Positions 1 to 55,770 of a stretch of DNA of 55,770 nucleotides are shown one piece after another (within the stretch, counting starts at the first letter, position 1; every line of letters begins with the position of its first letter). The stretch spans positions 1 through 55,770 of IMG/VR virus record IMGVR_UViG_3300045996_001623; one strand, 5' to 3'. The notes under the pieces were generated by a model. The model ran no database searches. It worked only from the letters and a program-made list of their open reading frames with translations, and was not told the origin of the DNA. The stretch comes from a virus. The translations under genes and the position numbers were made by a program.

Positions 1-57
1 GGCGAGGTCTACACGTTGAAGCGCCTCGAAGGGCTCACCCCCGAGAAGTTGCGCTAA
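1..57 (+). CDS. 3' end of an unidentified gene
   Basis: Only the last 18 codons lie in the window, ending GEVYTLKRLEGLTPEKLR followed by TAA. The frame agrees with the GC-rich codon use around it. Nothing in these residues identifies the protein. It precedes the tRNA cluster and the capsid gene, so it could be a structural gene such as a head maturation protease, but that is only positional. Confidence 0.6.
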   Translation, partial: GEVYTLKRLEGLTPEKLR

Positions 58-109
58 CATCGCCGCCGTGTTCCGATCATCGCTCTCCGAATCGGCCTGA
101 CACCTGTCA

Positions 110-180
110 GGCCCGTTCGTTCAGCGGTAGGACCACGCTCCCTCAAAGCGTTGACCGGGGTTCGATTCCCCGACGGGCCG
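110..180 (+). tRNA. tRNA-Glu (anticodon CUC)
   Basis: A full cloverleaf folds: acceptor GGCCCGT/ACGGGCC, D stem GTTC/GGAC, anticodon stem ACGCT/AGCGT, T stem CGGGG/CCCCG with loop TTCGATT, discriminator G and no encoded CCA. The 7-nt anticodon loop is CCCTCAA, which puts CTC at 34-36. Position 33 is C instead of the nearly universal U. The cognate codon GAG is heavily used in the neighbouring genes. Confidence 0.88.
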
Positions 181-187
181 CCGCGTT

Positions 188-271
188 GGAGTGTGATCCT
201 GGAATGGTCTGGGGCCCGTTTCGAAAACGGTTCGGTGCTACGGCACAGGGGTTCGATTCCTCCGCACTCCG
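188..271 (+). tRNA. tRNA-Ser (anticodon CGA)
   Basis: Acceptor arms GGAGTGT/GCACTCC pair over 7 bp with one G-U. The anticodon loop TTCGAAA gives CGA, which reads UCG. A long variable arm (GTGC-TACG-GCAC) marks a class II serine tRNA, and the T loop is TTCGATT. The outermost anticodon-stem pair is mismatched. CCA is not encoded. UCG is a conspicuously favoured Ser codon in this window, so the tRNA fits the phage's own codon demand. Confidence 0.88.
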
Positions 272-276
272 CTCTC

Positions 277-360
277 GGAAGGTGAACCCGGCACGGGCTG
301 GGCGCCCGTTGCTAGCGGGATGGCACCGTCAGGTGTGGGCTTCGATCGCTCCGCCTTCCG
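277..360 (+). tRNA. tRNA-Ser (anticodon GCU)
   Basis: Acceptor arms GGAAGGT/GCCTTCC pair over 7 bp. The anticodon loop TTGCTAG gives GCT, which reads AGC/AGU. A long variable arm fits a class II serine tRNA. The T loop is TTCGATC and the T stem has one mismatch. It starts 5 nt after the preceding tRNA-Ser, and the two are the same length (84 nt), so they may have arisen by duplication. Confidence 0.83.
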
Positions 361-369
361 CCGTGATGC

Positions 370-398
370 TTGCTATGCAAATCACATCGACGTAGTAT
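370..398 (+). promoter_or_regulatory. Probable promoter of the capsid transcript
   Basis: TTGCTA (370-375) and TAGTAT (393-398) are separated by 17 nt. The predicted start near 405 gives a leader of about 90 nt that contains CAGACCCACAGAC (around 440-455) and ends in AAAGGGG, 9 nt before the capsid ATG. The spacing is good but the hexamers are imperfect. Confidence 0.45.
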
Positions 399-494
399 CC
401 CCTGCTCAGAGCGACTGGGCAGAGCCCCGTACCTCGTGCCAGACCCACAGACGGTTCATCCACCGAGCACGAGAGTCGAAAGGGGCCATGCCGC

Positions 495-2519
495 ATGGAC
501 CAGTTCGCAGACCGGCTCGCCCGCATTGGGGACCTGAGCCCGGACGAAGTGGCGCAACTCGAAGCCGAGTTGGTCGCAGCGTTCGATCAGGCCGACAGTG
601 CAGGTGACGTCGACCTGATGCAGCAACTCGCCGAAGCGCTCGACAACGTCCGCGCCGCCAAGACAGCGACGCCCCCGGCTGCAACGCCGGAGGCCGCGCC
701 AGTCGCCGCCGCCGCTGAGACGCCCGTCGAGGACAAGCCGAGCGATCCGACCCCCGACGGCCAGCAGGCGCCCCCAGCGCCGCAGCCGGAGGTTTCCCCC
801 GAGCAGGCGCAGGCGCCAGTGCCGGAGCCGGACGGCACGCCCGTCCCGACCGAGCAGCCGCCCGCCGAGCCGGGACCGGGAGAGCCGAACGCCAACGTCG
901 TCCCCGAGCAGCCTGCCGAGCAGGTGCCCACCGCCGAGACCCAGCCGGTTGCCGTCGTCGTCGACGGCGATCCGACCCCGGTCATCGTCGAGGGCGAGCC
1001 CGTGGCCGAGGGCCAGCAGACGGCCGAGACCAACACACCAACCGAGGAAGGCGTTCAAAGCGCTCCCGACCAGCAGCAGGAGGAAGCCGTGGCAACCGAT
1101 GTGGTCACGCAGGAAGATGTTCCGGCGGCGAACAAGCCGGTCCCCGTGACCGCAAGCGCCGCGCCGTTCACCATCACGGCCGGGGGTGACATCCCCGGGT
1201 TCACGTCGGGCCAGAAGCTCGGCGACATGGACGAGGTCATCGACGCCCTGACGAAGAAGATCAACTCGATGCGGGGCGTCGGCGGCGACGGCGAGTACGT
1301 CGTCGTGGCGTCGCTTCGCCGGGACGACGACATGGTCCCCGAAGAGAAGATGCTTCGCAAGGGCGACCCCGAGGGCAACTCGGTGAAGATCCGGGAGTTC
1401 ATGCGGGCGAACGAGTCGATGGACTCCCTCGTCGCCGCCGGTTGGTGCGCCCCCCGCACCCCGCTGTACGACATCCCGGGCATCGGCACGTCGGACACCC
1501 CCGTCGCCGACAGCCTCCCGTCGTTCGGCGTGGACCGCGGTGGCATCATCTGGACGGAGCCGCCGTCCCTCGCCGGGGTCATCTCGTCGATGGGCTCGAA
1601 CGCCTTCGTGCGGTGGGTCCCGACGAACTCGGCGGGCACGATCTCGGTGACCGGCGTGTTCGGCAACACGGCGACGTCGCCGGTCGACACGAAGCCGTGC
1701 ATCGACATCGCCTGCGGTGTGGAGCGGTCCGCCGACCTCATCGCCATCCCGATGTGCCTCTGCTTCGACCTCCTGTCCAGCCGGACGAACCCGGAGTTCG
1801 TGAAGGCCGCGACCGACCTCGTCGGCGTCGCCCAGGCGCACTTCAAGGAGCAGTACCTGCTCGCCCAGATGTTCAGCGCCCCCGGCGTGTCGAACCTCGC
1901 CGGGACGATCGGTGACAGCGACATCCAGGTCGGCGTGGCCCGCGACTTCCTCGTCCAGGTCCGCCTGGTGGCGTCGCAGTTCCGCTGGCGGAACCGTCTG
2001 TCCCCGACGCAGCAGCTTCGGCTGTACGCCCCGGCGTGGCTCCGGGACGCGATCGCGGCGGACCTCACGCTGCAGGCGCCGGGCGAGAACACCATCTCGA
2101 CGTCGTACGCCGAGGTCGACGGCTACCTCGACGACCTCAACGTCGACGTGGTCTGGTACATCGACGACGTCCCGACGATGGCCGCGGGCACGCTCCCGGC
2201 CGGTCCGCAGGGCGCGACGACGGCGGCCAGCAACTTCGACAGCTACCTGGGCTTCGGCGCCACGGCGGAGTGGCTCCTGACCACGCCCGGCGTGTTCACC
2301 CGCCTCGATGGTGGCCAGGTCGACCTGGGTGTCGTGCGGACGAAGGAGGACGTCCAGAAGAACCGCTTCTGCGAGTTCTCCGAGACGTTCGAGACCGTCG
2401 CCTACATGGGCCCGCAGACGGCCGCCAATGCGTGGGCCGTCCGTGGCTCCACGCCGGTCAACGTCATCGGCGGCTACGCCCTGGGCGTCAACACGGCGGC
2501 TGGGGTCGTCGTCGAGTGA
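495..2519 (+). CDS. Major capsid protein with long Pro/Glu-rich N-terminal extension
   Basis: 674 residues. The first 60 are helical and acidic. About 60-215 are low-complexity Pro/Glu/Ala/Gln sequence. The remainder (about 225-674) is a globular domain typical of HK97-fold capsid proteins of actinophages, with P-domain-like stretches such as LSPTQQLRLYAPAWLRDAIAADL, here named by its ends LSPTQ and AIAADL. HK97-type capsids are usually 300-400 residues, so the extension is unusual. It could be a fused scaffolding (delta) domain removed by a protease, or a surface-displayed arm. The start is supported by AAAGGGG 9 nt upstream. No separate scaffold or protease gene is visible downstream. Confidence 0.75.
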   Translation: MDQFADRLARIGDLSPDEVAQLEAELVAAFDQADSAGDVDLMQQLAEALDNVRAAKTATPPAATPEAAPVAAAAETPVEDKPSDPTPDGQQAPPAPQPEVSPEQAQAPVPEPDGTPVPTEQPPAEPGPGEPNANVVPEQPAEQVPTAETQPVAVVVDGDPTPVIVEGEPVAEGQQTAETNTPTEEGVQSAPDQQQEEAVATDVVTQEDVPAANKPVPVTASAAPFTITAGGDIPGFTSGQKLGDMDEVIDALTKKINSMRGVGGDGEYVVVASLRRDDDMVPEEKMLRKGDPEGNSVKIREFMRANESMDSLVAAGWCAPRTPLYDIPGIGTSDTPVADSLPSFGVDRGGIIWTEPPSLAGVISSMGSNAFVRWVPTNSAGTISVTGVFGNTATSPVDTKPCIDIACGVERSADLIAIPMCLCFDLLSSRTNPEFVKAATDLVGVAQAHFKEQYLLAQMFSAPGVSNLAGTIGDSDIQVGVARDFLVQVRLVASQFRWRNRLSPTQQLRLYAPAWLRDAIAADLTLQAPGENTISTSYAEVDGYLDDLNVDVVWYIDDVPTMAAGTLPAGPQGATTAASNFDSYLGFGATAEWLLTTPGVFTRLDGGQVDLGVVRTKEDVQKNRFCEFSETFETVAYMGPQTAANAWAVRGSTPVNVIGGYALGVNTAAGVVVE

Positions 2520-2528
2520 TCTGACGAT

Positions 2529-2554
2529 GCCGGGCCACCTGCGGGTGGCCCGGC
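2529..2554 (+). terminator. Hairpin terminator after the capsid gene
   Basis: Perfect 11-bp GC-rich stem GCCGGGCCACC/GGTGGCCCGGC closed by the stable UNCG-type tetraloop TGCG, 10 nt after the capsid stop. There is no clear U-tract. It may attenuate rather than stop transcription, which would make capsid mRNA exceed that of the next gene. Confidence 0.7.
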
Positions 2555-2595
2555 CCGTTGGGTCTCATTAGGTACGAGCGACAGGAAGGACCGCG

Positions 2596-3573
2596 ATGGC
2601 AACCCGAGACGGTGCAGCCAGCATCCAGGGCGACATGATCCGTGTCACGCCCCTCAACCTCGATGGCACGATCGACACTTCGCGTCCGGTCCTGACGACC
2701 AACGGTTTCATCACCGCGTCGTTCGGCACCGAGTTCGAGGATGGCGACGAGATCACCGAGAAGGCCGCCGACGGCACGGTGTGCATCCAGTACAAGGCTG
2801 ACGACTCCCTCAAGGGCATCACGTTCAGCCTCTCGCTGTGCACCCCGGACCCGGAGTCGGCGGCCCTGATCGCAGGTGGCAAGATCATCTGCGCCGCCGC
2901 CGATGTGGTCGACGACGACGACAACGTGATCGTCAACGCCGGTGACGTCATCGGCTACTCGTCTCCGTCCGTCGGCGCCACGGTGGGCAACCCCGTGGCG
3001 ATCGAGGTCTGGTCGAAGGCGATCGTGAAGGGCAAGCCCGCCGGTGGCACCCCGTACTGGCACTGGGTGTTCCCGTACGTCCGTGTCCGCTACGACGGCG
3101 ACCGCGAGTTCTCGAACGGCGCGCTGTCGAACGAGTACTCGGGCACGGGGGTCGGCAACGACGCCCTGGCCGCGGCCGGGCTCGGCGGGGTCGGCGCCGA
3201 CTTCGTCACCTACAAGGGCGCTCTCGTCAACCCGTTCAGCTACGTCCGGTCGACCGCCAAGCCCGACATCTCGGGTGGTCACTGGTCCGGTGGTTCGGGC
3301 GGCCTGGGCGTGTTCGACAAGACGGCCGACAACTCGATCGGCTGCATCCCGCCGCTCGCGACGTCGGCGACGTCGGGCATCCCCGGCACGTGGAGCCCCG
3401 GCGGGTCGACGCTTCCGGCGTCGGTCGCTGCTCTGCAGTCGGCTTCGCCCGCCATCACGGCGTCGCCCACCACGGCGTGGACGACCGGTCAGTACGTCCA
3501 GACGGCCACGGCCGGAACGGGCGGACGGGCTTACTGGAACGGGACGGCGTGGGTCGCCGGTACCGCTCCCTGA
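2596..3573 (+). CDS. Probable major tail (tube) protein
   Basis: 325 residues, read from an ATG with AAGGA 5 nt upstream. The protein is rich in beta-prone, Gly/Thr/Ser sequence. The segment from FGTEFEDGDEITEKAADG to LSLCTPDPESAALIAGG resembles actinophage major tail subunits. The C-terminal 40 residues (SPTTAWTTGQYVQTATAG onwards) look like a small surface add-on domain. Its place directly after the capsid gene and between two strong terminators fits an abundant virion protein. It could instead be a head decoration protein; sequence search would decide. Confidence 0.6.
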   Translation: MATRDGAASIQGDMIRVTPLNLDGTIDTSRPVLTTNGFITASFGTEFEDGDEITEKAADGTVCIQYKADDSLKGITFSLSLCTPDPESAALIAGGKIICAAADVVDDDDNVIVNAGDVIGYSSPSVGATVGNPVAIEVWSKAIVKGKPAGGTPYWHWVFPYVRVRYDGDREFSNGALSNEYSGTGVGNDALAAAGLGGVGADFVTYKGALVNPFSYVRSTAKPDISGGHWSGGSGGLGVFDKTADNSIGCIPPLATSATSGIPGTWSPGGSTLPASVAALQSASPAITASPTTAWTTGQYVQTATAGTGGRAYWNGTAWVAGTAP

Positions 3574-3597
3574 TCTCCTGACGGGGGAGAGCCACGT

Positions 3598-3642
3598 ACG
3601 GCCCTCCGACTCCTGCCGCAAGCACAGGGGTCGGGGGGCCGT
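3598..3642 (+). terminator. Strong hairpin terminator closing the capsid/tail-tube block
   Basis: An 18-bp stem (3598-3615 with 3625-3642) with two G-U pairs and a 9-nt loop. It lies 25 nt after the putative tail-tube gene and just before the next promoter, so it insulates the following accessory cassette from late transcription. Confidence 0.8.
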
Positions 3643-3667
3643 TGCGCGTCACCGCAGCTAGTACCTG

Positions 3668-3694
3668 TTGCGCTGACCCATATCGTGGTATACA
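3668..3694 (+). promoter_or_regulatory. Class A promoter, leaderless (gene at 3703)
   Basis: TTGCGC (3668-3673) serves as a weak -35. CATAT (3679-3683), 5 nt, then TATACA (3689-3694) follows the two-box pattern seen at 11 other sites in this window. The GTG at 3703 sits where +1 is expected and opens with GTGACCCAGACC, the shared start-associated motif. Confidence 0.65.
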
Positions 3695-3702
3695 CTCACG
3701 GC

Positions 3703-3918
3703 GTGACCCAGACCATGACGACCCCACGTGGCACCGTGATCCACCAGCACGACCACCCGACCCGACTGCAGGCTGCCGTGTGCCGCCGCCGTGGAGTCTT
3801 CACGACCGTCCTGCTCGACGCGTCCGCCCCGAACTACGAGGCTGCGCGGCAGGAGGCGATGGAGAAGTTCCCCGGTGTGCCGTTCACGGTCCCGCGTCTC
3901 GGTGAGGTCGTCTCGTGA
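3703..3918 (+). CDS. Small protein of unknown function (cassette gene 1)
   Basis: 71 residues from GTG, beginning VTQTMTT. I chose this start because it lies 8 nt after the TATACA box and carries the window's start-associated sequence; no Shine-Dalgarno is present, so a leaderless mRNA is likely. The body (EAARQEAMEKFPGVPFTVPRL) looks like a small alpha/beta fold without a recognised motif. Its TGA overlaps the GTG of the next gene, implying translational coupling. Confidence 0.65.
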   Translation: MTQTMTTPRGTVIHQHDHPTRLQAAVCRRRGVFTTVLLDASAPNYEAARQEAMEKFPGVPFTVPRLGEVVS

Positions 3919-4331
3919 CCACCGCCCCACTCCCCGATGAGGACACCATGACCACGACGACGAAGACCCCGACCGCCAAGCGGGCCACGAAGAAGAAGGC
4001 CGCTGCGCCGCGGCCCAGCAAGCCTGCGGCGACACCGAAGCCGATCTCCGAGGATCGGATGAACGACAACCTGCTCGCGATCCGGGCCATCGCCAAAGAG
4101 ATCGACCAGGCCCGCGAGGCCACCGACGCTCTCGTCGCGCGGTCCGATGCGCTGATCCGTGAGGCCGTCGATGACGGCGAGCGGTACCGGGACATCGCTG
4201 CGGCTGCCGGTCGGACAGTGCCGTGGGTGCAGATGTCGCTGCGTCGGGTCGCCGGTGTGTCGACGCATCCGGCGCAGCCGATCCCGGACACTCGCATCCG
4301 CAAGTCACGCCGCGCCGCCACCGCCGACTGA
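3915..4331 (+). CDS. Basic-tailed protein with a helix-turn-helix-like C-terminus
   Basis: 138 residues. Residues 12-45 are Thr/Lys/Ala/Pro-rich (KRATKKKAAAPRPSKP), resembling a histone-like or nucleic-acid-binding tail. Residues 50-115 are helical and include ERYRDIAAAAGRTVPWVQMS, which reads like a helix-turn-helix of the kind that senses repeated DNA. The GTG start overlaps the previous stop (GTGA). It could be a DNA-binding regulator of the cassette; this is inferred from composition and the HTH-like pattern only. Confidence 0.65.
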   Translation: MTTAPLPDEDTMTTTTKTPTAKRATKKKAAAPRPSKPAATPKPISEDRMNDNLLAIRAIAKEIDQAREATDALVARSDALIREAVDDGERYRDIAAAAGRTVPWVQMSLRRVAGVSTHPAQPIPDTRIRKSRRAATAD

Positions 4332-4368
4332 TAGTCGGCTATACTCACGGTGTGGGTGTCACACCCAC
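4323..4368 (+). promoter_or_regulatory. Class A promoter flanked by two palindromes, upstream of the MoxR gene
   Basis: GATAG (4330-4334), 5 nt, TATACT (4340-4345). A perfect palindrome GCCGACT-GAT-AGTCGGC (4323-4339) overlaps the upstream box. A second, GTGGGTG-TCA-CACCCAC (4352-4368), starts at the predicted +1. The leader then holds CAGACCCAGACC (about 4383-4394) and GGGAGA before the ATG at 4414. The palindromes could be operators, or the second could be a 5'-end mRNA hairpin. Confidence 0.65.
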
Positions 4369-4413
4369 CTGCCACAATCGACCAGACCCAGACCTGACCG
4401 GGAGATCCACCCA

Positions 4414-5370
4414 ATGTCCGAAACCGCTGCTGACTCGAAGATCGACCTGGTTGGTCTGTTCTGGTCGCCGCTTGCCCACTCCGTGAAGTTCGCTGACCTC
4501 CCGAAGGTCCTCGGCGATCCCACCGCGCCCGACGCGCAGAACGTCCCCGTGCAGCCCGTTCTGGACGAGCCGAAGGACTACCTGCGGCCCAACGGCGAGA
4601 TCTACGTGCCGCGCAAGCTGCAGGTCGGTGAGGTCACGATGCAGGACGTCACGTTCATCCGGCAGTCGCTCGACGCCGGGCTCACCGTGCTGCTCTACGG
4701 CGAGCCCGGCTGCGGCAAGACCGCTCTGGTCGAAGCTGCGTTCAGCGACGAACTCGTCACCGTGCAGGGCACCATCGAGACCGACAGCGCCGACTTCGTC
4801 GGGTCGTGGACCCAACAGCCGGACGGCACCTACCTGTGGGTCGACGGCCCGCTGCCCCACGCCATGGAGACCGGCAAGAAACTGCTGGTCGACGAGATCG
4901 CTCTGATCGACCCACGGGTCATGGCCGTCGTCTACGGCGTCATGGACGGCCGCGGCGAGTTGACCGTCACCCAGAACCCGCTGCGCGGCGTCGTGAAGGC
5001 GTCCCCCGGTTTCCAGGTGGTCGGCGCGTGCAACCCGAACGTGCCCGGCGCCCAGATGTCCGATGCTCTGCTGTCCCGCTTCGCGATCCACGTCGAGATG
5101 ACGACCGATTGGGCGCTCGCCCCGAAGCTGGGCTGCGGCTCGAAGATCATCCAGGTGTGCAAGTCGCTCAACGACAAGTACCGCAAGTCGGAGATGACGC
5201 AGGCCCCGCAGTTGCGGGAGATGATCCAGTACACGGCCGTCGCCGCGAAGTTCGGGGATGCGTTCGCTCTGCGGAACTTCCTGTCGCAGATCCGGCCGGA
5301 GAACCAGCCGGTCGCCAAGGCCGTCATCGAGGCCGTGTTCGGCACGACCGTCACCGGGCTGGTCATCTGA
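4414..5370 (+). CDS. MoxR-family AAA+ ATPase
   Basis: 318 residues. Walker A is GEPGCGKT (96-103), Walker B LLVDE (157-161), sensor-1 Asn in ACNPN (about 207), and the LLSRF motif (219-223) carries the probable arginine finger Arg222. This is the MoxR/CbbQ/CobS type of AAA+ ATPase, which typically works as a chaperone-like motor on a VWA-domain partner. Such a partner is encoded two genes downstream. The start is supported by GGGAGA 8 nt upstream. The TGA overlaps the next ATG as TGATG. What it remodels in phage infection is unknown. Confidence 0.88.
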   Translation: MSETAADSKIDLVGLFWSPLAHSVKFADLPKVLGDPTAPDAQNVPVQPVLDEPKDYLRPNGEIYVPRKLQVGEVTMQDVTFIRQSLDAGLTVLLYGEPGCGKTALVEAAFSDELVTVQGTIETDSADFVGSWTQQPDGTYLWVDGPLPHAMETGKKLLVDEIALIDPRVMAVVYGVMDGRGELTVTQNPLRGVVKASPGFQVVGACNPNVPGAQMSDALLSRFAIHVEMTTDWALAPKLGCGSKIIQVCKSLNDKYRKSEMTQAPQLREMIQYTAVAAKFGDAFALRNFLSQIRPENQPVAKAVIEAVFGTTVTGLVI

Positions 5371-6257
5371 TGGGGCCGTGCTGCAACCACTGCGGCAGGC
5401 CGCTCGACCCGGACACGGGCTTCACGTTCTGCGACCCGTGTTTCAGCATTCTGCGCCACGCCACCGACGTCGACGAAGCGATCCTCGCTGAGGCCAAGGT
5501 CCGCCGCCGCGAAGCCGCCAGCCGCCGCGCTGCCACGTGGGGTGACGCCATGAAAGCCCTCGACGACGTCGCCGCTAAGACTGGCGGAGCCATCGGCGCT
5601 CTCGCCGACATGGCTGCCGCCGCCCTCACCCCCGACCCCGACCCAGACAAGGACCTTCTCACCATGACCGACACCACCGACGCCCCCGCCCTCCACACGC
5701 TCAACCGGTCCAACGGCGAGAAGCTGACCGCGCGCAACGCCGAAGAGGTCGCCGACCTCATCACGATCTGCGCCAAGGGCGACGCCACGAAGGACTTCAT
5801 GCAGAAGGCCCGCAACGGCGAGGGGACCGGCACGCTCGGCCTGTACGTCGAAGCGGTCGCGTTCAACGCTCACGGCAAGCCGATGTCGCACATGAAGTTC
5901 TTCGTCATCGGGGAGCACCTGTACGCCTACAACCGGCAGAACGGCGACACCCGGGCCAACTGGCGGCATCGGGTCGTGGCGAGCCTGGCGGACGCTCTGG
6001 GCGCCGTGCAGGCGGCTCTGGACAAGCCGTCGGTGAAGTTGTTCGGGCATCCGGTGATGGTCGAGTTGACGCCGGACGATCTGTCGGCGGTCGAGACGAA
6101 CCAGATGCCGCCGTCACGGTTCCGTGGCGAGTCGCGGATCGCCCGGTCGTTCGAGCGGTACGACTTCGATCCGGACACGGCGGTGGAGAGCCTGCCGGTC
6201 CCGTCGTCGCTGACGAAGATGCTGCGCACCCCGCAGTTCGTCACACCCCCCTTCTGA
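5370..6257 (+). CDS. Zinc-ribbon protein of unknown function (cassette gene 4)
   Basis: 295 residues. An N-terminal CxxC...CxxC ribbon (CNHCGRPL, CDPC; residues 5-25) is followed by a helical linker rich in Arg/Ala (30-85), an acidic joint, and an alpha/beta domain from about 95 on (LHTLNRSNGEKLTARNAEEV; VEAVAFNAHGKPMSHMKFFV). Coupled to the MoxR gene by TGATG. It sits between the ATPase and the VWA gene and may be a client or adaptor of that pair; I do not recognise the family. Confidence 0.8.
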   Translation: MGPCCNHCGRPLDPDTGFTFCDPCFSILRHATDVDEAILAEAKVRRREAASRRAATWGDAMKALDDVAAKTGGAIGALADMAAAALTPDPDPDKDLLTMTDTTDAPALHTLNRSNGEKLTARNAEEVADLITICAKGDATKDFMQKARNGEGTGTLGLYVEAVAFNAHGKPMSHMKFFVIGEHLYAYNRQNGDTRANWRHRVVASLADALGAVQAALDKPSVKLFGHPVMVELTPDDLSAVETNQMPPSRFRGESRIARSFERYDFDPDTAVESLPVPSSLTKMLRTPQFVTPPF

Positions 6258-6273
6258 TACACACTGCTATACT
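6258..6273 (+). promoter_or_regulatory. Class A promoter, leaderless (VWA gene)
   Basis: TACAC (6258-6262), 5 nt, TATACT (6268-6273), then 6 nt to GTG 6280. The message opens GTGGACTCAGACCCAGAC, containing the start-associated motif. TGCTATACTGC is shared with the promoters at 13204 and 45489. Confidence 0.75.
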
Positions 6274-6279
6274 GCTGTC

Positions 6280-8352
6280 GTGGACTCAGACCCAGACATC
6301 GACCAGGACGTCGCTGACGCCGTCGCAGAAGTCATCGCGACGATGCGCGCCATGCTCGTCCTGCCACCACATCTCACGAGCACGAACACCCATCTCGTCA
6401 AGCGGACCGCCGACCTCAACGTCGACAGCGCATCGAACCCGCTGGTCCGCATCTCGCGGAGCGGGCCGGGGGTACGCACCCATCTGACCGCACCGGTCGC
6501 CCACTACGTCGATAACGACGACATCCGGGTGCCGCCCGCCCCCGCCTGGTATCTGCCAGGGACGAACGACCTCTACATCCACGTCGACGCGGCCGGACTC
6601 ACCGGCAGCATCCCGGCGGTCGACGTGACCCGCCCGTGGAACGTCAAGGGGAAGGAAGCGGCGACGATCCTCGGTCTGCTGTGCCATGAGGCCGGGCACG
6701 CTGCGATCTCCGGCGACATGATCGAGGTCCAGAAGGAAGCGCCGCACCACGCCGACCTGCTCACCCTCATCGAAGAGATCCGGGTCGAGAACCAGGCCCT
6801 GCGCGCCTACCCGGAAGGCCGGGCGGGTCTGCGGGCGTCCATGGCAATCGTGTTGAAGAACCTGCCCGACGAGTTCGAGACGAAGGGCCACGTCGTCCGA
6901 GCGTGGACGATCTGCCACGGCCGCACCCTCGCCGGGATCTCCGACGAAGCCGAAACCAGCCAGATCGACGTCGCCGCCCGCACCCTGCTCACCGACGACG
7001 TCGTCGACGCCCTGACAGACCTGCTGCAGGAAGCGATCACGTTGAAGCTGAACTACGAGATCCACCGCAACCGCCTCATCAAGATCTGCGACGAGTGGAC
7101 GGAACTCGTCGGTGAGCCCGCCGAGACGACCGGTTGCGCGACGTGCGCACGGGAAGCGCAGCCCGGCGAGAAGACCGACAACGTCGGTGGTGGCGGCAAG
7201 TCCGACGAGGAAGGCGACGACGACGAAGCCGGTGACGGCGGCGGGGCCGACGGCGACGGTGAGGACGGTGAGCCCACCACGGCCGGAGAGAAGAACGGCG
7301 CCCACGATCACAGCGAGCCCGACCGGACCGACGCGGGCACGTGGGGCACCCCCGGCCAGGACAGCCTCATCGGCGACAACGAGGACATCGACTACCCCAA
7401 CAGGCTCACCGACGAGGACGCCGAACTCATGTCGATGCTCACCCGCAACCTGTCCGACCTGATGCAGGACGAATGGATGCGGGAACGGGACCACACGATC
7501 GAACTGGCCAACTCGCGGGAGTGGGCAGCGAAGATCTTCGGGAACACGACGACGTCCCGGATGCTGTCCCTCTACGACCCGAAGCCGGTCACCCGCCAGT
7601 CCGTTGTCCGTGTCGCAGGGGCCCTGTCGGCGCTGATGCTCCCGGCGATCTCGAAGACGGCGAAGGCCATGGTGATCCCGCCCGGCAAGCTGCGAGGCCG
7701 TGAAGCGGTCCGCCAGTCCGCCGAACGGGCCCAGGGTCGGATGACGACGGCGAAGCCGTGGGCCGGAACGGTCCGCCGCCACTCGTCGGCCCGTCCGCTC
7801 ATCGTCGGTGTCGCCACCGACACGTCCGGGTCGATGGGCTGGGCACAGTTGGCCGTCGCCGAGTTCGCGTTCGTGTTCGCCAACGCCGGGCATCGTGTCG
7901 GTGCCCGGACCGCTGCGGTCACGTTCGGTGATCGGGTCGTGCGGATCGCGCGGCCCGGCGAAGTGATGGCCCAGGTCGCCGAGAAGCCCGCCCATGACGG
8001 CTCAGAAGAGTTCGACAAGGCCATGGCCGCACTCGACGGGGTCCTGCACCTGACGGAGCCCAGCTACTCGGCTCGCATCCTGTTCATCGTCTCCGACGGG
8101 GCGTTCGTCATCGAAGGCGAGTCCGATCGGGCTGCTGAGTGGGTGCGGCGCATGGACAAGGTCGGGACGCACATCGTGTGGGTCACCGACGTCGGCGGTC
8201 CGCACTGGCTGGCCGGGATGAAGCTGGACCGGGTGTCGGTCCGGACGCTCGGCAAGCGGGGTCGGGAAGTCGCTCGGGTGCACGGCGAACGGCACGTGTA
8301 CTCGATGATGGAGGAAGAGGCCCTGCTGGCCATCGCTCACGACATCCGCTGA
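6280..8352 (+). CDS. VWA-domain protein with an HEAGH metallopeptidase-like N-terminal domain
   Basis: 690 residues from a leaderless GTG. Residues 130-175 contain HEAGH (136-140) followed by EEIRVEN (about 165-171), consistent with a zinc HExxH...E site. About 300-385 is a highly acidic Gly/Asp/Glu linker. The C-terminal 190 residues form a von Willebrand A domain with the MIDAS motif D514-x-S516-x-S518 and later T and D motifs (AAVTFGD, IVSDG). Proteins of this build partner MoxR ATPases, for example CobT/CoxE-like pairs. The neighbouring MoxR gene makes a functional pair likely. No secretion signal is seen, so it should act in the cytoplasm. Confidence 0.85.
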   Translation: MDSDPDIDQDVADAVAEVIATMRAMLVLPPHLTSTNTHLVKRTADLNVDSASNPLVRISRSGPGVRTHLTAPVAHYVDNDDIRVPPAPAWYLPGTNDLYIHVDAAGLTGSIPAVDVTRPWNVKGKEAATILGLLCHEAGHAAISGDMIEVQKEAPHHADLLTLIEEIRVENQALRAYPEGRAGLRASMAIVLKNLPDEFETKGHVVRAWTICHGRTLAGISDEAETSQIDVAARTLLTDDVVDALTDLLQEAITLKLNYEIHRNRLIKICDEWTELVGEPAETTGCATCAREAQPGEKTDNVGGGGKSDEEGDDDEAGDGGGADGDGEDGEPTTAGEKNGAHDHSEPDRTDAGTWGTPGQDSLIGDNEDIDYPNRLTDEDAELMSMLTRNLSDLMQDEWMRERDHTIELANSREWAAKIFGNTTTSRMLSLYDPKPVTRQSVVRVAGALSALMLPAISKTAKAMVIPPGKLRGREAVRQSAERAQGRMTTAKPWAGTVRRHSSARPLIVGVATDTSGSMGWAQLAVAEFAFVFANAGHRVGARTAAVTFGDRVVRIARPGEVMAQVAEKPAHDGSEEFDKAMAALDGVLHLTEPSYSARILFIVSDGAFVIEGESDRAAEWVRRMDKVGTHIVWVTDVGGPHWLAGMKLDRVSVRTLGKRGREVARVHGERHVYSMMEEEALLAIAHDIR

Positions 8353-8361
8353 CCGTGCCGC

Positions 8362-8407
8362 CGCCAGCCCCTCTCAGGCGGGCACCTTGTGGGGAGGGGG
8401 GCTGGCG
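8362..8407 (+). terminator. Hairpin terminator closing the MoxR/VWA cassette
   Basis: CGCCAGCCCC (8362-8371) pairs perfectly with GGGGCTGGCG (8398-8407) over 10 bp, and flanking CCGCC/GGCGG can extend it. It lies 10 nt after the VWA stop. Together with the hairpin at 3598-3642 it isolates the cassette transcriptionally. Confidence 0.7.
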
Positions 8408-8455
8408 ATGGCGGGTGGGCGGAGCGGGCAGGCTCCACCTGGCAGACTACTGGCC

Positions 8456-8911
8456 GTGGCTGGCGATGTCGTGTTCGTCCCGGACCCGGCCGGATGGGCG
8501 CACGCGTTCAAGTCGGAGACCGGCCTGCTCGGCCGTTATATGTCGGACCTGACCACCGACGTCGCCGTCGCCGTCAAGTCGCAGGCGCCGGGGCCGGGGA
8601 AGCCGCCGATGAACCGGACCGGCATCTACTACGGCAAGGGCACCACCGAATCGACGATCGGGGCGAAGGTCGTCGCTGACGGGGTGTCTGAGATCGAGGG
8701 GCGGGTGTGGGCGATGCCGCACTACGTCAAGTTCGTCATCCACGGCACCGCCCCCCACCTGATCCTCCCGAAGAAGCCCGGTGGCCGGTTGAAGTTCTTC
8801 TGGGCGCGGAAGGGCAAGTTCATGTCGCTGCCCCACGTGAACCATCCGGGGACGATGGCGAACGACTTCCTGACGCGGGGGCTCCGCATCGGGTTCACCC
8901 TGAGCGCGTAA
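8456..8911 (+). CDS. HK97 gp10-like tail completion / head-tail joining protein
   Basis: 151 residues from GTG 8456 (VAGDVVFVPDPAGWAHAF). The core MPHYVKFVIHGTAPHLI, LPKKPGGRLKFFW and HVNHPGTMANDFL follow the HK97 gp10 family pattern: a HGT..H.I motif, a charged beta hairpin and a terminal HPG...FL. The product joins the tail terminator to the head in lambda-like phages. An ATG at 8408 is in frame but lies immediately beyond the terminator stem, so I prefer the GTG. The stop TAA forms part of the next gene's -10 box. Confidence 0.72.
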   Translation: MAGDVVFVPDPAGWAHAFKSETGLLGRYMSDLTTDVAVAVKSQAPGPGKPPMNRTGIYYGKGTTESTIGAKVVADGVSEIEGRVWAMPHYVKFVIHGTAPHLILPKKPGGRLKFFWARKGKFMSLPHVNHPGTMANDFLTRGLRIGFTLSA

Positions 8912-8914
8912 CCT
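8909..8914 (+). promoter_or_regulatory. -10 box fused to a stop codon (TAACCT)
   Basis: TAACCT begins with the TAA stop of the gp10-like gene and lies 6 nt before ATG 8921. There is no Shine-Dalgarno. It fits the TANNNT, 6-7 nt, start-codon arrangement seen repeatedly here. No -35 is evident. Confidence 0.4.
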
Positions 8915-8920
8915 CGCCAC

Positions 8921-9802
8921 ATGCCCGTCGCCACACTCTCGACGTACGAAGACCTGTGGGTGCATCCCCAGGTCGTCGCCGCTCTCGGCGACGGGTTCAC
9001 CTACGTCGACATTGAGGCGTACGACCCGACGGTGGCCTACGCCGAATGCTCCCATGTCCTCGCCGGTGACGCCCCGTTCGGCGGGTACGTGTGGACGAAC
9101 GTCGCCTACGTCGAAGTCGGCGGACCCGGCCCGCTCACCCCGAACCAGGTTGTGTGGCAGCGCGACGACCTCCTGCTCGCCCAGCGGCTCCACCTGTACT
9201 CGGCGACGTCGCAGGCCACATGGATGCTCGACGCGCTCTCCCAGTTCCGGCTCCACGGCCAGGAGTTCTGGCAGGAGGACTACGCCGTCCATTCGTGCAC
9301 GATCCGGCTGCGTCGCTCGCCGGTCGAGTCGATCCATTCGGTCACCCGAGTGAAGCGCTGCAACGTCGTCACCGACGACGTCATCGACTGGTGCCACGAC
9401 TCGCAACAGACCGTGTCGGTGTGCTGCAACGGGGTGTCGTTCTACGGGTTCTCGTGCGGTTGCAGCGACAACGTCGTCCGGGTCATCTACACGATCGGGT
9501 CGAACCTGCCTCCCGGCACCGAAGGGCTCACCGCCTGGCTCGCCAACGAGTACGGCAAGGCCGCCGCCGGGAAGGCGTGCGCGCTGCCGGACCGGCTGTC
9601 GACGATCACCCGGCAAGGGGTGTCGTGGACGGTCGTCGACCCGCAGGACTACCTGACGAACAAGATGACCGGGATGGGCAAGGTCGACTCGTGGCTGGCC
9701 GCTGTCCGGCTCACGATGGGCGGCACCCTCATCGACCCGTTGCAGTCCCGCCGCCTGTTCTCCACCCGGCTCGACGCCCTGCCCGTCGTAGAGGCCACGT
9801 GA
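8921..9802 (+). CDS. Putative head-to-tail adaptor
   Basis: 293 residues. N-terminal helices (VATLSTYEDLWVHPQVVAAL) are followed by mixed beta sequence. Several Cys cluster in the middle (CCNGVSFYGFSCGCSD). The later segment GTEGLTAWLANEYGKAAAGKACALPDRLSTITRQGVSW matches the style of actinophage adaptor or connector proteins, in which a conserved Cys/Leu-Pro/Arg-Gly stretch precedes the last helix. The gene lies between the gp10-like gene and another small joining protein, which fits a connector role. It overlaps the next GTG by 4 nt. Confidence 0.6.
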   Translation: MPVATLSTYEDLWVHPQVVAALGDGFTYVDIEAYDPTVAYAECSHVLAGDAPFGGYVWTNVAYVEVGGPGPLTPNQVVWQRDDLLLAQRLHLYSATSQATWMLDALSQFRLHGQEFWQEDYAVHSCTIRLRRSPVESIHSVTRVKRCNVVTDDVIDWCHDSQQTVSVCCNGVSFYGFSCGCSDNVVRVIYTIGSNLPPGTEGLTAWLANEYGKAAAGKACALPDRLSTITRQGVSWTVVDPQDYLTNKMTGMGKVDSWLAAVRLTMGGTLIDPLQSRRLFSTRLDALPVVEAT

Positions 9803-10215
9803 CCCCGCTCACGTTCGCCAGGAGCGTCGCGACGACGCTCGCCGCCCGTGGACTGCCCAACCCGGCCCACGGACAACTGGGGCCCATGGTGGTGCCCTGC
9901 GAAGGCACGTACGTCACGGTGATGACCCAGACGTATCAGGACCTCGGCGGGAACTGCGGACTCATCCAGATGGCCGACCTGATCATCGTCGCCGCCCGTG
10001 ACTGCTCGTTCGTCGCCAACGAGGACGGCACCACGAACTGGGAAGCCCAGGACGCCGTCTCCGCCAACCTGGACGCCGACACCCAGAAGATCCTCGCCTG
10101 GGCCGAGGCTGCCCGTGCCGACGCCGTCATCCGGACGTCGACCCCGTCGGCCAGCTTCCAGAACGACGGGGCGATCGCCCAGGTGACGGTCCTCGCCCAG
10201 CTTCCGGTCCCGTGA
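9799..10215 (+). CDS. Small head-tail connector or tail terminator-like protein
   Basis: 138 residues from GTG 9799, which overlaps the preceding TGA. It has an N-terminal helix (TFARSVATTLAARGL), a beta region with YVTVMTQTYQDLGGNCGLIQMADLIIVAARDC, described here by its ends, and a helical DADTQKILAWAEAARADAVI segment. This alternation of strands then a long helix is typical of gpU/tail terminator proteins, and the position supports it. Its own TGA overlaps the GTG of terminase. Confidence 0.5.
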   Translation: MTPLTFARSVATTLAARGLPNPAHGQLGPMVVPCEGTYVTVMTQTYQDLGGNCGLIQMADLIIVAARDCSFVANEDGTTNWEAQDAVSANLDADTQKILAWAEAARADAVIRTSTPSASFQNDGAIAQVTVLAQLPVP

Positions 10216-11705
10216 GCGTCGCGCCGCCAATCGACATCGACTCCCTCTCCATCATGGAGAGGATCTCCCTGCTCGACCCGGACGAGCGCGACGACCTCAT
10301 CGGCGACTTCTCACCCGACGACCTCGCCGACCCCGAACTGTGGCTGCGCCCCGACCAGTTGCGGGCCTACCACGACGACGCGTCGACGGTCCTCATGTCC
10401 GCTGGCCGTGGCGCCGGGAAGACCCGAGTCGGGGCGTCATGGGTCAACGAGAAGGCCCGCTCAGAGCCGGGCTCGATCGGTCACCTGGTCGGCCGCACAG
10501 TTTCGGACGTCCGCGACGTCATGATCCAGGGGGAGTCCGGCATCCTCGCCGTCGCCGCCCCGTCGTTCAAGCCGGAGTACCACCCGTCGCTCCGCAAGCT
10601 GATCTGGCCCAACGGCAGCTACGCGATGACGTTCTCGTCGGAGGTCCCGTCCCAGCTTCGAGGCCCCCAGTCGCACTGGACATGGGTCGACGAGATGGCC
10701 GCCCTGAACCACCGGCCCGACGACTCCGGGCTGACCACGTGGGACCAGGTGCGGATCGGCACCCGTCTCGGCGCCCACCCGCAGATCTTCGTGACGACCA
10801 CCCCGAAGCGGGTCAAGGCCGTCCGGGAACTGTTCGCCCTGGCGAAGACCACGTCGAAGGTGTCGCAGCACGGCGCGTCGACGCTCGCCAACCGGGCCCA
10901 CCTGTCGCCCGAGTACCTGCAGAACCTGTGGGACCTGTACGCCGGGACAGCGCTCGAACGGCAGGAGTTGTACGGCGAACTCATCGACGTCGTCGAGGGC
11001 GCCCTGTGGCGGGGCACCGACATCGTCATCGCCGGAACCGACTTCCTGATCGGCGAGACCCGATCGGTCATCGGGGTCGACCCTGGCCTGACCACCGGCG
11101 GTGACGCCACCGGCATCGTGACCGTCCGGGCGTCGCAGGAACGGGCTATCACGATGCGTCGTGCGCTCGTCGTGGAGGACTGGACCGAGCCAGGGTTGGG
11201 CCCCGAGCAGTGGGCTGCCCGTGTCGTCACCGCCTGGCAGACCGAGCGGGACCTGACCGGCACCATCCCGATCATCGTCGCCGAGAAGAACGCCGGAGGC
11301 GAGATGGTCGCCTCCACCCTCGAAGGGCAGGCCGGGGCGAACGAACTGCCGATCACGCTCGTGCAAGCCATCCGGTCGAAGGCGGCGCGCGCCGAACCGA
11401 TCGTCCTCGCCTACCGCAAGCACCGGGTCCGGCACCTGACCGAGATGGAACTGCTGGTCGACGAACAGACGACGTGGGAACCGCCGACGCCCGGCATCTC
11501 GAAGGGGTCCGGCTGGTCGCCGAACCGGATCGACGCAATGGTCCTCGCCGCGACCACCCTGCTGGTCGACGACAGCCCGCTGCGCCGCTTCGGGAAACTC
11601 GGCGTCCAGGAGACCTCCGAAGTGCTGTCGGTCCCCACCGCACGCTGGCAACGAGACCGTGGCTCTCACGGCGGACGCATGCCTTGGCGGGAGGGCCGCG
11701 ACTAG
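10212..11705 (+). CDS. terL: Terminase large subunit
   Basis: 497 residues. ATPase domain: Walker A SAGRGAGKT (63-71), Walker B WTWVDEM with D160/E161, and a coupling-motif region FVTTTPK. Nuclease domain: GVDPGL with D290, an acidic/Asn-Ala-Gly motif VAEKNAGGE near 357, and NRIDAMVLA with D441. This is the ATP-driven motor and nuclease that packages DNA through the portal. The GTG start overlaps the previous stop. The position is unusual: the gene follows capsid and connector genes and is separated from the portal gene by about 8 kb. The TAG stop also opens the -10 box of the next transcript. Confidence 0.93.
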   Translation: MSVAPPIDIDSLSIMERISLLDPDERDDLIGDFSPDDLADPELWLRPDQLRAYHDDASTVLMSAGRGAGKTRVGASWVNEKARSEPGSIGHLVGRTVSDVRDVMIQGESGILAVAAPSFKPEYHPSLRKLIWPNGSYAMTFSSEVPSQLRGPQSHWTWVDEMAALNHRPDDSGLTTWDQVRIGTRLGAHPQIFVTTTPKRVKAVRELFALAKTTSKVSQHGASTLANRAHLSPEYLQNLWDLYAGTALERQELYGELIDVVEGALWRGTDIVIAGTDFLIGETRSVIGVDPGLTTGGDATGIVTVRASQERAITMRRALVVEDWTEPGLGPEQWAARVVTAWQTERDLTGTIPIIVAEKNAGGEMVASTLEGQAGANELPITLVQAIRSKAARAEPIVLAYRKHRVRHLTEMELLVDEQTTWEPPTPGISKGSGWSPNRIDAMVLAATTLLVDDSPLRRFGKLGVQETSEVLSVPTARWQRDRGSHGGRMPWREGRD

Positions 11706-11708
11706 CCT
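11703..11708 (+). promoter_or_regulatory. -10 box fused to the terminase stop codon (TAGCCT)
   Basis: TAGCCT contains the TAG stop of the terminase gene and lies 7 nt before ATG 11716. It has the same geometry as the other leaderless starts. The upstream (C/G)ATAG element is absent. Confidence 0.45.
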
Positions 11709-11715
11709 GCCGGGC

Positions 11716-11742
11716 ATGACAATGACCGAGACGGAAGCCTGA
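11716..11742 (+). CDS. Eight-residue leader peptide MTMTETEA
   Basis: ATG ACA ATG ACC GAG ACG GAA GCC TGA encodes MTMTETEA. It begins 7 nt after a TANNNT box and its TGA overlaps the ATG of the next gene (TGATG). The DNA (ATGACCGAGACGG) resembles the start-associated motif of other transcripts. Its likely role is to let a leaderless ribosome initiate at the 5' end and hand over to the gene at 11742. GACGGAAG may also act as a Shine-Dalgarno for that gene. Confidence 0.5.
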   Translation: MTMTETEA

Positions 11743-12137
11743 TGGGCGTCATCTCTGCACCCGCCCGCAAGGACATCTTCGTGATGTGGGAGCAGTACGG
11801 CGCGATCGGCAACGCCCGCATACAGCCCCGTGGCCGCATCTGGCTGCTCACCGACACGAACTCGCCAGACCCGGACATCGAGATCACATGCCGGATCGCT
11901 TGGAACCACCCGAGCACCGGCGCCGTCCAGTACGAGGACCTCGGCCCCATCTCGCAGGCCCGGATTCGGCCGAACAACTCGGCGGAGATCTGGCTGCAGT
12001 CCGGCGAGATCCTCACGTTCGTCGCCGCGCCGTGCGTGTGCGGCGCCGGAGCAGTCGGCCAGGCCCTGCCGGAGGACGGACGTATCTCGATGACGTACGT
12101 CAACATCTACGACCGGACGAAGGTCACCCTCGGATGA
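11742..12137 (+). CDS. Virion-region protein of unknown function
   Basis: 131 residues, mostly beta strands with Pro/Gly turns (DIFVMWEQYGAIGNARI, PRGRIWLLTDTNSPDPDIEI). A CVCG motif lies near residue 96. No known domain is recognised. The ATG overlaps the leader-peptide stop. The next ATG overlaps its TGA. Placed between terminase and the MuF-like gene, it may be a virion or packaging accessory. Confidence 0.7.
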   Translation: MGVISAPARKDIFVMWEQYGAIGNARIQPRGRIWLLTDTNSPDPDIEITCRIAWNHPSTGAVQYEDLGPISQARIRPNNSAEIWLQSGEILTFVAAPCVCGAGAVGQALPEDGRISMTYVNIYDRTKVTLG

Positions 12138-12310
12138 CCCAGGCTCAGGTTGCGATGGCGGCGCTCATCGCCATCCTCATCGGCTCGTCCGTCGCCCTGT
12201 TCATCGTCGAACGGAACTCTCCGGCGTGGACGTTCGCAGGGTTCGGCCTGTTCGGCTTCGTGCTGCTGCTCTCCATGATCCTCGCCGACGCCCGCCCGAA
12301 GGCCCGGTAG
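12134..12310 (+). CDS. Small two-helix membrane protein
   Basis: 58 residues beginning MTQAQV. Two hydrophobic segments (about 5-24 and 31-49) are separated by the charged ERNSPAW turn, with a basic tail (DARPKAR). The topology is compatible with a class II holin or another small inner-membrane protein, but no lysin gene adjoins it. ATG overlaps the previous stop (ATGA). The next gene begins directly after its TAG. Confidence 0.6.
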   Translation: MTQAQVAMAALIAILIGSSVALFIVERNSPAWTFAGFGLFGFVLLLSMILADARPKAR

Positions 12311-13183
12311 ATGTCCGACGTCCCCCCCGAGCAACCGCCTCCGCCGCTCCCTCCGCCGGAGCCGCCGCAGGCCGAAGCGCAGGACGCCGCTCAGGCGCGG
12401 GACCAGATCGAAGGCGCCGCCAAGGCCCTGTTCGTCGCAGCGCTCATCTGGATCGCCCTGCACGACGGCGACGACGACGAGCCGGGTGAGAACTCGCTGA
12501 TCCGCAAGGCGGCCCGCCGCCTGGCGACGTCGATGCTCCGGCACCGGCAGAAGCAATCGGCGTCGAAGGTGCCGCCGCTGCGGGGGGAGGCCCGGCAACG
12601 GTGGATCGACGACCGCACCGACGAAGCCGTGAAGGTGGCGTTGCGTGACGCCCGCCGCCACTACACCACGGTCGCCGCCCGAGTACGCCGGGAGAAGCCC
12701 GACGCTTCCGACCGGCAGGTCCGTCAGACGTTCAGGCTCGACATCCCGTGGTCCGAAGCGGCCGGGCGCACAGCGGCGACGAGGCTCGCGGCGCAGACGG
12801 CGATGGGGATGCGTGAGGAAGTCGAGGCGCTGACCGGGGCGAAGCACCGGCTGCTGTGGGTGTCACGGGGCGACCCGAAGGTGCGGACGTTGCATCGGGA
12901 GCTACACGGCCGGACCCGGCCACCGGGCACCCCGTTCCACACGTGGCAGACCGGCGAGTCGTTGGAGTATCCGGGTGATCCGTCGGCGCCGCTCGACCAG
13001 GTCATCAACTGTCGCTGCGCGCTGCTGCTCGTCCCGGCACGGGAGGCTGCGTACGCAGAGCAGGTGTTCAACGTGCCGCCCGGCGACTTCGATGTGCCGA
13101 TGGCTGCGTCGGGGCCGTTCATCCCAGATCCTGCCGATACGCAGGCATGGGAGGATCTGCGGGCCGAACTGAAACAGGGGTAG
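12311..13183 (+). CDS. MuF-like minor head protein
   Basis: 290 residues. A Pro-rich N-terminus (residues 5-20) and an acidic patch precede a long helical region. The C-terminal domain carries the MuF/gp7 signature in order: LLWVSRGDPKVRTLHRELHG, then PGTPFHTW, YPGDPSAPLD and INCRCALLLV. MuF-like proteins sit inside the head near the portal and are often injected. The portal gene is about 6.5 kb downstream here, whereas the two are normally adjacent. The start follows AAGG by 9 nt. Confidence 0.82.
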   Translation: MSDVPPEQPPPPLPPPEPPQAEAQDAAQARDQIEGAAKALFVAALIWIALHDGDDDEPGENSLIRKAARRLATSMLRHRQKQSASKVPPLRGEARQRWIDDRTDEAVKVALRDARRHYTTVAARVRREKPDASDRQVRQTFRLDIPWSEAAGRTAATRLAAQTAMGMREEVEALTGAKHRLLWVSRGDPKVRTLHRELHGRTRPPGTPFHTWQTGESLEYPGDPSAPLDQVINCRCALLLVPAREAAYAEQVFNVPPGDFDVPMAASGPFIPDPADTQAWEDLRAELKQG

Positions 13184-13193
13184 CACACTGCGG

Positions 13194-13209
13194 TACACGG
13201 TGCTATACT
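13194..13209 (+). promoter_or_regulatory. Class A promoter, leaderless (DUF6011-like gene)
   Basis: TACAC (13194-13198), 5 nt, TATACT (13204-13209), then 7 nt to GTG 13217. The 19-mer from 13193 to 13211 is identical to 45478-45496. An inverted repeat TAGCAC (13181-13186)/GTGCTA (13200-13205) spans the upstream box. The message opens GTGACCGAGACCCAG. Confidence 0.75.
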
Positions 13210-13216
13210 GCAAGTC

Positions 13217-14368
13217 GTGACCGAGACCCAGATCCTCTGCAACGAGTGCGGCGACACCGGCTTCGTGCCCCCGTTCATGGACCGGTGCTCCTGCAAGCAC
13301 AAGCCCGGGGTGCCGTCCGGCGACTCCATCGCCACCATCACCGGCGACATCGAGGTCGGCCCGCCCGTCTACACCGGCACGTCGGCCGCTGTCGCATGGG
13401 TCGACTACGACCACAAGTCGAAGTCGTGGAAGACGGTCCCCGCCCCGGCGAACGCCGACGAGATCCTGGCCGACGCCAAGGCTCGCCACGATGGCCCCCG
13501 CCCGCTCGTCGGGTCGACCGCCATCGCCGCGGCCGTCGCCGCCGCCCCGAAGAAGAAGATCGGCGCCAAGCCCGGCGAGAAGGTCATCAGCGCCGCCCAG
13601 GTGAACCTGCTGGACAGCTTGGTCGCAGAGCGCGATGCCGCCCACCCGGTCGTGGCTGAGTACCTGCAGGAACTCAGCGATCACACCGACGCCGGAGCGA
13701 TGATGTCCGCCAAGAACGCGTCGCAGTGGATCACGAAGATCATGGCGGTCGGCAAGGACGCCACGAAGCCCGCCGCCGAGAAGTCGAACAAGTACGACGG
13801 GTCCTGCAAGGACTGCGGCGGCCCGGTCCCGGCCGGAGCGGGCGTCATCCGTCAGGTCGTCCCCGGCGGCAAGTGGACGACGTTCCACAAGCCCGGCAAC
13901 TGCCTCAACGCTCTCGAAGCCGCCGCCCTGATGGCTGACAAGGTCACCGAGCCCGGCCTGTACCGGTTCGTCACGAGCCTCGCCACCGAGGTCTACCGGG
14001 TCCGCTGGAACCAGTCGAAGACCCGCCTCTATGGCGAACTCGTCGTCCCGCACGCCGCTGACGACACTGACGGCGAGGAAGGCCACGGTCACGTCGAGTT
14101 CCTCTACAACGGCAAGGCCTTGTCGTTCCTGCGGGCCTCCGACAAGCTGACCTGGCAGGAAGCCCGCGAGTTCGGCGCCCTGTACGGCACCTGCGTCGCC
14201 TGCGGTCGCAGCCTCGAAGACCCCCGCTCGGTCGTCCAGGGGTACGGCCCGAAGTGCGCCGACAACAACGGTTGGCCCACCGTCACCGCCAAGCAGGCCA
14301 AGGCCATCATCGCCGAAGAGACCACCTGGGAGGCCGTGATCAGCGACCTGGGGGTCCTGACCCCGTAA
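13217..14368 (+). CDS. DUF6011-like zinc protein, independently promoted
   Basis: 383 residues from a leaderless GTG. It has an N-terminal CxxC...CxC cluster (CNECGDTGFV...CSCKH) and a Lys-rich linker. A helical AAQVNLLDSLVAERDA...SAKNASQWITKIM segment follows, with a central CKDCGGPVPAGAG ribbon. The C-terminal CVACGRSLEDPRSVVQGYGPKC has the CxxC...S..GyGpKC pattern of DUF6011. Such proteins are common in actinobacterial phages and are probably nucleic-acid binding. Its own class A promoter, in the middle of virion genes, marks it as a moron-like insertion. Confidence 0.8.
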   Translation: MTETQILCNECGDTGFVPPFMDRCSCKHKPGVPSGDSIATITGDIEVGPPVYTGTSAAVAWVDYDHKSKSWKTVPAPANADEILADAKARHDGPRPLVGSTAIAAAVAAAPKKKIGAKPGEKVISAAQVNLLDSLVAERDAAHPVVAEYLQELSDHTDAGAMMSAKNASQWITKIMAVGKDATKPAAEKSNKYDGSCKDCGGPVPAGAGVIRQVVPGGKWTTFHKPGNCLNALEAAALMADKVTEPGLYRFVTSLATEVYRVRWNQSKTRLYGELVVPHAADDTDGEEGHGHVEFLYNGKALSFLRASDKLTWQEAREFGALYGTCVACGRSLEDPRSVVQGYGPKCADNNGWPTVTAKQAKAIIAEETTWEAVISDLGVLTP

Positions 14369-14371
14369 TCT
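14366..14371 (+). promoter_or_regulatory. -10 box fused to a stop codon (TAATCT)
   Basis: TAATCT begins with the TAA of the DUF6011-like gene and lies 7 nt before GTG 14379. It restarts virion-gene expression directly after the inserted gene. No Shine-Dalgarno is present. Confidence 0.45.
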
Positions 14372-14378
14372 CTCGGGC

Positions 14379-14783
14379 GTGCCAGTTGTTTCGACCATCT
14401 GGGCGCCCAGCGATGCGACCCCGATCTGTGGGCCGGGCGCCCCTGCGGTAGTCCTCTCACAACCGCTCGAAGCCAACCTGGTCGTCTACCGGGGTGACTC
14501 CGGGCGGTTCCGCGTCTCCGTCACCGAAGAGGGCTCGAACGTCGACCTGAGCACCGCCGTGTGGGACGCCGACATCCGCGCGACGTTCGATGACACCGCC
14601 GTGCTCGGCACGATGACCGTCACCCTCGTCGACGCGTTCACGGTCGAGATCTTCCTGCCCGCCGCCGTGTCCACCGCCCTTCCGCCCGCCGGTGGGGTGT
14701 GGGACCTGCAGATGACCCTTGACGGCGACGTCACGACCCTCCTACGTGGAACGGTCACCGTCGACAAGGATGTGTCCCGGTGA
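14379..14783 (+). CDS. Beta-rich tail-associated protein
   Basis: 134 residues from GTG. After about 30 residues it shows [25 protein letters not shown], a pattern found in phage proteins that precede collagen-like fibres and have an Ig-like or baseplate-protein fold. Strands alternate to the end ([30 protein letters not shown], named by its ends). Its TGA overlaps the GTG of the collagen-like gene, so the two may form one fibre assembly. Confidence 0.65.
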
Positions 14784-15232
14784 GCGACACCTACGTCCCC
14801 CACATCACGGTCCCGCTGCGCCGCTACGCCGGGATCGTCGGCCCCACGGGCCCCACCGGGCCTGCAGGGCCCGCAGGAGGCCCCACCGGGCCGACAGGCC
14901 CCACCGGCCCCGCGGGAGGCCCCACGGGCCCCACCGGGCCGACAGGCGGCTCAGGTCCGGCCGGTCCGACCGGTCCCGGAGTTCCATCAGGTGGTTCCGT
15001 CGGTCAGGTCGTCGTCAAGACCGGCGTCGGCGACTACGTCACCGGGTGGGGCGCCGACCCCGCCGCCGCGCTTTCCAACCACGCCGTCGACTCCACGAAC
15101 GTGCACGGCATCGCCGACACCGCACTGCTCGTCCTCAACGGCGGCAACGTCTCCACGGTTCGCCAACTGTCCCAGGCCGCGTACGACGCCATCACGACCA
15201 AAGACCCGACGACTCTCTACATCATCACCTGA
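14780..15232 (+). CDS. Collagen-like tail fibre protein
   Basis: 150 residues. Residues 21-70 are Gly-x-y triplets ([14 protein letters not shown] repeated) with short GG interruptions, predicting a trimeric collagen-like stalk. The C-terminal 80 residues are globular and end [25 protein letters not shown], a tail-end motif common in phage fibres. Translationally coupled to the previous gene by GTGA. Confidence 0.82.
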
Positions 15233-15244
15233 GAAAGGCGATCC

Positions 15245-15649
15245 ATGGCCATCAAGTACTCCGTCGCGGTGCGCACAGCGCAGGCGTCGGCGCTCATCAC
15301 GGAAGCGGGGACCGGCTGCATCCTGCGGATCTACACCGGTTCGCAGCCCGCCAACGTCGCCACCGCCGCGTCCGGCACCCTGCTGGCCCAGTTGACGATC
15401 GCGGGTGCTCTGGGCACCGCGTCGGCTGGGGCGGTCACGCTCGGCACGGTCACGGCGGACTCGTCCGCTGACGCCGCCGGCGCGGTCGGCTGGTTCCGCA
15501 TCTTCAAGTCGGACGGCACCACGGCGGTCGTCGACGGCTCGGCCACCGTGTCGGGTGGCGGCGGTGACCTCCAACTGTCGGCGGCTTCGACCACGGTCGG
15601 CGCGACGGTGTCGGTCACTTCCGGCACCATCACCATGGGCTCCGCCTGA
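15245..15649 (+). CDS. Conserved virion-type protein
   Basis: 134 residues, start preceded by GAAAGG. The sequence is Ala/Thr/Gly-rich and beta-structured: LITEAGTGCILRIYTGSQPANVATAASGTLLAQL matches a family of phage proteins (LRIYdGtqPa...) located near tail fibres. Function is unknown; it is likely a component or decoration of the adjacent fibre. Confidence 0.7.
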   Translation: MAIKYSVAVRTAQASALITEAGTGCILRIYTGSQPANVATAASGTLLAQLTIAGALGTASAGAVTLGTVTADSSADAAGAVGWFRIFKSDGTTAVVDGSATVSGGGGDLQLSAASTTVGATVSVTSGTITMGSA

Positions 15650-15662
15650 TCCGTCGTCCCTG

Positions 15663-18600
15663 ATGCCCGAACTGCGTCACGGCATGGCCGTGCCGACCGC
15701 GATGCGCGTCGGCACGGCCCCAGTGCTCGCGGCGTATTTCGGCGCGTTCCAGATCTGGCCGACCGTCGGCGGGATCATCGCTGTCATCTCGGCCACGTCG
15801 GGTGACTCGGTAGCGGTCATCGAAGGGACGGTGATCGGTCCGCCGGTGACCGGCACGATCACGGCGACGTCGGGCAACTCGACCGCCTCGATCATCGGTG
15901 CGGTCGGCGACAACATCTCCGGCATCCTCGATGCCTCGTCGGGTGACTCGGTCGGCGTGCTCGCCGGTGCCGTTGCCATGGGCGGCACCGTCGTCGCGAC
16001 GTCCGGGGACTCGACGGCGGTCATCGTCGGAGTGCTCGCCATCTCCGGCACCATCGTCGCGACGTCCGGCGATTCGACGGCGGACATCGTCGGTTCGCTC
16101 GGCGACAACGTGTCCGGCGTCCTCGAAGCCACGTCCGGGGACTCGCAGGGGTTCATCGCCGGGGACGTGGCCTACAGCGGGGTGCTCGCCGCGACGTCGG
16201 GCGACTCCACGGCGTTCATCGACGCGATCATGTCGCTCGCCGGAATCCTGTCGGCCACGTCGGGTGACTCGACCGCTTCGATCGACGGGGTCACCGCCAT
16301 CCCAGGCACGCTCGCTGGGACGTCGGGCGACTCGACCGGCACCTTCGCCGGGTCGGTCACGGTCATCGGGGTCATGACCGCCACGTCGGACGACTCGACC
16401 GCGGTCATCGTCGGCGCGCTGGCCATCACCGGCACCATCTCCGCTACGTCCGGTGATTCGACAGCGGTCATCACCGGGTCGCTCGGCAGCAACGTGTCCG
16501 GCACCCTCGACGCCACATCGGGCGACTCGACAGCGGTCATGTCCGGCGACATCGGGCTCACCGCCCAGATCGTCGCCACGTCCGGCGACTCGACCGCCGC
16601 CATCACCGGCGAGGTTGCCCTGTCCGGCACCGTCGTCGCCACGTCGGGCGATTCGACCGCCTCGATCACCGGCACCATCTCGGCGACCGCCTTCCCGTCG
16701 ATCGGGGCCAGCAACTCCGAGTCCGGCACAGCGATGGGCACGCAGGCCATCAACATGCCGACCGGCATCACCGCCGGGAACCTGCTGCTGGCGATCGCGA
16801 CGAACGACAACCCGTCGACCACGAACATGACCCCGTCGACCGGGTGGACAGCGATCCACAGCCAGGTGCAGGGCTCGAACGTGTTGAAGCTGGCCGTGAT
16901 GGCCCGCATGGCAGACGGCGGCGCGAACGACAACCTGACGATCACCGGCGCCGCCCAGGACTACTGCGTCACCACCCACCGCATCGTCGACCACGGCGCG
17001 GTCAACGTCGCAGACATCACTGTCGGGTCCGCTGTCGGCACGACCGGTAACGCCGACCCGCCGAACGTCGACGCCGGGGCGGCCCGCCACTTCCTGTGGC
17101 TCACCGCCGCCGCGGTCGACGCCACCACCGGCAACACGATCACCGGCGTCCCCACCGGGTACACCCAGGTCGGCACCACGCTCACATCGGCTTCGTCGAC
17201 GTCGTCGTGTCTGCTCGCCGTCGCCCAGAAGACCGCCGACACCCAGACGGAGAACCCGGGCACGTTCACGAACACGAGCCGCCCGTGGATCGGTGTCACC
17301 ATCGGCATCCCGAAGGACCCGGCCCCGTCGCTCACCGGCACCATCTCGGCCACGTCCGGCGACAGCACGTCCACCATCACCGGCGCCGTCGCCCTGTCCG
17401 GCACGCTCACCGGCACGTCGGGCGACTCGACGGCGACGATCACCGGCGACGTGATGGAGAACCCGTTCGACGACTTCAACCGGGCCGACAACGCCTCGCT
17501 GGGCACCCCGTGGACGATCCGGAACACCGGCACCACGACCAACATGCGGATCACCAGCAACCGGGCCGTGCCCGGCGCTGACACGCAGGACTCCACGATG
17601 CAGTACGGCACCTACGTGCACGACGACACCGGGTACGTCCAGGCGAAGGTCCGCTGCGACAACGGGTTCGCAGGCATCCAGGCGCTGATCACGCTGCCGT
17701 TCCGCAACGAAGTCGAGATGATCATTCACCCGGACGGCGAGTTCCGGATCGTGGAGCACAACAACGGCACCGAAGTCGTCCTCGACTCGGCGACGGGGGC
17801 CGGAGACATCGAGTACCTGCTGCGCATGGAATGGGAGATCGTCGGGTCGACCACCACGCTGCGCGGTTACGTTGACGGGGTCCTCACCCTCGAAGGGACG
17901 ACCGGGAACCACATCACGCCCGGCAACGTCGGCATCTCGTCGTACCGGCAGGGCGGCACCCTCTACTTCGACGACTTCGAAGCCGGGGTGCTCGTCCCGC
18001 CCGTCCTGACCCCGCCAGGCGTCCCGACCGGGCTCACCGCCACCGCAGGCGACGGCCAGGTCAGCCTGACATGGTCCGCCCCCGGCTCGAACGGCGGCTC
18101 CGCCATCACCGACTACCAGGTGCAGTGGCGCACCACTGCCGGGCCCGGGTCGTGGAACACGTTCTCCGACGGGACCTCCACGGCGACATCGGCGACGGTC
18201 ACCGGCCTCACGAACGGCACCAGCTACGACTTCCAGGTCGCTGCCATCAACGCCATCGGCACCGGCTCGTTCTCCGCGACCGACACCGAAACCCCGGTGT
18301 CTGCCGGGTCGCCGGTCGTCTACAAGGGCGGCTGGGGCGGAGAGTGGACCGGCACCACCGTCACGTTCTCGCTGCCCGGCACCGCCGCCGTCGGTGACAC
18401 CGTCATCTACTTCCTCACGTCGGAAGCGGTCTCCGGCGCGACGATCACGGCGGTCCCGACCGGCACCACCCGGCTCGACGGCGTCTCGTCGACCGCCAAT
18501 GCCGAAGTCAGCGACGGAGGCAGCAACAGCTTCAAGCAGTTCGCCTACATCCAGACGCTGGCCTCTGGGTTCGACCCGACGCCGTCGTTCACGTTCTCGA

Positions 18601-18929
18601 CAAGCGTCTACGCGAACCTGGTGTGCCACCTGCTCGAAGGCGACGTCAACGCCTCTAGCTGGGTGTCGCTGAACGAATCCGTCAACGCGGGCAGCGTCCG
18701 CATGCCCGCCGTCACCGTCCCGGCGAACGGGCTGGCGGTCGGCACCGTCGCCAGCTACCAGAACGGCCGGGCGAGCGCCGCCGCGAACTGGACGGCCGCC
18801 ACCGGTGGCGACAACCGTGGCATCCTCCGCCGCTCGACAACGACCGCCACCCAGGAACTTGCCTCCGGGTTCATCTCGGCGGGCGACGCCGACTGGATCT
18901 CGATAGCGGTCCTGCTCGTCGGCGCCTGA
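15663..18929 (+). CDS. Giant repeat-bearing tail fibre / adhesin
   Basis: 1088 residues, start ATG 15663. After 40 residues come 14 tandem repeats of about 20-23 residues built on ATSGDST-A-I-G...GTI (residues about 42-342). A globular adhesin-like domain follows (about 350-560), then two more repeats and a concanavalin/LamG-like domain beginning FDDFNRADNASLGTPWTI (about 600-780). Next is a fibronectin type III domain (GVPTGLTATAGDGQVSLTW onward, about 785-880) and a terminal beta-domain (about 885-1088). The order suggests a long shaft with sugar-binding tips for host attachment. Alternative upstream starts would overlap the preceding gene and lack its coding pattern. Confidence 0.8.
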   Translation: MPELRHGMAVPTAMRVGTAPVLAAYFGAFQIWPTVGGIIAVISATSGDSVAVIEGTVIGPPVTGTITATSGNSTASIIGAVGDNISGILDASSGDSVGVLAGAVAMGGTVVATSGDSTAVIVGVLAISGTIVATSGDSTADIVGSLGDNVSGVLEATSGDSQGFIAGDVAYSGVLAATSGDSTAFIDAIMSLAGILSATSGDSTASIDGVTAIPGTLAGTSGDSTGTFAGSVTVIGVMTATSDDSTAVIVGALAITGTISATSGDSTAVITGSLGSNVSGTLDATSGDSTAVMSGDIGLTAQIVATSGDSTAAITGEVALSGTVVATSGDSTASITGTISATAFPSIGASNSESGTAMGTQAINMPTGITAGNLLLAIATNDNPSTTNMTPSTGWTAIHSQVQGSNVLKLAVMARMADGGANDNLTITGAAQDYCVTTHRIVDHGAVNVADITVGSAVGTTGNADPPNVDAGAARHFLWLTAAAVDATTGNTITGVPTGYTQVGTTLTSASSTSSCLLAVAQKTADTQTENPGTFTNTSRPWIGVTIGIPKDPAPSLTGTISATSGDSTSTITGAVALSGTLTGTSGDSTATITGDVMENPFDDFNRADNASLGTPWTIRNTGTTTNMRITSNRAVPGADTQDSTMQYGTYVHDDTGYVQAKVRCDNGFAGIQALITLPFRNEVEMIIHPDGEFRIVEHNNGTEVVLDSATGAGDIEYLLRMEWEIVGSTTTLRGYVDGVLTLEGTTGNHITPGNVGISSYRQGGTLYFDDFEAGVLVPPVLTPPGVPTGLTATAGDGQVSLTWSAPGSNGGSAITDYQVQWRTTAGPGSWNTFSDGTSTATSATVTGLTNGTSYDFQVAAINAIGTGSFSATDTETPVSAGSPVVYKGGWGGEWTGTTVTFSLPGTAAVGDTVIYFLTSEAVSGATITAVPTGTTRLDGVSSTANAEVSDGGSNSFKQFAYIQTLASGFDPTPSFTFSTSVYANLVCHLLEGDVNASSWVSLNESVNAGSVRMPAVTVPANGLAVGTVASYQNGRASAAANWTAATGGDNRGILRRSTTTATQELASGFISAGDADWISIAVLLVGA
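15781..16690 (+). repeat. Fourteen coding repeats (ATSGDST units)
   Basis: Each unit is 60-69 bp and encodes x-ATSGDSTA-x-I-x-G-x(5-9)-GT[IVL]. Units diverge more at the DNA than at the protein level. Two further units lie at about 17335-17450 after the globular insert. This is a protein repeat, not a CRISPR array: there are no unique spacers and the repeat is translated. Confidence 0.8.
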
Positions 18930-18956
18930 GTCCGGGGTAGCCCTGGACAGGGCGGG

Positions 18957-18962
18957 TACGGT
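18957..18962 (+). promoter_or_regulatory. Possible -10 box (TACGGT)
   Basis: TACGGT lies 8 nt before GTG 18971. No Shine-Dalgarno or -35 is apparent. It fits the leaderless pattern only loosely. Confidence 0.3.
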
Positions 18963-18970
18963 AACGAGCA

Positions 18971-19315
18971 GTGGACATCCCCCGCTCCGTCGTCTCAGTC
19001 GATGAGGCCGCGGCGCGCGTCGAAGCGGCGGTCAAGGCGAAACTGGTCCGGTCGTTCACCGAACTGGTCGACGCCACCGACGTCGCCGTTGAGACGCTCG
19101 TGTCGATCGCGATGCACGGACGTCGGGAAGAGGCCAGGGTGCAGGCGGCGAAGGAGATCCTGGACCGGTCGGGACTCACGCCGGAGATCCGCATTTCGAT
19201 CGACAACGTCGGGTCGGAGCGGGAGGCCCGCCTGGCCGAACTGCGCATGAAGTTGGACCGGATGAAGACGTCGATCAACACGCCGATCGAGGTCGGCGAA
19301 GGGAAGACCGCATGA
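18971..19315 (+). CDS. Possible terminase small subunit
   Basis: 114 residues. Highly helical: SVDEAAARVEAAVKAKLVRSF, then VAVETLVSIAMHGRREEARVQAAKEILDRSGLTPE, named by its ends. The AR.QAAkeILDRsGL.PE pattern recurs in phage small terminase-like and DNA-binding proteins. A charged coiled-coil tail follows (RLAELRMKLDRMK). It precedes the DUF1360 and portal genes, which would suit a packaging role, but TerL lies 7 kb upstream. Assignment is tentative. Confidence 0.5.
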   Translation: MDIPRSVVSVDEAAARVEAAVKAKLVRSFTELVDATDVAVETLVSIAMHGRREEARVQAAKEILDRSGLTPEIRISIDNVGSEREARLAELRMKLDRMKTSINTPIEVGEGKTA

Positions 19316-19650
19316 ACCTGCCCCTGGCCACCGTCATCGTGTTGGCGTTCGTCGCCGAGCGCCTGGCGATGATCGTCGCCATCGACAAGGTCGGCGATCC
19401 GCTCCGCAAGTTCCTGTACCGCAAGCAAGGCGAGTGGGGGAAGAAGGGCCGGTGGCTGCACTACCTGTTCACCTGCCCGTTCTGCCTGTCCGTGTATTTC
19501 TCGGCGGCGGCGGTGCTCTGGTGGGTGTGGCTGGTCCTCCCGGCCTGGCCCGGCTTCGGGTTCGTGCTGCTCATGATCGGCGCCGTCGCAGGAGCGTCCC
19601 GGCTGATGGTCTCGGCCGACATGACGGCCCACAAGTACGTGGAGCAGTAG
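19312..19650 (+). CDS. DUF1360-family membrane protein
   Basis: 112 residues with three hydrophobic segments. The central YLFTCPFCLSVYFSAAAVLWW motif (given here by its CPFCLSVYFS core) is diagnostic for DUF1360 proteins, found in Gram-positive bacteria and their phages. Function is unknown; it may be a virion or infection-related inner-membrane protein. ATG overlaps the previous TGA. The TAG stop opens the putative -10 of the portal transcript. Confidence 0.75.
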   Translation: MNLPLATVIVLAFVAERLAMIVAIDKVGDPLRKFLYRKQGEWGKKGRWLHYLFTCPFCLSVYFSAAAVLWWVWLVLPAWPGFGFVLLMIGAVAGASRLMVSADMTAHKYVEQ

Positions 19651-19662
19651 CGTTGCGCCGCA

Positions 19663-21303
19663 ATGGCGTTCTTCCGTGATGTCGAGACAGGAGCACAGGT
19701 CGACAGTGGCGGCCCGCGCTTCCTGCCCGCCTACGACGCTCCACGCCCGATCGTCGGGGCCGGGCAACGCCTGAACCTGTCGAAGCGCGGCGGGGAACGA
19801 GTTGACAAGCGAGACGCCGCCGAGTGGCAGAAGGCCGCGTGGCGGTTCTTCGAGCAGATCGGCGAGGTCCACTACGCCTTCAACCTGATCGGCCAGGTGT
19901 GCTCACGGGTGCGGCTGTACCCGGCGATCGTCGCCGCGGCGAACGAGACACCGGTCCACGTCGACCAGTGGCTCGAAAACATGGCGGACAAGGGCAACAC
20001 CGACCGTGCCCGCCGCGTCGGGGACATCGCCAAGGACCTCGTCGCCGACCTCACCGAGAACACTCGTGGCCGCACATCCGGTCTGATGCGCACCATGGCG
20101 ATGAACTTCGGGGTGCCCGGCGAGGTCTACCTGGCCCACAACAAGAAGGGCAGCGAGTGGCTCGTCTGCTCGACCGAAGAGATCAGCCCGCAGAACAACC
20201 AGTGGCGGATTCGTCGTAGCCGACAGCAAGGCGGCGCCGGGGTCGGCAAGGACATCATGTTGCCCGGCGACGCCTACGTCGCCCGGCTGTGGCGCACCCA
20301 CCCCCGCTACACCGATGAGCCGGACTCGTCGATGCTCGGCGTGCTCGACCAGTGCGAGCAACTGGTCCTGCTCGACCAGGCGATGCGCGCCATGGCCCGC
20401 CGGGCGATGAACGCCGGACTCGTGTTCATCCCGAACGGCATCACCGCGTTCTCGTCGGAGGACAAGGAAGATTCCATCGCCGACTCGATCGCGGCGTCGG
20501 CGTTGCAGGCCGTCGAGTCCGAAGCTGCCCTGTCGACCGTGACCCCGAAGGTGCTGACCGGCCCACCGGAACTCGGCAACTTCATCAAGTGGATCGAACT
20601 GACCAAGGCCGTCGACCCGAACCTGGCCGCCGCCGCCCAGAAGCTGCTCGAACGCATCCTCGTCGGCATCGACATCCCGAAGGACGTCGTCAAGGGGCTC
20701 GCTGAGGTCAAGTTCGCCAACGCCATCGTCATCGACGACGACCTGTACCGGGCCCACATCGAGCCGCTCGTGCTGCTCATCGTCGACGCCCTGACGGAGG
20801 TCTACCTGCAGCCCCTCCTGTTGAAGGGCCTGAGCGACGAGGCCGACCAGAAGATCGCCAAGCGGATGGTGATGTGGGCGGACACGTCCAGCATCGTCAC
20901 CCGGCCCGACAAGTCGCAGGCCGCCAACGAGGGCTACGACAAGATGCTGCTGTCGGCCACGGCGTGGCGGCAGTCCCGTGGGTTCTCCGAGACCGACGCT
21001 CCGAAGCCGGACGAACTCATCCGCCGTCTCGCGATCGAGAAGGCGTCGATCCCGCCGGAGATGGCCACCGTCATGCTCCACTCGATCGACCCCGAGTTCT
21101 TCGACACGGCCGCCGCAGCGAACGCCGAAGAGTCCGGCATCCCCAACGACGTCTCCGCATTGCTCGATGAACAGCCCGGAGAGGCGCCGCAGGAGCCCGC
21201 GGCGGCGGACAGGACCCGAACGCCGATGGAAAGCGCTCAGGGCCCGCTGCAGGGCGGAGAGATCACGCCGGGCGGCAACCTGCCCCCGGTCCCCGCCCGC
21301 TGA
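19663..21303 (+). CDS. Portal protein
   Basis: 546 residues, the usual size. The order is N-terminal basic region, helical EVHYAFNLIGQVCSRVRLYPAI, a clip/stem region with MLGVLDQCEQLVLLDQAMRAMARR, and a wing with KLLERILVGIDIPKDVVKGLAEVKFANAIVIDDD, described by its ends. This matches actinophage SPP1/HK97-type portals, the dodecameric gate for DNA packaging and ejection. No Shine-Dalgarno. TAGCGT, containing the upstream stop, ends 9 nt before the ATG. Confidence 0.85.
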   Translation: MAFFRDVETGAQVDSGGPRFLPAYDAPRPIVGAGQRLNLSKRGGERVDKRDAAEWQKAAWRFFEQIGEVHYAFNLIGQVCSRVRLYPAIVAAANETPVHVDQWLENMADKGNTDRARRVGDIAKDLVADLTENTRGRTSGLMRTMAMNFGVPGEVYLAHNKKGSEWLVCSTEEISPQNNQWRIRRSRQQGGAGVGKDIMLPGDAYVARLWRTHPRYTDEPDSSMLGVLDQCEQLVLLDQAMRAMARRAMNAGLVFIPNGITAFSSEDKEDSIADSIAASALQAVESEAALSTVTPKVLTGPPELGNFIKWIELTKAVDPNLAAAAQKLLERILVGIDIPKDVVKGLAEVKFANAIVIDDDLYRAHIEPLVLLIVDALTEVYLQPLLLKGLSDEADQKIAKRMVMWADTSSIVTRPDKSQAANEGYDKMLLSATAWRQSRGFSETDAPKPDELIRRLAIEKASIPPEMATVMLHSIDPEFFDTAAAANAEESGIPNDVSALLDEQPGEAPQEPAAADRTRTPMESAQGPLQGGEITPGGNLPPVPAR

Positions 21304-21311
21304 CGGCGCGG

Positions 21312-21335
21312 CGCCTCCCGGCCGCTCTGGAGGCG
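21312..21335 (+). terminator. Hairpin after the portal gene
   Basis: CGCCTCC (21312-21318) pairs with GGAGGCG (21329-21335), 7 bp, with a 10-nt loop, starting 8 nt after the portal stop. No U-tract. It precedes the nested palindrome and promoter of the next gene. Confidence 0.5.
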
Positions 21336-21381
21336 AGAATGGTTTCTACAACGGGTGGGAGACGCCGCGCGCCTGGAACAT

Positions 21382-21422
21382 TAGCGCCTATGCGGTAGCG
21401 GTTACCGCACCGGCGCTAGTGT
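21382..21422 (+). promoter_or_regulatory. Nested palindrome overlapping a leaderless promoter
   Basis: Two perfect 7-bp arms are stacked: outer TAGCGCC/GGCGCTA (21382-21388, 21412-21418) and inner TGCGGTA/TACCGCA (21391-21397, 21403-21409), with a 5-nt loop and a 2-nt internal loop. The last outer bases merge with TAGTGT (21417-21422), a -10 lying 6 nt before GTG 21429. It could be an operator, since binding would block the -10, or a terminator. Confidence 0.6.
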
Positions 21423-21428
21423 CGTGGC

Positions 21429-21743
21429 GTGGACCTAGACCAGCCCGTAGACCCGGACGTAGACGCAGACAGCCAGAGCACGTTGCTCGGCGTCGTACAG
21501 CCCCCAGAGCCGACCGTTCCGTCGTACGACGAAGCGATCCGCACCGCCCTGGCCACCGTGCAAGCGGACCTCGTGCGGCTCCGGGCTCAACGCCGGGACG
21601 ATGATCGGGAAGGCTTGGCGGAGATCGCTCGCATGAAGCGCGACCTCATCGCCCGCCGCAAGGCGACGAACAGCGACATCGCTGAACTCGTCGCCGAGCA
21701 GAAGCGCATCGCTGCGCTCGTCCGCGTGCTCGACAAGCAGTAG
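21429..21743 (+). CDS. Small coiled-coil protein
   Basis: 104 residues from GTG. An acidic Asp/Pro-rich N-terminus (DLDQPVDPDVDADSQ) precedes a long charged helix from about 35 (AIRTALATVQADLVRLRAQRRDDD to the end). The leaderless start is backed by TAGTGT at the right distance. Location between portal and tail chaperones suggests a head-tail or scaffold-like accessory, but the family is not recognised. Confidence 0.65.
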   Translation: MDLDQPVDPDVDADSQSTLLGVVQPPEPTVPSYDEAIRTALATVQADLVRLRAQRRDDDREGLAEIARMKRDLIARRKATNSDIAELVAEQKRIAALVRVLDKQ

Positions 21744-21747
21744 CGAC

Positions 21748-21753
21748 TACGAT
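21748..21753 (+). promoter_or_regulatory. Possible -10 box of the tail operon (TACGAT)
   Basis: TACGAT is followed 7 nt later by ACCAGACCCGGAG, which combines the start-associated motif with a purine-rich ribosome-binding stretch ahead of ATG 21791. No -35 was recognised. Confidence 0.4.
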
Positions 21754-21790
21754 CCCGGGCACCAGACCCGGAGAAAGACGAAGACTCAAC

Positions 21791-22132
21791 ATGGTCAAGA
21801 CGTTCAAGGGCTTCACCCCCGCGGAGCCCGTCACCTTCGACATGGAGTCTCCGGATGGAAGCAGGAAGATCACGGTGCGGTGCAAGCCCGTCGCCGGATC
21901 ACTGTTCCTCGACTTCATGTCCCGGGCCGAGTCGATGGAGAACTTCGCCGCGATGGCAATCGCCGTCAAGGACATCCTCAACGCCGCCATCGCCGACGAG
22001 GACATCGAAGCCTTCTGGGCGTTCGCAGACGATCCCGCCAACGGCGTCACGCTCGACGTGCTCTCCGAGATCTCAGGGTTCCTGGCGGAGTCGTTCGCTG
22101 GTGACCGCCCTACGGTGCCTCGACCAGTCTGA
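21791..22132 (+). CDS. Tail assembly chaperone (gpG-like)
   Basis: 113 residues. FKGFTPAEPVTFDMESPDG and a helical C-terminus (DVLSEISGFLAESFAGD) are in the style of siphovirus gpG-type chaperones, which coat the tape measure during tail assembly. It lies immediately upstream of the tape measure gene, the invariant position. A second reading frame overlaps its last codons and yields the longer GT product. Confidence 0.78.
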   Translation: MVKTFKGFTPAEPVTFDMESPDGSRKITVRCKPVAGSLFLDFMSRAESMENFAAMAIAVKDILNAAIADEDIEAFWAFADDPANGVTLDVLSEISGFLAESFAGDRPTVPRPV

Positions 22133-22437
22133 TCTCCTGGCTGATCGAGGACAACTGGATCGAAGCCGCAGGGGAGTACGCGTTCTACAACCGGGGTGCC
22201 TGGCTCGGCGACGTCGAAGCTGGGCGCCTGGTGGAGATCGCGTACTTCCTGGCGAAGCGGCAGATCCTCGGTGGAGTAGTGCAGAAGGAAGTCGCCGCTG
22301 CGCGCGACAAGGCTCTGTCGCGGCTCGACTCGACCCTCGAAACGGCAGGCGTGGACGAAGGGTCCGGTCTGCCGTCGTGGGTGGTGAACTCGGGCATCGG
22401 CCCGGCGGATGGGACATCGCCGTTCGACGAGATGTAG
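21791..22437 (+). CDS. Tail assembly chaperone gpGT made by -1 frameshift
   Basis: The frame shifted by -1 relative to gpG is open from 22105 (just after a TGA at 22102-22104) to the TAG at 22435-22437. It encodes GASTSLISWLIEDNWIEAAG and on to GPADGTSPFDEM, a typical T extension. The shift must occur between 22105 and 22132. A likely point is CGC CCT ACG (22106-22114), where a tRNA on CCT can re-pair with CCC. No perfect X-XXY-YYZ heptamer is present. The fused product would be about 215 residues. Confidence 0.72.
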
Positions 22438-22440
22438 CCG

Positions 22441-25400
22441 ATGGCTGCTGAACTGATCGGCACCGCCTATGTGCGGATCAAGGCGATCACATCCGGGCTG
22501 GCGTCGGACATCTCGGACGGGTTGGATCGTGGCGTTCGTGACGCACGGGCGGACACGGACCGGTCCGGTCGGATGCTCGGTGATGACCTCGGTGAGGCCG
22601 TCACTGAGGGCTTCGCGGACAACCTGGGTGACGGCGGCATCGCCGACGTTGTTGAAGATGCGCTCGACGCCCCGGAGGTTCAGCGCACGTCGGAGCGTGG
22701 CGGCGGCAGGATGGCCGCTTCGCTCCGGCGTGGCGTCGAACGGGAGAACCGGCGCCGGAACCCGTTCTCGTCGCTGCTGACGTCGCTCGAACGGATCGGC
22801 GATGCGATCCCGACCGGTGGGGTCAAGCTGTGGGGCACCCTGTTCTCCCCGCAGATCGTGCAGGCGTTCGCGCCGCTCATCTCGTCCACCATCACTGGGC
22901 TGACCGCCGGGCTCGGGTTCCTCACGGAGGCCGCTGCCGGGGCCGGTGCAGCCTTGCTCGGCGCGGCCACGGTCGCGATCCCAGGGTTCGCTGTCCTGCT
23001 GTCGGCGCTGATGGCCGACACCGAAGAGTTGGAGAACTTCAAGGAGGCCGCGAAGGGGCTCCTGGCCCCGTGGCGGCAGGTGGCCGTCGCTACGCAGCGC
23101 ACCCTTCTGCCGGGGCTCGAAGGTGCCCTGGACGCCATGCAGAGCCTCGTGCCTCTGTTCACCGAGTTCGGCAGTCAGATCGGTCGGATCGCTGGTGACG
23201 TCGCGTTCTTCGGGGCGCACATCCTCACGAGCGAACGGAACCTCGGCGCGCTGGCCGACATCCTGTCCGTGTCGGAGAGCGCCTGGCAGAAGATGGGCGA
23301 CGCCGCGCTGGCCGTGGTCGACGGGATCTTCCCGTTCCTGGCCGCCGCCGCGCCGCTCGGCGACCGGCTCGCCGGGGCTTTCCAGCGGATGGCGGAACGG
23401 TTCCGTGACTTCGCGATCGCCGGGTACGAGACCGGCACCCTCGCCGAGACCTTCGACCGCTGGGCGGACCGGCTGTCGCAGGTGGTCGACATCGTCGGGA
23501 ACCTCGCCGGGGCCTTGTGGAACGTCCTGACGATCGGGGCTGACAACGCCCAGAACATCTTCGACCGCATCCAGGAGGTCACGCAGGGCTGGCAGGACTT
23601 CACGAACAGCGTCGCCGGGCAGAACGCCATCCAGGCGTGGTACGACCGGTCGAAGCCGTTGCTGTCCGAGATCTGGGGCCTGCTCGGCGACATCTCGAAC
23701 ATCTTCATCCGGCCGCTGATCTTCTCCGACGACGAGTCGACGTCGGCCGCCACCGAGTTCGTGCGGACCCTGCGCGACGACTGGCTGCCCGTCCTCGGTG
23801 AACTGTCTCGGTCCCTGTCCGGCCAGGGTCTCGGCGAGGCCCTGGGTCGGCTGGCCGACTCGTTCATCGGGCTGCTCGACAGCCTCGCCGGGTCCGGCAC
23901 CCTGTCCTCGACGATCGAGACCCTGGCTGGGGCGATGGACCTGATGGCCGGGGCCTTGGAGAACCCGATCTTCCAGACCATCACGCCGTACCTGTTCACC
24001 ATGCTCGGCGTGTTGAAGGGCCTGTCGATCCTCGCCGGACCGTTGCGCCTGCTCGTCCCCGTGCTCAACGGGGTCGCCGGAGCGTTCACGCTGATGGCTG
24101 GGGGCACCGCGATCGGGGTGCTCGCCGCCGCCATCGGCGCGCTCGCCATCTCAGTCGGCGCCGTCTACATCGCCTTCCAGAACTGGGACACCATCCTCGG
24201 CTGGCTCGAAGAGGGCTACGAGTGGTTCTCGAAACTGTCGGGCCCCGTGCAGATCCTCGCCGGAGTGCTCGGCGGGCTCGTCGTGCTGACCAACCCGCTC
24301 GGCCTGTTCGCGACAGCCGTGCTCGGCATCACCGCAGCGTTGAAGAACCTGGCCGCCATCGGCGAGTTCTTCTCCGGCGTCGGGGACACCATCGCCGAGT
24401 TCTTCTCCGGAATCGGGGACGCCGTCGTCGGGCTGCCCGAGACCCTTGGGCGGGTCGTCGATTCGATCGGGGAGGCCCTGTCTGGGCTGCCGTCCCGGCT
24501 CGGCGCGCTGGCCACCGAACTGCCCGACGCCCTGTCCGACGCGCTCGTCGGCGGCATGCGGGCCCTGCCCAACCTGATCCTCGACGGGCTCGGCGGGCTC
24601 GGCGAACTGGGCGGCACCCTGCTCGGGCTGATCGCTGAGGGCCTGCAGGAAGGGCTGCCACGGCTGGCCGAGTTCTTCACGTCGCTGCCGGGCTACATCC
24701 TCGACTTCATCGGCAACGTCGCCTCGACCATCGTGCCGGTCGGCTTGCAGATCCTCGGGTTCCTCGTGCAGGGACTCGTCCAGGCGTTGCCGCGCGTCGC
24801 AGCCTTCTTCATCGCGCTGCCGTTCCGCATCCTCACCCTGCTGCGCCGCGGCATCGCCGAGATGATCCAACTGGGCATCGAGATGATCGTCGGGCTCGTG
24901 CAGGGGTTCATCGCCGCGCTGCCGCGCATCATCAACTGGTTCCAGGCTCTGCCTGGCAACATCGTCAGCTTCATCGGGGACGCCAGTAACTGGCTGCGTG
25001 AGACCGGCAACCGGGTCCTGCTCGGCCTGCTCGCCGGGCTGCAGTCCACCCTCACCACCATCGGCACCTGGTTCCTGAACCTGCCCAGCTACATCGCGTC
25101 GTGGACGTCGTCGGCTGCGTCGTGGCTCGTCGAGACCGGTGGGCTGCTCATCCAAGGTCTGCTGTCCGGCATCCAGACCGTGTGGGGTTCCGTCAACGAG
25201 TTCTTCGCCGGGGCCCCCGCCGCGATCCTCGCTGCGCTCGGCGACTTCTTCGGCACCATCTGGGCTGGGGTGTCGGCTGGGGCCGCGGCGTTCCTGTCGA
25301 ACGTCGACCTGTGGGTCGGCGAGGTCATCGTGTTCTTCGCCGGGCTTCCCGGCCGGGCCATCTCCGCCGTCGGCGATCTCGGCGGGGCCATCTGGGGAGC

Positions 25401-26202
25401 CATCTCAGGCGGCTTCGCGACGGCCCTGGCGAACATCTCGACGTGGGTGTCCGACGCCTGGGCCAAGCTGGCCGACTTCGCGACGCAGGCCCCCGGCAAG
25501 GTTGGGTCGTTCGTCACCGGGCTCGCCTCCAAGATCGGCGAGGGCACGTCGGCCGCCTTCTCGAAGATCAACGAGTGGGTGTCCGACGCCTGGACCCGGT
25601 TCTCGACGTGGGCCGGTGAGGTCCCGAACAAGGTGGCGTCGGTCGTCACATCGCTGCCCGCCAAGATCGGCGAGGCCACCGCCGCCGCCCTGTCGAAGAT
25701 CAAGGAATGGGTCACGAACGGGCTCTCCGAGATCGGCCGGTTCGTGTCCGGGCTGCCCGGCAAGCTGGCCGGGGCCGCAGGCGACCTCGCCTCCGGCATG
25801 TATAACGCTTTGAAGAACGCATGGAACTCGGCGGCACGACGGCTGTCCGTCACCGTCGACCTGCCCGGCCCGTTCGGCTCCATGACGTTCGGTGTGCCCA
25901 CGTTCGCTCTCGGCGGCATCATCCCCGGCAGCATCGGCGGCACCATGCTGATCGCCGGTGAAGGCGGACGGTCCGAAGCGATCGTCCCCATGGAACGGCC
26001 GTCACGGGCCCTGGCGATCATGCAGGAAGCCGGGCTCGACCGGCTCGTGTTGGAGGCGTACCTGGGCCGTCTCGTGACCGGCTCGACGACCACGGGAGAC
26101 GTCACGATGCTCCGGATCGACAACGCCGTCATCGCTCAGCCCGTCGATGCCGACATGCTCGCCCAGAAGACCGCCAGCGCCTACCGTCGGTTGTCGTCAT
26201 GA
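22441..26202 (+). CDS. Tape measure protein
   Basis: 1253 residues. The N-terminus (ELIGTAYVRIKAITSGLASDI) is typical of actinophage tape measures. The middle holds several long hydrophobic stretches, and repeated Trp/Gly-rich units such as INEWVSDAWTRFSTWAGEVPNKV recur in the C-terminal third. No lysozyme or peptidase domain is evident. At roughly 1.5 angstrom per residue this predicts a tail near 190 nm (inference). It starts 3 nt after the gpGT stop, and its TGA overlaps the next ATG. Confidence 0.92.
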   Translation: MAAELIGTAYVRIKAITSGLASDISDGLDRGVRDARADTDRSGRMLGDDLGEAVTEGFADNLGDGGIADVVEDALDAPEVQRTSERGGGRMAASLRRGVERENRRRNPFSSLLTSLERIGDAIPTGGVKLWGTLFSPQIVQAFAPLISSTITGLTAGLGFLTEAAAGAGAALLGAATVAIPGFAVLLSALMADTEELENFKEAAKGLLAPWRQVAVATQRTLLPGLEGALDAMQSLVPLFTEFGSQIGRIAGDVAFFGAHILTSERNLGALADILSVSESAWQKMGDAALAVVDGIFPFLAAAAPLGDRLAGAFQRMAERFRDFAIAGYETGTLAETFDRWADRLSQVVDIVGNLAGALWNVLTIGADNAQNIFDRIQEVTQGWQDFTNSVAGQNAIQAWYDRSKPLLSEIWGLLGDISNIFIRPLIFSDDESTSAATEFVRTLRDDWLPVLGELSRSLSGQGLGEALGRLADSFIGLLDSLAGSGTLSSTIETLAGAMDLMAGALENPIFQTITPYLFTMLGVLKGLSILAGPLRLLVPVLNGVAGAFTLMAGGTAIGVLAAAIGALAISVGAVYIAFQNWDTILGWLEEGYEWFSKLSGPVQILAGVLGGLVVLTNPLGLFATAVLGITAALKNLAAIGEFFSGVGDTIAEFFSGIGDAVVGLPETLGRVVDSIGEALSGLPSRLGALATELPDALSDALVGGMRALPNLILDGLGGLGELGGTLLGLIAEGLQEGLPRLAEFFTSLPGYILDFIGNVASTIVPVGLQILGFLVQGLVQALPRVAAFFIALPFRILTLLRRGIAEMIQLGIEMIVGLVQGFIAALPRIINWFQALPGNIVSFIGDASNWLRETGNRVLLGLLAGLQSTLTTIGTWFLNLPSYIASWTSSAASWLVETGGLLIQGLLSGIQTVWGSVNEFFAGAPAAILAALGDFFGTIWAGVSAGAAAFLSNVDLWVGEVIVFFAGLPGRAISAVGDLGGAIWGAISGGFATALANISTWVSDAWAKLADFATQAPGKVGSFVTGLASKIGEGTSAAFSKINEWVSDAWTRFSTWAGEVPNKVASVVTSLPAKIGEATAAALSKIKEWVTNGLSEIGRFVSGLPGKLAGAAGDLASGMYNALKNAWNSAARRLSVTVDLPGPFGSMTFGVPTFALGGIIPGSIGGTMLIAGEGGRSEAIVPMERPSRALAIMQEAGLDRLVLEAYLGRLVTGSTTTGDVTMLRIDNAVIAQPVDADMLAQKTASAYRRLSS

Positions 26203-27878
26203 CGTACCCAGTGGACTGGCCAGAGCCCGGCAAGATGCACTTCCGGCTCGTCAACGACCGGCTCGGTCGTCTCGACCTGGACCCCGAATCCGGCTACGTC
26301 GTCACCGCCTACGACCTCGGGCATCCGGAGGTCCGCGAGGTCCGCGTCCCGAACTCGCTCGACAACGGCTCGTTCGACAACACCCGCTACTACGGGGCGC
26401 GGGCGATCACGCTCGACGTCACGTTGAAGCCGCACACCGGTGTCGGGCCGACCACCGGGTTCATCGCGTCCGAAGCCCAACTCCGGGACCGGTTGAAGGC
26501 ATTCACGAACCCCGGGGTCCGGTCGTCGCTGCTGCTGTCCGAGCACCAGGACAACCGGGTGAAGCAAGCCCTGATCCGCGGCGCCGATATGTCCGGCGGG
26601 GTGTTCCGGGAGAACTACAACAAGATGTCGGTGTCGTGGGTGGCGCCCCGTGGGGTGCTGCTCTCCTACGACCGTCGCTGCTACCCGTTCTCGTTCGGCT
26701 CGGACACGTCCGACACCCAGACCATCACGATCCTCAACGAGGGCAGCGCCGAGTCGCATTGGATCGCCACCCTGTCCGGTGAAGCGGTGAAGCCCAGGCT
26801 GATCCTGAACGGCACCCAGGTCCTCCAACTCGACTACACGTCGGCGGCCGGAGACACCATCGTCATCGACTCGTTCTCACGGACCGTGACGATCAATGGC
26901 ACCCAGGTCGGCTTCAAGTACGTCGCCGACAACGCCGCGTGGTTCCAGATCCCGCCCGGCGTGTCCGAACTCACCATCGAGCAGGACACGTACACGGTGG
27001 AGGGCTACCCGTACGCCTACTGGCAGGGCACCGCCAACGTCTACCGCGACAACTTCGACCGGGCCAACGGCACCCTCGGCTCCGGGTGGACCGTCGCCAA
27101 CCCGCGGCCGTCGACGAACCTGAACGTCGAACCGGCCATCATCGACAAGGTCGCCGTCACCCCGCGTGACGCGGGCACGGGCAGCGTCGAGACCCGCAAC
27201 TACCACCGGCTCACCACCCCGCTCGCTGCGGGCACCCAGTACGTCGAGTTCGAGGTCCAGAACTTCTACCAGTGGCCCGACGAACTCACCGGCGGCACGG
27301 GCCCGGTGATGACCGCCAACGTGGAGGCGTACACCCAGATGAACACCAGCAACCTCGCGGCGCAAGCCGTGAAGCTGGTGTACGACATCGCCAACCGGCG
27401 CATCACCTACTCCCTGTTCCGCTACAACACGGCAGGAGCGGCGCAGACCCCGATCGCCACCGGCAACATCCCGTGGCCGCTGTCGTCGCTCAACCGGCCC
27501 GCCCGCTTCAAGCTGGAATCCACCGCCGCCGGGGTCAACACCCTGTGGATGAACGGGCAACAGATCGTGCAGGCCACCCAGTCCAGCCCGCCCGCCGGGA
27601 CGTTCGCCGGGTACTCGCTCCACTGGCGAGCGACCGACACCGTCGCCGCGACCGCCCCCCGACTGAACTTCTTCGAGGCCGGAGGCCCACCGACCGGATC
27701 GCCGCTGCAGACCGCCCCCGACTTCACGAACTGGGCGACCCCGCCCGGCACCACCCCACCGAACAACCCGCCGCCCGTCGGCCGCCCACCGTGGGCGTGG
27801 ACCACGAGCGTCGACCCAGGCACCGGTCTCCCCGGCCGCCTCAACATCTCGTTCTGCTACTACGACCAGTTCCTCTGA
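26199..27878 (+). CDS. Distal tail protein (Dit-like) with carbohydrate-binding-like insert
   Basis: 559 residues. The first 280 resemble Dit/minor tail proteins (LDPESGYVVTAYDLGHPEVRE, ITLDVTLKPHTGVG). Residues about 283-480 begin YRDNFDRANGTLGSGWTV and look like a concanavalin/LamG-type beta-sandwich. The similar FDDFNRADNASLGTPWTI stands in the giant fibre. A Pro-rich linker and short tail follow. Such evolved Dits add sugar binding to the tail tip. ATG overlaps the tape measure stop. Confidence 0.75.
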   Translation: MTYPVDWPEPGKMHFRLVNDRLGRLDLDPESGYVVTAYDLGHPEVREVRVPNSLDNGSFDNTRYYGARAITLDVTLKPHTGVGPTTGFIASEAQLRDRLKAFTNPGVRSSLLLSEHQDNRVKQALIRGADMSGGVFRENYNKMSVSWVAPRGVLLSYDRRCYPFSFGSDTSDTQTITILNEGSAESHWIATLSGEAVKPRLILNGTQVLQLDYTSAAGDTIVIDSFSRTVTINGTQVGFKYVADNAAWFQIPPGVSELTIEQDTYTVEGYPYAYWQGTANVYRDNFDRANGTLGSGWTVANPRPSTNLNVEPAIIDKVAVTPRDAGTGSVETRNYHRLTTPLAAGTQYVEFEVQNFYQWPDELTGGTGPVMTANVEAYTQMNTSNLAAQAVKLVYDIANRRITYSLFRYNTAGAAQTPIATGNIPWPLSSLNRPARFKLESTAAGVNTLWMNGQQIVQATQSSPPAGTFAGYSLHWRATDTVAATAPRLNFFEAGGPPTGSPLQTAPDFTNWATPPGTTPPNNPPPVGRPPWAWTTSVDPGTGLPGRLNISFCYYDQFL

Positions 27879-27885
27879 GGTTCCG

Positions 27886-29316
27886 ATGCCCCGTGTTACC
27901 GATTCCAGCTACCCGTCGTTCGGCGCAGGCGACCTCGACGACGACGACGTCGCGCTGATCGTCAAGGACAACGAGGTCGGCCGCGCCGACCGTGCAGCGA
28001 TGCGGGACTGGCTGCGCACCGACGCCGCGATCCGCACCCTGATCGGCCAGACCCTCGTCCCCGGCAACGGCGTCCAGATCACCCCGGACGGGGCGACGCT
28101 GACCCTGACCATCAACGTCAACATCGGCGGCGGCGAAGACATCGAATGGATCAACGGCGCCGGGCCCGTCGTCACCGCCCCGAACGGAACCAAGTACCGG
28201 CTCGGCGTGTCGAACGCCGGAGCGCTCACCCTCACCGCGCTCGGTGCTGTCGCCACCACCCCGAAGACCGGGTTCGCCACCGGCACTGTCTGGTCGACGC
28301 CGCTGTCGACCGACCACAACCTGATGTCGTCGATCGCTCCGGCCGGGTTCGTCCGCTCGGACTTCTCGTGGAAGGTGGTGCAGCCGAACAACGCCGGAGA
28401 GTTCATCTGGACCACCTACGACGCCCGCATCGCCGCGACGAACGCTGTCGGCATGAAGACGCTCGCCATGCTCGGCTACTCGCCTGGCTGGGCCAACGGC
28501 GGCAACACCCTCGACGACAAGTTCCCGCCCGCCGTCGGGTTCACCGACGAATGGCAGGAGTACTGCCGTCGCTTCGCTGAGCGGTACATCCCGCAGGGGG
28601 TTCGCCACTTCGAACTGTGGAACGAGCCCAACCTGCAGCGGTTCTGGAAGCCCGCCCCGAACGTCGCCGACTACGTCAACCGGGTCCTCATCCCCGGCGC
28701 CGCAGGGCTGCGCGCCGCCGCCACCGCCGCAGGCGTCACCATCACCGTCATCACGGCCGGGACCGCCCCGGCGCTCAACGGCACGAACGTCGACCCGCGC
28801 ACCTGGTACACCGGCGTCTACTCGAACGGCGGCAAGAACCACTTCGACGCCATCGGTCACCACCCGTACACGTGGCCGTTCCCTCCCGGCCAGGACTCGC
28901 ACATCCCGCCCGGCTCGTTCTCGCCGAACCAGTGGAACACGATGATCCAGACCCTGGCGATCCGCCAGACGATGCTGACCAACACCGACGGGGCGAAGAA
29001 GATCTGGGCGACCGAAGTCGGCGCCCCGTCGCGCGACGCAGCGCCGACGTACCCGACGACCGGTCACCAGAACTTCGTGTCGCACACCACGCTCGCCACC
29101 CGCATCAACGAGATCACCGACTACTGGTACGCCCTGCCGTCCGGCAGCGACCTCGGCTGGGCCGGGCCGATCATCTGGTACCAGCACCGCAACCAGTCGG
29201 CGGAGCCGCTCGGGACGAACACCGAAGGCGGGTTCGGCATCGTCTACAACTCGGGCACCGACAAGCCGAACGGGGTCCGGGCCGCGCTCACCGCCAAGTT
29301 CGCGCAGTACGCATGA
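27886..29316 (+). CDS. Tail-associated glycoside hydrolase, GH39/clan GH-A-like
   Basis: 476 residues; TGAGG lies 5 nt upstream. Residues 1-110 are an Asp-rich attachment region and linker. From about 150 the sequence reads as a TIM-barrel glycosidase: FELWNEPN with probable acid/base E247 after N246, HHPYTW, and WATEVG with probable nucleophile E377. The NEP motif and the second Glu are the hallmark of clan GH-A. Encoded between Dit and the tail hub, it is probably a virion depolymerase acting on host capsule or wall polysaccharide. The substrate cannot be told from sequence. Confidence 0.82.
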   Translation: MPRVTDSSYPSFGAGDLDDDDVALIVKDNEVGRADRAAMRDWLRTDAAIRTLIGQTLVPGNGVQITPDGATLTLTINVNIGGGEDIEWINGAGPVVTAPNGTKYRLGVSNAGALTLTALGAVATTPKTGFATGTVWSTPLSTDHNLMSSIAPAGFVRSDFSWKVVQPNNAGEFIWTTYDARIAATNAVGMKTLAMLGYSPGWANGGNTLDDKFPPAVGFTDEWQEYCRRFAERYIPQGVRHFELWNEPNLQRFWKPAPNVADYVNRVLIPGAAGLRAAATAAGVTITVITAGTAPALNGTNVDPRTWYTGVYSNGGKNHFDAIGHHPYTWPFPPGQDSHIPPGSFSPNQWNTMIQTLAIRQTMLTNTDGAKKIWATEVGAPSRDAAPTYPTTGHQNFVSHTTLATRINEITDYWYALPSGSDLGWAGPIIWYQHRNQSAEPLGTNTEGGFGIVYNSGTDKPNGVRAALTAKFAQYA

Positions 29317-29317
29317 C

Positions 29318-31156
29318 ATGGCAGAACTTCTCGACCAGAACGGGGCCCCGCTCCTAGACCAGAACGACCTGCCCCTCACCGACCTGCTCGGTGCCACCCC
29401 GCCCCCTCCGGGCGGCGGCGGCACCGGCGGCGGCGGAGGGGTTGAGGTCGGGCCTGACCCGTTCGACTGGTCCCCGCTCGAAGAAGAGAAGCACGTCTGG
29501 CGGGTCGCGATCATCACCGGCGGCGAAGCCTGGCACCTGCCCCAGTACTCCGGGATCTCGCTCACCCTGACCCACGACGGCGTCCGGGCGTCCATCGAGA
29601 TCCCGACCGACGTCGTGGCGATCGGCTACATCCGGGACCTCGTCTCCGACCTGATCTACTACCGCGACGACGTCGAGATGTACCGGCTCCGCGTCGTCGA
29701 CAGCGAAGACATCGTCGGCCGGGACGGGTCGATGGTCCGGTTCGAGTGCGTCAGCTACGAGCACCTGTTGAAGCGGCGCATCCTCCGTGAGGACCGCATC
29801 CTCACCGACGAGGACATCGACGCTGCCTGGTGGCTGATCTCGTACACCCAGGCGTTCCACTCGTTGGGGATCACCCGTGGAACCCTCACCCCCGGCGTCT
29901 CCCGGCAACGGACCCTGTCCGCAGGCACCGACATCAACACGGCGATCAACGACTTCGCGATCGCCGACGGCGGGTTCGACTGGTGGATCGACTCGCAGCT
30001 TCGGTTCTGGGCGGCGAAGCCACGGCGTGGTGTCGAACTGGACATCGACTGGCTCGTCGGCGGCCAGGTCGCCGAGATGCAGCGCCTCTCCCCGATCGAG
30101 GACTACGCCTCGGTGATCCTCGCCACCGGCGCCACCGGTGAGACCCGCATCCCGGACGGGGCCGGAGGCGAGACGGTGTACCCGCCGCCGCCGCCGCAAC
30201 TCGTCCAGTCCCCGTCGATGCCGTTCGGGCTGTGGGAGACCGCCGTCAGCTACTCCGATGTGGTCACGGCGGGGTCGCTGCTCACGAAGGCGAACTGGAA
30301 CCTGCTCGACAAGGGCAACATCCGGCCGACGTACAAGCTGACCCTCGAACCTGGCACCTGGCATCCGGGCATCCATCTCGGCGACGTCGTCCGGCTCCGT
30401 GTCGTCATCCCGCCGCGGGTCGACATCAAGGTCCCCATCCGCATCGAAGAGATGCAGATTGAGTGCTCCACGGACGGGTCCGAGACCGTGACGATGTCGG
30501 TGCGCGCGGAGGAACCCGAGACGTTCGTGACGCCATCGCCGATCGGGCCGATCCCGACGGTGCCGCTGGCTGACCCGAACGGCAAGACGGTGCAGCGCAG
30601 GCGGCTCTCAGGGACCGATGAGATGGCGTCAGTCATGAGGTCCCTCCACGAGCGCCTGCAGGCCCAGGAGAGGGCCCCAGGGCCCACTCCGGAGATCTGG
30701 GTGCCGTACACGGTGGCGTGGTACACGGACGGCTCAGCGATCGTTATGGGCGCCACGACCCTGCAGGGCTGGTACCGGAAGTCCGGCAAGGCCGTCGACT
30801 ACCGCATCGCGATGAACGTCGGCGCCGGATGGGGCGGCGGAACGCAACGGTGGTCGTTCTCTCTGCCGTTCCCGGCCGCCTCCGCGGCGGAAGGCGGGTT
30901 CGAGCAGGATGACGGCACCGTGAAGCTGTGGTGTGCGCTGGGCAACATGATCGGCTTCCCGCACATCCCAGCGACCAGCACCCGCGTGTACCCGCTCGCC
31001 CCGCAGAACGCGACGTCGCAGTTGTACGACTTCGTCCGGAACGCCGACGCCTCCGCAGCGGCCGGGACCGGCATTCCGAACATCCCGGGCTACTACACGT
31101 TCGAGAACCCGGGCCGGAACCTGATCATCTCCGGGACCTACATCGCCGCTGTGTGA
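29318..31156 (+). CDS. Tail hub / gp37-like (Tal-type) protein
   Basis: 612 residues. A Gly/Pro linker (residues 25-45) follows a short DQNGAPLLDQND repeat. The core FDWSPLEEEKHVWRVAI through WDIDSQ-like beta-helix and LKRRILREDRILTDEDID matches siphovirus gp37-like (ReqiPepy6 type) hub proteins. The C-terminal 160 residues form a separate beta domain that may bind receptor. It starts 1 nt after the previous stop with no good ribosome site, so coupling is likely. Confidence 0.78.
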   Translation: MAELLDQNGAPLLDQNDLPLTDLLGATPPPPGGGGTGGGGGVEVGPDPFDWSPLEEEKHVWRVAIITGGEAWHLPQYSGISLTLTHDGVRASIEIPTDVVAIGYIRDLVSDLIYYRDDVEMYRLRVVDSEDIVGRDGSMVRFECVSYEHLLKRRILREDRILTDEDIDAAWWLISYTQAFHSLGITRGTLTPGVSRQRTLSAGTDINTAINDFAIADGGFDWWIDSQLRFWAAKPRRGVELDIDWLVGGQVAEMQRLSPIEDYASVILATGATGETRIPDGAGGETVYPPPPPQLVQSPSMPFGLWETAVSYSDVVTAGSLLTKANWNLLDKGNIRPTYKLTLEPGTWHPGIHLGDVVRLRVVIPPRVDIKVPIRIEEMQIECSTDGSETVTMSVRAEEPETFVTPSPIGPIPTVPLADPNGKTVQRRRLSGTDEMASVMRSLHERLQAQERAPGPTPEIWVPYTVAWYTDGSAIVMGATTLQGWYRKSGKAVDYRIAMNVGAGWGGGTQRWSFSLPFPAASAAEGGFEQDDGTVKLWCALGNMIGFPHIPATSTRVYPLAPQNATSQLYDFVRNADASAAAGTGIPNIPGYYTFENPGRNLIISGTYIAAV

Positions 31157-31168
31157 CCTGCGGGCGCG

Positions 31169-31174
31169 TAGCAT
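31169..31174 (+). promoter_or_regulatory. -10 box of a leaderless gene (TAGCAT)
   Basis: TAGCAT lies 6 nt before ATG 31181. The same TAGCAT, 6 nt, ATG arrangement recurs at 55269. No Shine-Dalgarno. Confidence 0.45.
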
Positions 31175-31180
31175 CCTGCC

Positions 31181-32026
31181 ATGCGCTCGATCGTGAAGGC
31201 GCCCGCACTGCGCGAGGCGAAGCACAGCCTGGTCAACGTCGGGAACGTCGTCAACACCGGCGACAACCGGTGGGAGGACGGGGTCGTGTTCACGCCGGTG
31301 GGCTGCCCGACCGTGTTCGGCCACATCCCGATCTGCGTGTCAGAGGACAAGTCGCCGTACTACGACTGCCCGCCCCCGGTCGAAGCCACCCCGTACCTGC
31401 TCGAAGTCGGCCTGCAGTGGTCGACGATGGACCTCGGTGTCGACCCGAAGGAGATGCTCGAAGACGCACTCCGGTTCGGGACATCCAGCGTCCTCGAACG
31501 GCTCTCCACCAGCGGCATCGCCGACGTCGCCGGAGCAACCCCGCTCACCCTGCCGGTCCGGGCCGGGACCGTCGTCACCGGCGGGGTCGTCGGCCGGGTC
31601 ATGGCCGGGGCCACCGCCCCTCCCACCCTCGCCTCCGCTCTCGACGTCGGCGGCACCCACACCACCGCCCAACAGGCCATCGGCGCTCTCGAAGCGAAGC
31701 TGCTCGACTCCGGCGACCACATCCCCGGTTCCGGCACGATCCTCATGTCGGCGTACACGGCGGCGACGTCGAACGGTGCGCTCGTCCGGGACTCGGACGG
31801 CAACCTGCGCACCCTCGCCACCGACTCGCTCGTCGTCGTCGGCAACATCGCGGCGCAGGGCACGATCTACGGGGTCGTCGGCGACATCGACGTGTACCTC
31901 GGGGACATCATCAACGTCGAGTTCACCGACCGGGCGAAGAACGAGTGGATCGGCCGGGCGGAGCGCCGGGCCATCGCCGTGTGGAACCCGTGCGTGGCGT
32001 TCAAGTCGTCCTACACCGCGGCCTGA
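31181..32026 (+). CDS. Putative virion protein
   Basis: 281 residues. LLEVGLQWSTMDLGVDPKEMLEDAL and a C-terminal region with DIDVYLGDIINVEFTDRAKNEW and AVWNPCVAFKSSY show beta strands with a late aromatic motif reminiscent of capsid-fold or structural proteins. No firm family is recognised. It is the last gene of the structural run and probably a minor virion component. Confidence 0.6.
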   Translation: MRSIVKAPALREAKHSLVNVGNVVNTGDNRWEDGVVFTPVGCPTVFGHIPICVSEDKSPYYDCPPPVEATPYLLEVGLQWSTMDLGVDPKEMLEDALRFGTSSVLERLSTSGIADVAGATPLTLPVRAGTVVTGGVVGRVMAGATAPPTLASALDVGGTHTTAQQAIGALEAKLLDSGDHIPGSGTILMSAYTAATSNGALVRDSDGNLRTLATDSLVVVGNIAAQGTIYGVVGDIDVYLGDIINVEFTDRAKNEWIGRAERRAIAVWNPCVAFKSSYTAA

Positions 32027-32040
32027 CCCTGCTCACCGCC

Positions 32041-32046
32041 TACAAT
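32041..32046 (+). promoter_or_regulatory. Probable -10 (TACAAT) with motif-bearing leader
   Basis: TACAAT is followed by GGCGGGT and then AAGACCCAGACGGAAGGAAC, so the transcript start region carries ACCCAGAC and a strong ribosome site (GGAAGGA) before ATG 32074. It shows that the motif is also used in an untranslated leader. Confidence 0.5.
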
Positions 32047-32073
32047 GGCGGGTAAGACCCAGACGGAAGGAAC

Positions 32074-32583
32074 ATGATGACGAAGCCAGAGGCCCACTCC
32101 GTGCGTGACGGAGCGACCCGCGAGATCCGGTTCACCGGAGTTCTGCTCGCTGAGGTCTCGTCCCGCCACAACGCAGGACCTCGTTGGACGGAGCTACGTC
32201 TGTTCCGCACCGAAGCCGGGTCGTACGTGTTGGAGAAGGTCGGGGTGTCCGTCGTCGTTCACACTCCCGGCTGCCCCAACATTCTGGGCAACCTCCCCCG
32301 TTTCCAGGAGGCCCACCCTGGCGCCGACCCGGCCGACGGGAACTGGTGGTTCTGCGAAGTGTGCGGCGATCAGGCCGTGCGCGGTGACATCACCCGGCTG
32401 CTCGTGGAGACGAACCGGTACTGGGCGACGATCGCGGAGGACCCCGCTCTGATCGTCGACGCTCTGTACCGTCGGAAGAACGGGGCCCGGTCGATGATGC
32501 GGGTGTCGCTCGACCTGCTCAACGAGGCCAGCAAGGCCGACCCGAAGATCGCTGACGTCTACCAGGCCGAGTTCGTCCTATAG
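32074..32583 (+). CDS. Conserved actinophage protein of unknown function
   Basis: 169 residues. TELRLFRTEAGSYVLEKVGVSVV is followed by an HTPGC...CEVCGD metal-site-like region and a helical DITRLLVETNRYWATIAEDPALIVDAL block. Similar full-length proteins appear in actinobacterial phages without known function. Strong Shine-Dalgarno GGAAGGA. The TAG stop lies within the TATAGT box of the next promoter. Confidence 0.72.
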   Translation: MMTKPEAHSVRDGATREIRFTGVLLAEVSSRHNAGPRWTELRLFRTEAGSYVLEKVGVSVVVHTPGCPNILGNLPRFQEAHPGADPADGNWWFCEVCGDQAVRGDITRLLVETNRYWATIAEDPALIVDALYRRKNGARSMMRVSLDLLNEASKADPKIADVYQAEFVL

Positions 32584-32584
32584 T
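32579..32584 (+). promoter_or_regulatory. -10 box overlapping a stop codon (TATAGT)
   Basis: TATAGT includes the TAG stop (32581-32583). The upstream (C/G)ATAG box is missing. The leader of about 65 nt ends with AGGAGGAA before ATG 32658. Confidence 0.45.
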
Positions 32585-32657
32585 GGGCGACGGATCGGGT
32601 GCCCGGAGACCGGGGCTCGCAGTCCCTCCCAACCACATCGTTCAGGAGGAACTGCTG

Positions 32658-32921
32658 ATGTCCGTCACCGCCCGCTTCTACGTCGCTGAGATGACCCACC
32701 GGTCGTACGACCCGGATGCCGCTGAGATCACGTTGAAGCCCGCCTACAACAACGGGTCGGGCAACGAGGCGTGGGCGAAGGCGACGCCGTCCGGCGAGAT
32801 GAAGCTGCAGGTCCAGAACCATCCGGCCGTCCAGTTCTTCGCCGAGGCGATGCGGGACCGTCGAGATCTGCACATCACGTTCGACTACGTGGCCGCTGAG
32901 GACGAAGCCCCAGCGGCCTGA
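32658..32921 (+). CDS. Small conserved protein, strong ribosome site
   Basis: 87 residues. SVTARFYVAEMTHRSYDPDAAEITLKPAYNNG reads as a compact beta-sheet protein. AGGAGG 8-9 nt before the ATG is the best Shine-Dalgarno in the window, suggesting high expression. The family is widespread in actinophages but uncharacterised. The last codons form half of a hairpin that probably terminates transcription. Confidence 0.72.
   Translation: MSVTARFYVAEMTHRSYDPDAAEITLKPAYNNGSGNEAWAKATPSGEMKLQVQNHPAVQFFAEAMRDRRDLHITFDYVAAEDEAPAA
32891..32918. terminator. Bidirectional hairpin between convergent genes
   Basis: GGCCGCTG (32891-32898) and CAGCGGCC (32911-32918) pair perfectly over 8 bp around a 12-nt loop. 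The stem lies in the last codons of the plus-strand gene, and the minus-strand gene ends at 32925, so it can serve both strands. Confidence 0.5.
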
Positions 32922-32924
32922 TCG

Positions 32925-33362
32925 TCAGGGCAGCGTGGCGCCGCAGATGCGGCACATCGTCAGGTCGGCGGCGAGGTCGATGGCTCCGTGGCCGTGCTCG
33001 TCGGTGTGCGGGCACAGTTCGCGCCGCCCGGCAGAGCGCCCGGTCTCCAACGCCCCGGCGAACCAGGCAAGCATCGTGGCGACGTCCGGGCAGATGCCGT
33101 GGGTGCTGACACGCTCCCCGCCGAACTGGTGGACGAACGCCTCGGCCCACTCCATGGCGTCCGTCGTGGACGTGAGGCGGTTCATGTTGGCGCCCCACCG
33201 CCCCTCGGCGTCCCGGCTGTAGCCGAACTCCGCCTCGGCGGAGAGGGCTTCGATGTCGGCGTCGGTGAGGACATTGCCAGTGGCCGTGACCATCTGGTCC
33301 TCGGCGTCCTGGTCGGCGCGTGCCTGGGCTTCCCAGTCGGTGTCAAACGGGTCGTGGTTCAT
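32925..33362 (-). CDS. Acidic protein with a C-terminal zinc-ribbon-like motif
   Basis: 145 residues from ATG 33362, which shares its A with the TGA of the Erf gene (TGATG). The N-terminus is acidic (MNHDPFDTDWEAQARADQDAED). The middle resembles an NTPase-free helical domain, and the end has CPHTDEHGHG...CRIC, a likely metal site. Coupling to the annealing protein suggests a role in DNA recombination or repair, but no family is recognised. Confidence 0.7.
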   Translation of the reverse strand: MNHDPFDTDWEAQARADQDAEDQMVTATGNVLTDADIEALSAEAEFGYSRDAEGRWGANMNRLTSTTDAMEWAEAFVHQFGGERVSTHGICPDVATMLAWFAGALETGRSAGRRELCPHTDEHGHGAIDLAADLTMCRICGATLP

Positions 33363-34048
33363 CAAAACGGCTCTTCATCTCCTGGTGGCGGGGTCTGCTG
33401 CTCGATCTCAGTGAGCAGGACGTTCAGGTAGCCCTCGACCTCGTCCAGCCACTCCGCGTCCTCGAACAGGGCCTTGCCGGACAGCTTCTTCCCGGCCGAC
33501 GTCGCCCATGCCTTCGTCTCGGCCTTGTATCGCTCCGAGAGGCCCCCGAGCGTGGTCAGGACGGCGTCGATGCGGTCGGGGCGGGTATCGCGCGGTGCGG
33601 GCCGCTCTGGGGCTGCTGGGGGCGCCTTGGCGGCTGCGTGGCCGTCGTCGTCTTCGGTGGCCAGGTTGCAGATCGACAGGATCGAGTAGCGGCGCGCGTA
33701 GCTGATAGCCGACCCGACGTTCTGCGGGGTGCCACCGGCGGGCTTGATGTAGAGCGGCGGGAACCGGAGCCACTCGCCGGACTCGTGGAAGAAGGTGGTG
33801 GAGACGCCGACCTCGGTGGCGGTCTGCGACATGACGAGACCGTGGTCGGCCAGCTTCGGGCGGACCTCGTCGAGGACCTGGCTGAGGGTGGCGTACTTGT
33901 AGCGCATCGGTCCGGCTTCGACCTTGGCGTCGAACGTGATGTCCTTCATCGTCTTCAACGCCTTCACGAAGGCGCTGATCACTTCGACGCTGCCGCTGCT
34001 GGTGGTCCAGGTGAACGGGTCGACGGTGGTCGGTTCTGGGTCTGGCAT
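33362..34048 (-). CDS. erf: Erf-family single-strand annealing protein
   Basis: 228 residues from ATG 34048. KYATLSQVLDEVRPKLADHGL and the signature GTPQNVGSAISYARRYSIL followed by CNLATEDDDG define the ERF superfamily of phage recombinases, which anneal complementary single strands during replication and repair. The C-terminal 80 residues are a Pro/Ala linker plus a helical tail, as in other Erf proteins. The start lies 6 nt from TATACT on this strand, so the message is probably leaderless. It opens ATGCCAGACCCAGAACC. Confidence 0.85.
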   Translation of the reverse strand: MPDPEPTTVDPFTWTTSSGSVEVISAFVKALKTMKDITFDAKVEAGPMRYKYATLSQVLDEVRPKLADHGLVMSQTATEVGVSTTFFHESGEWLRFPPLYIKPAGGTPQNVGSAISYARRYSILSICNLATEDDDGHAAAKAPPAAPERPAPRDTRPDRIDAVLTTLGGLSERYKAETKAWATSAGKKLSGKALFEDAEWLDEVEGYLNVLLTEIEQQTPPPGDEEPF

Positions 34049-34054
34049 GCCGTC

Positions 34055-34118
34055 AGTATAGGGCGCTATCCGTTCTTCGGGCAAGGGGTTGACGACCTGC
34101 CGTATGGTCCGTTATAGT
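34055..34118. promoter_or_regulatory. Divergent class A promoters (Erf operon and gene at 34126)
   Basis: Minus strand: GATAG (34070-34066), 5 nt, TATACT (34060-34055), 6 nt to ATG 34048. Plus strand: TTGACG (34089-34094), TATGG (34103-34107), 5 nt, TATAGT (34113-34118), 7 nt to ATG 34126. The 77 nt between the two start codons hold both promoters, so they could be regulated together. Confidence 0.75.
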
Positions 34119-34125
34119 GATCCCC

Positions 34126-34464
34126 ATGACACAGACAGAGACGCCCGCACCGGGCACGCTCGCCACCTACGGCATCGGCTCCGACCGATACGCCATGGTC
34201 GTCGTCGCCACTGAGCGCAACGGCCGCACCCTCCTGGTCGACTGGCTCTCCAACGTCGAGGACTCCTGCGGCGACGGTCCGTGGACCGCAGAGCAGATCG
34301 CCGACCACGTCGCCCAGCGCCGGGCCGCCGAGCGCGGCGCCCGGTTCGGTGAGGCGTTCAAGCGGTTCACCCGTCGCACCCACGGCGTCTACATCCTGCA
34401 GGGCCAGACGTACGGCAGCCTCCGCCTTGGCGTGGCCGACGACTACCGAGACCCGGGCTTCTGA
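34126..34464 (+). CDS. Conserved phage protein beginning MTQTETP
   Basis: 112 residues. ATYGIGSDRYAMVVVATERNG is a beta-hairpin-rich domain and the middle is helical (WTAEQIADHVAQRRAAERGARF). The start is set by TATAGT 7 nt upstream and by the motif ATGACACAGACAGAGAC. Function unknown. Its TGA overlaps the ATG of the next gene. Confidence 0.72.
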   Translation: MTQTETPAPGTLATYGIGSDRYAMVVVATERNGRTLLVDWLSNVEDSCGDGPWTAEQIADHVAQRRAAERGARFGEAFKRFTRRTHGVYILQGQTYGSLRLGVADDYRDPGF

Positions 34465-34679
34465 TGCCCGTATACACGCCGGACACCCCGAAGTACGACA
34501 TCGAGGTCCGGCTGACCGACGAGTGCCCCAACGCATGGGCGATCCTCGCTCACGTCGACGAAGCCCTTCGCAAGCACGGGGTCAGCGTCGAAGAACGTAA
34601 GGCGGTGATGAAGCAGGCGATGGACGGGGACTACGACCACTTGCTGTGGTTCGTGTCCTGCATGGTCTTCGTCACCTAG
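34464..34679 (+). CDS. Small protein of unknown function
   Basis: 71 residues, coupled through TGATG. KYDIEVRLTDECPNAWAILAHVDEALRKHG is a strand-helix pattern, ending DHLLWFVSCMVFVT. It converges on the glycosyltransferase gene, the two stops overlapping by 4 nt. No family recognised. Confidence 0.7.
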   Translation: MPVYTPDTPKYDIEVRLTDECPNAWAILAHVDEALRKHGVSVEERKAVMKQAMDGDYDHLLWFVSCMVFVT

Positions 34680-35620
34680 ATCCCCCCGGCCCTCAGTCCT
34701 GCGTCGGCTGCGAGCGCTTCGAACGCCTCGTCCCAACAGTCGGGCTGCGTCCAGTACAACGTCCGGTCGATCCGGCGCGCCGCCAGCCGATACGTCGATC
34801 CTGCGGCGCTCAGATCGCCCTGAGCGATGTAGAGGCGGGTCAGGTCGCACCACGGCTCCCGGCGGGCCGGTAGCTCGCCCACGGCCTTCCACAGCCACCG
34901 CTCCGGGTCGTCGTCGATCGCCGCCAGGATGCGGAACGCCTCGCAGCGGTCCGGTTCCCACGTCGCGAACGACAGGAACCGCATCATCTCCGCCCGGCAC
35001 TCCGGGTAGCGCCCGGCGTAGAACAACTGGCGGGCGAAGTAGAACGCCATCCGCTCATCGCCCGGGTACTCGGCGACGGCGTCGGTGAGGGTCTGCAGGT
35101 CGGTGCCGTAGTGCGGCTTCGGCCCTTCGATCGGCCAGTGATGCACGGTGGCGTCGATGTCGACGAAGGCGGTGGGTCCAACGAGCAGTTCGTGGGTCGG
35201 GTACCGCCACCGCAGGCCGTGACGCGCGTGGATGTAGGACCGCCACATCTCACCCCAGCCGGGACCGTGGTTCACGACGTGGGTCCGGTACCGGCAGATC
35301 CTGGGGTCGTACGCCTCGCCGATCGCGGTGTGCCAGCCATCGGTGATGGTCTCGTCGGCGTCGAGCCGCATGACGACGTCGATGTCTTCGGGCACCAGCG
35401 CGAGCGCAGCGTTCAGGGCGTCGTCGAAGCGGAACGGTCGGAACGCGGCGCAGTGCACTTCGATGTCGAGGTCGACCAACGCTTCGATCGTGCCGTCCGA
35501 AGACCCGGTGTCGAGCACCACAACGTAGTCGGCGTGCTGCACGGAACGGGCCCACCGTTCGACGTGCGGTTCCTCGTTCCGCATGATGGCGTAGACGGCG
35601 ATGGCGGGCATTCCGGTCAT
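34676..35620 (-). CDS. Family 2 glycosyltransferase with helical (TPR-like) C-terminus
   Basis: 314 residues. The GT-A core shows VYAIMRNEEPHVERWARSV, VVLDTGSSDGT and the metal-binding RLDADE (DxD) motif. HELLVGP and HHWP lie at the end of the catalytic domain. From about 190, YPGDERMAFYFARQLFYAGRYPE begins helical repeats. Such enzymes transfer sugars to proteins or glycans. In a phage, plausible acceptors are virion proteins, modified DNA or host surface sugars. The start follows GGAGG by 10 nt. Confidence 0.85.
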   Translation of the reverse strand: MTGMPAIAVYAIMRNEEPHVERWARSVQHADYVVVLDTGSSDGTIEALVDLDIEVHCAAFRPFRFDDALNAALALVPEDIDVVMRLDADETITDGWHTAIGEAYDPRICRYRTHVVNHGPGWGEMWRSYIHARHGLRWRYPTHELLVGPTAFVDIDATVHHWPIEGPKPHYGTDLQTLTDAVAEYPGDERMAFYFARQLFYAGRYPECRAEMMRFLSFATWEPDRCEAFRILAAIDDDPERWLWKAVGELPARREPWCDLTRLYIAQGDLSAAGSTYRLAARRIDRTLYWTQPDCWDEAFEALAADAGLRAGGI

Positions 35621-35661
35621 GGTGCGAGGTCCTCCGCGGATTGCGTGCGATGATGTCCGGC

Positions 35662-35895
35662 ATGCCAGACACGACGGTCGTGCTCAACCAGATGACCAAG
35701 GCGTCGCAGGATGCGCATGCCGCTCTCGATGCGTGGATGAACGATGCAGGCGGGGACCCGCAGGACGTCGACCAGAAGGTGCAGACGTACCGGACGCTGC
35801 GTCAACAGTGGCTGCTGCTGAACCAGCCGGTGATGCCCGACAACGCTGAGGGTCCGCCTCCGTCGGAGCCGCCGGGCCCCGAAGAGGATCTCTGA
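35662..35895 (+). CDS. Small helical protein (MPDTTVV)
   Basis: 77 residues from ATG 35662. A helical NQMTKASQDAHAALDAWMND and QKVQTYRTLRQQWLLLNQP pair is followed by a Pro/Glu-rich tail. GATGAT (35649-35654) is a weak -10 7 nt upstream, and the start ATGCCAGACACG carries the CAGAC motif, so I chose this ATG over upstream in-frame starts. It diverges from the glycosyltransferase gene. Confidence 0.62.
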   Translation: MPDTTVVLNQMTKASQDAHAALDAWMNDAGGDPQDVDQKVQTYRTLRQQWLLLNQPVMPDNAEGPPPSEPPGPEEDL

Positions 35896-35897
35896 CG

Positions 35898-36131
35898 TCA
35901 CCCCTTGCGGGCTTCGTCGACCCGCTGAGAGATCACTGACAGGCACTCCGGCGTGTCGGCGTACCAGGTGCGGATCGAGCGCTGCAGGAACTCCGGCAGG
36001 TCCTCGAACGGCATGCCGACCAGGAGGTCGAGAGCGTCGTCGCCGTACTGCTCGGTGCGCTCGTACTCGGTGCGGATGTCGCCCGGGTCGGTGCTGGTGT
36101 GGATCGAGCGGATCGGACCGGTCTGTGTCAT
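35898..36131 (-). CDS. Small acidic protein (MTQTGPI)
   Basis: 77 residues. IHTSTDPGDIRTEYERTEQYGDDALDLLVGMPFEDLPEFLQRSI, named by its ends, is acidic and helical. Function unknown. The start is 7 nt from a TATACT box on this strand and opens ATGACACAGACCGG, so a leaderless transcript is likely. Confidence 0.7.
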   Translation of the reverse strand: MTQTGPIRSIHTSTDPGDIRTEYERTEQYGDDALDLLVGMPFEDLPEFLQRSIRTWYADTPECLSVISQRVDEARKG

Positions 36132-36138
36132 GACCCGC

Positions 36139-36166
36139 AGTATAGCGGTCTATGTCAACGAGTCAA
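36139..36166 (-). promoter_or_regulatory. Class A promoter on the minus strand
   Basis: Read on the minus strand: TTGACT (36166-36161), CATAG (36154-36150), 5 nt, TATACT (36144-36139), 7 nt to the ATG at 36131. A second TTGACA lies inside the spacer. The promoter overlaps the 3' end of the upstream ribbon-helix-helix gene. Confidence 0.72.
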
Positions 36167-36400
36167 CTGGTCCAGGTAGTCCCGGACGCCCTTCGCCGCC
36201 AGCGAGTTCATTGACACCCCACGCGCCTCGGCCACGTCCCGGAGCCTGTCGGCGACGTCCTGGGGCAGCCGAATGTGGATCATGTTCGGGTAGTTCTGCC
36301 GGGCCTTCACCTGACAGTCCCGTGAGCAGTACACCTGGCGGCGGCCCCGGCCCTTCTGCTCGAACTCGGCGTCGCAGCCGTCCCGCTTACACGTCGTCAT
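36155..36400 (-). CDS. Zinc-finger plus ribbon-helix-helix regulator
   Basis: 81 residues from ATG 36400. The N-terminal CKRDGCDAEFEQKG...RQVYCSRDC resembles a four-Cys zinc finger. MIHIRLPQDVADRLRDVAEARGVSMNSLAAKGVRDYL is a ribbon-helix-helix (Arc/CopG type) DNA-binding domain (positions about 40-78). The fusion is uncommon. It overlaps the MerR-like gene by 14 nt, so the two regulators are co-expressed. Confidence 0.75.
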   Translation of the reverse strand: MTTCKRDGCDAEFEQKGRGRRQVYCSRDCQVKARQNYPNMIHIRLPQDVADRLRDVAEARGVSMNSLAAKGVRDYLDQLTR

Positions 36401-36674
36401 GGTCAGCTTCGACGGCGTCGTGCCAGGCCCGACCGGACCGGACAGCGTCGACCTCGGCGATCGCCGCCCGATAGCGGTCGATGACGGTCCGGATCGCTTC
36501 CATCTCATCGGCGGTGTAGCGGCGGGATCGGCCCGAGCCCGGCGTGTTCGTCTCGTCGCCGAGCAGGATCACCCCCGTCCGCAGCCAGTAGTCGAGCACG
36601 CGGAACGAGATCCCGGTGTGTTCGAGGACGTCGCGGGTGCTGAACAGCCGCTCGCCCGGCTTCGTCTGTGTCAT
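36387..36674 (-). CDS. MerR-like DNA-binding protein
   Basis: 95 residues from ATG 36674 (MTQTKPGERLFSTRDVLEHTG), with GAGG 7 nt upstream. STRDVLEHTGISFRVLDYWLRTGV is a MerR-type winged helix and the GSGRSRRYTADEMEAI segment is the usual wing and second helix. It is short and lacks the long dimerisation helix and effector domain, so it may act as an excisionase-like or architectural regulator. A preceding ATG (36680) gives two extra residues. Confidence 0.8.
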   Translation of the reverse strand: MTQTKPGERLFSTRDVLEHTGISFRVLDYWLRTGVILLGDETNTPGSGRSRRYTADEMEAIRTVIDRYRAAIAEVDAVRSGRAWHDAVEADHDDV

Positions 36675-36694
36675 CGTCATGCCTCGCAGACCTC

Positions 36695-37012
36695 TCAGTC
36701 AGGAGAGTCGTCGTGGTCCCAACTCCACCGGCGTAGCCCCGCAGCTACAGCATCGGCAGGGTTGGCGTCTTTCCAGTTGTGATGTCCCCGGCAGAGCACC
36801 TGGACGTTGTCGTCCTCCAAGTGTCCGCCGGGCCGTCCGCTTCGCAAGATGATCTCGTCGACGTCGAGCGGCCCCCAGCACCGCACCCCGCCAACCCCCG
36901 GCGCCTCGCACCGGAAGCCCGCCCGTCGCAGCGCCCGTTCGCGCACAGCGTCCCGTTCCTCACGCTCTGCGCGCCGCTTGTCTGACATCGGCCGGATTCG
37001 GCCCCGCTTCAC
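36695..37012 (-). CDS. HNH-type endonuclease-like protein
   Basis: 105 residues from GTG 37012 (or ATG 36988). After a basic helix (RRAEREERDAVRERALRRAGF) comes the nuclease-like region: CEAP, DVDEIILRSGRPGGHLEDDNVQVLCRGHHNWK. The Asn and final His-His fit an HNH core, but the first His is replaced by Asp/Glu (VDEI), so activity is uncertain. GTG overlaps the upstream stop. Confidence 0.7.
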   Translation of the reverse strand: MKRGRIRPMSDKRRAEREERDAVRERALRRAGFRCEAPGVGGVRCWGPLDVDEIILRSGRPGGHLEDDNVQVLCRGHHNWKDANPADAVAAGLRRWSWDHDDSPD

Positions 37013-37281
37013 GGCGCCGCCCGGTCCAGCTTCTCGACCGCCGCGATCGCGATCGCAGCACACTCGATCAGGAGACGACGCGCATCGACCGCCGCGGCGG
37101 CCGACGAGTTCGACAACTCGACGGCACGCCGGGCGATCAGCCAACCGAAGTCCTCCACCGGATGCGCGTCGTCGTGCTCCGGCGTCCAACCGTGAAGGTC
37201 CTGCTGCCGCTGCCGTTCGACCAGCAACTCGGCGAGGACCAGCCGGGTGGCGTTCGTGTCGACGAAATGCTCAGTCGACAC
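37009..37281 (-). CDS. Small conserved phage protein
   Basis: 90 residues from GTG 37281. LAELLVERQRQQDLHGWTPEHDDAHPVEDFGWLIA resembles a family of phage proteins with an E..RQ..hGWT.eHDD motif followed by helices, perhaps metal or nucleotide binding. It overlaps the upstream gene by 11 nt and the HNH gene by 4 nt. Confidence 0.72.
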   Translation of the reverse strand: MSTEHFVDTNATRLVLAELLVERQRQQDLHGWTPEHDDAHPVEDFGWLIARRAVELSNSSAAAAVDARRLLIECAAIAIAAVEKLDRAAP

Positions 37282-37438
37282 TCAGGACTGCGCTTTCACG
37301 GTGCCGCTCGTCGGTCTGCCCGAGCGTGAACAGGGCGCCGCAGTCAGAGCAGGCCAGAAGCGCAGACGCGGCGAACGGTCCGTCGGCGGGCACAGCGAAC
37401 AGGAGCAGGGTGCCAGTGCACTCCAAGAGCTTGCTCAT
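37271..37438 (-). CDS. Microprotein with a CxxC motif
   Basis: 55 residues (MSKLLECTGTLLLFAVP...CSDCGALFTLG). The frame is bounded by tight overlaps: its ATG overlaps the TGA of the upstream gene (ATGA) and its end overlaps the next GTG. CSDC suggests a small zinc knuckle. Too short for most gene callers. Confidence 0.65.
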   Translation of the reverse strand: MSKLLECTGTLLLFAVPADGPFAASALLACSDCGALFTLGQTDERHRESAVLSVD

Positions 37439-38082
37439 CTGTCATCACCATGGTCCTCGTACACCACGTTATCAAGGTCGGCGTCCCCCGTGTGAGCGGA
37501 ATCCACAGGATGGGGGACAACGTCTTCCACGGGCTGTGAGGACTCGGTAGGGGCGGGTTTCCTGGGCTTTCGGTTCTTCGCCCGCAGCCCGCCCCGCCCG
37601 ATCAGCGTCTCGCCGTAGACGACCTTGTGCCTTGTCCCCTCGGACTTGGGGACAACCTGGCGGAGCGCGGTGACGTTCCACTTCGACGATGTGGCGCCGG
37701 GCCCGCATGCTGGGAGGACCTTGCGGAGGACGTCGGCCGGGATGGCGGCGGTCAGTTCGCCGGTCTCGGTGTCGATCATCGGGGTCGACAGGTCGGTGAT
37801 GACTCCGTCGCCGTCCCACTGGTGCGACGTCTCGGTCTGGCGGTGCACGGTGATGGTGCCGTCCCTGGTCAGGGCGGTGAACTCGTCGGGGATGCGATGG
37901 CCGAGCACGATGCCGTGGTCGCGGCGCAGGATCGACAGGTCGGTGATGAGCCGGTCCAGGCGGTGCCACACTTCGACGGACGCGTCGACGTCGCCACGGC
38001 CCCATTCGCGGGGGTCGGTGGTGAGCATCGACAGGCGGACGGAGATCTCGTCCAGCTTGTCGGCCATCTCCTGCGGCGTCAT
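37435..38082 (-). CDS. Protein of unknown function in the minus-strand operon
   Basis: 215 residues from ATG 38082, whose ATG overlaps the previous TGA. The N-terminal 60 are helical (MTPQEMADKLDEISVRLSML). The middle has beta strands around TVHRQTETSHQWDGDGVITD and the end is a basic patch (RGGLRAKNRKPRKPAP) and acidic tail. It may bind nucleic acid, but no family is recognised. Confidence 0.72.
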   Translation of the reverse strand: MTPQEMADKLDEISVRLSMLTTDPREWGRGDVDASVEVWHRLDRLITDLSILRRDHGIVLGHRIPDEFTALTRDGTITVHRQTETSHQWDGDGVITDLSTPMIDTETGELTAAIPADVLRKVLPACGPGATSSKWNVTALRQVVPKSEGTRHKVVYGETLIGRGGLRAKNRKPRKPAPTESSQPVEDVVPHPVDSAHTGDADLDNVVYEDHGDDR

Positions 38083-38291
38083 CGCTGCGGTCTCCCGCAC
38101 TTGCCGACCAGGTCCTCCCTGTCGGCGAACGGGCCGAACGGGGATGCGCAGTGCCAGTACCAGCCGCCGTAGACCTCGGCCGTGGAGTCCCAGACCCGCT
38201 CGTTGCCGGGCAGGGTCTCGTGCAGGTACAGGGCCAGCGACTTCCGCAGCGGACGCCCGCAGTGCTCGCACGTCGCCCTCGTCGCCCTCAT
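38079..38291 (-). CDS. Small zinc-ribbon protein
   Basis: 70 residues. CEHCGRPL at the N-terminus and HCASP...KCGRP later give a probable zinc site. Trp/Tyr-rich centre (YGGWYWHCASPFGPF). Overlaps both neighbours by 4 nt. Confidence 0.7.
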   Translation of the reverse strand: MRATRATCEHCGRPLRKSLALYLHETLPGNERVWDSTAEVYGGWYWHCASPFGPFADREDLVGKCGRPQR

Positions 38292-38476
38292 GATCGGGCG
38301 TCCATGTCGGGGCCCTGGACGTGAGCGACGGCCGTGGCTTCAAGGTGGGCGGCCACAGCCTGGTTCAGCCTCACGTAAGCGCCTCTGGTCGGCCTGCCAG
38401 ACATCTCGCGCTGGTGCAGTTCCACGGCAGCGGCGATGACCACGTTCCCGGTGGCGACGCCCTGCGGATAGCCCAT
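38288..38476 (-). CDS. Small helical protein
   Basis: 62 residues (MGYPQGVATGNVVIAAAVELHQREM...). It starts just upstream of the sequence CCGTTACAGC on this strand, which is also found near 54319. No Shine-Dalgarno. Function unknown. First gene of the minus-strand run that ends at 36155. Confidence 0.6.
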   Translation of the reverse strand: MGYPQGVATGNVVIAAAVELHQREMSGRPTRGAYVRLNQAVAAHLEATAVAHVQGPDMDARS

Positions 38477-38513
38477 GCTGTAACGGTAACAGGTGGGTGT
38501 CGCAGTGAGGGGC

Positions 38514-38549
38514 GAATAGCCCCGGTCTCTCCATCGACCGGGGCTATTC
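38514..38549 (-). terminator. Perfect 14-bp hairpin terminator
   Basis: GAATAGCCCCGGTC (38514-38527) pairs perfectly with GACCGGGGCTATTC (38536-38549) around an 8-nt loop. It lies 5 nt beyond the stop of the minus-strand gene 38555-38974 and separates it from the downstream minus operon. Confidence 0.8.
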
Positions 38550-38554
38550 CGCGG

Positions 38555-38974
38555 TCACGGGGCGATGCGTTCGATCGTCCGGCCGTCTTCGCCGAGCAGC
38601 CAGGCCCGGGTCACGAGGTACCACGACGTCTCGCCGCGGTAGACGACCTCGATCAGCTTGACGTTCAGGTCGTAGTGCCGGGTGGACAGCGTTGCCCCGC
38701 TGGTCTGCGTCGGCGTCATCCCGCCACCCGTGACGGTGGTGTCCAGGGTGAAGTTCCTCGGGGACGGTTCCCACGTCTGGTCGACGTGGTTCCGGCAATC
38801 GAGGACGTCGGAATCGAACTGCGGCCAGGTCGCCAGGATCTCGTCGGCGTCGGTGACGACGTTGACCCGGATGAAGTCCGCCGGAGCGAAGATCGTGGTG
38901 TCGTCGATCACCCGGTGGATGCCGTCCTGCTCGTCTTCGACGGACCGCGTGAAGTGAACCTTCAACGTGAACAT
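38555..38974 (-). CDS. Beta-rich protein of unknown function
   Basis: 139 residues. MFTLKVHFTRSVEDEQDGIHRVID and the closing KLIEVVYRGETSWYLVTRAWLL suggest a beta sandwich. AAAGG lies 8 nt before the ATG. It is a stand-alone unit with its own terminator. Family not recognised. Confidence 0.7.
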   Translation of the reverse strand: MFTLKVHFTRSVEDEQDGIHRVIDDTTIFAPADFIRVNVVTDADEILATWPQFDSDVLDCRNHVDQTWEPSPRNFTLDTTVTGGGMTPTQTSGATLSTRHYDLNVKLIEVVYRGETSWYLVTRAWLLGEDGRTIERIAP

Positions 38975-39034
38975 GCTCTCTGCCTTTCTGTCTTCCGTGC
39001 CCGGACCTCGCGGTAACCGAGTCAGCCTCGAACG

Positions 39035-39238
39035 TTAGACGATCGGGCCTTCGAAGCGGCGATGGTCGGTCTCGGCGACGTGCCGGTCCTCCGACGCTGC
39101 GGTCTCGAACACCGTGCCGCACGTGACACACCGGGTCCAGTACGGGCCCTTCGCCGTTCGGCGTGTCGTACGGGTCCTACCGGCCTTCACGGTGATGCCC
39201 AGGGCGCGGGCTTCCGCCTCGGTCAGCCGCGCGGCCAT
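39035..39238 (-). CDS. C2H2 zinc-finger-like small protein
   Basis: 67 residues. CVTCGTVFETAASEDRHVAETDH has the C-x2-C-x12-H-x5-H spacing of a classical zinc finger; a basic stretch (AGRTRTTRRTAKGPY) precedes it. Likely nucleic-acid binding. It overlaps the upstream gene by 16 nt. Confidence 0.72.
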   Translation of the reverse strand: MAARLTEAEARALGITVKAGRTRTTRRTAKGPYWTRCVTCGTVFETAASEDRHVAETDHRRFEGPIV

Positions 39239-39426
39239 CGCCGAGCCGGGTCCTCGCCGACGGGGAGCGCCAGGATGCGGGTCTCGAACCCGGAGCGTCG
39301 CAGCCGGTCCTGGCGGACCACGACCTCGTTCGCTGCGTCGTGCCCGGCCATGTCAGGGAACAGGCACACCCACCGGTTCACGCCCTTCGCCCACGCCCAC
39401 ACGGCGTAGCGGTCAGAAGTCCTCAT
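39223..39426 (-). CDS. Small protein of unknown function
   Basis: 67 residues (MRTSDRYAVWAWAKGVNRWVC...). AANEVVVRQDRLRRSGFETRIL resembles phage proteins of replication modules. The start ATG lies within the last codons of the upstream gene (14-nt overlap). Longer in-frame starts upstream run out of phase with that gene and are rejected. Confidence 0.65.
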   Translation of the reverse strand: MRTSDRYAVWAWAKGVNRWVCLFPDMAGHDAANEVVVRQDRLRRSGFETRILALPVGEDPARRWPRG

Positions 39427-40372
39427 CGCGCCGGTCCAGGTGGCGGAGCGTCGCGCCGAGCGCCTTCGACACCATCGCCGACGCCCCCAGGGGCTGCTCG
39501 CCACGCTGCACGGGCTCCAAGGCGGCCGGGGCCCGCTGGAAGCTGCGGGGCTCGTCAGGGACGCCCTGCAGGGCCAGTGAGCCGTGGGTGTCATGCAACA
39601 GGCGCGATCCGATGGCCTGCAGCGACGCCAGGGCGCGGGCGTGGTCGCCACGGAACTCGCGGACCACTTCGGTGTACGACGTCACCCAGACCTCGCGGAT
39701 CGGGTCGAACGTCCCGATCCGTTCGATCACTTCGGCGGCGTAGACCGGGTTCGGGTTGAACGGCTTGCCGAGTTCCCGGCCGTACATGGCCCGGAACTCG
39801 TCGGCGGCGATCTGCATGCCCTCGGCGACCGACACCCGCCGCGGTGGCGGCTGGTCCGGGTCCTGCCGGGTCGACGGCTTGCATGGCTGCGGCATCGGGT
39901 ACTCGGCGGACATCTCCCCGGACCGGTCCTGCGACAGGTCGTTGTGCAGGTCGGCGAGCGACGTTCCGGCCAGCCACCGCTCCCACTTGTCGCCGCCCTC
40001 CATGTAGATCGACGACAGGAACGGGTTGCACAGGTTGCACGGCTTGCGCAGCGAGTCCTTCCCGATCACCCAGCCCGATCCGTTGCAACCCTTCATCGGG
40101 ACGCCCTGAGCGGCGAGCGCTTCGGCGACTCGCATCTCCCGTTCGGTCGTGACGATCGGGTGGTGCCGGTAGGCGTCGAGCACGACGGGCAGCGACGGCT
40201 TGAACCCGCCCTTCCAGTTCTGCGCGAAGTCGGTGCAGACGTCCATCATCGCTGCGGCGTTGTCGGCTTCCCGCATGAACGAGCGGACGTACGTGGCGAT
40301 GGCCTGCTCGTTGAACCCGCCGAGCCCTCCCACGAGGACCCCCACGGCTTGCATTGCTTCGTCCTCGGTCAC
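39413..40372 (-). CDS. Replication-module protein, possible helicase loader
   Basis: 319 residues from GTG 40372 (VTEDEAMQAVGVLVGGLGGF). The helical N-terminus with ATYVRSFMREADNAAAMMDVC and PSLPVVLDAYR recalls helicase-loader/inhibitor proteins. Residues about 110-160 carry CNGSGWVIG...PCNLCNP, a probable zinc site. The rest is acidic and Pro-rich. Its place after the replication initiator supports a replication role. GTG overlaps the previous TGA. Confidence 0.6.
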   Translation of the reverse strand: MTEDEAMQAVGVLVGGLGGFNEQAIATYVRSFMREADNAAAMMDVCTDFAQNWKGGFKPSLPVVLDAYRHHPIVTTEREMRVAEALAAQGVPMKGCNGSGWVIGKDSLRKPCNLCNPFLSSIYMEGGDKWERWLAGTSLADLHNDLSQDRSGEMSAEYPMPQPCKPSTRQDPDQPPPRRVSVAEGMQIAADEFRAMYGRELGKPFNPNPVYAAEVIERIGTFDPIREVWVTSYTEVVREFRGDHARALASLQAIGSRLLHDTHGSLALQGVPDEPRSFQRAPAALEPVQRGEQPLGASAMVSKALGATLRHLDRRDEDF

Positions 40373-40533
40373 GCCTCGGCCCCTTCCCGCAGCGCCCTCT
40401 CGGCCTTCGGCCAGCGCTTGTTGACGTTGTCCACCAGTTCGAGCCTGGGGTGTGGCCCGAGCGGGAGCCGAAGCACCCATCCCATGAGTTCCCGGACTGC
40501 GTCGTGGAGTTCGTCGATCTCGTCATTGGTCAT
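40369..40533 (-). CDS. Microprotein between replication genes
   Basis: 54 residues (MTNDEIDELHDAVRELMGWV...). Helical and charged. Its ATG overlaps the initiator stop (ATGA) and its TGA overlaps the next GTG, so the three genes are translationally coupled. Function unknown. Confidence 0.68.
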   Translation of the reverse strand: MTNDEIDELHDAVRELMGWVLRLPLGPHPRLELVDNVNKRWPKAERALREGAEA

Positions 40534-41285
40534 GTCGTTGGTCCTGTCTGGGTCTCGCGCAGCAGTCGCCGCGCCCGGTCCATGATGTCATTCGATTCGC
40601 GTTGCGCAACAGGCGGCGGGTTCGCCTCCCATCGGCTCCGGTTGAGCCACGTCGTCGGGTGGGGCACCTTGTCCGGCTCGTTCTTCGCCGTCCAGTAGTC
40701 CAGCCACTTCTGCAGCCCGCCCTCGGCGGCAGCCTTGTCGGCGTCGGTGAGCCGCTCGAACGCTCGGGATGCCTGGGCCTTGTCGATCGCTCTCGGGTAC
40801 TGCTTCCACCACGCCTCGAACCGTGGCGTGTACTCCTGCGCCTTCCCCCGCTTGCGGGGGCTAGGGGGACTCTCGTTGTTCTTGCTCTCTCTGTCTTGCT
40901 CTCTCTCGTGGGTCACCGGTGAACCGGGGGGTGGGTCACCGGTGACCTGGGGGGCCCCCTCACAGATGACCCCCGGGTCACGGGTGAACCGGGGGTCAAA
41001 TGGGGCGTCGCCTGCCAAGTGGTAGAGGTTCGGAAGCTGCGATCCGTCGTCGCCGCGACGCTGCTCAACGCGGAGCGCACCGACCTCGACGAGCCGTTCG
41101 ACGCAGCGCTTCGCTGTCGGCCTGGACTTGCCGATGCGGTCGGCGATGGTGCCGAGTGAGGGGCGGATCTCGTTGCCGTAGCGGGCGAGGACACCGAAGG
41201 TGCGGACGTCGTCACCGGTCAGGTCTGGGTGGTACAGGACCCACTCCGGGATCGCTGCGAACTTGTAGCCGAGTGAGACGGTCAT
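40530..41285 (-). CDS. Replication initiator / replisome organiser
   Basis: 251 residues. Residues about 18-75 form a winged helix-turn-helix (LTGDDVRTFGVLARYGNEI, GTIADRIGKSRPTAKRCVERLVEVG). A charged Pro/Ser linker follows. The C-terminal domain (YTPRFEAWWKQYPRAIDKAQ, ending VPHPTTWLNRSRWEAN) is typical of phage replisome organisers that load the helicase at the origin. AAAGGG lies 7 nt before the ATG. The origin could lie inside this gene or in the adjoining intergenic region. Confidence 0.78.
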   Translation of the reverse strand: MTVSLGYKFAAIPEWVLYHPDLTGDDVRTFGVLARYGNEIRPSLGTIADRIGKSRPTAKRCVERLVEVGALRVEQRRGDDGSQLPNLYHLAGDAPFDPRFTRDPGVICEGAPQVTGDPPPGSPVTHEREQDRESKNNESPPSPRKRGKAQEYTPRFEAWWKQYPRAIDKAQASRAFERLTDADKAAAEGGLQKWLDYWTAKNEPDKVPHPTTWLNRSRWEANPPPVAQRESNDIMDRARRLLRETQTGPTT

Positions 41286-41334
41286 CGGGCGCCCTTTCGA
41301 GCATGTAACTCTGGATATACGGCGGCTGCCCTGC

Positions 41335-41340
41335 TACGAT
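41335..41340 (+). promoter_or_regulatory. Possible -10 box (TACGAT) in the divergent intergenic region
   Basis: TACGAT is placed so that transcription would begin near 41347, at the foot of the structured RNA candidate. No good -35 and no start codon follow. Confidence 0.3.
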
Positions 41341-41345
41341 GGGGT

Positions 41346-41433
41346 CCACTTCGGGACAGACCTCGCAGGCGGGTAGCAACGCCTCGGTCGTGTTCTGGCT
41401 CCATCCCACTCGCCGGGGGTGGAGCGCGTCCCG
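41346..41433 (+). ncRNA. Candidate structured RNA, three-way junction
   Basis: Three helices nest: closing CGGGAC/GTCCCG (41352-41357, 41428-41433), AGGCG/CGCCT (41367-41371, 41380-41384) and CTCCATCCC/GGGGTGGAG (41399-41407, 41416-41424, one G-U). Loops are 8 nt each. The region is between divergent genes, has no plausible reading frame and follows a possible -10. It may be a small RNA, a leader or a replication-origin structure. Confidence 0.4.
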
Positions 41434-41461
41434 GAGTATGGCACTCGTCGCCCGGCGTGTC

Positions 41462-41514
41462 GACATTCCGTCACACGAATGTCATGGACAACGGGAAGTA
41501 CAACACGTTATAGT
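41462..41514 (+). promoter_or_regulatory. Class A promoter with upstream inverted repeat
   Basis: GACATTC (41462-41468) and GAATGTC (41477-41483) form a perfect 7-bp inverted repeat with an 8-nt gap, 25 nt upstream of the -10. TACAA (41499-41503), 5 nt, TATAGT (41509-41514), 7 nt to GTG 41522. The repeat is a candidate operator or activator site. Confidence 0.65.
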
Positions 41515-41521
41515 TCAGGTC

Positions 41522-41698
41522 GTGAGCAAGACCCAGAAGCCCGTCCCCACCAAGCGGGGCACCCACGGCCGCGTCGGCATGACGCTGGCACAAGTCGCCG
41601 CCGAGCACATCGCAGAAGCCGCACTCACCCGCAACGAAGATGGCGACATCATCGACGCCAACGGCAAGAACTGGGGCAAGACGGGGGCGGGCAAGTGA
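41522..41698 (+). CDS. Small protein, first gene of a microgene chain
   Basis: 58 residues (VSKTQKPVPTKRGTHGRVGMTLAQVAAEHI...). Basic N-terminus then a helix. The start opens GTGAGCAAGACCCAGAAG at the predicted +1. TGA overlaps the next GTG. Confidence 0.7.
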   Translation: MSKTQKPVPTKRGTHGRVGMTLAQVAAEHIAEAALTRNEDGDIIDANGKNWGKTGAGK

Positions 41699-41877
41699 AG
41701 TGCTGCCACAACGTCCTCCGCAACGGCTACTGGACCGGCCGCCGCTGCAGCCGGGACGCCACCACCGCCGTCCAAGTCGGGCCCGGCGCCGACCTCAGCA
41801 AGACCGGCAACCGACTCCGCGCCGAAGGCGAGGAAGTCCCCATGTGCGCCCAGCACGCCAGGAAGTTCGACAAGTGA
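41695..41877 (+). CDS. Small Cys-rich protein
   Basis: 60 residues (VKCCHNVLRNGYWTGRRCSRDA...VPMCAQHARKFDK). CCH, C and CAQH could form one zinc site. Overlaps both neighbours by GTGA. Confidence 0.68.
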   Translation: MKCCHNVLRNGYWTGRRCSRDATTAVQVGPGADLSKTGNRLRAEGEEVPMCAQHARKFDK

Positions 41878-42035
41878 CCACTCTCGACATCGCCACCCTC
41901 GGCGCCGCAGCCCTCACCGGCTACGTCATCTGGCGCCAGTACCTCCGCCCGATCTGGGTGAACCGCCGCCAGCCGCTCTACGAGCCGCGCATCACCGAGC
42001 CGTGGGTCAACCCGAAGGTCCGCTGGCCGTCGTGA
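41874..42035 (+). CDS. Membrane-anchored microprotein
   Basis: 53 residues (VTTLDIATLGAAALTGYVIWRQYLRPIW...). One N-terminal hydrophobic helix followed by a basic, Trp/Pro-rich tail. GTG and TGA overlap neighbouring genes. Confidence 0.62.
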   Translation: MTTLDIATLGAAALTGYVIWRQYLRPIWVNRRQPLYEPRITEPWVNPKVRWPS

Positions 42036-42166
42036 AGAACACCGCCAAGTGCCCGCACTGCGGGCAGACCGTCCGCACCGTCAAGTACAAGGGCGTGCGC
42101 ATGCTGGCCGGGCACGACCACCCGGACGGCGGCATGTGCCAGGGCGCTTACACGAGGCCGACATGA
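42032..42166 (+). CDS. 44-residue zinc-finger microprotein
   Basis: VKNTAKCPHCGQTVRTVKYKG...GHDHPDGGMC. A CPHCG knuckle plus H/C residues at the end suggest a CxxC...HxH/C zinc site. Coupled on both sides by GTGA and ATGA. Confidence 0.65.
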   Translation: MKNTAKCPHCGQTVRTVKYKGVRMLAGHDHPDGGMCQGAYTRPT

Positions 42167-42279
42167 CCGGCGACCCGTTGTTCCCCGACCAGGGACCGGG
42201 GACGGTCGACCCGTCGCTGCTGACACCGATCGCCTTCCTGATGATCCTGCTCTGGGCTCTCGGGACGATGCCCGGTTGA
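42163..42279 (+). CDS. 38-residue membrane microprotein
   Basis: MTGDPLFPDQGPGTVDPSLL followed by a hydrophobic helix (TPIAFLMILLWALGTM). It closes the five-gene chain 41522-42279 and ends inside the -35 region of the next promoter. Confidence 0.6.
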   Translation: MTGDPLFPDQGPGTVDPSLLTPIAFLMILLWALGTMPG

Positions 42280-42304
42280 CGACGACCGCATAGCCCGATA
42301 TACT
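42276..42304 (+). promoter_or_regulatory. Class A promoter with consensus -35
   Basis: TTGACG (42276-42281), 17 nt, TATACT (42299-42304), with CATAG (42289-42293) 5 nt before the -10. The leader from about 42311 reads GACCAGACACAGACCGACAGG, repeating the start-associated motif in untranslated RNA, before ATG 42340. Confidence 0.8.
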
Positions 42305-42339
42305 CCACTCGACCAGACACAGACCGACAGGACCAGACC

Positions 42340-43107
42340 ATGTGGATCATCTCCAAGGGCAGCTTCGTCTCCCTGGTACAGCACCAGGACGACAGCACGA
42401 AGCTTCGAGCCCGAGCCCGCACCAGGGCCCATCTCATCAAGATCTTCCCCGACGCCACCATCGAGGATCTCGGCGTCAACGCCCCCGACTACCGGTGGCA
42501 CGCCAACGTCGACCGTGCCGATGCCGCCGCCAAGGTCGCCCAGACCGTCATGGACGTCGACTACACGTCGCACGTGAAGGAGGCCGTTACCGGTGGTCAC
42601 GGCCCCGGCGCCGACCACCAGTTCTACTCGGCCATGATGCAGTGCTGGCGGGCCCTCAACACGCTGCAGGATCGCGGGCGGCCCGCCGCCAACTACGGCT
42701 ACGGCGGGTCCCGCGGTGGCTCGCAGGGCGCTCTGTGGCCCAGGGATGACTACGCCCTGTGGCCCGACCTGGACACCGAGCCCGAGCCCGGTGCGAGGAT
42801 CACGAAGCTGTCCGACAGCATCGCCGCTCGCATGACCGGCGACTTCCGCCACCAGCAGGATCTCGCCAACGAAGAGTACGAGATCCAGTGGGATGGCGAC
42901 CCTGACGCAGGTGACGAGGTCATCACGTCAACGGATGGCCGGTACACGCTCATGTACGTGTCGAAGGCCACCGACGACACCGACGACTGGGGTGAGTGGC
43001 GGATCTTGTGCGTCGACGAGAGCGCTGTGCTCGAAGGGTTCGAGGACATCGAGGACGCCGAGCACTTCGTGGAGCAGTACGAGGCCGGAGAGGTTGAGTG
43101 GGTCTGA
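42340..43107 (+). CDS. Conserved actinobacterial/phage protein (MWIISKGSFVSLV family)
   Basis: 255 residues. The N-terminal 120 follow a family widespread in actinobacteria and phages: FVSLVQHQDDSTKLRARAR, LIKIFPDATIEDLG, DYRWHANVDRADAAAKV, FYSAMMQCW. Its role is unknown. The C-terminal half is an acidic added domain (EYEIQWDGDPDAGDEV, LYVSKATDDTDDWG). First gene of the operon to 45476. Confidence 0.78.
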   Translation: MWIISKGSFVSLVQHQDDSTKLRARARTRAHLIKIFPDATIEDLGVNAPDYRWHANVDRADAAAKVAQTVMDVDYTSHVKEAVTGGHGPGADHQFYSAMMQCWRALNTLQDRGRPAANYGYGGSRGGSQGALWPRDDYALWPDLDTEPEPGARITKLSDSIAARMTGDFRHQQDLANEEYEIQWDGDPDAGDEVITSTDGRYTLMYVSKATDDTDDWGEWRILCVDESAVLEGFEDIEDAEHFVEQYEAGEVEWV

Positions 43108-43736
43108 TGGACGTCAAGCCGAAGTACCAGGACTACCAGCAGTTCAAGCGGTCGTGGAAGCTGAACCTTTCGAAGACCGACTACACGTCGCCGCAGGCGA
43201 TGCACCTGCGCATCCGCCGATTGAAGACCGGGGCCCGGGGCGGCTACCTGTTCAAGGTCGCCCCCTACGCCGCTCCGACCAAGACCGCAGACGGGTTCTC
43301 CCCGGTCGGCTACAAGCGTCTCGGCGAGGCGATCGACCACATCTGGCAGTTGCAGTACGTGACCGGCGGACCGGTCGGCGCCGAGCCCCGCCCCGAGCCC
43401 CGCGGCGACAACATCGGGTTCGAGCCGATGAAGGGCGACGAACTGTGGCGCCACTACGAGGACCCCGGCCAGCCCACCCGGCTGATGTACGTGTCCGCCG
43501 ACGTCGTCGTGGTCCGCGCGGGCGGCCACGACAAGTCGATGACCCGCAAGGTGTTCGACGCCGAGTACGTGCGACACATCCCGTTCAAGGTGCTGTACCC
43601 GCACGACATCTGGTGCGACTCGTGCGGCGAGATCCACCCGGCCAACCCCGACCACTACGACGGCGACGACGACTGCGTCCCCCGCAACTGGCGACGCATC
43701 TTCATCGAGAGCTACGACGAGAACGAGACCTTCTGA
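43107..43736 (+). CDS. Protein of unknown function with CxxC
   Basis: 209 residues, coupled by TGATG. N-terminal YQDYQQFKRSWKLNLSKTDY, a central acidic/Pro linker, and a C-terminal WCDSCGEIHPANP site that may bind zinc. No family recognised. Confidence 0.7.
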   Translation: MDVKPKYQDYQQFKRSWKLNLSKTDYTSPQAMHLRIRRLKTGARGGYLFKVAPYAAPTKTADGFSPVGYKRLGEAIDHIWQLQYVTGGPVGAEPRPEPRGDNIGFEPMKGDELWRHYEDPGQPTRLMYVSADVVVVRAGGHDKSMTRKVFDAEYVRHIPFKVLYPHDIWCDSCGEIHPANPDHYDGDDDCVPRNWRRIFIESYDENETF

Positions 43737-44428
43737 TGGACACCCCACACGAAACCACCGAGATCATCGTCAACGAGCGCGGCGACGAGACCCACCCGTC
43801 GTGGGTGGCGATCCGCGCCAACCGTGTCTCGCACTCCGGGCCCGGCAAACGCCTCCACGACTCCGAGATCCGCCACCAGCACTACGTGATCGTCACCGTG
43901 CGCCGGTTGAGCCGGAAGCGTGACCTGCACCGCGACTGGCACTTCGAGTACGGGGTGCCGCTCGTCGAGATGTCGATGTCGATGGCCCAGTGGGGTGCGT
44001 TCGTGTCGTCGTTCGGGCAGGGCACCGGCGTGCCGGTCACTCTCGACTGGTACGGGCCGGAGAACTACGTGCCGGGTGAGCCCACCGAGGCGGATTCCCG
44101 GCTGGCTCTGTCGGCCGCCGAGGTTCAGAAGCAGACCGCCAAGTCGATCGACGCCGTCGAATCCGCGCTCGCCGACGTGCTGGAAGCGTTCGACGCCGGA
44201 GTCTCGAAGAAGGCGCTGCGCGAGAAGCTGAACGCTCTGACGGCCCGTGTCCGCAACATGCCCGCCAACGCCAAGTTCGCCGCCGACTCGCTCACCGAGC
44301 ACACCGAGGCTGTCGTCACGAAGGCCCGGTTCGACATCGAAGCGATGGTCGCCCAGCACGCCGAGACCCTGGGTCTCAACGCCGCCGACATCGCCGACTC
44401 TCTCGCGATCGGGTCGGGCGATGTCTGA
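43736..44428 (+). CDS. Conserved phage protein with helical C-terminus
   Basis: 230 residues, coupled by TGATG. The N-terminal 110 form a beta-rich domain (WVAIRANRVSHSGPG, VEMSMSMAQWGAFVSSFGQGTGVPV). The remainder is a long helical, Ala/Glu/Lys-rich bundle (KALREKLNALTARVRNMP). Related architecture occurs in phages near replication genes; function unknown. Confidence 0.72.
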   Translation: MDTPHETTEIIVNERGDETHPSWVAIRANRVSHSGPGKRLHDSEIRHQHYVIVTVRRLSRKRDLHRDWHFEYGVPLVEMSMSMAQWGAFVSSFGQGTGVPVTLDWYGPENYVPGEPTEADSRLALSAAEVQKQTAKSIDAVESALADVLEAFDAGVSKKALREKLNALTARVRNMPANAKFAADSLTEHTEAVVTKARFDIEAMVAQHAETLGLNAADIADSLAIGSGDV

Positions 44429-44678
44429 CCTGGTCGTTGTCGAGTACGCCCTGGTGTTCGACCCCGCCGACGAGAACGACCGGCCCATGATGTGGACCGG
44501 CAGCGGCTGGGACTCGTGGCCCGCCAACGACCCCGAGCAGGGCGGGCGCGGCCCGTGGGGCATCCCTGCCGTCAACTCGCATCCGGTCAGGGTCGTGAAG
44601 CGCACCGTGACCTACAGCGACTGGGGCCCCTGCCCAGACCCCGAACCCCCCTACGTCCCAGACCAGGAGTCCCCATGA
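44421..44678 (+). CDS. Small Trp/Pro-rich protein
   Basis: 85 residues (MSDLVVVEYALVFDPADEND...WGPCPDPEPPYVPDQ). Beta-prone start, Pro-rich end. Its ATG lies 8 nt inside the previous gene. Unknown function. Confidence 0.65.
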   Translation: MSDLVVVEYALVFDPADENDRPMMWTGSGWDSWPANDPEQGGRGPWGIPAVNSHPVRVVKRTVTYSDWGPCPDPEPPYVPDQESP

Positions 44679-44974
44679 GCACGTTCACCCGCATCGAGCG
44701 CATCGAGCGCTACATCGACTTCGCCGTCGAAGTCCCGACCGTACCCGCCGAGGTCGCCAAGATGTTCCGTGCCGCCGAGGCCGAGTGTCAGGCCCTGGGT
44801 GGCCGGGTCGACGTCGACGACTGGTGCATCGTGACGGTCACCGACACGCATCTCGTGTTCACGATCAAGGTGACCGTCCCCGAGCGCGCGGCGCACGTCC
44901 GGTTCAACGGTGGTGCCGCGATCGCCGACGTCATCGCCGGAGCCACCGACGGCACGCTCACGGTGGACGTCTGA
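44675..44974 (+). CDS. Small protein of unknown function
   Basis: 99 residues. FTRIERIERYIDFAVEVPTVPAEVAKMFRAAEAECQ, named by its ends, then a beta hairpin (CIVTVTDTHLVFTIKVTVP). ATGA overlap with the previous gene. Confidence 0.68.
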   Translation: MSTFTRIERIERYIDFAVEVPTVPAEVAKMFRAAEAECQALGGRVDVDDWCIVTVTDTHLVFTIKVTVPERAAHVRFNGGAAIADVIAGATDGTLTVDV

Positions 44975-44975
44975 C

Positions 44976-45476
44976 GTGGAAGCCTCCATCCGAATCTTCC
45001 GCACCATCTTCGAGGACTACGGCGACCCGCTCGTCGACATCACCGTCCCCGACCTTCGCGTCCAGATGCGCAAGGGCCCCCGTGCCGGGACGACGTGCAC
45101 GGTGCGGTCCCGGCTGATCCACGAGGACGGGTCGTACGCCACCGACTTCGAGCACGACGGCGCCTCAACGTTCTTCCTCGAACTGGGGGTGCTGGACCAG
45201 CAGATCATCTCGGAGGACTGGATCGAGGTCATCGGTGTGCTGCTCGAAGCCCGGTCGTGGGAGCCGCAGTTCGTTCGGGCGAAGCACGAGGACGAGGGTG
45301 GTGGGCCGTGGGACGGCGCCCGCAAGTGTGAGTACTGCGTGGCCCCACCGAAGGGGGACGGGGAGCATTGGATGGTGGAGCATTACCTGCCCCCGAAGTG
45401 CCCGTCGATCCGGGCGGAGACGGGCAAGCACCTGTCGGTGTACGGCCGGTTCGTCGTCATCCGCTGGACACCGTGA
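44976..45476 (+). CDS. Protein of unknown function with CxxC site
   Basis: 166 residues from GTG 44976, 1 nt after the previous stop. EASIRIFRTIFEDYGDPLVDITVPDLRVQM opens a beta domain; CEYCVAPP and KCPSIRAE near the end suggest metal binding. Last gene of the operon. Confidence 0.68.
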   Translation: MEASIRIFRTIFEDYGDPLVDITVPDLRVQMRKGPRAGTTCTVRSRLIHEDGSYATDFEHDGASTFFLELGVLDQQIISEDWIEVIGVLLEARSWEPQFVRAKHEDEGGGPWDGARKCEYCVAPPKGDGEHWMVEHYLPPKCPSIRAETGKHLSVYGRFVVIRWTP

Positions 45477-45478
45477 CG

Positions 45479-45494
45479 TACACGGTGCTATACT
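45479..45494 (+). promoter_or_regulatory. Class A promoter, leaderless (gene at 45502)
   Basis: TACAC (45479-45483), 5 nt, TATACT (45489-45494), 7 nt to ATG 45502. TGGACA (45465-45470) is a fair -35. The 19-mer 45478-45496 is identical to the promoter at 13193-13211, 32 kb away. Confidence 0.75.
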
Positions 45495-45501
45495 GCCTGT
45501 C

Positions 45502-45771
45502 ATGACCAAGACCTACACGCTCACCCTGATGGACGACTCCGGCGAGATCCTGAACGTCGTTCAGTCGCCCGTCCTGCCCCGCTTCGCCCACGTCATCCAC
45601 CACAGCCCCGAAGCGGGCACGCTCGTCATGTCCGACGAGCCGGAGGTCGAAGTGCCGGACGCCACGGCGATCGTCGTCACGTTCGCCCGGATCGCGTCCG
45701 CTGTCCATGTCGCTGCGGATGAGGGGGTGCAGGAAGAGCGGTCGGCGTTGTTCGTCCGTGTCCGTGCGTGA
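45502..45771 (+). CDS. Small protein (MTKTYTL)
   Basis: 89 residues. KTYTLTLMDDSGEILNVVQSP begins a beta domain; the end (VEVPDATAIVVTFARIASAV) continues it. Start fixed by the TATACT box and ATGACCAAGACCTACACG. Unknown function; stands alone between two class A promoters. Confidence 0.7.
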   Translation: MTKTYTLTLMDDSGEILNVVQSPVLPRFAHVIHHSPEAGTLVMSDEPEVEVPDATAIVVTFARIASAVHVAADEGVQEERSALFVRVRA

Positions 45772-45777
45772 CACGGG

Positions 45778-45805
45778 TTGACATTCCCGTACACATCGCT
45801 ATACT
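45778..45805 (+). promoter_or_regulatory. Class A promoter with perfect -35 (SGNH operon)
   Basis: TTGACA (45778-45783), 16 nt, TATACT (45800-45805). TACAC (45790-45794) lies 5 nt before the -10. ATG 45813 follows after 7 nt. It drives the longest plus-strand operon, to about 50360. Confidence 0.82.
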
Positions 45806-45812
45806 CACGAAC

Positions 45813-46433
45813 ATGATCCAGACCGAGACGTTCCAGCCCCCCAAGCGCCGCCGCGGGCGCGCCTTCTCCCTCAGCCTGTTCCTCGCCGCAGGCGGCGGGC
45901 TCATGCAGCAGTGCGCCCCCATGCCCACCGCCGCCCCCGCCACGTACGCCACCGTCGTCGTCGGTGACAGCATCACCGCCGACGCCAAGGACGAACTCGC
46001 CACCCAGAAGGACATCTACGTCGATGGCATCTGGGGCCGTGGGATCGACTCCAACGCCGGTGGCCACACCTTCCCCACGCTCCGCACCGCCGTCGCCGCA
46101 GCCGCCAAGAAGGTCAAGCCGCAGGGCTGGCTCGTCATCCAGGACGACGGCGGCGAAGGGGTCACCACCCCCGAGTTCGTCAAGTACGTCACCGACCTGC
46201 TCCCCGACGACCGCTGCCTGGCCTGGGTGTCCCCGTCGAACGACACGACCGGCGCCGCCTGGCTGGCCGACTCGCAGGCCGCCGTCACCGCTGGCCTGCT
46301 CGACCAGCCGTGCAACGCCTACATCGACTGGTACACGGTGTCGCACGAGCAGGGCGTCCTCCACGACGGTCTGCACGCCAACCAGGACGGCCAGTGGCTC
46401 TACAACCACCTGATCTGGACGACCGTCCGATGA
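45813..46433 (+). CDS. SGNH/GDSL-type hydrolase with N-terminal membrane segment
   Basis: 206 residues from a leaderless ATG. Basic KRRRGR (11-16) precedes a hydrophobic segment (17-33) and Cys34, giving a signal-anchor or poor lipoprotein signal. Block I is VVVGDSITAD with S53; the catalytic pair is HDGLH with D185 and H188. SGNH enzymes are esterases or acyl/acetyl hydrolases. Export and the phage setting suggest removal of acyl groups from host wall or capsule polymers. The oxyanion Gly/Asn blocks are less clear (SNDTTG may supply the Asn). Confidence 0.78.
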   Translation: MIQTETFQPPKRRRGRAFSLSLFLAAGGGLMQQCAPMPTAAPATYATVVVGDSITADAKDELATQKDIYVDGIWGRGIDSNAGGHTFPTLRTAVAAAAKKVKPQGWLVIQDDGGEGVTTPEFVKYVTDLLPDDRCLAWVSPSNDTTGAAWLADSQAAVTAGLLDQPCNAYIDWYTVSHEQGVLHDGLHANQDGQWLYNHLIWTTVR

Positions 46434-47632
46434 GCCGCCCGAACGAGTGGTCCGGGCTCGCCCCGGCAGTCGACGCCCACCTGTCGCTGTGGGCCCACCG
46501 TGATCGCGCCATCCAGTTCGCCAACGCCTTCGACGAGACCCGCCACCACGACGACTTCGCCCGGTGGATCAACACGGTGCCCGGCCTGTCGTGGACCAAG
46601 TTCGCAGCCTCGTACGGCGTCATCGGTGAGAACGGCGCCCCCATGGCTGACATCCTGACCCTCGACGGCGAGACGATCTCCGGGCGTGAGCAGATGCGCG
46701 CCGACCATGCCGCGATCCAGAAAGGGGTGTCCCTCGCCCAGCACGAGCACGAGATGCTCGCCCGCGGCGTCTCCCACTACGTGTCGGCCGAGGTCGTCGC
46801 CGAGATCTCTGAGGCGGCCAGCCTGGCGCACAACGAACCGATCTACGACACGGACGTGTTCACCCCGCACGGGTTCGCTGTGCTGGAAACCCCTGCCGTC
46901 TTCTCGGACCTGCACCCGTACACCGGTGAGCCGTCCGACATCGAAGTGCACATTCGGGCGGTCGGCTGGACGCTGATCGACCGTGTCGGCACCACCACCC
47001 CAGGCGACCTGGCGTTGAAGCCCGGCGTCATGGTGTTCCTCTACACCACCCGTGACGACTTCACGAACGGCTACTTCCGGACGTGCATCGACAACGGCAT
47101 CGAACCGCCCTACGGCCCCGAGGTCGTCGAGGACGGGTTCATCCCGATGGAGGTTCTGTCCTGGCAGTTCGGACGTCCGTGGGACACCCGGCCGGGCGCC
47201 TTCGCTCACATCCCTGGCACCGTCCCCTCGACGGTCGGGGAGCAGCGTCGCTGGTTCTACGCCTTCCAACGGCTGATGTGGCAACGGATCATCGTCCCGC
47301 AACGTGCATCGACGAACCGTCAGACGGCGCGCCGCTGGGAGCGTGACACGCAGGGCCGCAAGCCGGTCCTGGACTACACCGTGCTCCGTCTCCGCCGCGC
47401 TGTCGACCCGAACTACGAGCCGACCGGCACCGGCGCCCCACTCGAACACCGGGTCAAGGTGCGCGGTCACTGGAAGTTCGTGTACCTGCCCGGCAGCGGC
47501 ATCCCGGCCCGCGACGAGAACGGCGCCCAGATCCCCGAGTCGCACCGGTGGATGTGGATTGAGGCGCACTGGAAGGGCCCGGAGGACGGCCCGGTCGGCG
47601 CGATGGAGTGGGCAACGGCGGTGATCCGATGA
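46430..47632 (+). CDS. Large protein of unknown function, actinobacteriophage type
   Basis: 400 residues, ATGA overlap. N-terminal helical region, a central beta domain (FAVLETPAVFSDLHPYTG, LKPGVMVFLYTTRDDF), and a C-terminal signature VKVRGHWKFVYLP...HRWMWIEAHWKGP that recurs in uncharacterised actinobacterial and phage proteins (VRGHWR...HR..wI..h.kGP). Function unknown; no catalytic motif recognised. Confidence 0.72.
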   Translation: MSRPNEWSGLAPAVDAHLSLWAHRDRAIQFANAFDETRHHDDFARWINTVPGLSWTKFAASYGVIGENGAPMADILTLDGETISGREQMRADHAAIQKGVSLAQHEHEMLARGVSHYVSAEVVAEISEAASLAHNEPIYDTDVFTPHGFAVLETPAVFSDLHPYTGEPSDIEVHIRAVGWTLIDRVGTTTPGDLALKPGVMVFLYTTRDDFTNGYFRTCIDNGIEPPYGPEVVEDGFIPMEVLSWQFGRPWDTRPGAFAHIPGTVPSTVGEQRRWFYAFQRLMWQRIIVPQRASTNRQTARRWERDTQGRKPVLDYTVLRLRRAVDPNYEPTGTGAPLEHRVKVRGHWKFVYLPGSGIPARDENGAQIPESHRWMWIEAHWKGPEDGPVGAMEWATAVIR

Positions 47633-47820
47633 GGCGCCACCACGCCAAGGTCGTTCTGCGCACCATCGAAGGCGTCCCGTGGAAGTGGGAAGCACGCTGT
47701 ACGTGCGGCTGGATCGCACAGTCCTGGGCGTGGGACCGCACCCGCCAGGGCGGCTACGGGCCCGGCGAGACCGGCGGGGCTCTGCCGATGGCACTCGATC
47801 ATGTGGGGCGTGCCCGATGA
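47629..47820 (+). CDS. Small protein of unknown function
   Basis: 63 residues (MRRHHAKVVLRTIEGVPWKWEARCTCGWIAQSWAWD...). CTCGW plus His residues may form a zinc site; related CxCGW...A..H patterns occur in actinobacterial small proteins. ATGA overlaps on both sides. Confidence 0.65.
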   Translation: MRRHHAKVVLRTIEGVPWKWEARCTCGWIAQSWAWDRTRQGGYGPGETGGALPMALDHVGRAR

Positions 47821-47945
47821 GCCGTCATCGGCCCGGCAGCCCCGAGTACCAGCGCCGAACGAACCTCATCGGGCTGGCCAGCGTCTGCGCCCTGTTGGCG
47901 TCGCTGGTCATCAAGATCATCCTGATCGTGGGGATGATCCGATGA
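47817..47945 (+). CDS. 42-residue membrane microprotein
   Basis: MSRHRPGSPEYQRRTNLIGLASVCALLASLVIKIILIVGMIR in two parts: a basic N-terminus and one long hydrophobic helix. Positive-inside topology. ATGA overlaps. Unknown function. Confidence 0.6.
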   Translation: MSRHRPGSPEYQRRTNLIGLASVCALLASLVIKIILIVGMIR

Positions 47946-48076
47946 GGCGCCGTGAGCACGACTGGGTGGACTGGGAGACCCGGGCTCGCCGTGAACTGCG
48001 GGTGTCGCTCGGCATCGGCATCGCCGGTGTTCTGCTGTCAGCAGCGTCGATCATCCTGAACCTGGCGTCCCGATGA
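47942..48076 (+). CDS. 44-residue membrane microprotein
   Basis: A basic N-terminus (MRRREHDWVDWETRARRELR) and one hydrophobic helix (VSLGIGIAGVLLSAASIIL). It pairs with the preceding one-helix protein; the two could form a small membrane complex. ATGA overlaps on both sides. Confidence 0.6.
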   Translation: MRRREHDWVDWETRARRELRVSLGIGIAGVLLSAASIILNLASR

Positions 48077-48252
48077 GCCAGAACGTGATCGAAGAGGCCA
48101 TCGTCGCCGGGTACGTCGTCGCGGCGCTCCGCAACGGCGCCAGCGAAGTCCCCAGGGACAGCGCCATGGTCGCCGACGCCCTCCGCATCGCGCGAGCGAA
48201 CCCGGACCTGTACCCGATCCTCTCGAAGTACGACCAGGGCGCCCCGCCGTGA
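48073..48252 (+). CDS. 59-residue helical protein
   Basis: MSQNVIEEAIVAGYVVAALRNGASEV followed by SAMVADALRIARANPDLYPIL. Two or three helices. Bounded by ATGA and GTGA overlaps. Unknown function. Confidence 0.6.
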   Translation: MSQNVIEEAIVAGYVVAALRNGASEVPRDSAMVADALRIARANPDLYPILSKYDQGAPP

Positions 48253-48389
48253 TCGACTGGACCGACGAACCGGTGCTCGCCGAGCACCTGTACGAACGTG
48301 CCCGCATCAACGAGGCGTTCGACCGAGCACGGGTCCGCATCCTGGGCCCGTACGACTGGGCCCGCGAGCCCGATGGAGAGTGGACCTGA
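48249..48389 (+). CDS. 46-residue acidic microprotein
   Basis: VIDWTDEPVLAEHLYERARINEAFDRARVRILGP, named by its ends; helical and charged. GTGA start overlap and TGATG stop overlap fit the operon's pattern. Unknown function. Confidence 0.55.
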   Translation: MIDWTDEPVLAEHLYERARINEAFDRARVRILGPYDWAREPDGEWT

Positions 48390-48730
48390 TGGCGTTCTAC
48401 CGCTACCTCGAAGTGCGAGACGACGACGACGGGATCTTCAACATTCCGCCCGGGTCGATCTTCGTGAAGCAGACCCCGATCGGCGACCTGCTGCTGCTGA
48501 TCCCGGTCACCGATCTGCCAGGGCCCGGCCCGCAGCCGGTGACCGTCCACGAGGACGGCACCATCACCGGCCACATCGGCGTCAAAGATAAGCGTCCACA
48601 CTCGCGGGCCTGCGGCATTCGGCCGCACGACCACGGGCCCGAGTGTCACGGGAACTGCCCAACCTGCCACGGCAGCCTCATTGACGACGGGTCCGCCCCG
48701 ACCGTCCCGATCGAGTCGCTCGACCCGTGA
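48389..48730 (+). CDS. Small protein with C-terminal zinc-like motif
   Basis: 113 residues (MAFYRYLEVRDDDDGIFNIPPGSIF...). A beta domain is followed by RACGIRPHDHGPECHGNCPTCHG, rich in Cys and His, a probable zinc site. TGATG coupling. Confidence 0.68.
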   Translation: MAFYRYLEVRDDDDGIFNIPPGSIFVKQTPIGDLLLLIPVTDLPGPGPQPVTVHEDGTITGHIGVKDKRPHSRACGIRPHDHGPECHGNCPTCHGSLIDDGSAPTVPIESLDP

Positions 48731-48996
48731 TCTGCCCGGCCTGCTCCGGCCACGTCGACGAAGCCCTCACCCCGTCCGGGCGCATCCCGCCGCAGGACTG
48801 GGACCCCGTCGTGTGCTTCCACTGCGGCGCCCTCGCCGTCATCGACCACGTCGTTCCCGGCCACCTACGCAACCCGTCGACGAACGACATCGACGCATGG
48901 CAGAGTGATAGCCGTCTGGCGCGCCTGCTCGACCTGCAGCAAGCCGCCATGCGGCGGACCAACACCGAGACCCAAGATGGAGACCAGACCACATGA
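48727..48996 (+). CDS. Zinc-ribbon protein
   Basis: 89 residues (VICPACSGHVDEALTPSG...CFHCGALAVID). CPAC and CFHC make a four-Cys ribbon. A helical Asp/Arg-rich tail follows. GTGA coupling to the previous gene. Confidence 0.7.
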   Translation: MICPACSGHVDEALTPSGRIPPQDWDPVVCFHCGALAVIDHVVPGHLRNPSTNDIDAWQSDSRLARLLDLQQAAMRRTNTETQDGDQTT

Positions 48997-49475
48997 CCAC
49001 TGACAGCACCCTGTTCGACGCGCCTGCCGACATCCCCGCCCTGCCCTACGCCGGGACGTCCGGCCATTCGGGCTCTGAGACGTCCAGGGAGCGCGCAACA
49101 CGTGCCGACCGCACCGGACTCACCGGGGAACGCGATCGGCTCACCCTGGACGAACTGAGAGAGCGAGGATCGGACGGCCTGACCTGGGTCGAACTCGCCC
49201 GAGCCCAGAACCTTCACCACGGCGAAGCGTCCGCCGTCCTGTCCCGACTCCACCAGGTCGGCCGGATCTCCCGACTCACCGAGCGGCGCGACCGCTGCCA
49301 GGTGTACGTCCTCAACCGGCACGTCAACGGCCGGGACCTGTCGGCGTTCCGACCGAACGTGTCCCGCAGCAAGGTCCTCGACCTGCTCGACGAGATCGAC
49401 CAGAAGCTGTCGGTCAACAACGTCGTCGACGCCCGCCGCGTCATCCGTGAGGCCCGCAAGCTGTACGACGCCTGA
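48993..49475 (+). CDS. Winged helix-turn-helix protein
   Basis: 160 residues. Acidic/Ser-rich N-terminus. Residues about 50-100 form a winged helix (LTWVELARAQNLHHGEASAVLSRLHQVGRISRL), and RRDRCQVYVLNRHVNGRDLS is the wing. The motif is common in actinophage proteins thought to act in transcription or replication. The C-terminal SKVLDLLDEIDQKLSVNNV helix may dimerise. ATGA overlap. Confidence 0.75.
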   Translation: MTTDSTLFDAPADIPALPYAGTSGHSGSETSRERATRADRTGLTGERDRLTLDELRERGSDGLTWVELARAQNLHHGEASAVLSRLHQVGRISRLTERRDRCQVYVLNRHVNGRDLSAFRPNVSRSKVLDLLDEIDQKLSVNNVVDARRVIREARKLYDA

Positions 49476-50083
49476 TGCTCCGCTACACGGTCCGGCCGTT
49501 GACGCCGGAAGCACTCACCCGCATGTCAGGCAAGGGCAGCGAGCACTCGCCGTTCCGGTCGACATGGTCGGCGACCGAGCAACTGCTGGACCGTGAAGTG
49601 CGCGCCCTGGGAGGCCGCAACGTCGTCATCATGGCCGACTGCTCCGAAGCTGACCTGCGTCTCGACGGGCAGCTACGAGCGAACGCCCGCCCGGCCACCC
49701 CACGCTGCGCGGTGGCGTTCGAGTCCCGCAAGGGGCCGCTCATGTTCGCCTGCGGCCGGTACCGCACCTGGCAGGACAACGTCCGGGCGATCGCCCTGGG
49801 GCTCGAAGCGCTCCGCAAGATCGACCGGTACGGCATCGTCGCCACCGACGAGCAGTACACCGGGTTCCGTGCCATCGGCACCGGCCAACACCCGGACTGG
49901 GCCGAGACGCTCGCCACCTACTCCGGGTTGTCGCCCGAGCAGGTGATTGAGGACGTGACGTTCGCCTACCGCCGCGCGGCGCGTGCGACGCACCCGGACA
50001 CTGGTGGTACGCACGAAGCGTATATCGCAGTGAAGCAAGCGTTTGACCTTGCAACGACGAGCAGGAGTACCGCCCATGTCTGA
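49475..50083 (+). CDS. J-domain (DnaJ-like) phage protein
   Basis: 202 residues, coupled by TGATG. The N-terminal 120 are a beta/alpha domain (GGRNVVIMADCSEADLRLDG). The last 55 resemble a J-domain: helix II VTFAYRRAARAT, the HPD tripeptide at 173-175, and helix III EAYIAVKQAFDLA. J-domains recruit and stimulate Hsp70 (DnaK). The phage may use it to direct host DnaK during replication or assembly. Helix I is not obvious. Confidence 0.72.
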   Translation: MLRYTVRPLTPEALTRMSGKGSEHSPFRSTWSATEQLLDREVRALGGRNVVIMADCSEADLRLDGQLRANARPATPRCAVAFESRKGPLMFACGRYRTWQDNVRAIALGLEALRKIDRYGIVATDEQYTGFRAIGTGQHPDWAETLATYSGLSPEQVIEDVTFAYRRAARATHPDTGGTHEAYIAVKQAFDLATTSRSTAHV

Positions 50084-50360
50084 TCTGCTGCCCCGGCCAA
50101 CCGAGGTCGTCGACCACGACCACGAGTTCGACGGCCCCCCCGACGTCGGGATGGTGCGCATGTGCATCGACCGGCGCTGCCACTACGTCGCTGTGGGCAC
50201 CGGTGACTCATGGAGAGACCCGACACCGATCGAGCAGACGAACATCACCCTGTTCATGTGGAACGAAGTGATCATCGCCGAAGCCATGCAGATCGTCCAC
50301 GGCCGCGAAGCGGGCCTGCGTCGCGCCCGGTACCTGCTCGGACACGACTGCGACGGCTAG
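50076..50360 (+). CDS. Small protein of unknown function
   Basis: 94 residues from ATG 50076 with AGGAG 8 nt upstream. DHDHEFDGPPDVGMVRMCIDRRCHYVAVG may be a metal-binding beta domain. A helical end follows. Its end overlaps the convergent minus-strand gene by 4 nt. Confidence 0.65.
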   Translation: MSDLLPRPTEVVDHDHEFDGPPDVGMVRMCIDRRCHYVAVGTGDSWRDPTPIEQTNITLFMWNEVIIAEAMQIVHGREAGLRRARYLLGHDCDG

Positions 50361-50638
50361 GGGTTCTCGAACCCTGCCGCTTCGGCTTCGGCGCCCTTCT
50401 GCGCGGCGTGGTTGCCGAGGGTCAGAGCGATGATCGACAGGATGACGGTCTCCAACGACGTCACCTTCACGAACAACTCGAAGTCGAGCAGGAAGTACGC
50501 GGCGACGTTCGGCGGGGTGAGCAGGATGAGCCACATCCACTTCGCCAGGCGGTTCCGTCCAGCGGAACGCCGGGCCGCTGCGGCTTTCATGTCGCGTTCG
50601 TCTTCGCTCACCGCAGCGACCGTACCCGGAACATCCAT
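50357..50638 (-). CDS. Two-helix membrane protein on the minus strand
   Basis: 93 residues from ATG 50638. A basic region (AAAARRSAGRNRLAK) precedes two hydrophobic segments (WMWLILLTPPNVAAYFLL and VTSLETVILSIIALTLG) and an amphipathic tail. Similar small proteins flank actinophage lysis genes, but no endolysin is adjacent, so a holin role is only a possibility. It is the only minus-strand gene in this part of the window. Confidence 0.62.
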   Translation of the reverse strand: MDVPGTVAAVSEDERDMKAAAARRSAGRNRLAKWMWLILLTPPNVAAYFLLDFELFVKVTSLETVILSIIALTLGNHAAQKGAEAEAAGFENP

Positions 50639-50651
50639 CAAACATAGGTTT

Positions 50652-50667
50652 CATAGGCAGCTATAAT
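50652..50667 (+). promoter_or_regulatory. Class A promoter with consensus TATAAT
   Basis: CATAG (50652-50656), 5 nt, TATAAT (50662-50667), 6 nt to ATG 50674. The message opens ATGCCAGACCCGAGACC. Confidence 0.75.
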
Positions 50668-50673
50668 CGGGCT

Positions 50674-51060
50674 ATGCCAGACCCGAGACCCGCCCCCGAG
50701 ATGGTGTACCCCGACGACGAAGCCCTCCGCGTGGAGGCGCTCGCGATCCGCACGGCGCACGACCCGGAACACCAGAAGGACAACGGCTACGAACGCTGCG
50801 CCCTCTGCCACTTCACCCGGCACCCGTGCGACGCGTTCGACATGGCCGACCAAGTCCTCACCCTGCTCAACCGCATCGCTGCCCCGGCCGTAGACCCGGT
50901 GCAGATCGCGCGAGCGCTTGCCGTGAAGGCCACGAATGCCGCCGATGTCACCGTCGACGACCTGATCCTCACCCTCGTCGCCGACGTGCTGCTGATCTCG
51001 TCCGGCGCCATGCCGATCGACGCTTACGAACAGGGGACCGCCAGTGCCGAACCATCCTGA
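50674..51060 (+). CDS. Protein of unknown function with Cys/His site
   Basis: 128 residues. ERCALCHFTRHPCDAF offers CxxCH...C for metal binding. The rest is helical (EALAIRTAHDPEHQKDNG; VQIARALAVKATNAADVTV). A leaderless start, like the other class A genes. Overlaps the next GTG by 17 nt. Confidence 0.7.
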   Translation: MPDPRPAPEMVYPDDEALRVEALAIRTAHDPEHQKDNGYERCALCHFTRHPCDAFDMADQVLTLLNRIAAPAVDPVQIARALAVKATNAADVTVDDLILTLVADVLLISSGAMPIDAYEQGTASAEPS

Positions 51061-51415
51061 GCCGCCCGGCGAGATCTGCTGCTGGCCCCGCTGCGCCATC
51101 CTCGCCACCCACAAGATCGGCGAAGAGGCCCCCGTCCACTTCCACAACATGACCGCCTACCTGTGCTGCACCCACATGCAGATGCTCGGCATGGACTGCG
51201 ACGACTACCCGTACGCCGAAGCGCTCACGGACCCGTCCGAAGCGATCCGCCGCGCCTATGACGACTTCCGACGGGCCCGCGGCGTCATCATGGGCACGCT
51301 CCCCGCCGAGGAAGCGATCCGCCGCGCCCGTGGCGGGGAGCGCGACGACATGATCCAGCCGCCGCCGGAACCTCGCCGACTCACCCCTGTGAAGAATCTG
51401 CCCGACGACACTTGA
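51044..51415 (+). CDS. Cys-rich small protein
   Basis: 123 residues from GTG. CCWPRCAI...YLCCTHMQMLG gives a plausible zinc site. The C-terminus is Arg/Glu helical. Related to other small metal-site proteins of the operon in style only. Confidence 0.65.
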   Translation: MPNHPEPPGEICCWPRCAILATHKIGEEAPVHFHNMTAYLCCTHMQMLGMDCDDYPYAEALTDPSEAIRRAYDDFRRARGVIMGTLPAEEAIRRARGGERDDMIQPPPEPRRLTPVKNLPDDT

Positions 51416-51864
51416 CACCGTTGGACGGAAGCGTCCTTCGAATAGGTGTGAGAGAGCTACCGCCCATCAGCCTCGACGGGTTCGCCCCGTCCTGGGGAGA
51501 CTTCGAGCACACCTGGGGCCCGCCCGTCCTCCACGACGGCGAGCCGTGGCAGGCCAACCAGTACCACTGCGAGATCCTGGGCCGCTACGACCACGACTAC
51601 CTGGGCGCCCACCTGTACGTCCAGGTCTGGGACTACGCCCAACAGGGCGAGCCGGACCAGCGTTGGCAGTACCTGCTGCTGCTCCACCGCCCGAAGCGGT
51701 ACGTCGACGACGCCGACCTGATCGTCGGCACCGGCTGGGACTGGGTGATCCGCAACGAGTGGCCGGTCGCCAAGTTCGGTCGCCCTCCCACGTTCGCCGA
51801 GGTCGGCGCTGACGTGGACCTGTGGCTGCAATGCCCGGAGGTCCTCCGTTTCATCATCGAGTGA
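51412..51864 (+). CDS. Protein of unknown function, uncertain start
   Basis: 150 residues if it starts at TTG 51412 (TTGA overlap with the previous stop), 138 from GTG 51448. A short hairpin GGACG-GAAG-CGTCC (51423-51436) lies between. Strong Trp/Tyr content (YVQVWDYAQQGEPDQRWQYLLLLH, given by its core WDYAQQG). Unknown function. Confidence 0.6.
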   Translation: MTPLDGSVLRIGVRELPPISLDGFAPSWGDFEHTWGPPVLHDGEPWQANQYHCEILGRYDHDYLGAHLYVQVWDYAQQGEPDQRWQYLLLLHRPKRYVDDADLIVGTGWDWVIRNEWPVAKFGRPPTFAEVGADVDLWLQCPEVLRFIIE

Positions 51865-51868
51865 TGCC

Positions 51869-51900
51869 AGGCTAGGAGGGTCCGACAACCCCCCAAGCCT
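51869..51900 (+). terminator. Weak hairpin before the exported-protein cluster
   Basis: 51869-51880 pairs with 51889-51900 over 12 positions with two mismatches, loop 8 nt, just after the stop at 51864. Confidence 0.3.
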
Positions 51901-51917
51901 GCAGGAGCCACCGCCCG

Positions 51918-53366
51918 ATGATGTCCCGATTTCGCCGTGTCCTGATGGTCGGCGCCATGGTCTGCGTAGCCGCAGCCTGCACGCCTCCGGCCGCCGCACA
52001 CGACTCCGGCACCACCGACTACCAGGTCACCGCCGCCGACGTCGCCGGTTCGTCGACCTCCGCTGACTGGGTGCTGATCGCCCGAGCGATCGTCGCCCGC
52101 GACCACGACGGCGCCACCCTCACCACCGCCGAGGCCAACGACTTCGCCGCCTACCTGCAGCGCGCCAACCGGATCTCCGCTCCGCAGGTCGACACCCTGG
52201 TCGACTACCGGCCGAACCGGGTCCCCGCCGGAACCCCGCCGACGACCACGACGCTGCCCGCCACGACGACCACAGGAGCGCCGACATCTACAAGCACGAC
52301 TACGACGACCACGGTTGCGGCCACCACCACTGTGTCCGCGACGACGACCACGGTCCCTGCTGCCACCACTACGACGGCTGCCCCCACGACAACGGCCCCG
52401 GCGACGACCACGACGATCCCGGCTCCGCCCACGTCGACGATCCCGACGTCCAGCGGTGACTTCATCGAGGACTTCGCTTCGCCCGCATCGGTCGACCGGT
52501 TCGTGTGGGAGCAGTCCCACGGCGGCGTAGACCCGTTCCCCCGCACCGACCAGCCCCGCGAGTGGCAAGCCGACCATGACACGATGTGCGGCGCCCCTCC
52601 CACCCTGCGCACCGTCCACCTGCACGGCTCCGGCGGCTACTCCGGGCCCGGCCCGATCGCTACGGCGACCGGCGACAACGCGTTCTGGTGCGCCCCCGGC
52701 GCCGAGGCAGCGAAGGGGCACGTGATGACGTCGACGGTCCTCACCGCGTACGGCCACATCGACTTCTCCCCGGCGCGCAGCTTCACGAACGTCCGCCAGA
52801 TCTGCTGGGACATGAACCGCTCCGACCTGGGTGGCCGCAAGTGGTGGCAGGTGTCGATCATCCCCGAGGCCGCCTTCCAGGCCAACGGCGGCCATCTCGA
52901 CTACGTCCGCCCGAACCTCGAAGGTGACGGCAACGTCGCCGGAGGCTCCCACGTCCTGCCGCTGAACGCGTTCCAACTGTCCACGTTCCGCACCGAGAAC
53001 GTCTTCTCGCGTGGCGACGGAGTCAAGGCATCCGCCGGGTCCGAAGGCGCCGATCTGTCCTGGGCTGGCGGTGAGGCGTTCTGGAAGCCTGCGAGCGACC
53101 GCGCGAACCGGTACCGGCACTGCCTGACCGAGTCCGCCGCCGGTGTCACGTTGACGATGGTCGACCATCGCGGCACCGCTGACCCGTCCGACGATGACCC
53201 GTGGACGCAGAACATGGGCACCAACTTCCACATCCCGCAGGGCGCGGTGCGGGTCATCTTCCAGGACGTCACCTACGACTCGATCAAGGGTGACTTCGAG
53301 CGGGGCGGCGCGCCGCTGAACACGAACACCTGGCACGTCGACAACATCCTCATCGACGTCGCCTGA
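51918..53366 (+). CDS. Lipoprotein with Thr-rich stalk and glucanase/lectin-like domain
   Basis: 482 residues. A basic N-terminus (MMSRFRR), a hydrophobic segment and VAAAC with Cys21 give a lipoprotein-like signal. A helical domain (30-100) is followed by a Thr-rich linker (about 105-175). The C-terminal 300 residues are beta-rich (FSPARSFTNVRQICWDMNRSD, WWQVSIIPEAAF), resembling concanavalin-like glucanases, though no ExDxE site is visible. Likely surface-displayed on the infected host, or a virion-associated protein. AGGAG lies 10 nt upstream. Confidence 0.72.
   Translation: MMSRFRRVLMVGAMVCVAAACTPPAAAHDSGTTDYQVTAADVAGSSTSADWVLIARAIVARDHDGATLTTAEANDFAAYLQRANRISAPQVDTLVDYRPNRVPAGTPPTTTTLPATTTTGAPTSTSTTTTTTVAATTTVSATTTTVPAATTTTAAPTTTAPATTTTIPAPPTSTIPTSSGDFIEDFASPASVDRFVWEQSHGGVDPFPRTDQPREWQADHDTMCGAPPTLRTVHLHGSGGYSGPGPIATATGDNAFWCAPGAEAAKGHVMTSTVLTAYGHIDFSPARSFTNVRQICWDMNRSDLGGRKWWQVSIIPEAAFQANGGHLDYVRPNLEGDGNVAGGSHVLPLNAFQLSTFRTENVFSRGDGVKASAGSEGADLSWAGGEAFWKPASDRANRYRHCLTESAAGVTLTMVDHRGTADPSDDDPWTQNMGTNFHIPQGAVRVIFQDVTYDSIKGDFERGGAPLNTNTWHVDNILIDVA
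52236..52445 (+). repeat. Thr-rich linker coding repeats
   Basis: Low-complexity ACGACGACC-type codons encode a Thr/Pro/Ala stalk. A similar tract stands at about 54776-54985 in the LPSTG gene; the two may have exchanged sequence. Confidence 0.65.
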
Positions 53367-53392
53367 ACCCCGAGGAACCACACCGCTGTAAC

Positions 53393-53398
53393 TACGAT
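53393..53398 (+). promoter_or_regulatory. -10 box of a leaderless gene (TACGAT)
   Basis: TACGAT lies 6 nt before ATG 53405 with no Shine-Dalgarno; a GTG at 53402 is an alternative start. Confidence 0.4.
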
Positions 53399-53404
53399 GG
53401 TGTG

Positions 53405-53782
53405 ATGGAATCCGCCCACCCCCCGCTGCCCCAGCCGCCGGTAGCGGCGAAAGTCGCCCGGCCCCGTCGTCGTCGACGCCTGGGCCGCCGCCTCCCCGCC
53501 GTGACGTTCGCCGCCGCAGCCGCACTTGGCTCGTGCACCCCGACCGTGATGGACGTCTACGAGTACGGCGCTCAGAACCGCAACGCCCAGGTCATCTACA
53601 ACCACAACGGCACCGGCCGGAACTACACCGGCGCCTCCGGCGGCGTCTCGTTCGACACGTGCTGGTGGATTCTCATTCAGCGGCTCGACGACTACAAGGC
53701 GTCGCACGCCTGCCAGGTCAACCACGAGTGGATTCCTGGGTCGCTCGGCACCATCGACCTGACCCATGACGGAACCCCCTGA
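53405..53782 (+). CDS. Small lipoprotein
   Basis: 125 residues. The strongly basic RPRRRRRLGRRLP (19-31) precedes a hydrophobic stretch and the lipobox LGSC (41-44). The mature part is about 80 residues (YEYGAQNRNAQVIYNHNGTG, FDTCWWILIQRLDDYKASHAC) with two Cys. Predicted to be tethered to the outer face of the host membrane. A superinfection-exclusion role is possible but unproven. Confidence 0.7.
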   Translation: MESAHPPLPQPPVAAKVARPRRRRRLGRRLPAVTFAAAAALGSCTPTVMDVYEYGAQNRNAQVIYNHNGTGRNYTGASGGVSFDTCWWILIQRLDDYKASHACQVNHEWIPGSLGTIDLTHDGTP

Positions 53783-53978
53783 CTCGGCCGACGACCCTGA
53801 GTGGTCGTCGGCCGAGGCGCTTTCCGAAGCGGCCGTGAACCTGATCGACTTCATGTCGTACGTCTGGGAGGAACAGACCGACGCCCTGCAGAAGCACCCT
53901 CTGGTCAGGGTGTTCCGCATCGCCGAGTCGGTCACGCTGTGCATCCTGAGCCGGGTGGAGCGCCTGCTGCCTCACTGA
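53766..53978 (+). CDS. Small acidic helical protein
   Basis: 70 residues (MTEPPDSADDPEWSSAEALSEAAVNLIDFMS...). Acidic N-terminus and two amphipathic helices. It overlaps the lipoprotein gene by 17 nt. No signal peptide, so cytoplasmic. Unknown function. Confidence 0.6.
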   Translation: MTEPPDSADDPEWSSAEALSEAAVNLIDFMSYVWEEQTDALQKHPLVRVFRIAESVTLCILSRVERLLPH

Positions 53979-54030
53979 ATCAGGGGACAAGGGATGGTAT
54001 TTCGGGGCGGGGTCCGCGCATCATGACCGC

Positions 54031-54318
54031 GTGCCGACTGATCCGGTCAGTCTGGCGCTGCTGGCCGCGGGCATCCTGTCGGCTGTGTGGGCGCTGCTAC
54101 ACGGCGCGGGTTCACCGCGGAACGACCCGCCGTGCACCGAGATGACGGCCGCCGATCACGAGCAATGCGCCGCCGATCTGCTCGAACAAGCCCGCCGTGA
54201 ATGGGGCACGAAGGTGCCGACGATGCTCGCCCAGCGCGCCCAGGCACATGCCCAGCTTGCAGCTTCGTTACGAATCGCCGATCAGACGGCTCATAACGAG
54301 ACAACCACCTGCTCGTAA
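54031..54318 (+). CDS. Membrane-anchored small protein
   Basis: 95 residues from GTG 54031. N-terminal hydrophobic helix (SLALLAAGILSAVWALLHG) followed by a Cys-containing helical domain (CTEMTAADHEQCAADLLEQARREW). CATCAT 6 nt upstream is a weak -10. The single anchor suggests an inner-membrane protein facing either side. Confidence 0.6.
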   Translation: MPTDPVSLALLAAGILSAVWALLHGAGSPRNDPPCTEMTAADHEQCAADLLEQARREWGTKVPTMLAQRAQAHAQLAASLRIADQTAHNETTTCS

Positions 54319-54322
54319 CCGT

Positions 54323-54328
54323 TACAGT
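54323..54328 (+). promoter_or_regulatory. -10 box of the LPSTG gene (TACAGT)
   Basis: TACAGT ends 7 nt before GTG 54336. It is embedded in GTAACCGTTACAGT, a near-palindrome partly repeated on the minus strand near 38484. The transcript then carries ATGACCCAGACC a few bases downstream. Confidence 0.5.
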
Positions 54329-54335
54329 ACGCGGC

Positions 54336-55271
54336 GTGAATCACATGACCCAGACCAAGACTTGGCTGACCCGCATCATCGCGGGCACCGCCCTCGCCGC
54401 CGCCACCGTCACGGTGACAGCGGGAGTCGTCTCCGCCCACGACCTCGCCGCTGACTGCGACGGCGTCACCGTCAACTACAGCCCGCTCACCGGCCCCGGC
54501 GGTTCGCCCGTCATCGCCGACACCGGGTTCACGTCCTGGGAGGACCTGGGGACCACCACGGTCACCGGCTACCAGAACAACGGCACCGAAGGCCCGAAGA
54601 CGGCGTCCCGACCGCCCGCCTGCGAGTCGCCCGGCAAGGTGACGATCTGCCACTATCCGCCCGGCAACCCCGACAACCCGCAGACCATCGAGATCGCCGA
54701 GTCCGCCTGGGAGGCCCACCAGGCCAAGCACGCCCGCGATGGCGGCCACGACACCGAGGGGCCCTGCCCGCAGGTGACGACGACTACGACCACGGAGCCG
54801 GAAGGCGACGACGGCACAACGACGACCACGGTGGCCGACACGACGACCACGGTGGCTGACACGACCACGACTGCTCCGGCCGACACCACGACGACCGTCG
54901 TCGACGGCACGACTACGACCGTTGCGGATGCGACGACCACGACCACCGAGGCCGCAGCGACCACCACGACCGTCGCCCCGACCGACACCGTCCCCGAGCC
55001 GCCCACCGCGGCGCCGCCCACTGGCGCCACGGTCACCGTCTACGTCTGCGCTGACTTCCGAGGGAACTGGGAACTCGCCGCCGAGTGGGTCGTCTTCTAC
55101 CAGTCGGTAGGCCGCCCGGATCTCGCCGCCGCCCTCGACGGCTGCGACAACCGCACGGTCGGTGGCAGCCTGCCCTCGACAGGCGGGTACGCCACCGGCT
55201 GGACCTCGCTGATCGCCCTCGTAGCGCTCATCGCTGGCAGCGTCCTGCTCGTCGTCCGCCGCCGTGCGTAG
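54336..55271 (+). CDS. LPxTG sortase-anchored surface protein
   Basis: 311 residues. Signal peptide (WLTRIIAGTALAAATVTVTAG, ends near VSA-HD). A small domain carries KVTICHYPPGNP (101-112) with later HQAKH and GPCP, a CH..PG...H...GPC motif seen in bacterial surface proteins. Thr-rich stalk about 146-225. A second small domain (VTVYVCADFRGNWELAAEW) precedes LPSTG (279-283), a membrane helix and RRRA. The product should be cleaved by host sortase and linked to peptidoglycan. This is unusual for a phage gene. Confidence 0.85.
   Translation: MNHMTQTKTWLTRIIAGTALAAATVTVTAGVVSAHDLAADCDGVTVNYSPLTGPGGSPVIADTGFTSWEDLGTTTVTGYQNNGTEGPKTASRPPACESPGKVTICHYPPGNPDNPQTIEIAESAWEAHQAKHARDGGHDTEGPCPQVTTTTTTEPEGDDGTTTTTVADTTTTVADTTTTAPADTTTTVVDGTTTTVADATTTTTEAAATTTTVAPTDTVPEPPTAAPPTGATVTVYVCADFRGNWELAAEWVVFYQSVGRPDLAAALDGCDNRTVGGSLPSTGGYATGWTSLIALVALIAGSVLLVVRRRA
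54776..54985 (+). repeat. Thr-rich stalk coding repeats (LPSTG protein)
   Basis: Imperfect repeats of DTTTTVAD-type codons give a proline-poor Thr/Ala/Val stalk, likely glycosylated spacer between wall and functional domain. Confidence 0.65.
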
Positions 55272-55274
55272 CAT
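55269..55274 (+). promoter_or_regulatory. -10 box fused to the LPSTG stop codon (TAGCAT)
   Basis: TAGCAT contains the TAG stop (55269-55271) and lies 6 nt before ATG 55281, repeating the arrangement at 31169. Confidence 0.45.
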
Positions 55275-55280
55275 CCGTTC

Positions 55281-55770
55281 ATGCCGCTCGACCTGACGAA
55301 CCTCCCGAAAGTCGACTGGGTCAAGAGCCCAGTCGACGATCGGGACAACCTGTACCTGATCCGGTCGGTGCTCCGACCCGAAGCCGTCGAAGAGCCCGCC
55401 CCGACCCGGCCGAAGCTGCACGCCGGACCGTACGTCCGGATCGACCAAGGCCAGGAAGGGGCGTGCGTCGGCTTCGCTGTCGCCAATGACCTGCTTGGCT
55501 CACCGGTCCGTGTCCGCCCTCCCGGCTACGACAAGGCCCGCACGAAGGTCGACGTCGCCAACGCGTTCGCTCAGGCCCTGTTCGTCGCCGCGCGACGCGA
55601 CCACGACGAATGGGTCGGCGAGAACTACGACGGCACGTCGGTTCGGGCAGGGATGCTCGCCGCCCGTGCCGCCGGGTACATCGGCGAGTTCCGGTGGATC
55701 AGAAGCGCCGACGATCTGCGCCGCACCATCCACCAGGTCGGCCCGGTCATCATCGGTATCCCGTGGACGT
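55281..55770 (+). CDS. Papain-like (C1-type) cysteine peptidase, 5' part
   Basis: The first 163 codons lie in the window; the gene runs off the end. DQGQEGACVGFA places Gln56 and Cys62 with the Q-G-x-x-G-x-C spacing of papain Gln19/Cys25. TSVRAGMLAARAAGYIGEFRW matches the region following the catalytic helix. The His and Asn are expected beyond the window. No signal peptide is visible. It could be a virion or intracellular protease. Leaderless start after TAGCAT. Confidence 0.75.
   Translation, partial: MPLDLTNLPKVDWVKSPVDDRDNLYLIRSVLRPEAVEEPAPTRPKLHAGPYVRIDQGQEGACVGFAVANDLLGSPVRVRPPGYDKARTKVDVANAFAQALFVAARRDHDEWVGENYDGTSVRAGMLAARAAGYIGEFRWIRSADDLRRTIHQVGPVIIGIPWT

Follow-up and report, generated by a model that had tools for sequence, protein, structure and literature searches.

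A probable NorQD-like remodelling module of a phage lineage, encoded between the structural genes of an IMG/VR virus record

A block of five non-structural genes, situated between the major tail protein gene and the neck/adaptor genes of an IMG/VR virus record, rather probably specifies a remodelling machine of NorQD-like type. The module is part of the core genes of one phage lineage and here stands, relocated, in the structural operon. The DNA analysed is the whole record (hereafter the window; 55,770 bases, 68.0% G+C). It is probably a fragment of a longer genome, because the closest relative that we compared, L026 (relatives carry locus numbers beginning with L), is a 96.6-kb contig with about 39 kb ahead of its capsid gene.

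The preliminary description of this DNA had placed five non-structural genes between the tail-tube and head-tail connector genes, bracketed by hairpins, and both aspects of this layout were confirmed. The block (3703-8352) follows the major tail protein gene (2596-3573; phrog_792) and precedes two neck/adaptor genes (8456-8911, phrog_5, and 8921-9802, phrog_783). A GC-rich, terminator-like hairpin lies behind the major tail gene (3599-3641, plus strand; 16-17 bp stem, RNA fold z -4.24) and another behind the last gene of the block (8357-8412, plus strand; ~14-19 bp stem, z -2.95); no U-tract was found in either, and a terminator scan also missed both. The five genes, all on the plus strand, encode the 71-aa protein g71 (3703-3918), which has no relative in any relative locus examined; a 138-aa HTH-type DNA-binding protein (3915-4331; phrog_686, E 3e-5) that is also kept in L026, L018, L023 and L020; an AAA+ ATPase (4414-5370); a 295-aa protein combining an N-terminal zinc ribbon with a C-terminal part that we term MidX (5370-6257); and a 690-aa protein in which an HExxH domain is joined by an acidic linker to a VWA domain (6280-8352). 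Elsewhere in the window (15663-18929) lies the gene for a 1,088-aa protein of repeated 'ATSGDSTA' units, which adjoins a collagen-like GPT-repeat gene (14780-15232).

The best Pfam match of the window ATPase is to AAA_5 (E 5e-19), and a profile built from nine phage ATPases matches midasin, NorQ and CbbQ in the PDB. The Walker A motif, the Walker B motif (DE160-161), sensor 1 (N207) and Arg222 of the SRF motif are invariant in the ATPase alignment. These features point to an AAA+ protein of the NorQ/CbbQ/midasin type with its motifs intact. PADLOC defence models gave no full-length match, with only a short P-loop match to IetA, and the possibility of a known anti-phage defence system was rejected on this account.

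The VWA protein of the window has no Pfam or PHROG family match and a single, insignificant NCBIfam match, while other members of its family show weak family-database matches. Across 75 distinct sequences, all 75 retain the HExxH motif (HEAGH, residues 136-140), a downstream ExRxE motif (E166/R168/E170) with its acidic ligand, R215, the MIDAS DxSxS motif (D514/S516/S518) and D606. A structure model built on 50 sequences shows an N-terminal domain of three strands with one helix bearing HEAGH and further helices bearing E166, R168 and E170, then a disordered acidic linker (283-370), and finally the VWA domain. In the latter the long strands 456-464 and 494-502, predicted at moderate confidence, flank a segment with invariant P467 and G469 and may form a finger-like insertion as in NorD. 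As best PDB fold matches Foldseek returned VWA domains of NorD from NorQD complexes (E 6e-7), along with the midasin MIDAS domain, so that the modelled VWA domain is matched to the NorD fold, whereas the N-terminal domain contains a putative metallopeptidase-like zinc site. These observations support the earlier recognition of a MoxR-type ATPase paired with a VWA protein bearing a metallopeptidase-like domain. Against a viral fold library the protein gave long matches in many other tailed viruses, haloviruses included, and a weak, remote match to ORF892 of the Acidianus two-tailed virus (ATV).

That NorQ and NorD are the nearest structures also raises the prospect of a metal-insertion chaperone for a phage metalloenzyme, comparable to NorQD acting on nitric oxide reductase, with the HExxH domain carrying the metal rather than cutting; the invariance of the metal-site-like residues would fit such a role. 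We consider this improbable, since the obvious candidate recipient, ribonucleotide reductase, is absent from most carriers: 12 of 28 records have its small subunit, the module-less phage Atuin being among these 12, and the enzyme is thereby excluded as a universal target. A related reading, present in some annotations, takes the pair as the cobalt chelatase subunits CobS and CobT of B12 synthesis. CobS/CobT likewise combine an AAA+ protein with a VWA protein and are the source of database names such as 'cobalamin biosynthesis protein' and 'porphyrin biosynthesis', and the ATPase does match a cyanophage CobS weakly (27-29% identity). However, the CobT models of Pfam and NCBIfam gave no match to any of nine VWA proteins, even with the cutoff at E 1, and the ATPase scores best on NorQ/CbbQ/midasin, which are its nearest AAA+ structures. 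A CobS/CobT identity is thus disfavoured to the point of being hardly credible.

Examination of the genes next to the ATPase points to MidX as a newly recognised third conserved component of the module. A single family accounts for the gene directly upstream of the ATPase in DSL-LC01 and in 68 viral contigs, and profile comparisons join this family to the C-terminal part of the zinc-ribbon gene of the window (5664-6257, plus strand) and its L018-L026 homologues (hhalign E 2e-10 and 7e-9), giving a profile match at 69 loci. The equivalent gene of the Microbacterium phages likewise matches MidX (L005, E 9e-15; L014, 1e-10; L012, 9e-6). The family rests on neighbour families that were read individually, automatic neighbour clustering having been muddied by antisense frames; the middle-position genes of the Gordonia phages were considered as MidX and rejected when profile comparison gave no support. 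MidX is linked to the module in most loci, including Microbacterium phages in which the VWA gene has moved away. It has no convincing Pfam or PHROG family match; its model has a confident core (155-265), and a fold search found no match to solved folds.

The zinc ribbon, which the preliminary description counted as a gene of the set, is indeed present but comprises only the first ~98 of the 295 residues (5370-5663, plus strand). It is missing from all homologues examined, which marks it as a private extension in the window and led us to reject it as part of the system. An internal ATG at 5664, with AAGGA upstream, is a possible start that would yield a standard MidX. Judged from sequence comparison, then, the conserved unit within the five-gene set consists of MidX, the ATPase and the HExxH-VWA gene, with the HTH gene added in the nearest relatives, while g71 and the zinc ribbon are private to the window.

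Scans of viral contigs with the single VWA or zinc-ribbon protein as query found no matches, and the VWA alignment was too diverse for this purpose; the ATPase alignment was used instead and recovered 80 loci. The HExxH-VWA gene directly follows the ATPase in 78 of these 80 contigs; one of the other two ends right after the ATPase and the second is only 5.2 kb long. The VWA family was found in 21 records of named phages, and every one of these also ranks with the nearest relatives when capsid and terminase are compared; carrier contigs have a matching capsid protein in 23 of 30 cases and a matching terminase in 27 of 30. Tree distances for both proteins follow those of the terminase tree (r 0.92 for the ATPase, 0.95 for the VWA protein). 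The ATPase and VWA genes are thus inherited together, as a core module of one large phage lineage. The Arthrobacter phage Atuin has a related capsid and terminase, and a profile search, run without a positive control, found neither ATPase nor VWA protein in it; hence, the module would not be needed by all members of the wider lineage.

The preliminary description had seen in this block the classic layout of a moron, that is, accessory cargo recently acquired between structural genes. The block's own promoters (see below) and flanking hairpins, the direct abutment of tail and adaptor genes in relatives and the private g71 and zinc ribbon would all be in keeping with this. But the ATPase, VWA and MidX genes are core genes, the trees of the first two being congruent with the lineage; the G+C content of the block (67.7%) equals that of the genome (68.0%); and the placement recurs in L026 and L018. 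The three core genes show neither absence from close relatives nor independent acquisition, which refutes the moron interpretation for them and renders it very unlikely for the block, though it could still apply to g71 and the zinc ribbon.

Comparison of gene orders favours a relocated core module instead. The major tail and adaptor genes are separated by only 73-97 bp in Phendrix, DSL-LC01, Cece and Atuin as against 5.3 kb in the window, whose arrangement, with the module between them, is shared by L026 and L018. In most other contigs it is found 17-94 kb from the capsid gene, and in L025 and L036 it has the terminase gene on one side and the portal gene on the other. The Gordonia phages carry it on the opposite strand, in the neighbourhood of lysis genes and of genes for WhiB, a methyltransferase and MazG, and in Microbacterium phages MidX and the ATPase stand beside rII-like genes with the VWA gene ~30-45 kb away. 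The last is the sole instance of the unlinking that had been named beforehand as evidence against a functional set, and it affects the VWA gene alone. Since relatives have tail and adaptor genes side by side and the module at other sites, its placement in the window is a derived relocation into the structural operon, and the earlier claim of an insertion between structural genes is to that extent upheld. The rII-like genes of the Microbacterium phages, one rIIA-like and one rIIB-like, come after the ATPase gene (L012, 4399-7697; L014, 6658-7752).

The tail-adaptor junction itself seems to be a hot spot of rearrangement. In L018 (14954-15391) and L019 (17781-18212) the neck gene runs opposite to the cassette, and in L018 to the adaptor as well; L018 further contains an incomplete second major tail gene (3336-3545). 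In L008 (5758-9439), as read by eye, the major tail gene is followed by apparent ligase, exonuclease and ATPase genes, suggesting that this junction can hold other non-structural genes too.

A generic sigma-70 scan of the window found no promoter. However, a phage-specific -10 box (TATACT/TACACT) is present on the plus strand ahead of g71 (TACACT/TATACA, 3691-3702), the ATPase gene (TATACT, beginning at 4340) and the VWA gene (TATACT, 6268-6279), in agreement with the promoters of its own that had been ascribed to the block. Six of the eight TATACT boxes in the whole window are exactly 12-13 nt ahead of a gene start (binomial P ~2e-16), a spacing indicative of leaderless starts, as predicted for g71 and the VWA gene. 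The ATPase box lies 74 nt ahead of the ATPase start and is followed by a perfect 17-bp palindrome, GTGGGTGTCACACCCAC (4352-4368, the whole element spanning 4340-4368), which occurs once in the window and is a candidate operator. Members of the leaderless class in the window (3691, 4340, 6268, 13204, 45489, 45800 and 50662 on the plus strand; 34060 and 36144 on the minus strand) share a plan of a TATACT-like box, 6-7 nt, the start codon, and CAGAC-like repeats within the leader or the opening codons, the density of CAGAC being 1.0 per 60 nt at these starts versus 0.06 in the genome. A similar class with CAGAC-like repeats is seen in L018, L020, L021 and L026, and the pattern is possibly a phage-specific initiation or translation signal. 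As TATACT promoters also precede genes that do not belong to the virion module, among them an Erf-like annealing gene, the block is likely to be expressed together with non-structural genes.

This bears on the alternative that the module is a virion-assembly machine, in which the pair would act on a head or tail protein in late morphogenesis, remodelling and trimming it. Such a role has been proposed for the MoxR/metallopeptidase-vWA pair of jumbo phages (PMC7824862) and has a supported precedent in ATV p618/p892, to which the remote ORF892 fold match would add. It would also sit well with the position of the module, which lies among head-tail genes in the window, L018 and L026 and is flanked by terminase and portal genes in L025 and L036, and with its co-inheritance with terminase and capsid. 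The co-inheritance, however, is neutral on function because any core gene would show it; most contigs have the module far from the capsid gene; that of the Gordonia phages keeps company with WhiB, methyltransferase and MazG genes on the other strand; the promoter class also serves non-structural genes; and Atuin builds a related head without the module. Promoters and variable position together weigh against a purely late, structural role, and we hold the virion-assembly explanation to be doubtful.

The favoured NorQD-like interpretation can be set against known systems. In NorQD the finger of NorD enters the pore of NorQ (PMC13036017). The phage module shares with NorQ/NorD, which act in nitric oxide reductase maturation (PDB 9qh4-9qhg), the AAA+ subfamily as judged by profile and a VWA domain with a linker to an N-terminal domain, and may also share the finger inserted in the VWA domain; it differs in the HExxH and ExRxE motifs of that domain, in the third gene MidX and in having no nitric oxide reductase. 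The group 2.2 jumbo phages encode a MoxR AAA+ ATPase with a metallopeptidase-vWA protein, for which virion assembly with structural-protein processing was suggested (PMC7824862). By its description this pair has the same domain plan, an N-terminal metallopeptidase domain fused to vWA, whereas the present lineage consists of actinophages and related contigs, mostly of ~90-195 kb, and possesses MidX. In ATV the MoxR ATPase p618 binds the VWA protein p892, and according to a review the two were tied to tail development (PMC4124505); this archaeal virus is spindle-shaped and carries p618 in its virion, and the pair is described as being without a peptidase domain (PMC7824862). The haloviruses HVTV-1 and Hardycor1 have neighbouring AAA and VWA genes, those of Hardycor1 lying in a replication/accessory module (PMC7911831). 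The HVTV-1 VWA protein (gene 57; L129, 25607-27838) displays HExxH, ED..IE, a very long acidic linker and MIDAS, i.e. the same plan, though it gave no sequence-profile match to the present family, and MidX was undetected in the halovirus. A two-subunit MoxR chaperone was noted in Bacillus phage 0305phi8-36 as early as 2007 (PMC2147016). Thus, viral MoxR-VWA pairs, metallopeptidase fusions included, are already on record from jumbo phages and from viruses of archaea, and the present set is a further variant of this kind.

Outside viruses, the ATPase-VWA pair is carried by six Micromonosporaceae genomes (L120-L125; Micromonospora, Actinoplanes, Virgisporangium and related), in which MidX was undetected. 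Three of their VWA proteins have HExxH (HEAGH in L124, read directly from the sequence), and those of L122, L123 and L125 have HGxxH, with the catalytic glutamate replaced. Proteolysis may hence be dispensable, as some bacterial relatives keep the VWA protein in this form.

In the mechanism that we propose, the ATPase would form a hexameric ring whose pore is entered by the finger of the VWA protein, and ATP hydrolysis would turn the VWA domain against the N-terminal HExxH domain via the acidic linker. A target protein would be held at the MIDAS site and remodelled there, the zinc site probably cutting it, with MidX as an adaptor or regulator. The module would run from its own promoters, together with the non-structural genes. 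As to the target, there is a nearly even chance that the machine handles a complex of the phage or the host during the non-structural phase; virion proteins are a plausible though lesser candidate, and metal insertion into an enzyme is unlikely. More speculatively, the module might constitute a three-component, ATP-powered viral metalloprotease, in which the AAA+ ring is the motor for an HExxH domain tethered to VWA and MidX selects or presents the substrate. It would be a core function essential to an abundant phage lineage, and the HExxH-linker-VWA plan would extend to haloarchaeal viruses.

MoxR-VWA machines are common among viruses, and the present lineage offers a clean case of them, with invariant catalytic-type residues, a newly recognised third gene, and members in culture that are open to mutation, such as the Gordonia phages Sixama and GodonK and the Microbacterium phage Zooman. 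The database names that call its proteins cobalamin or porphyrin enzymes are open to correction, and the lineage could show whether AAA+/VWA machines can drive proteolysis.
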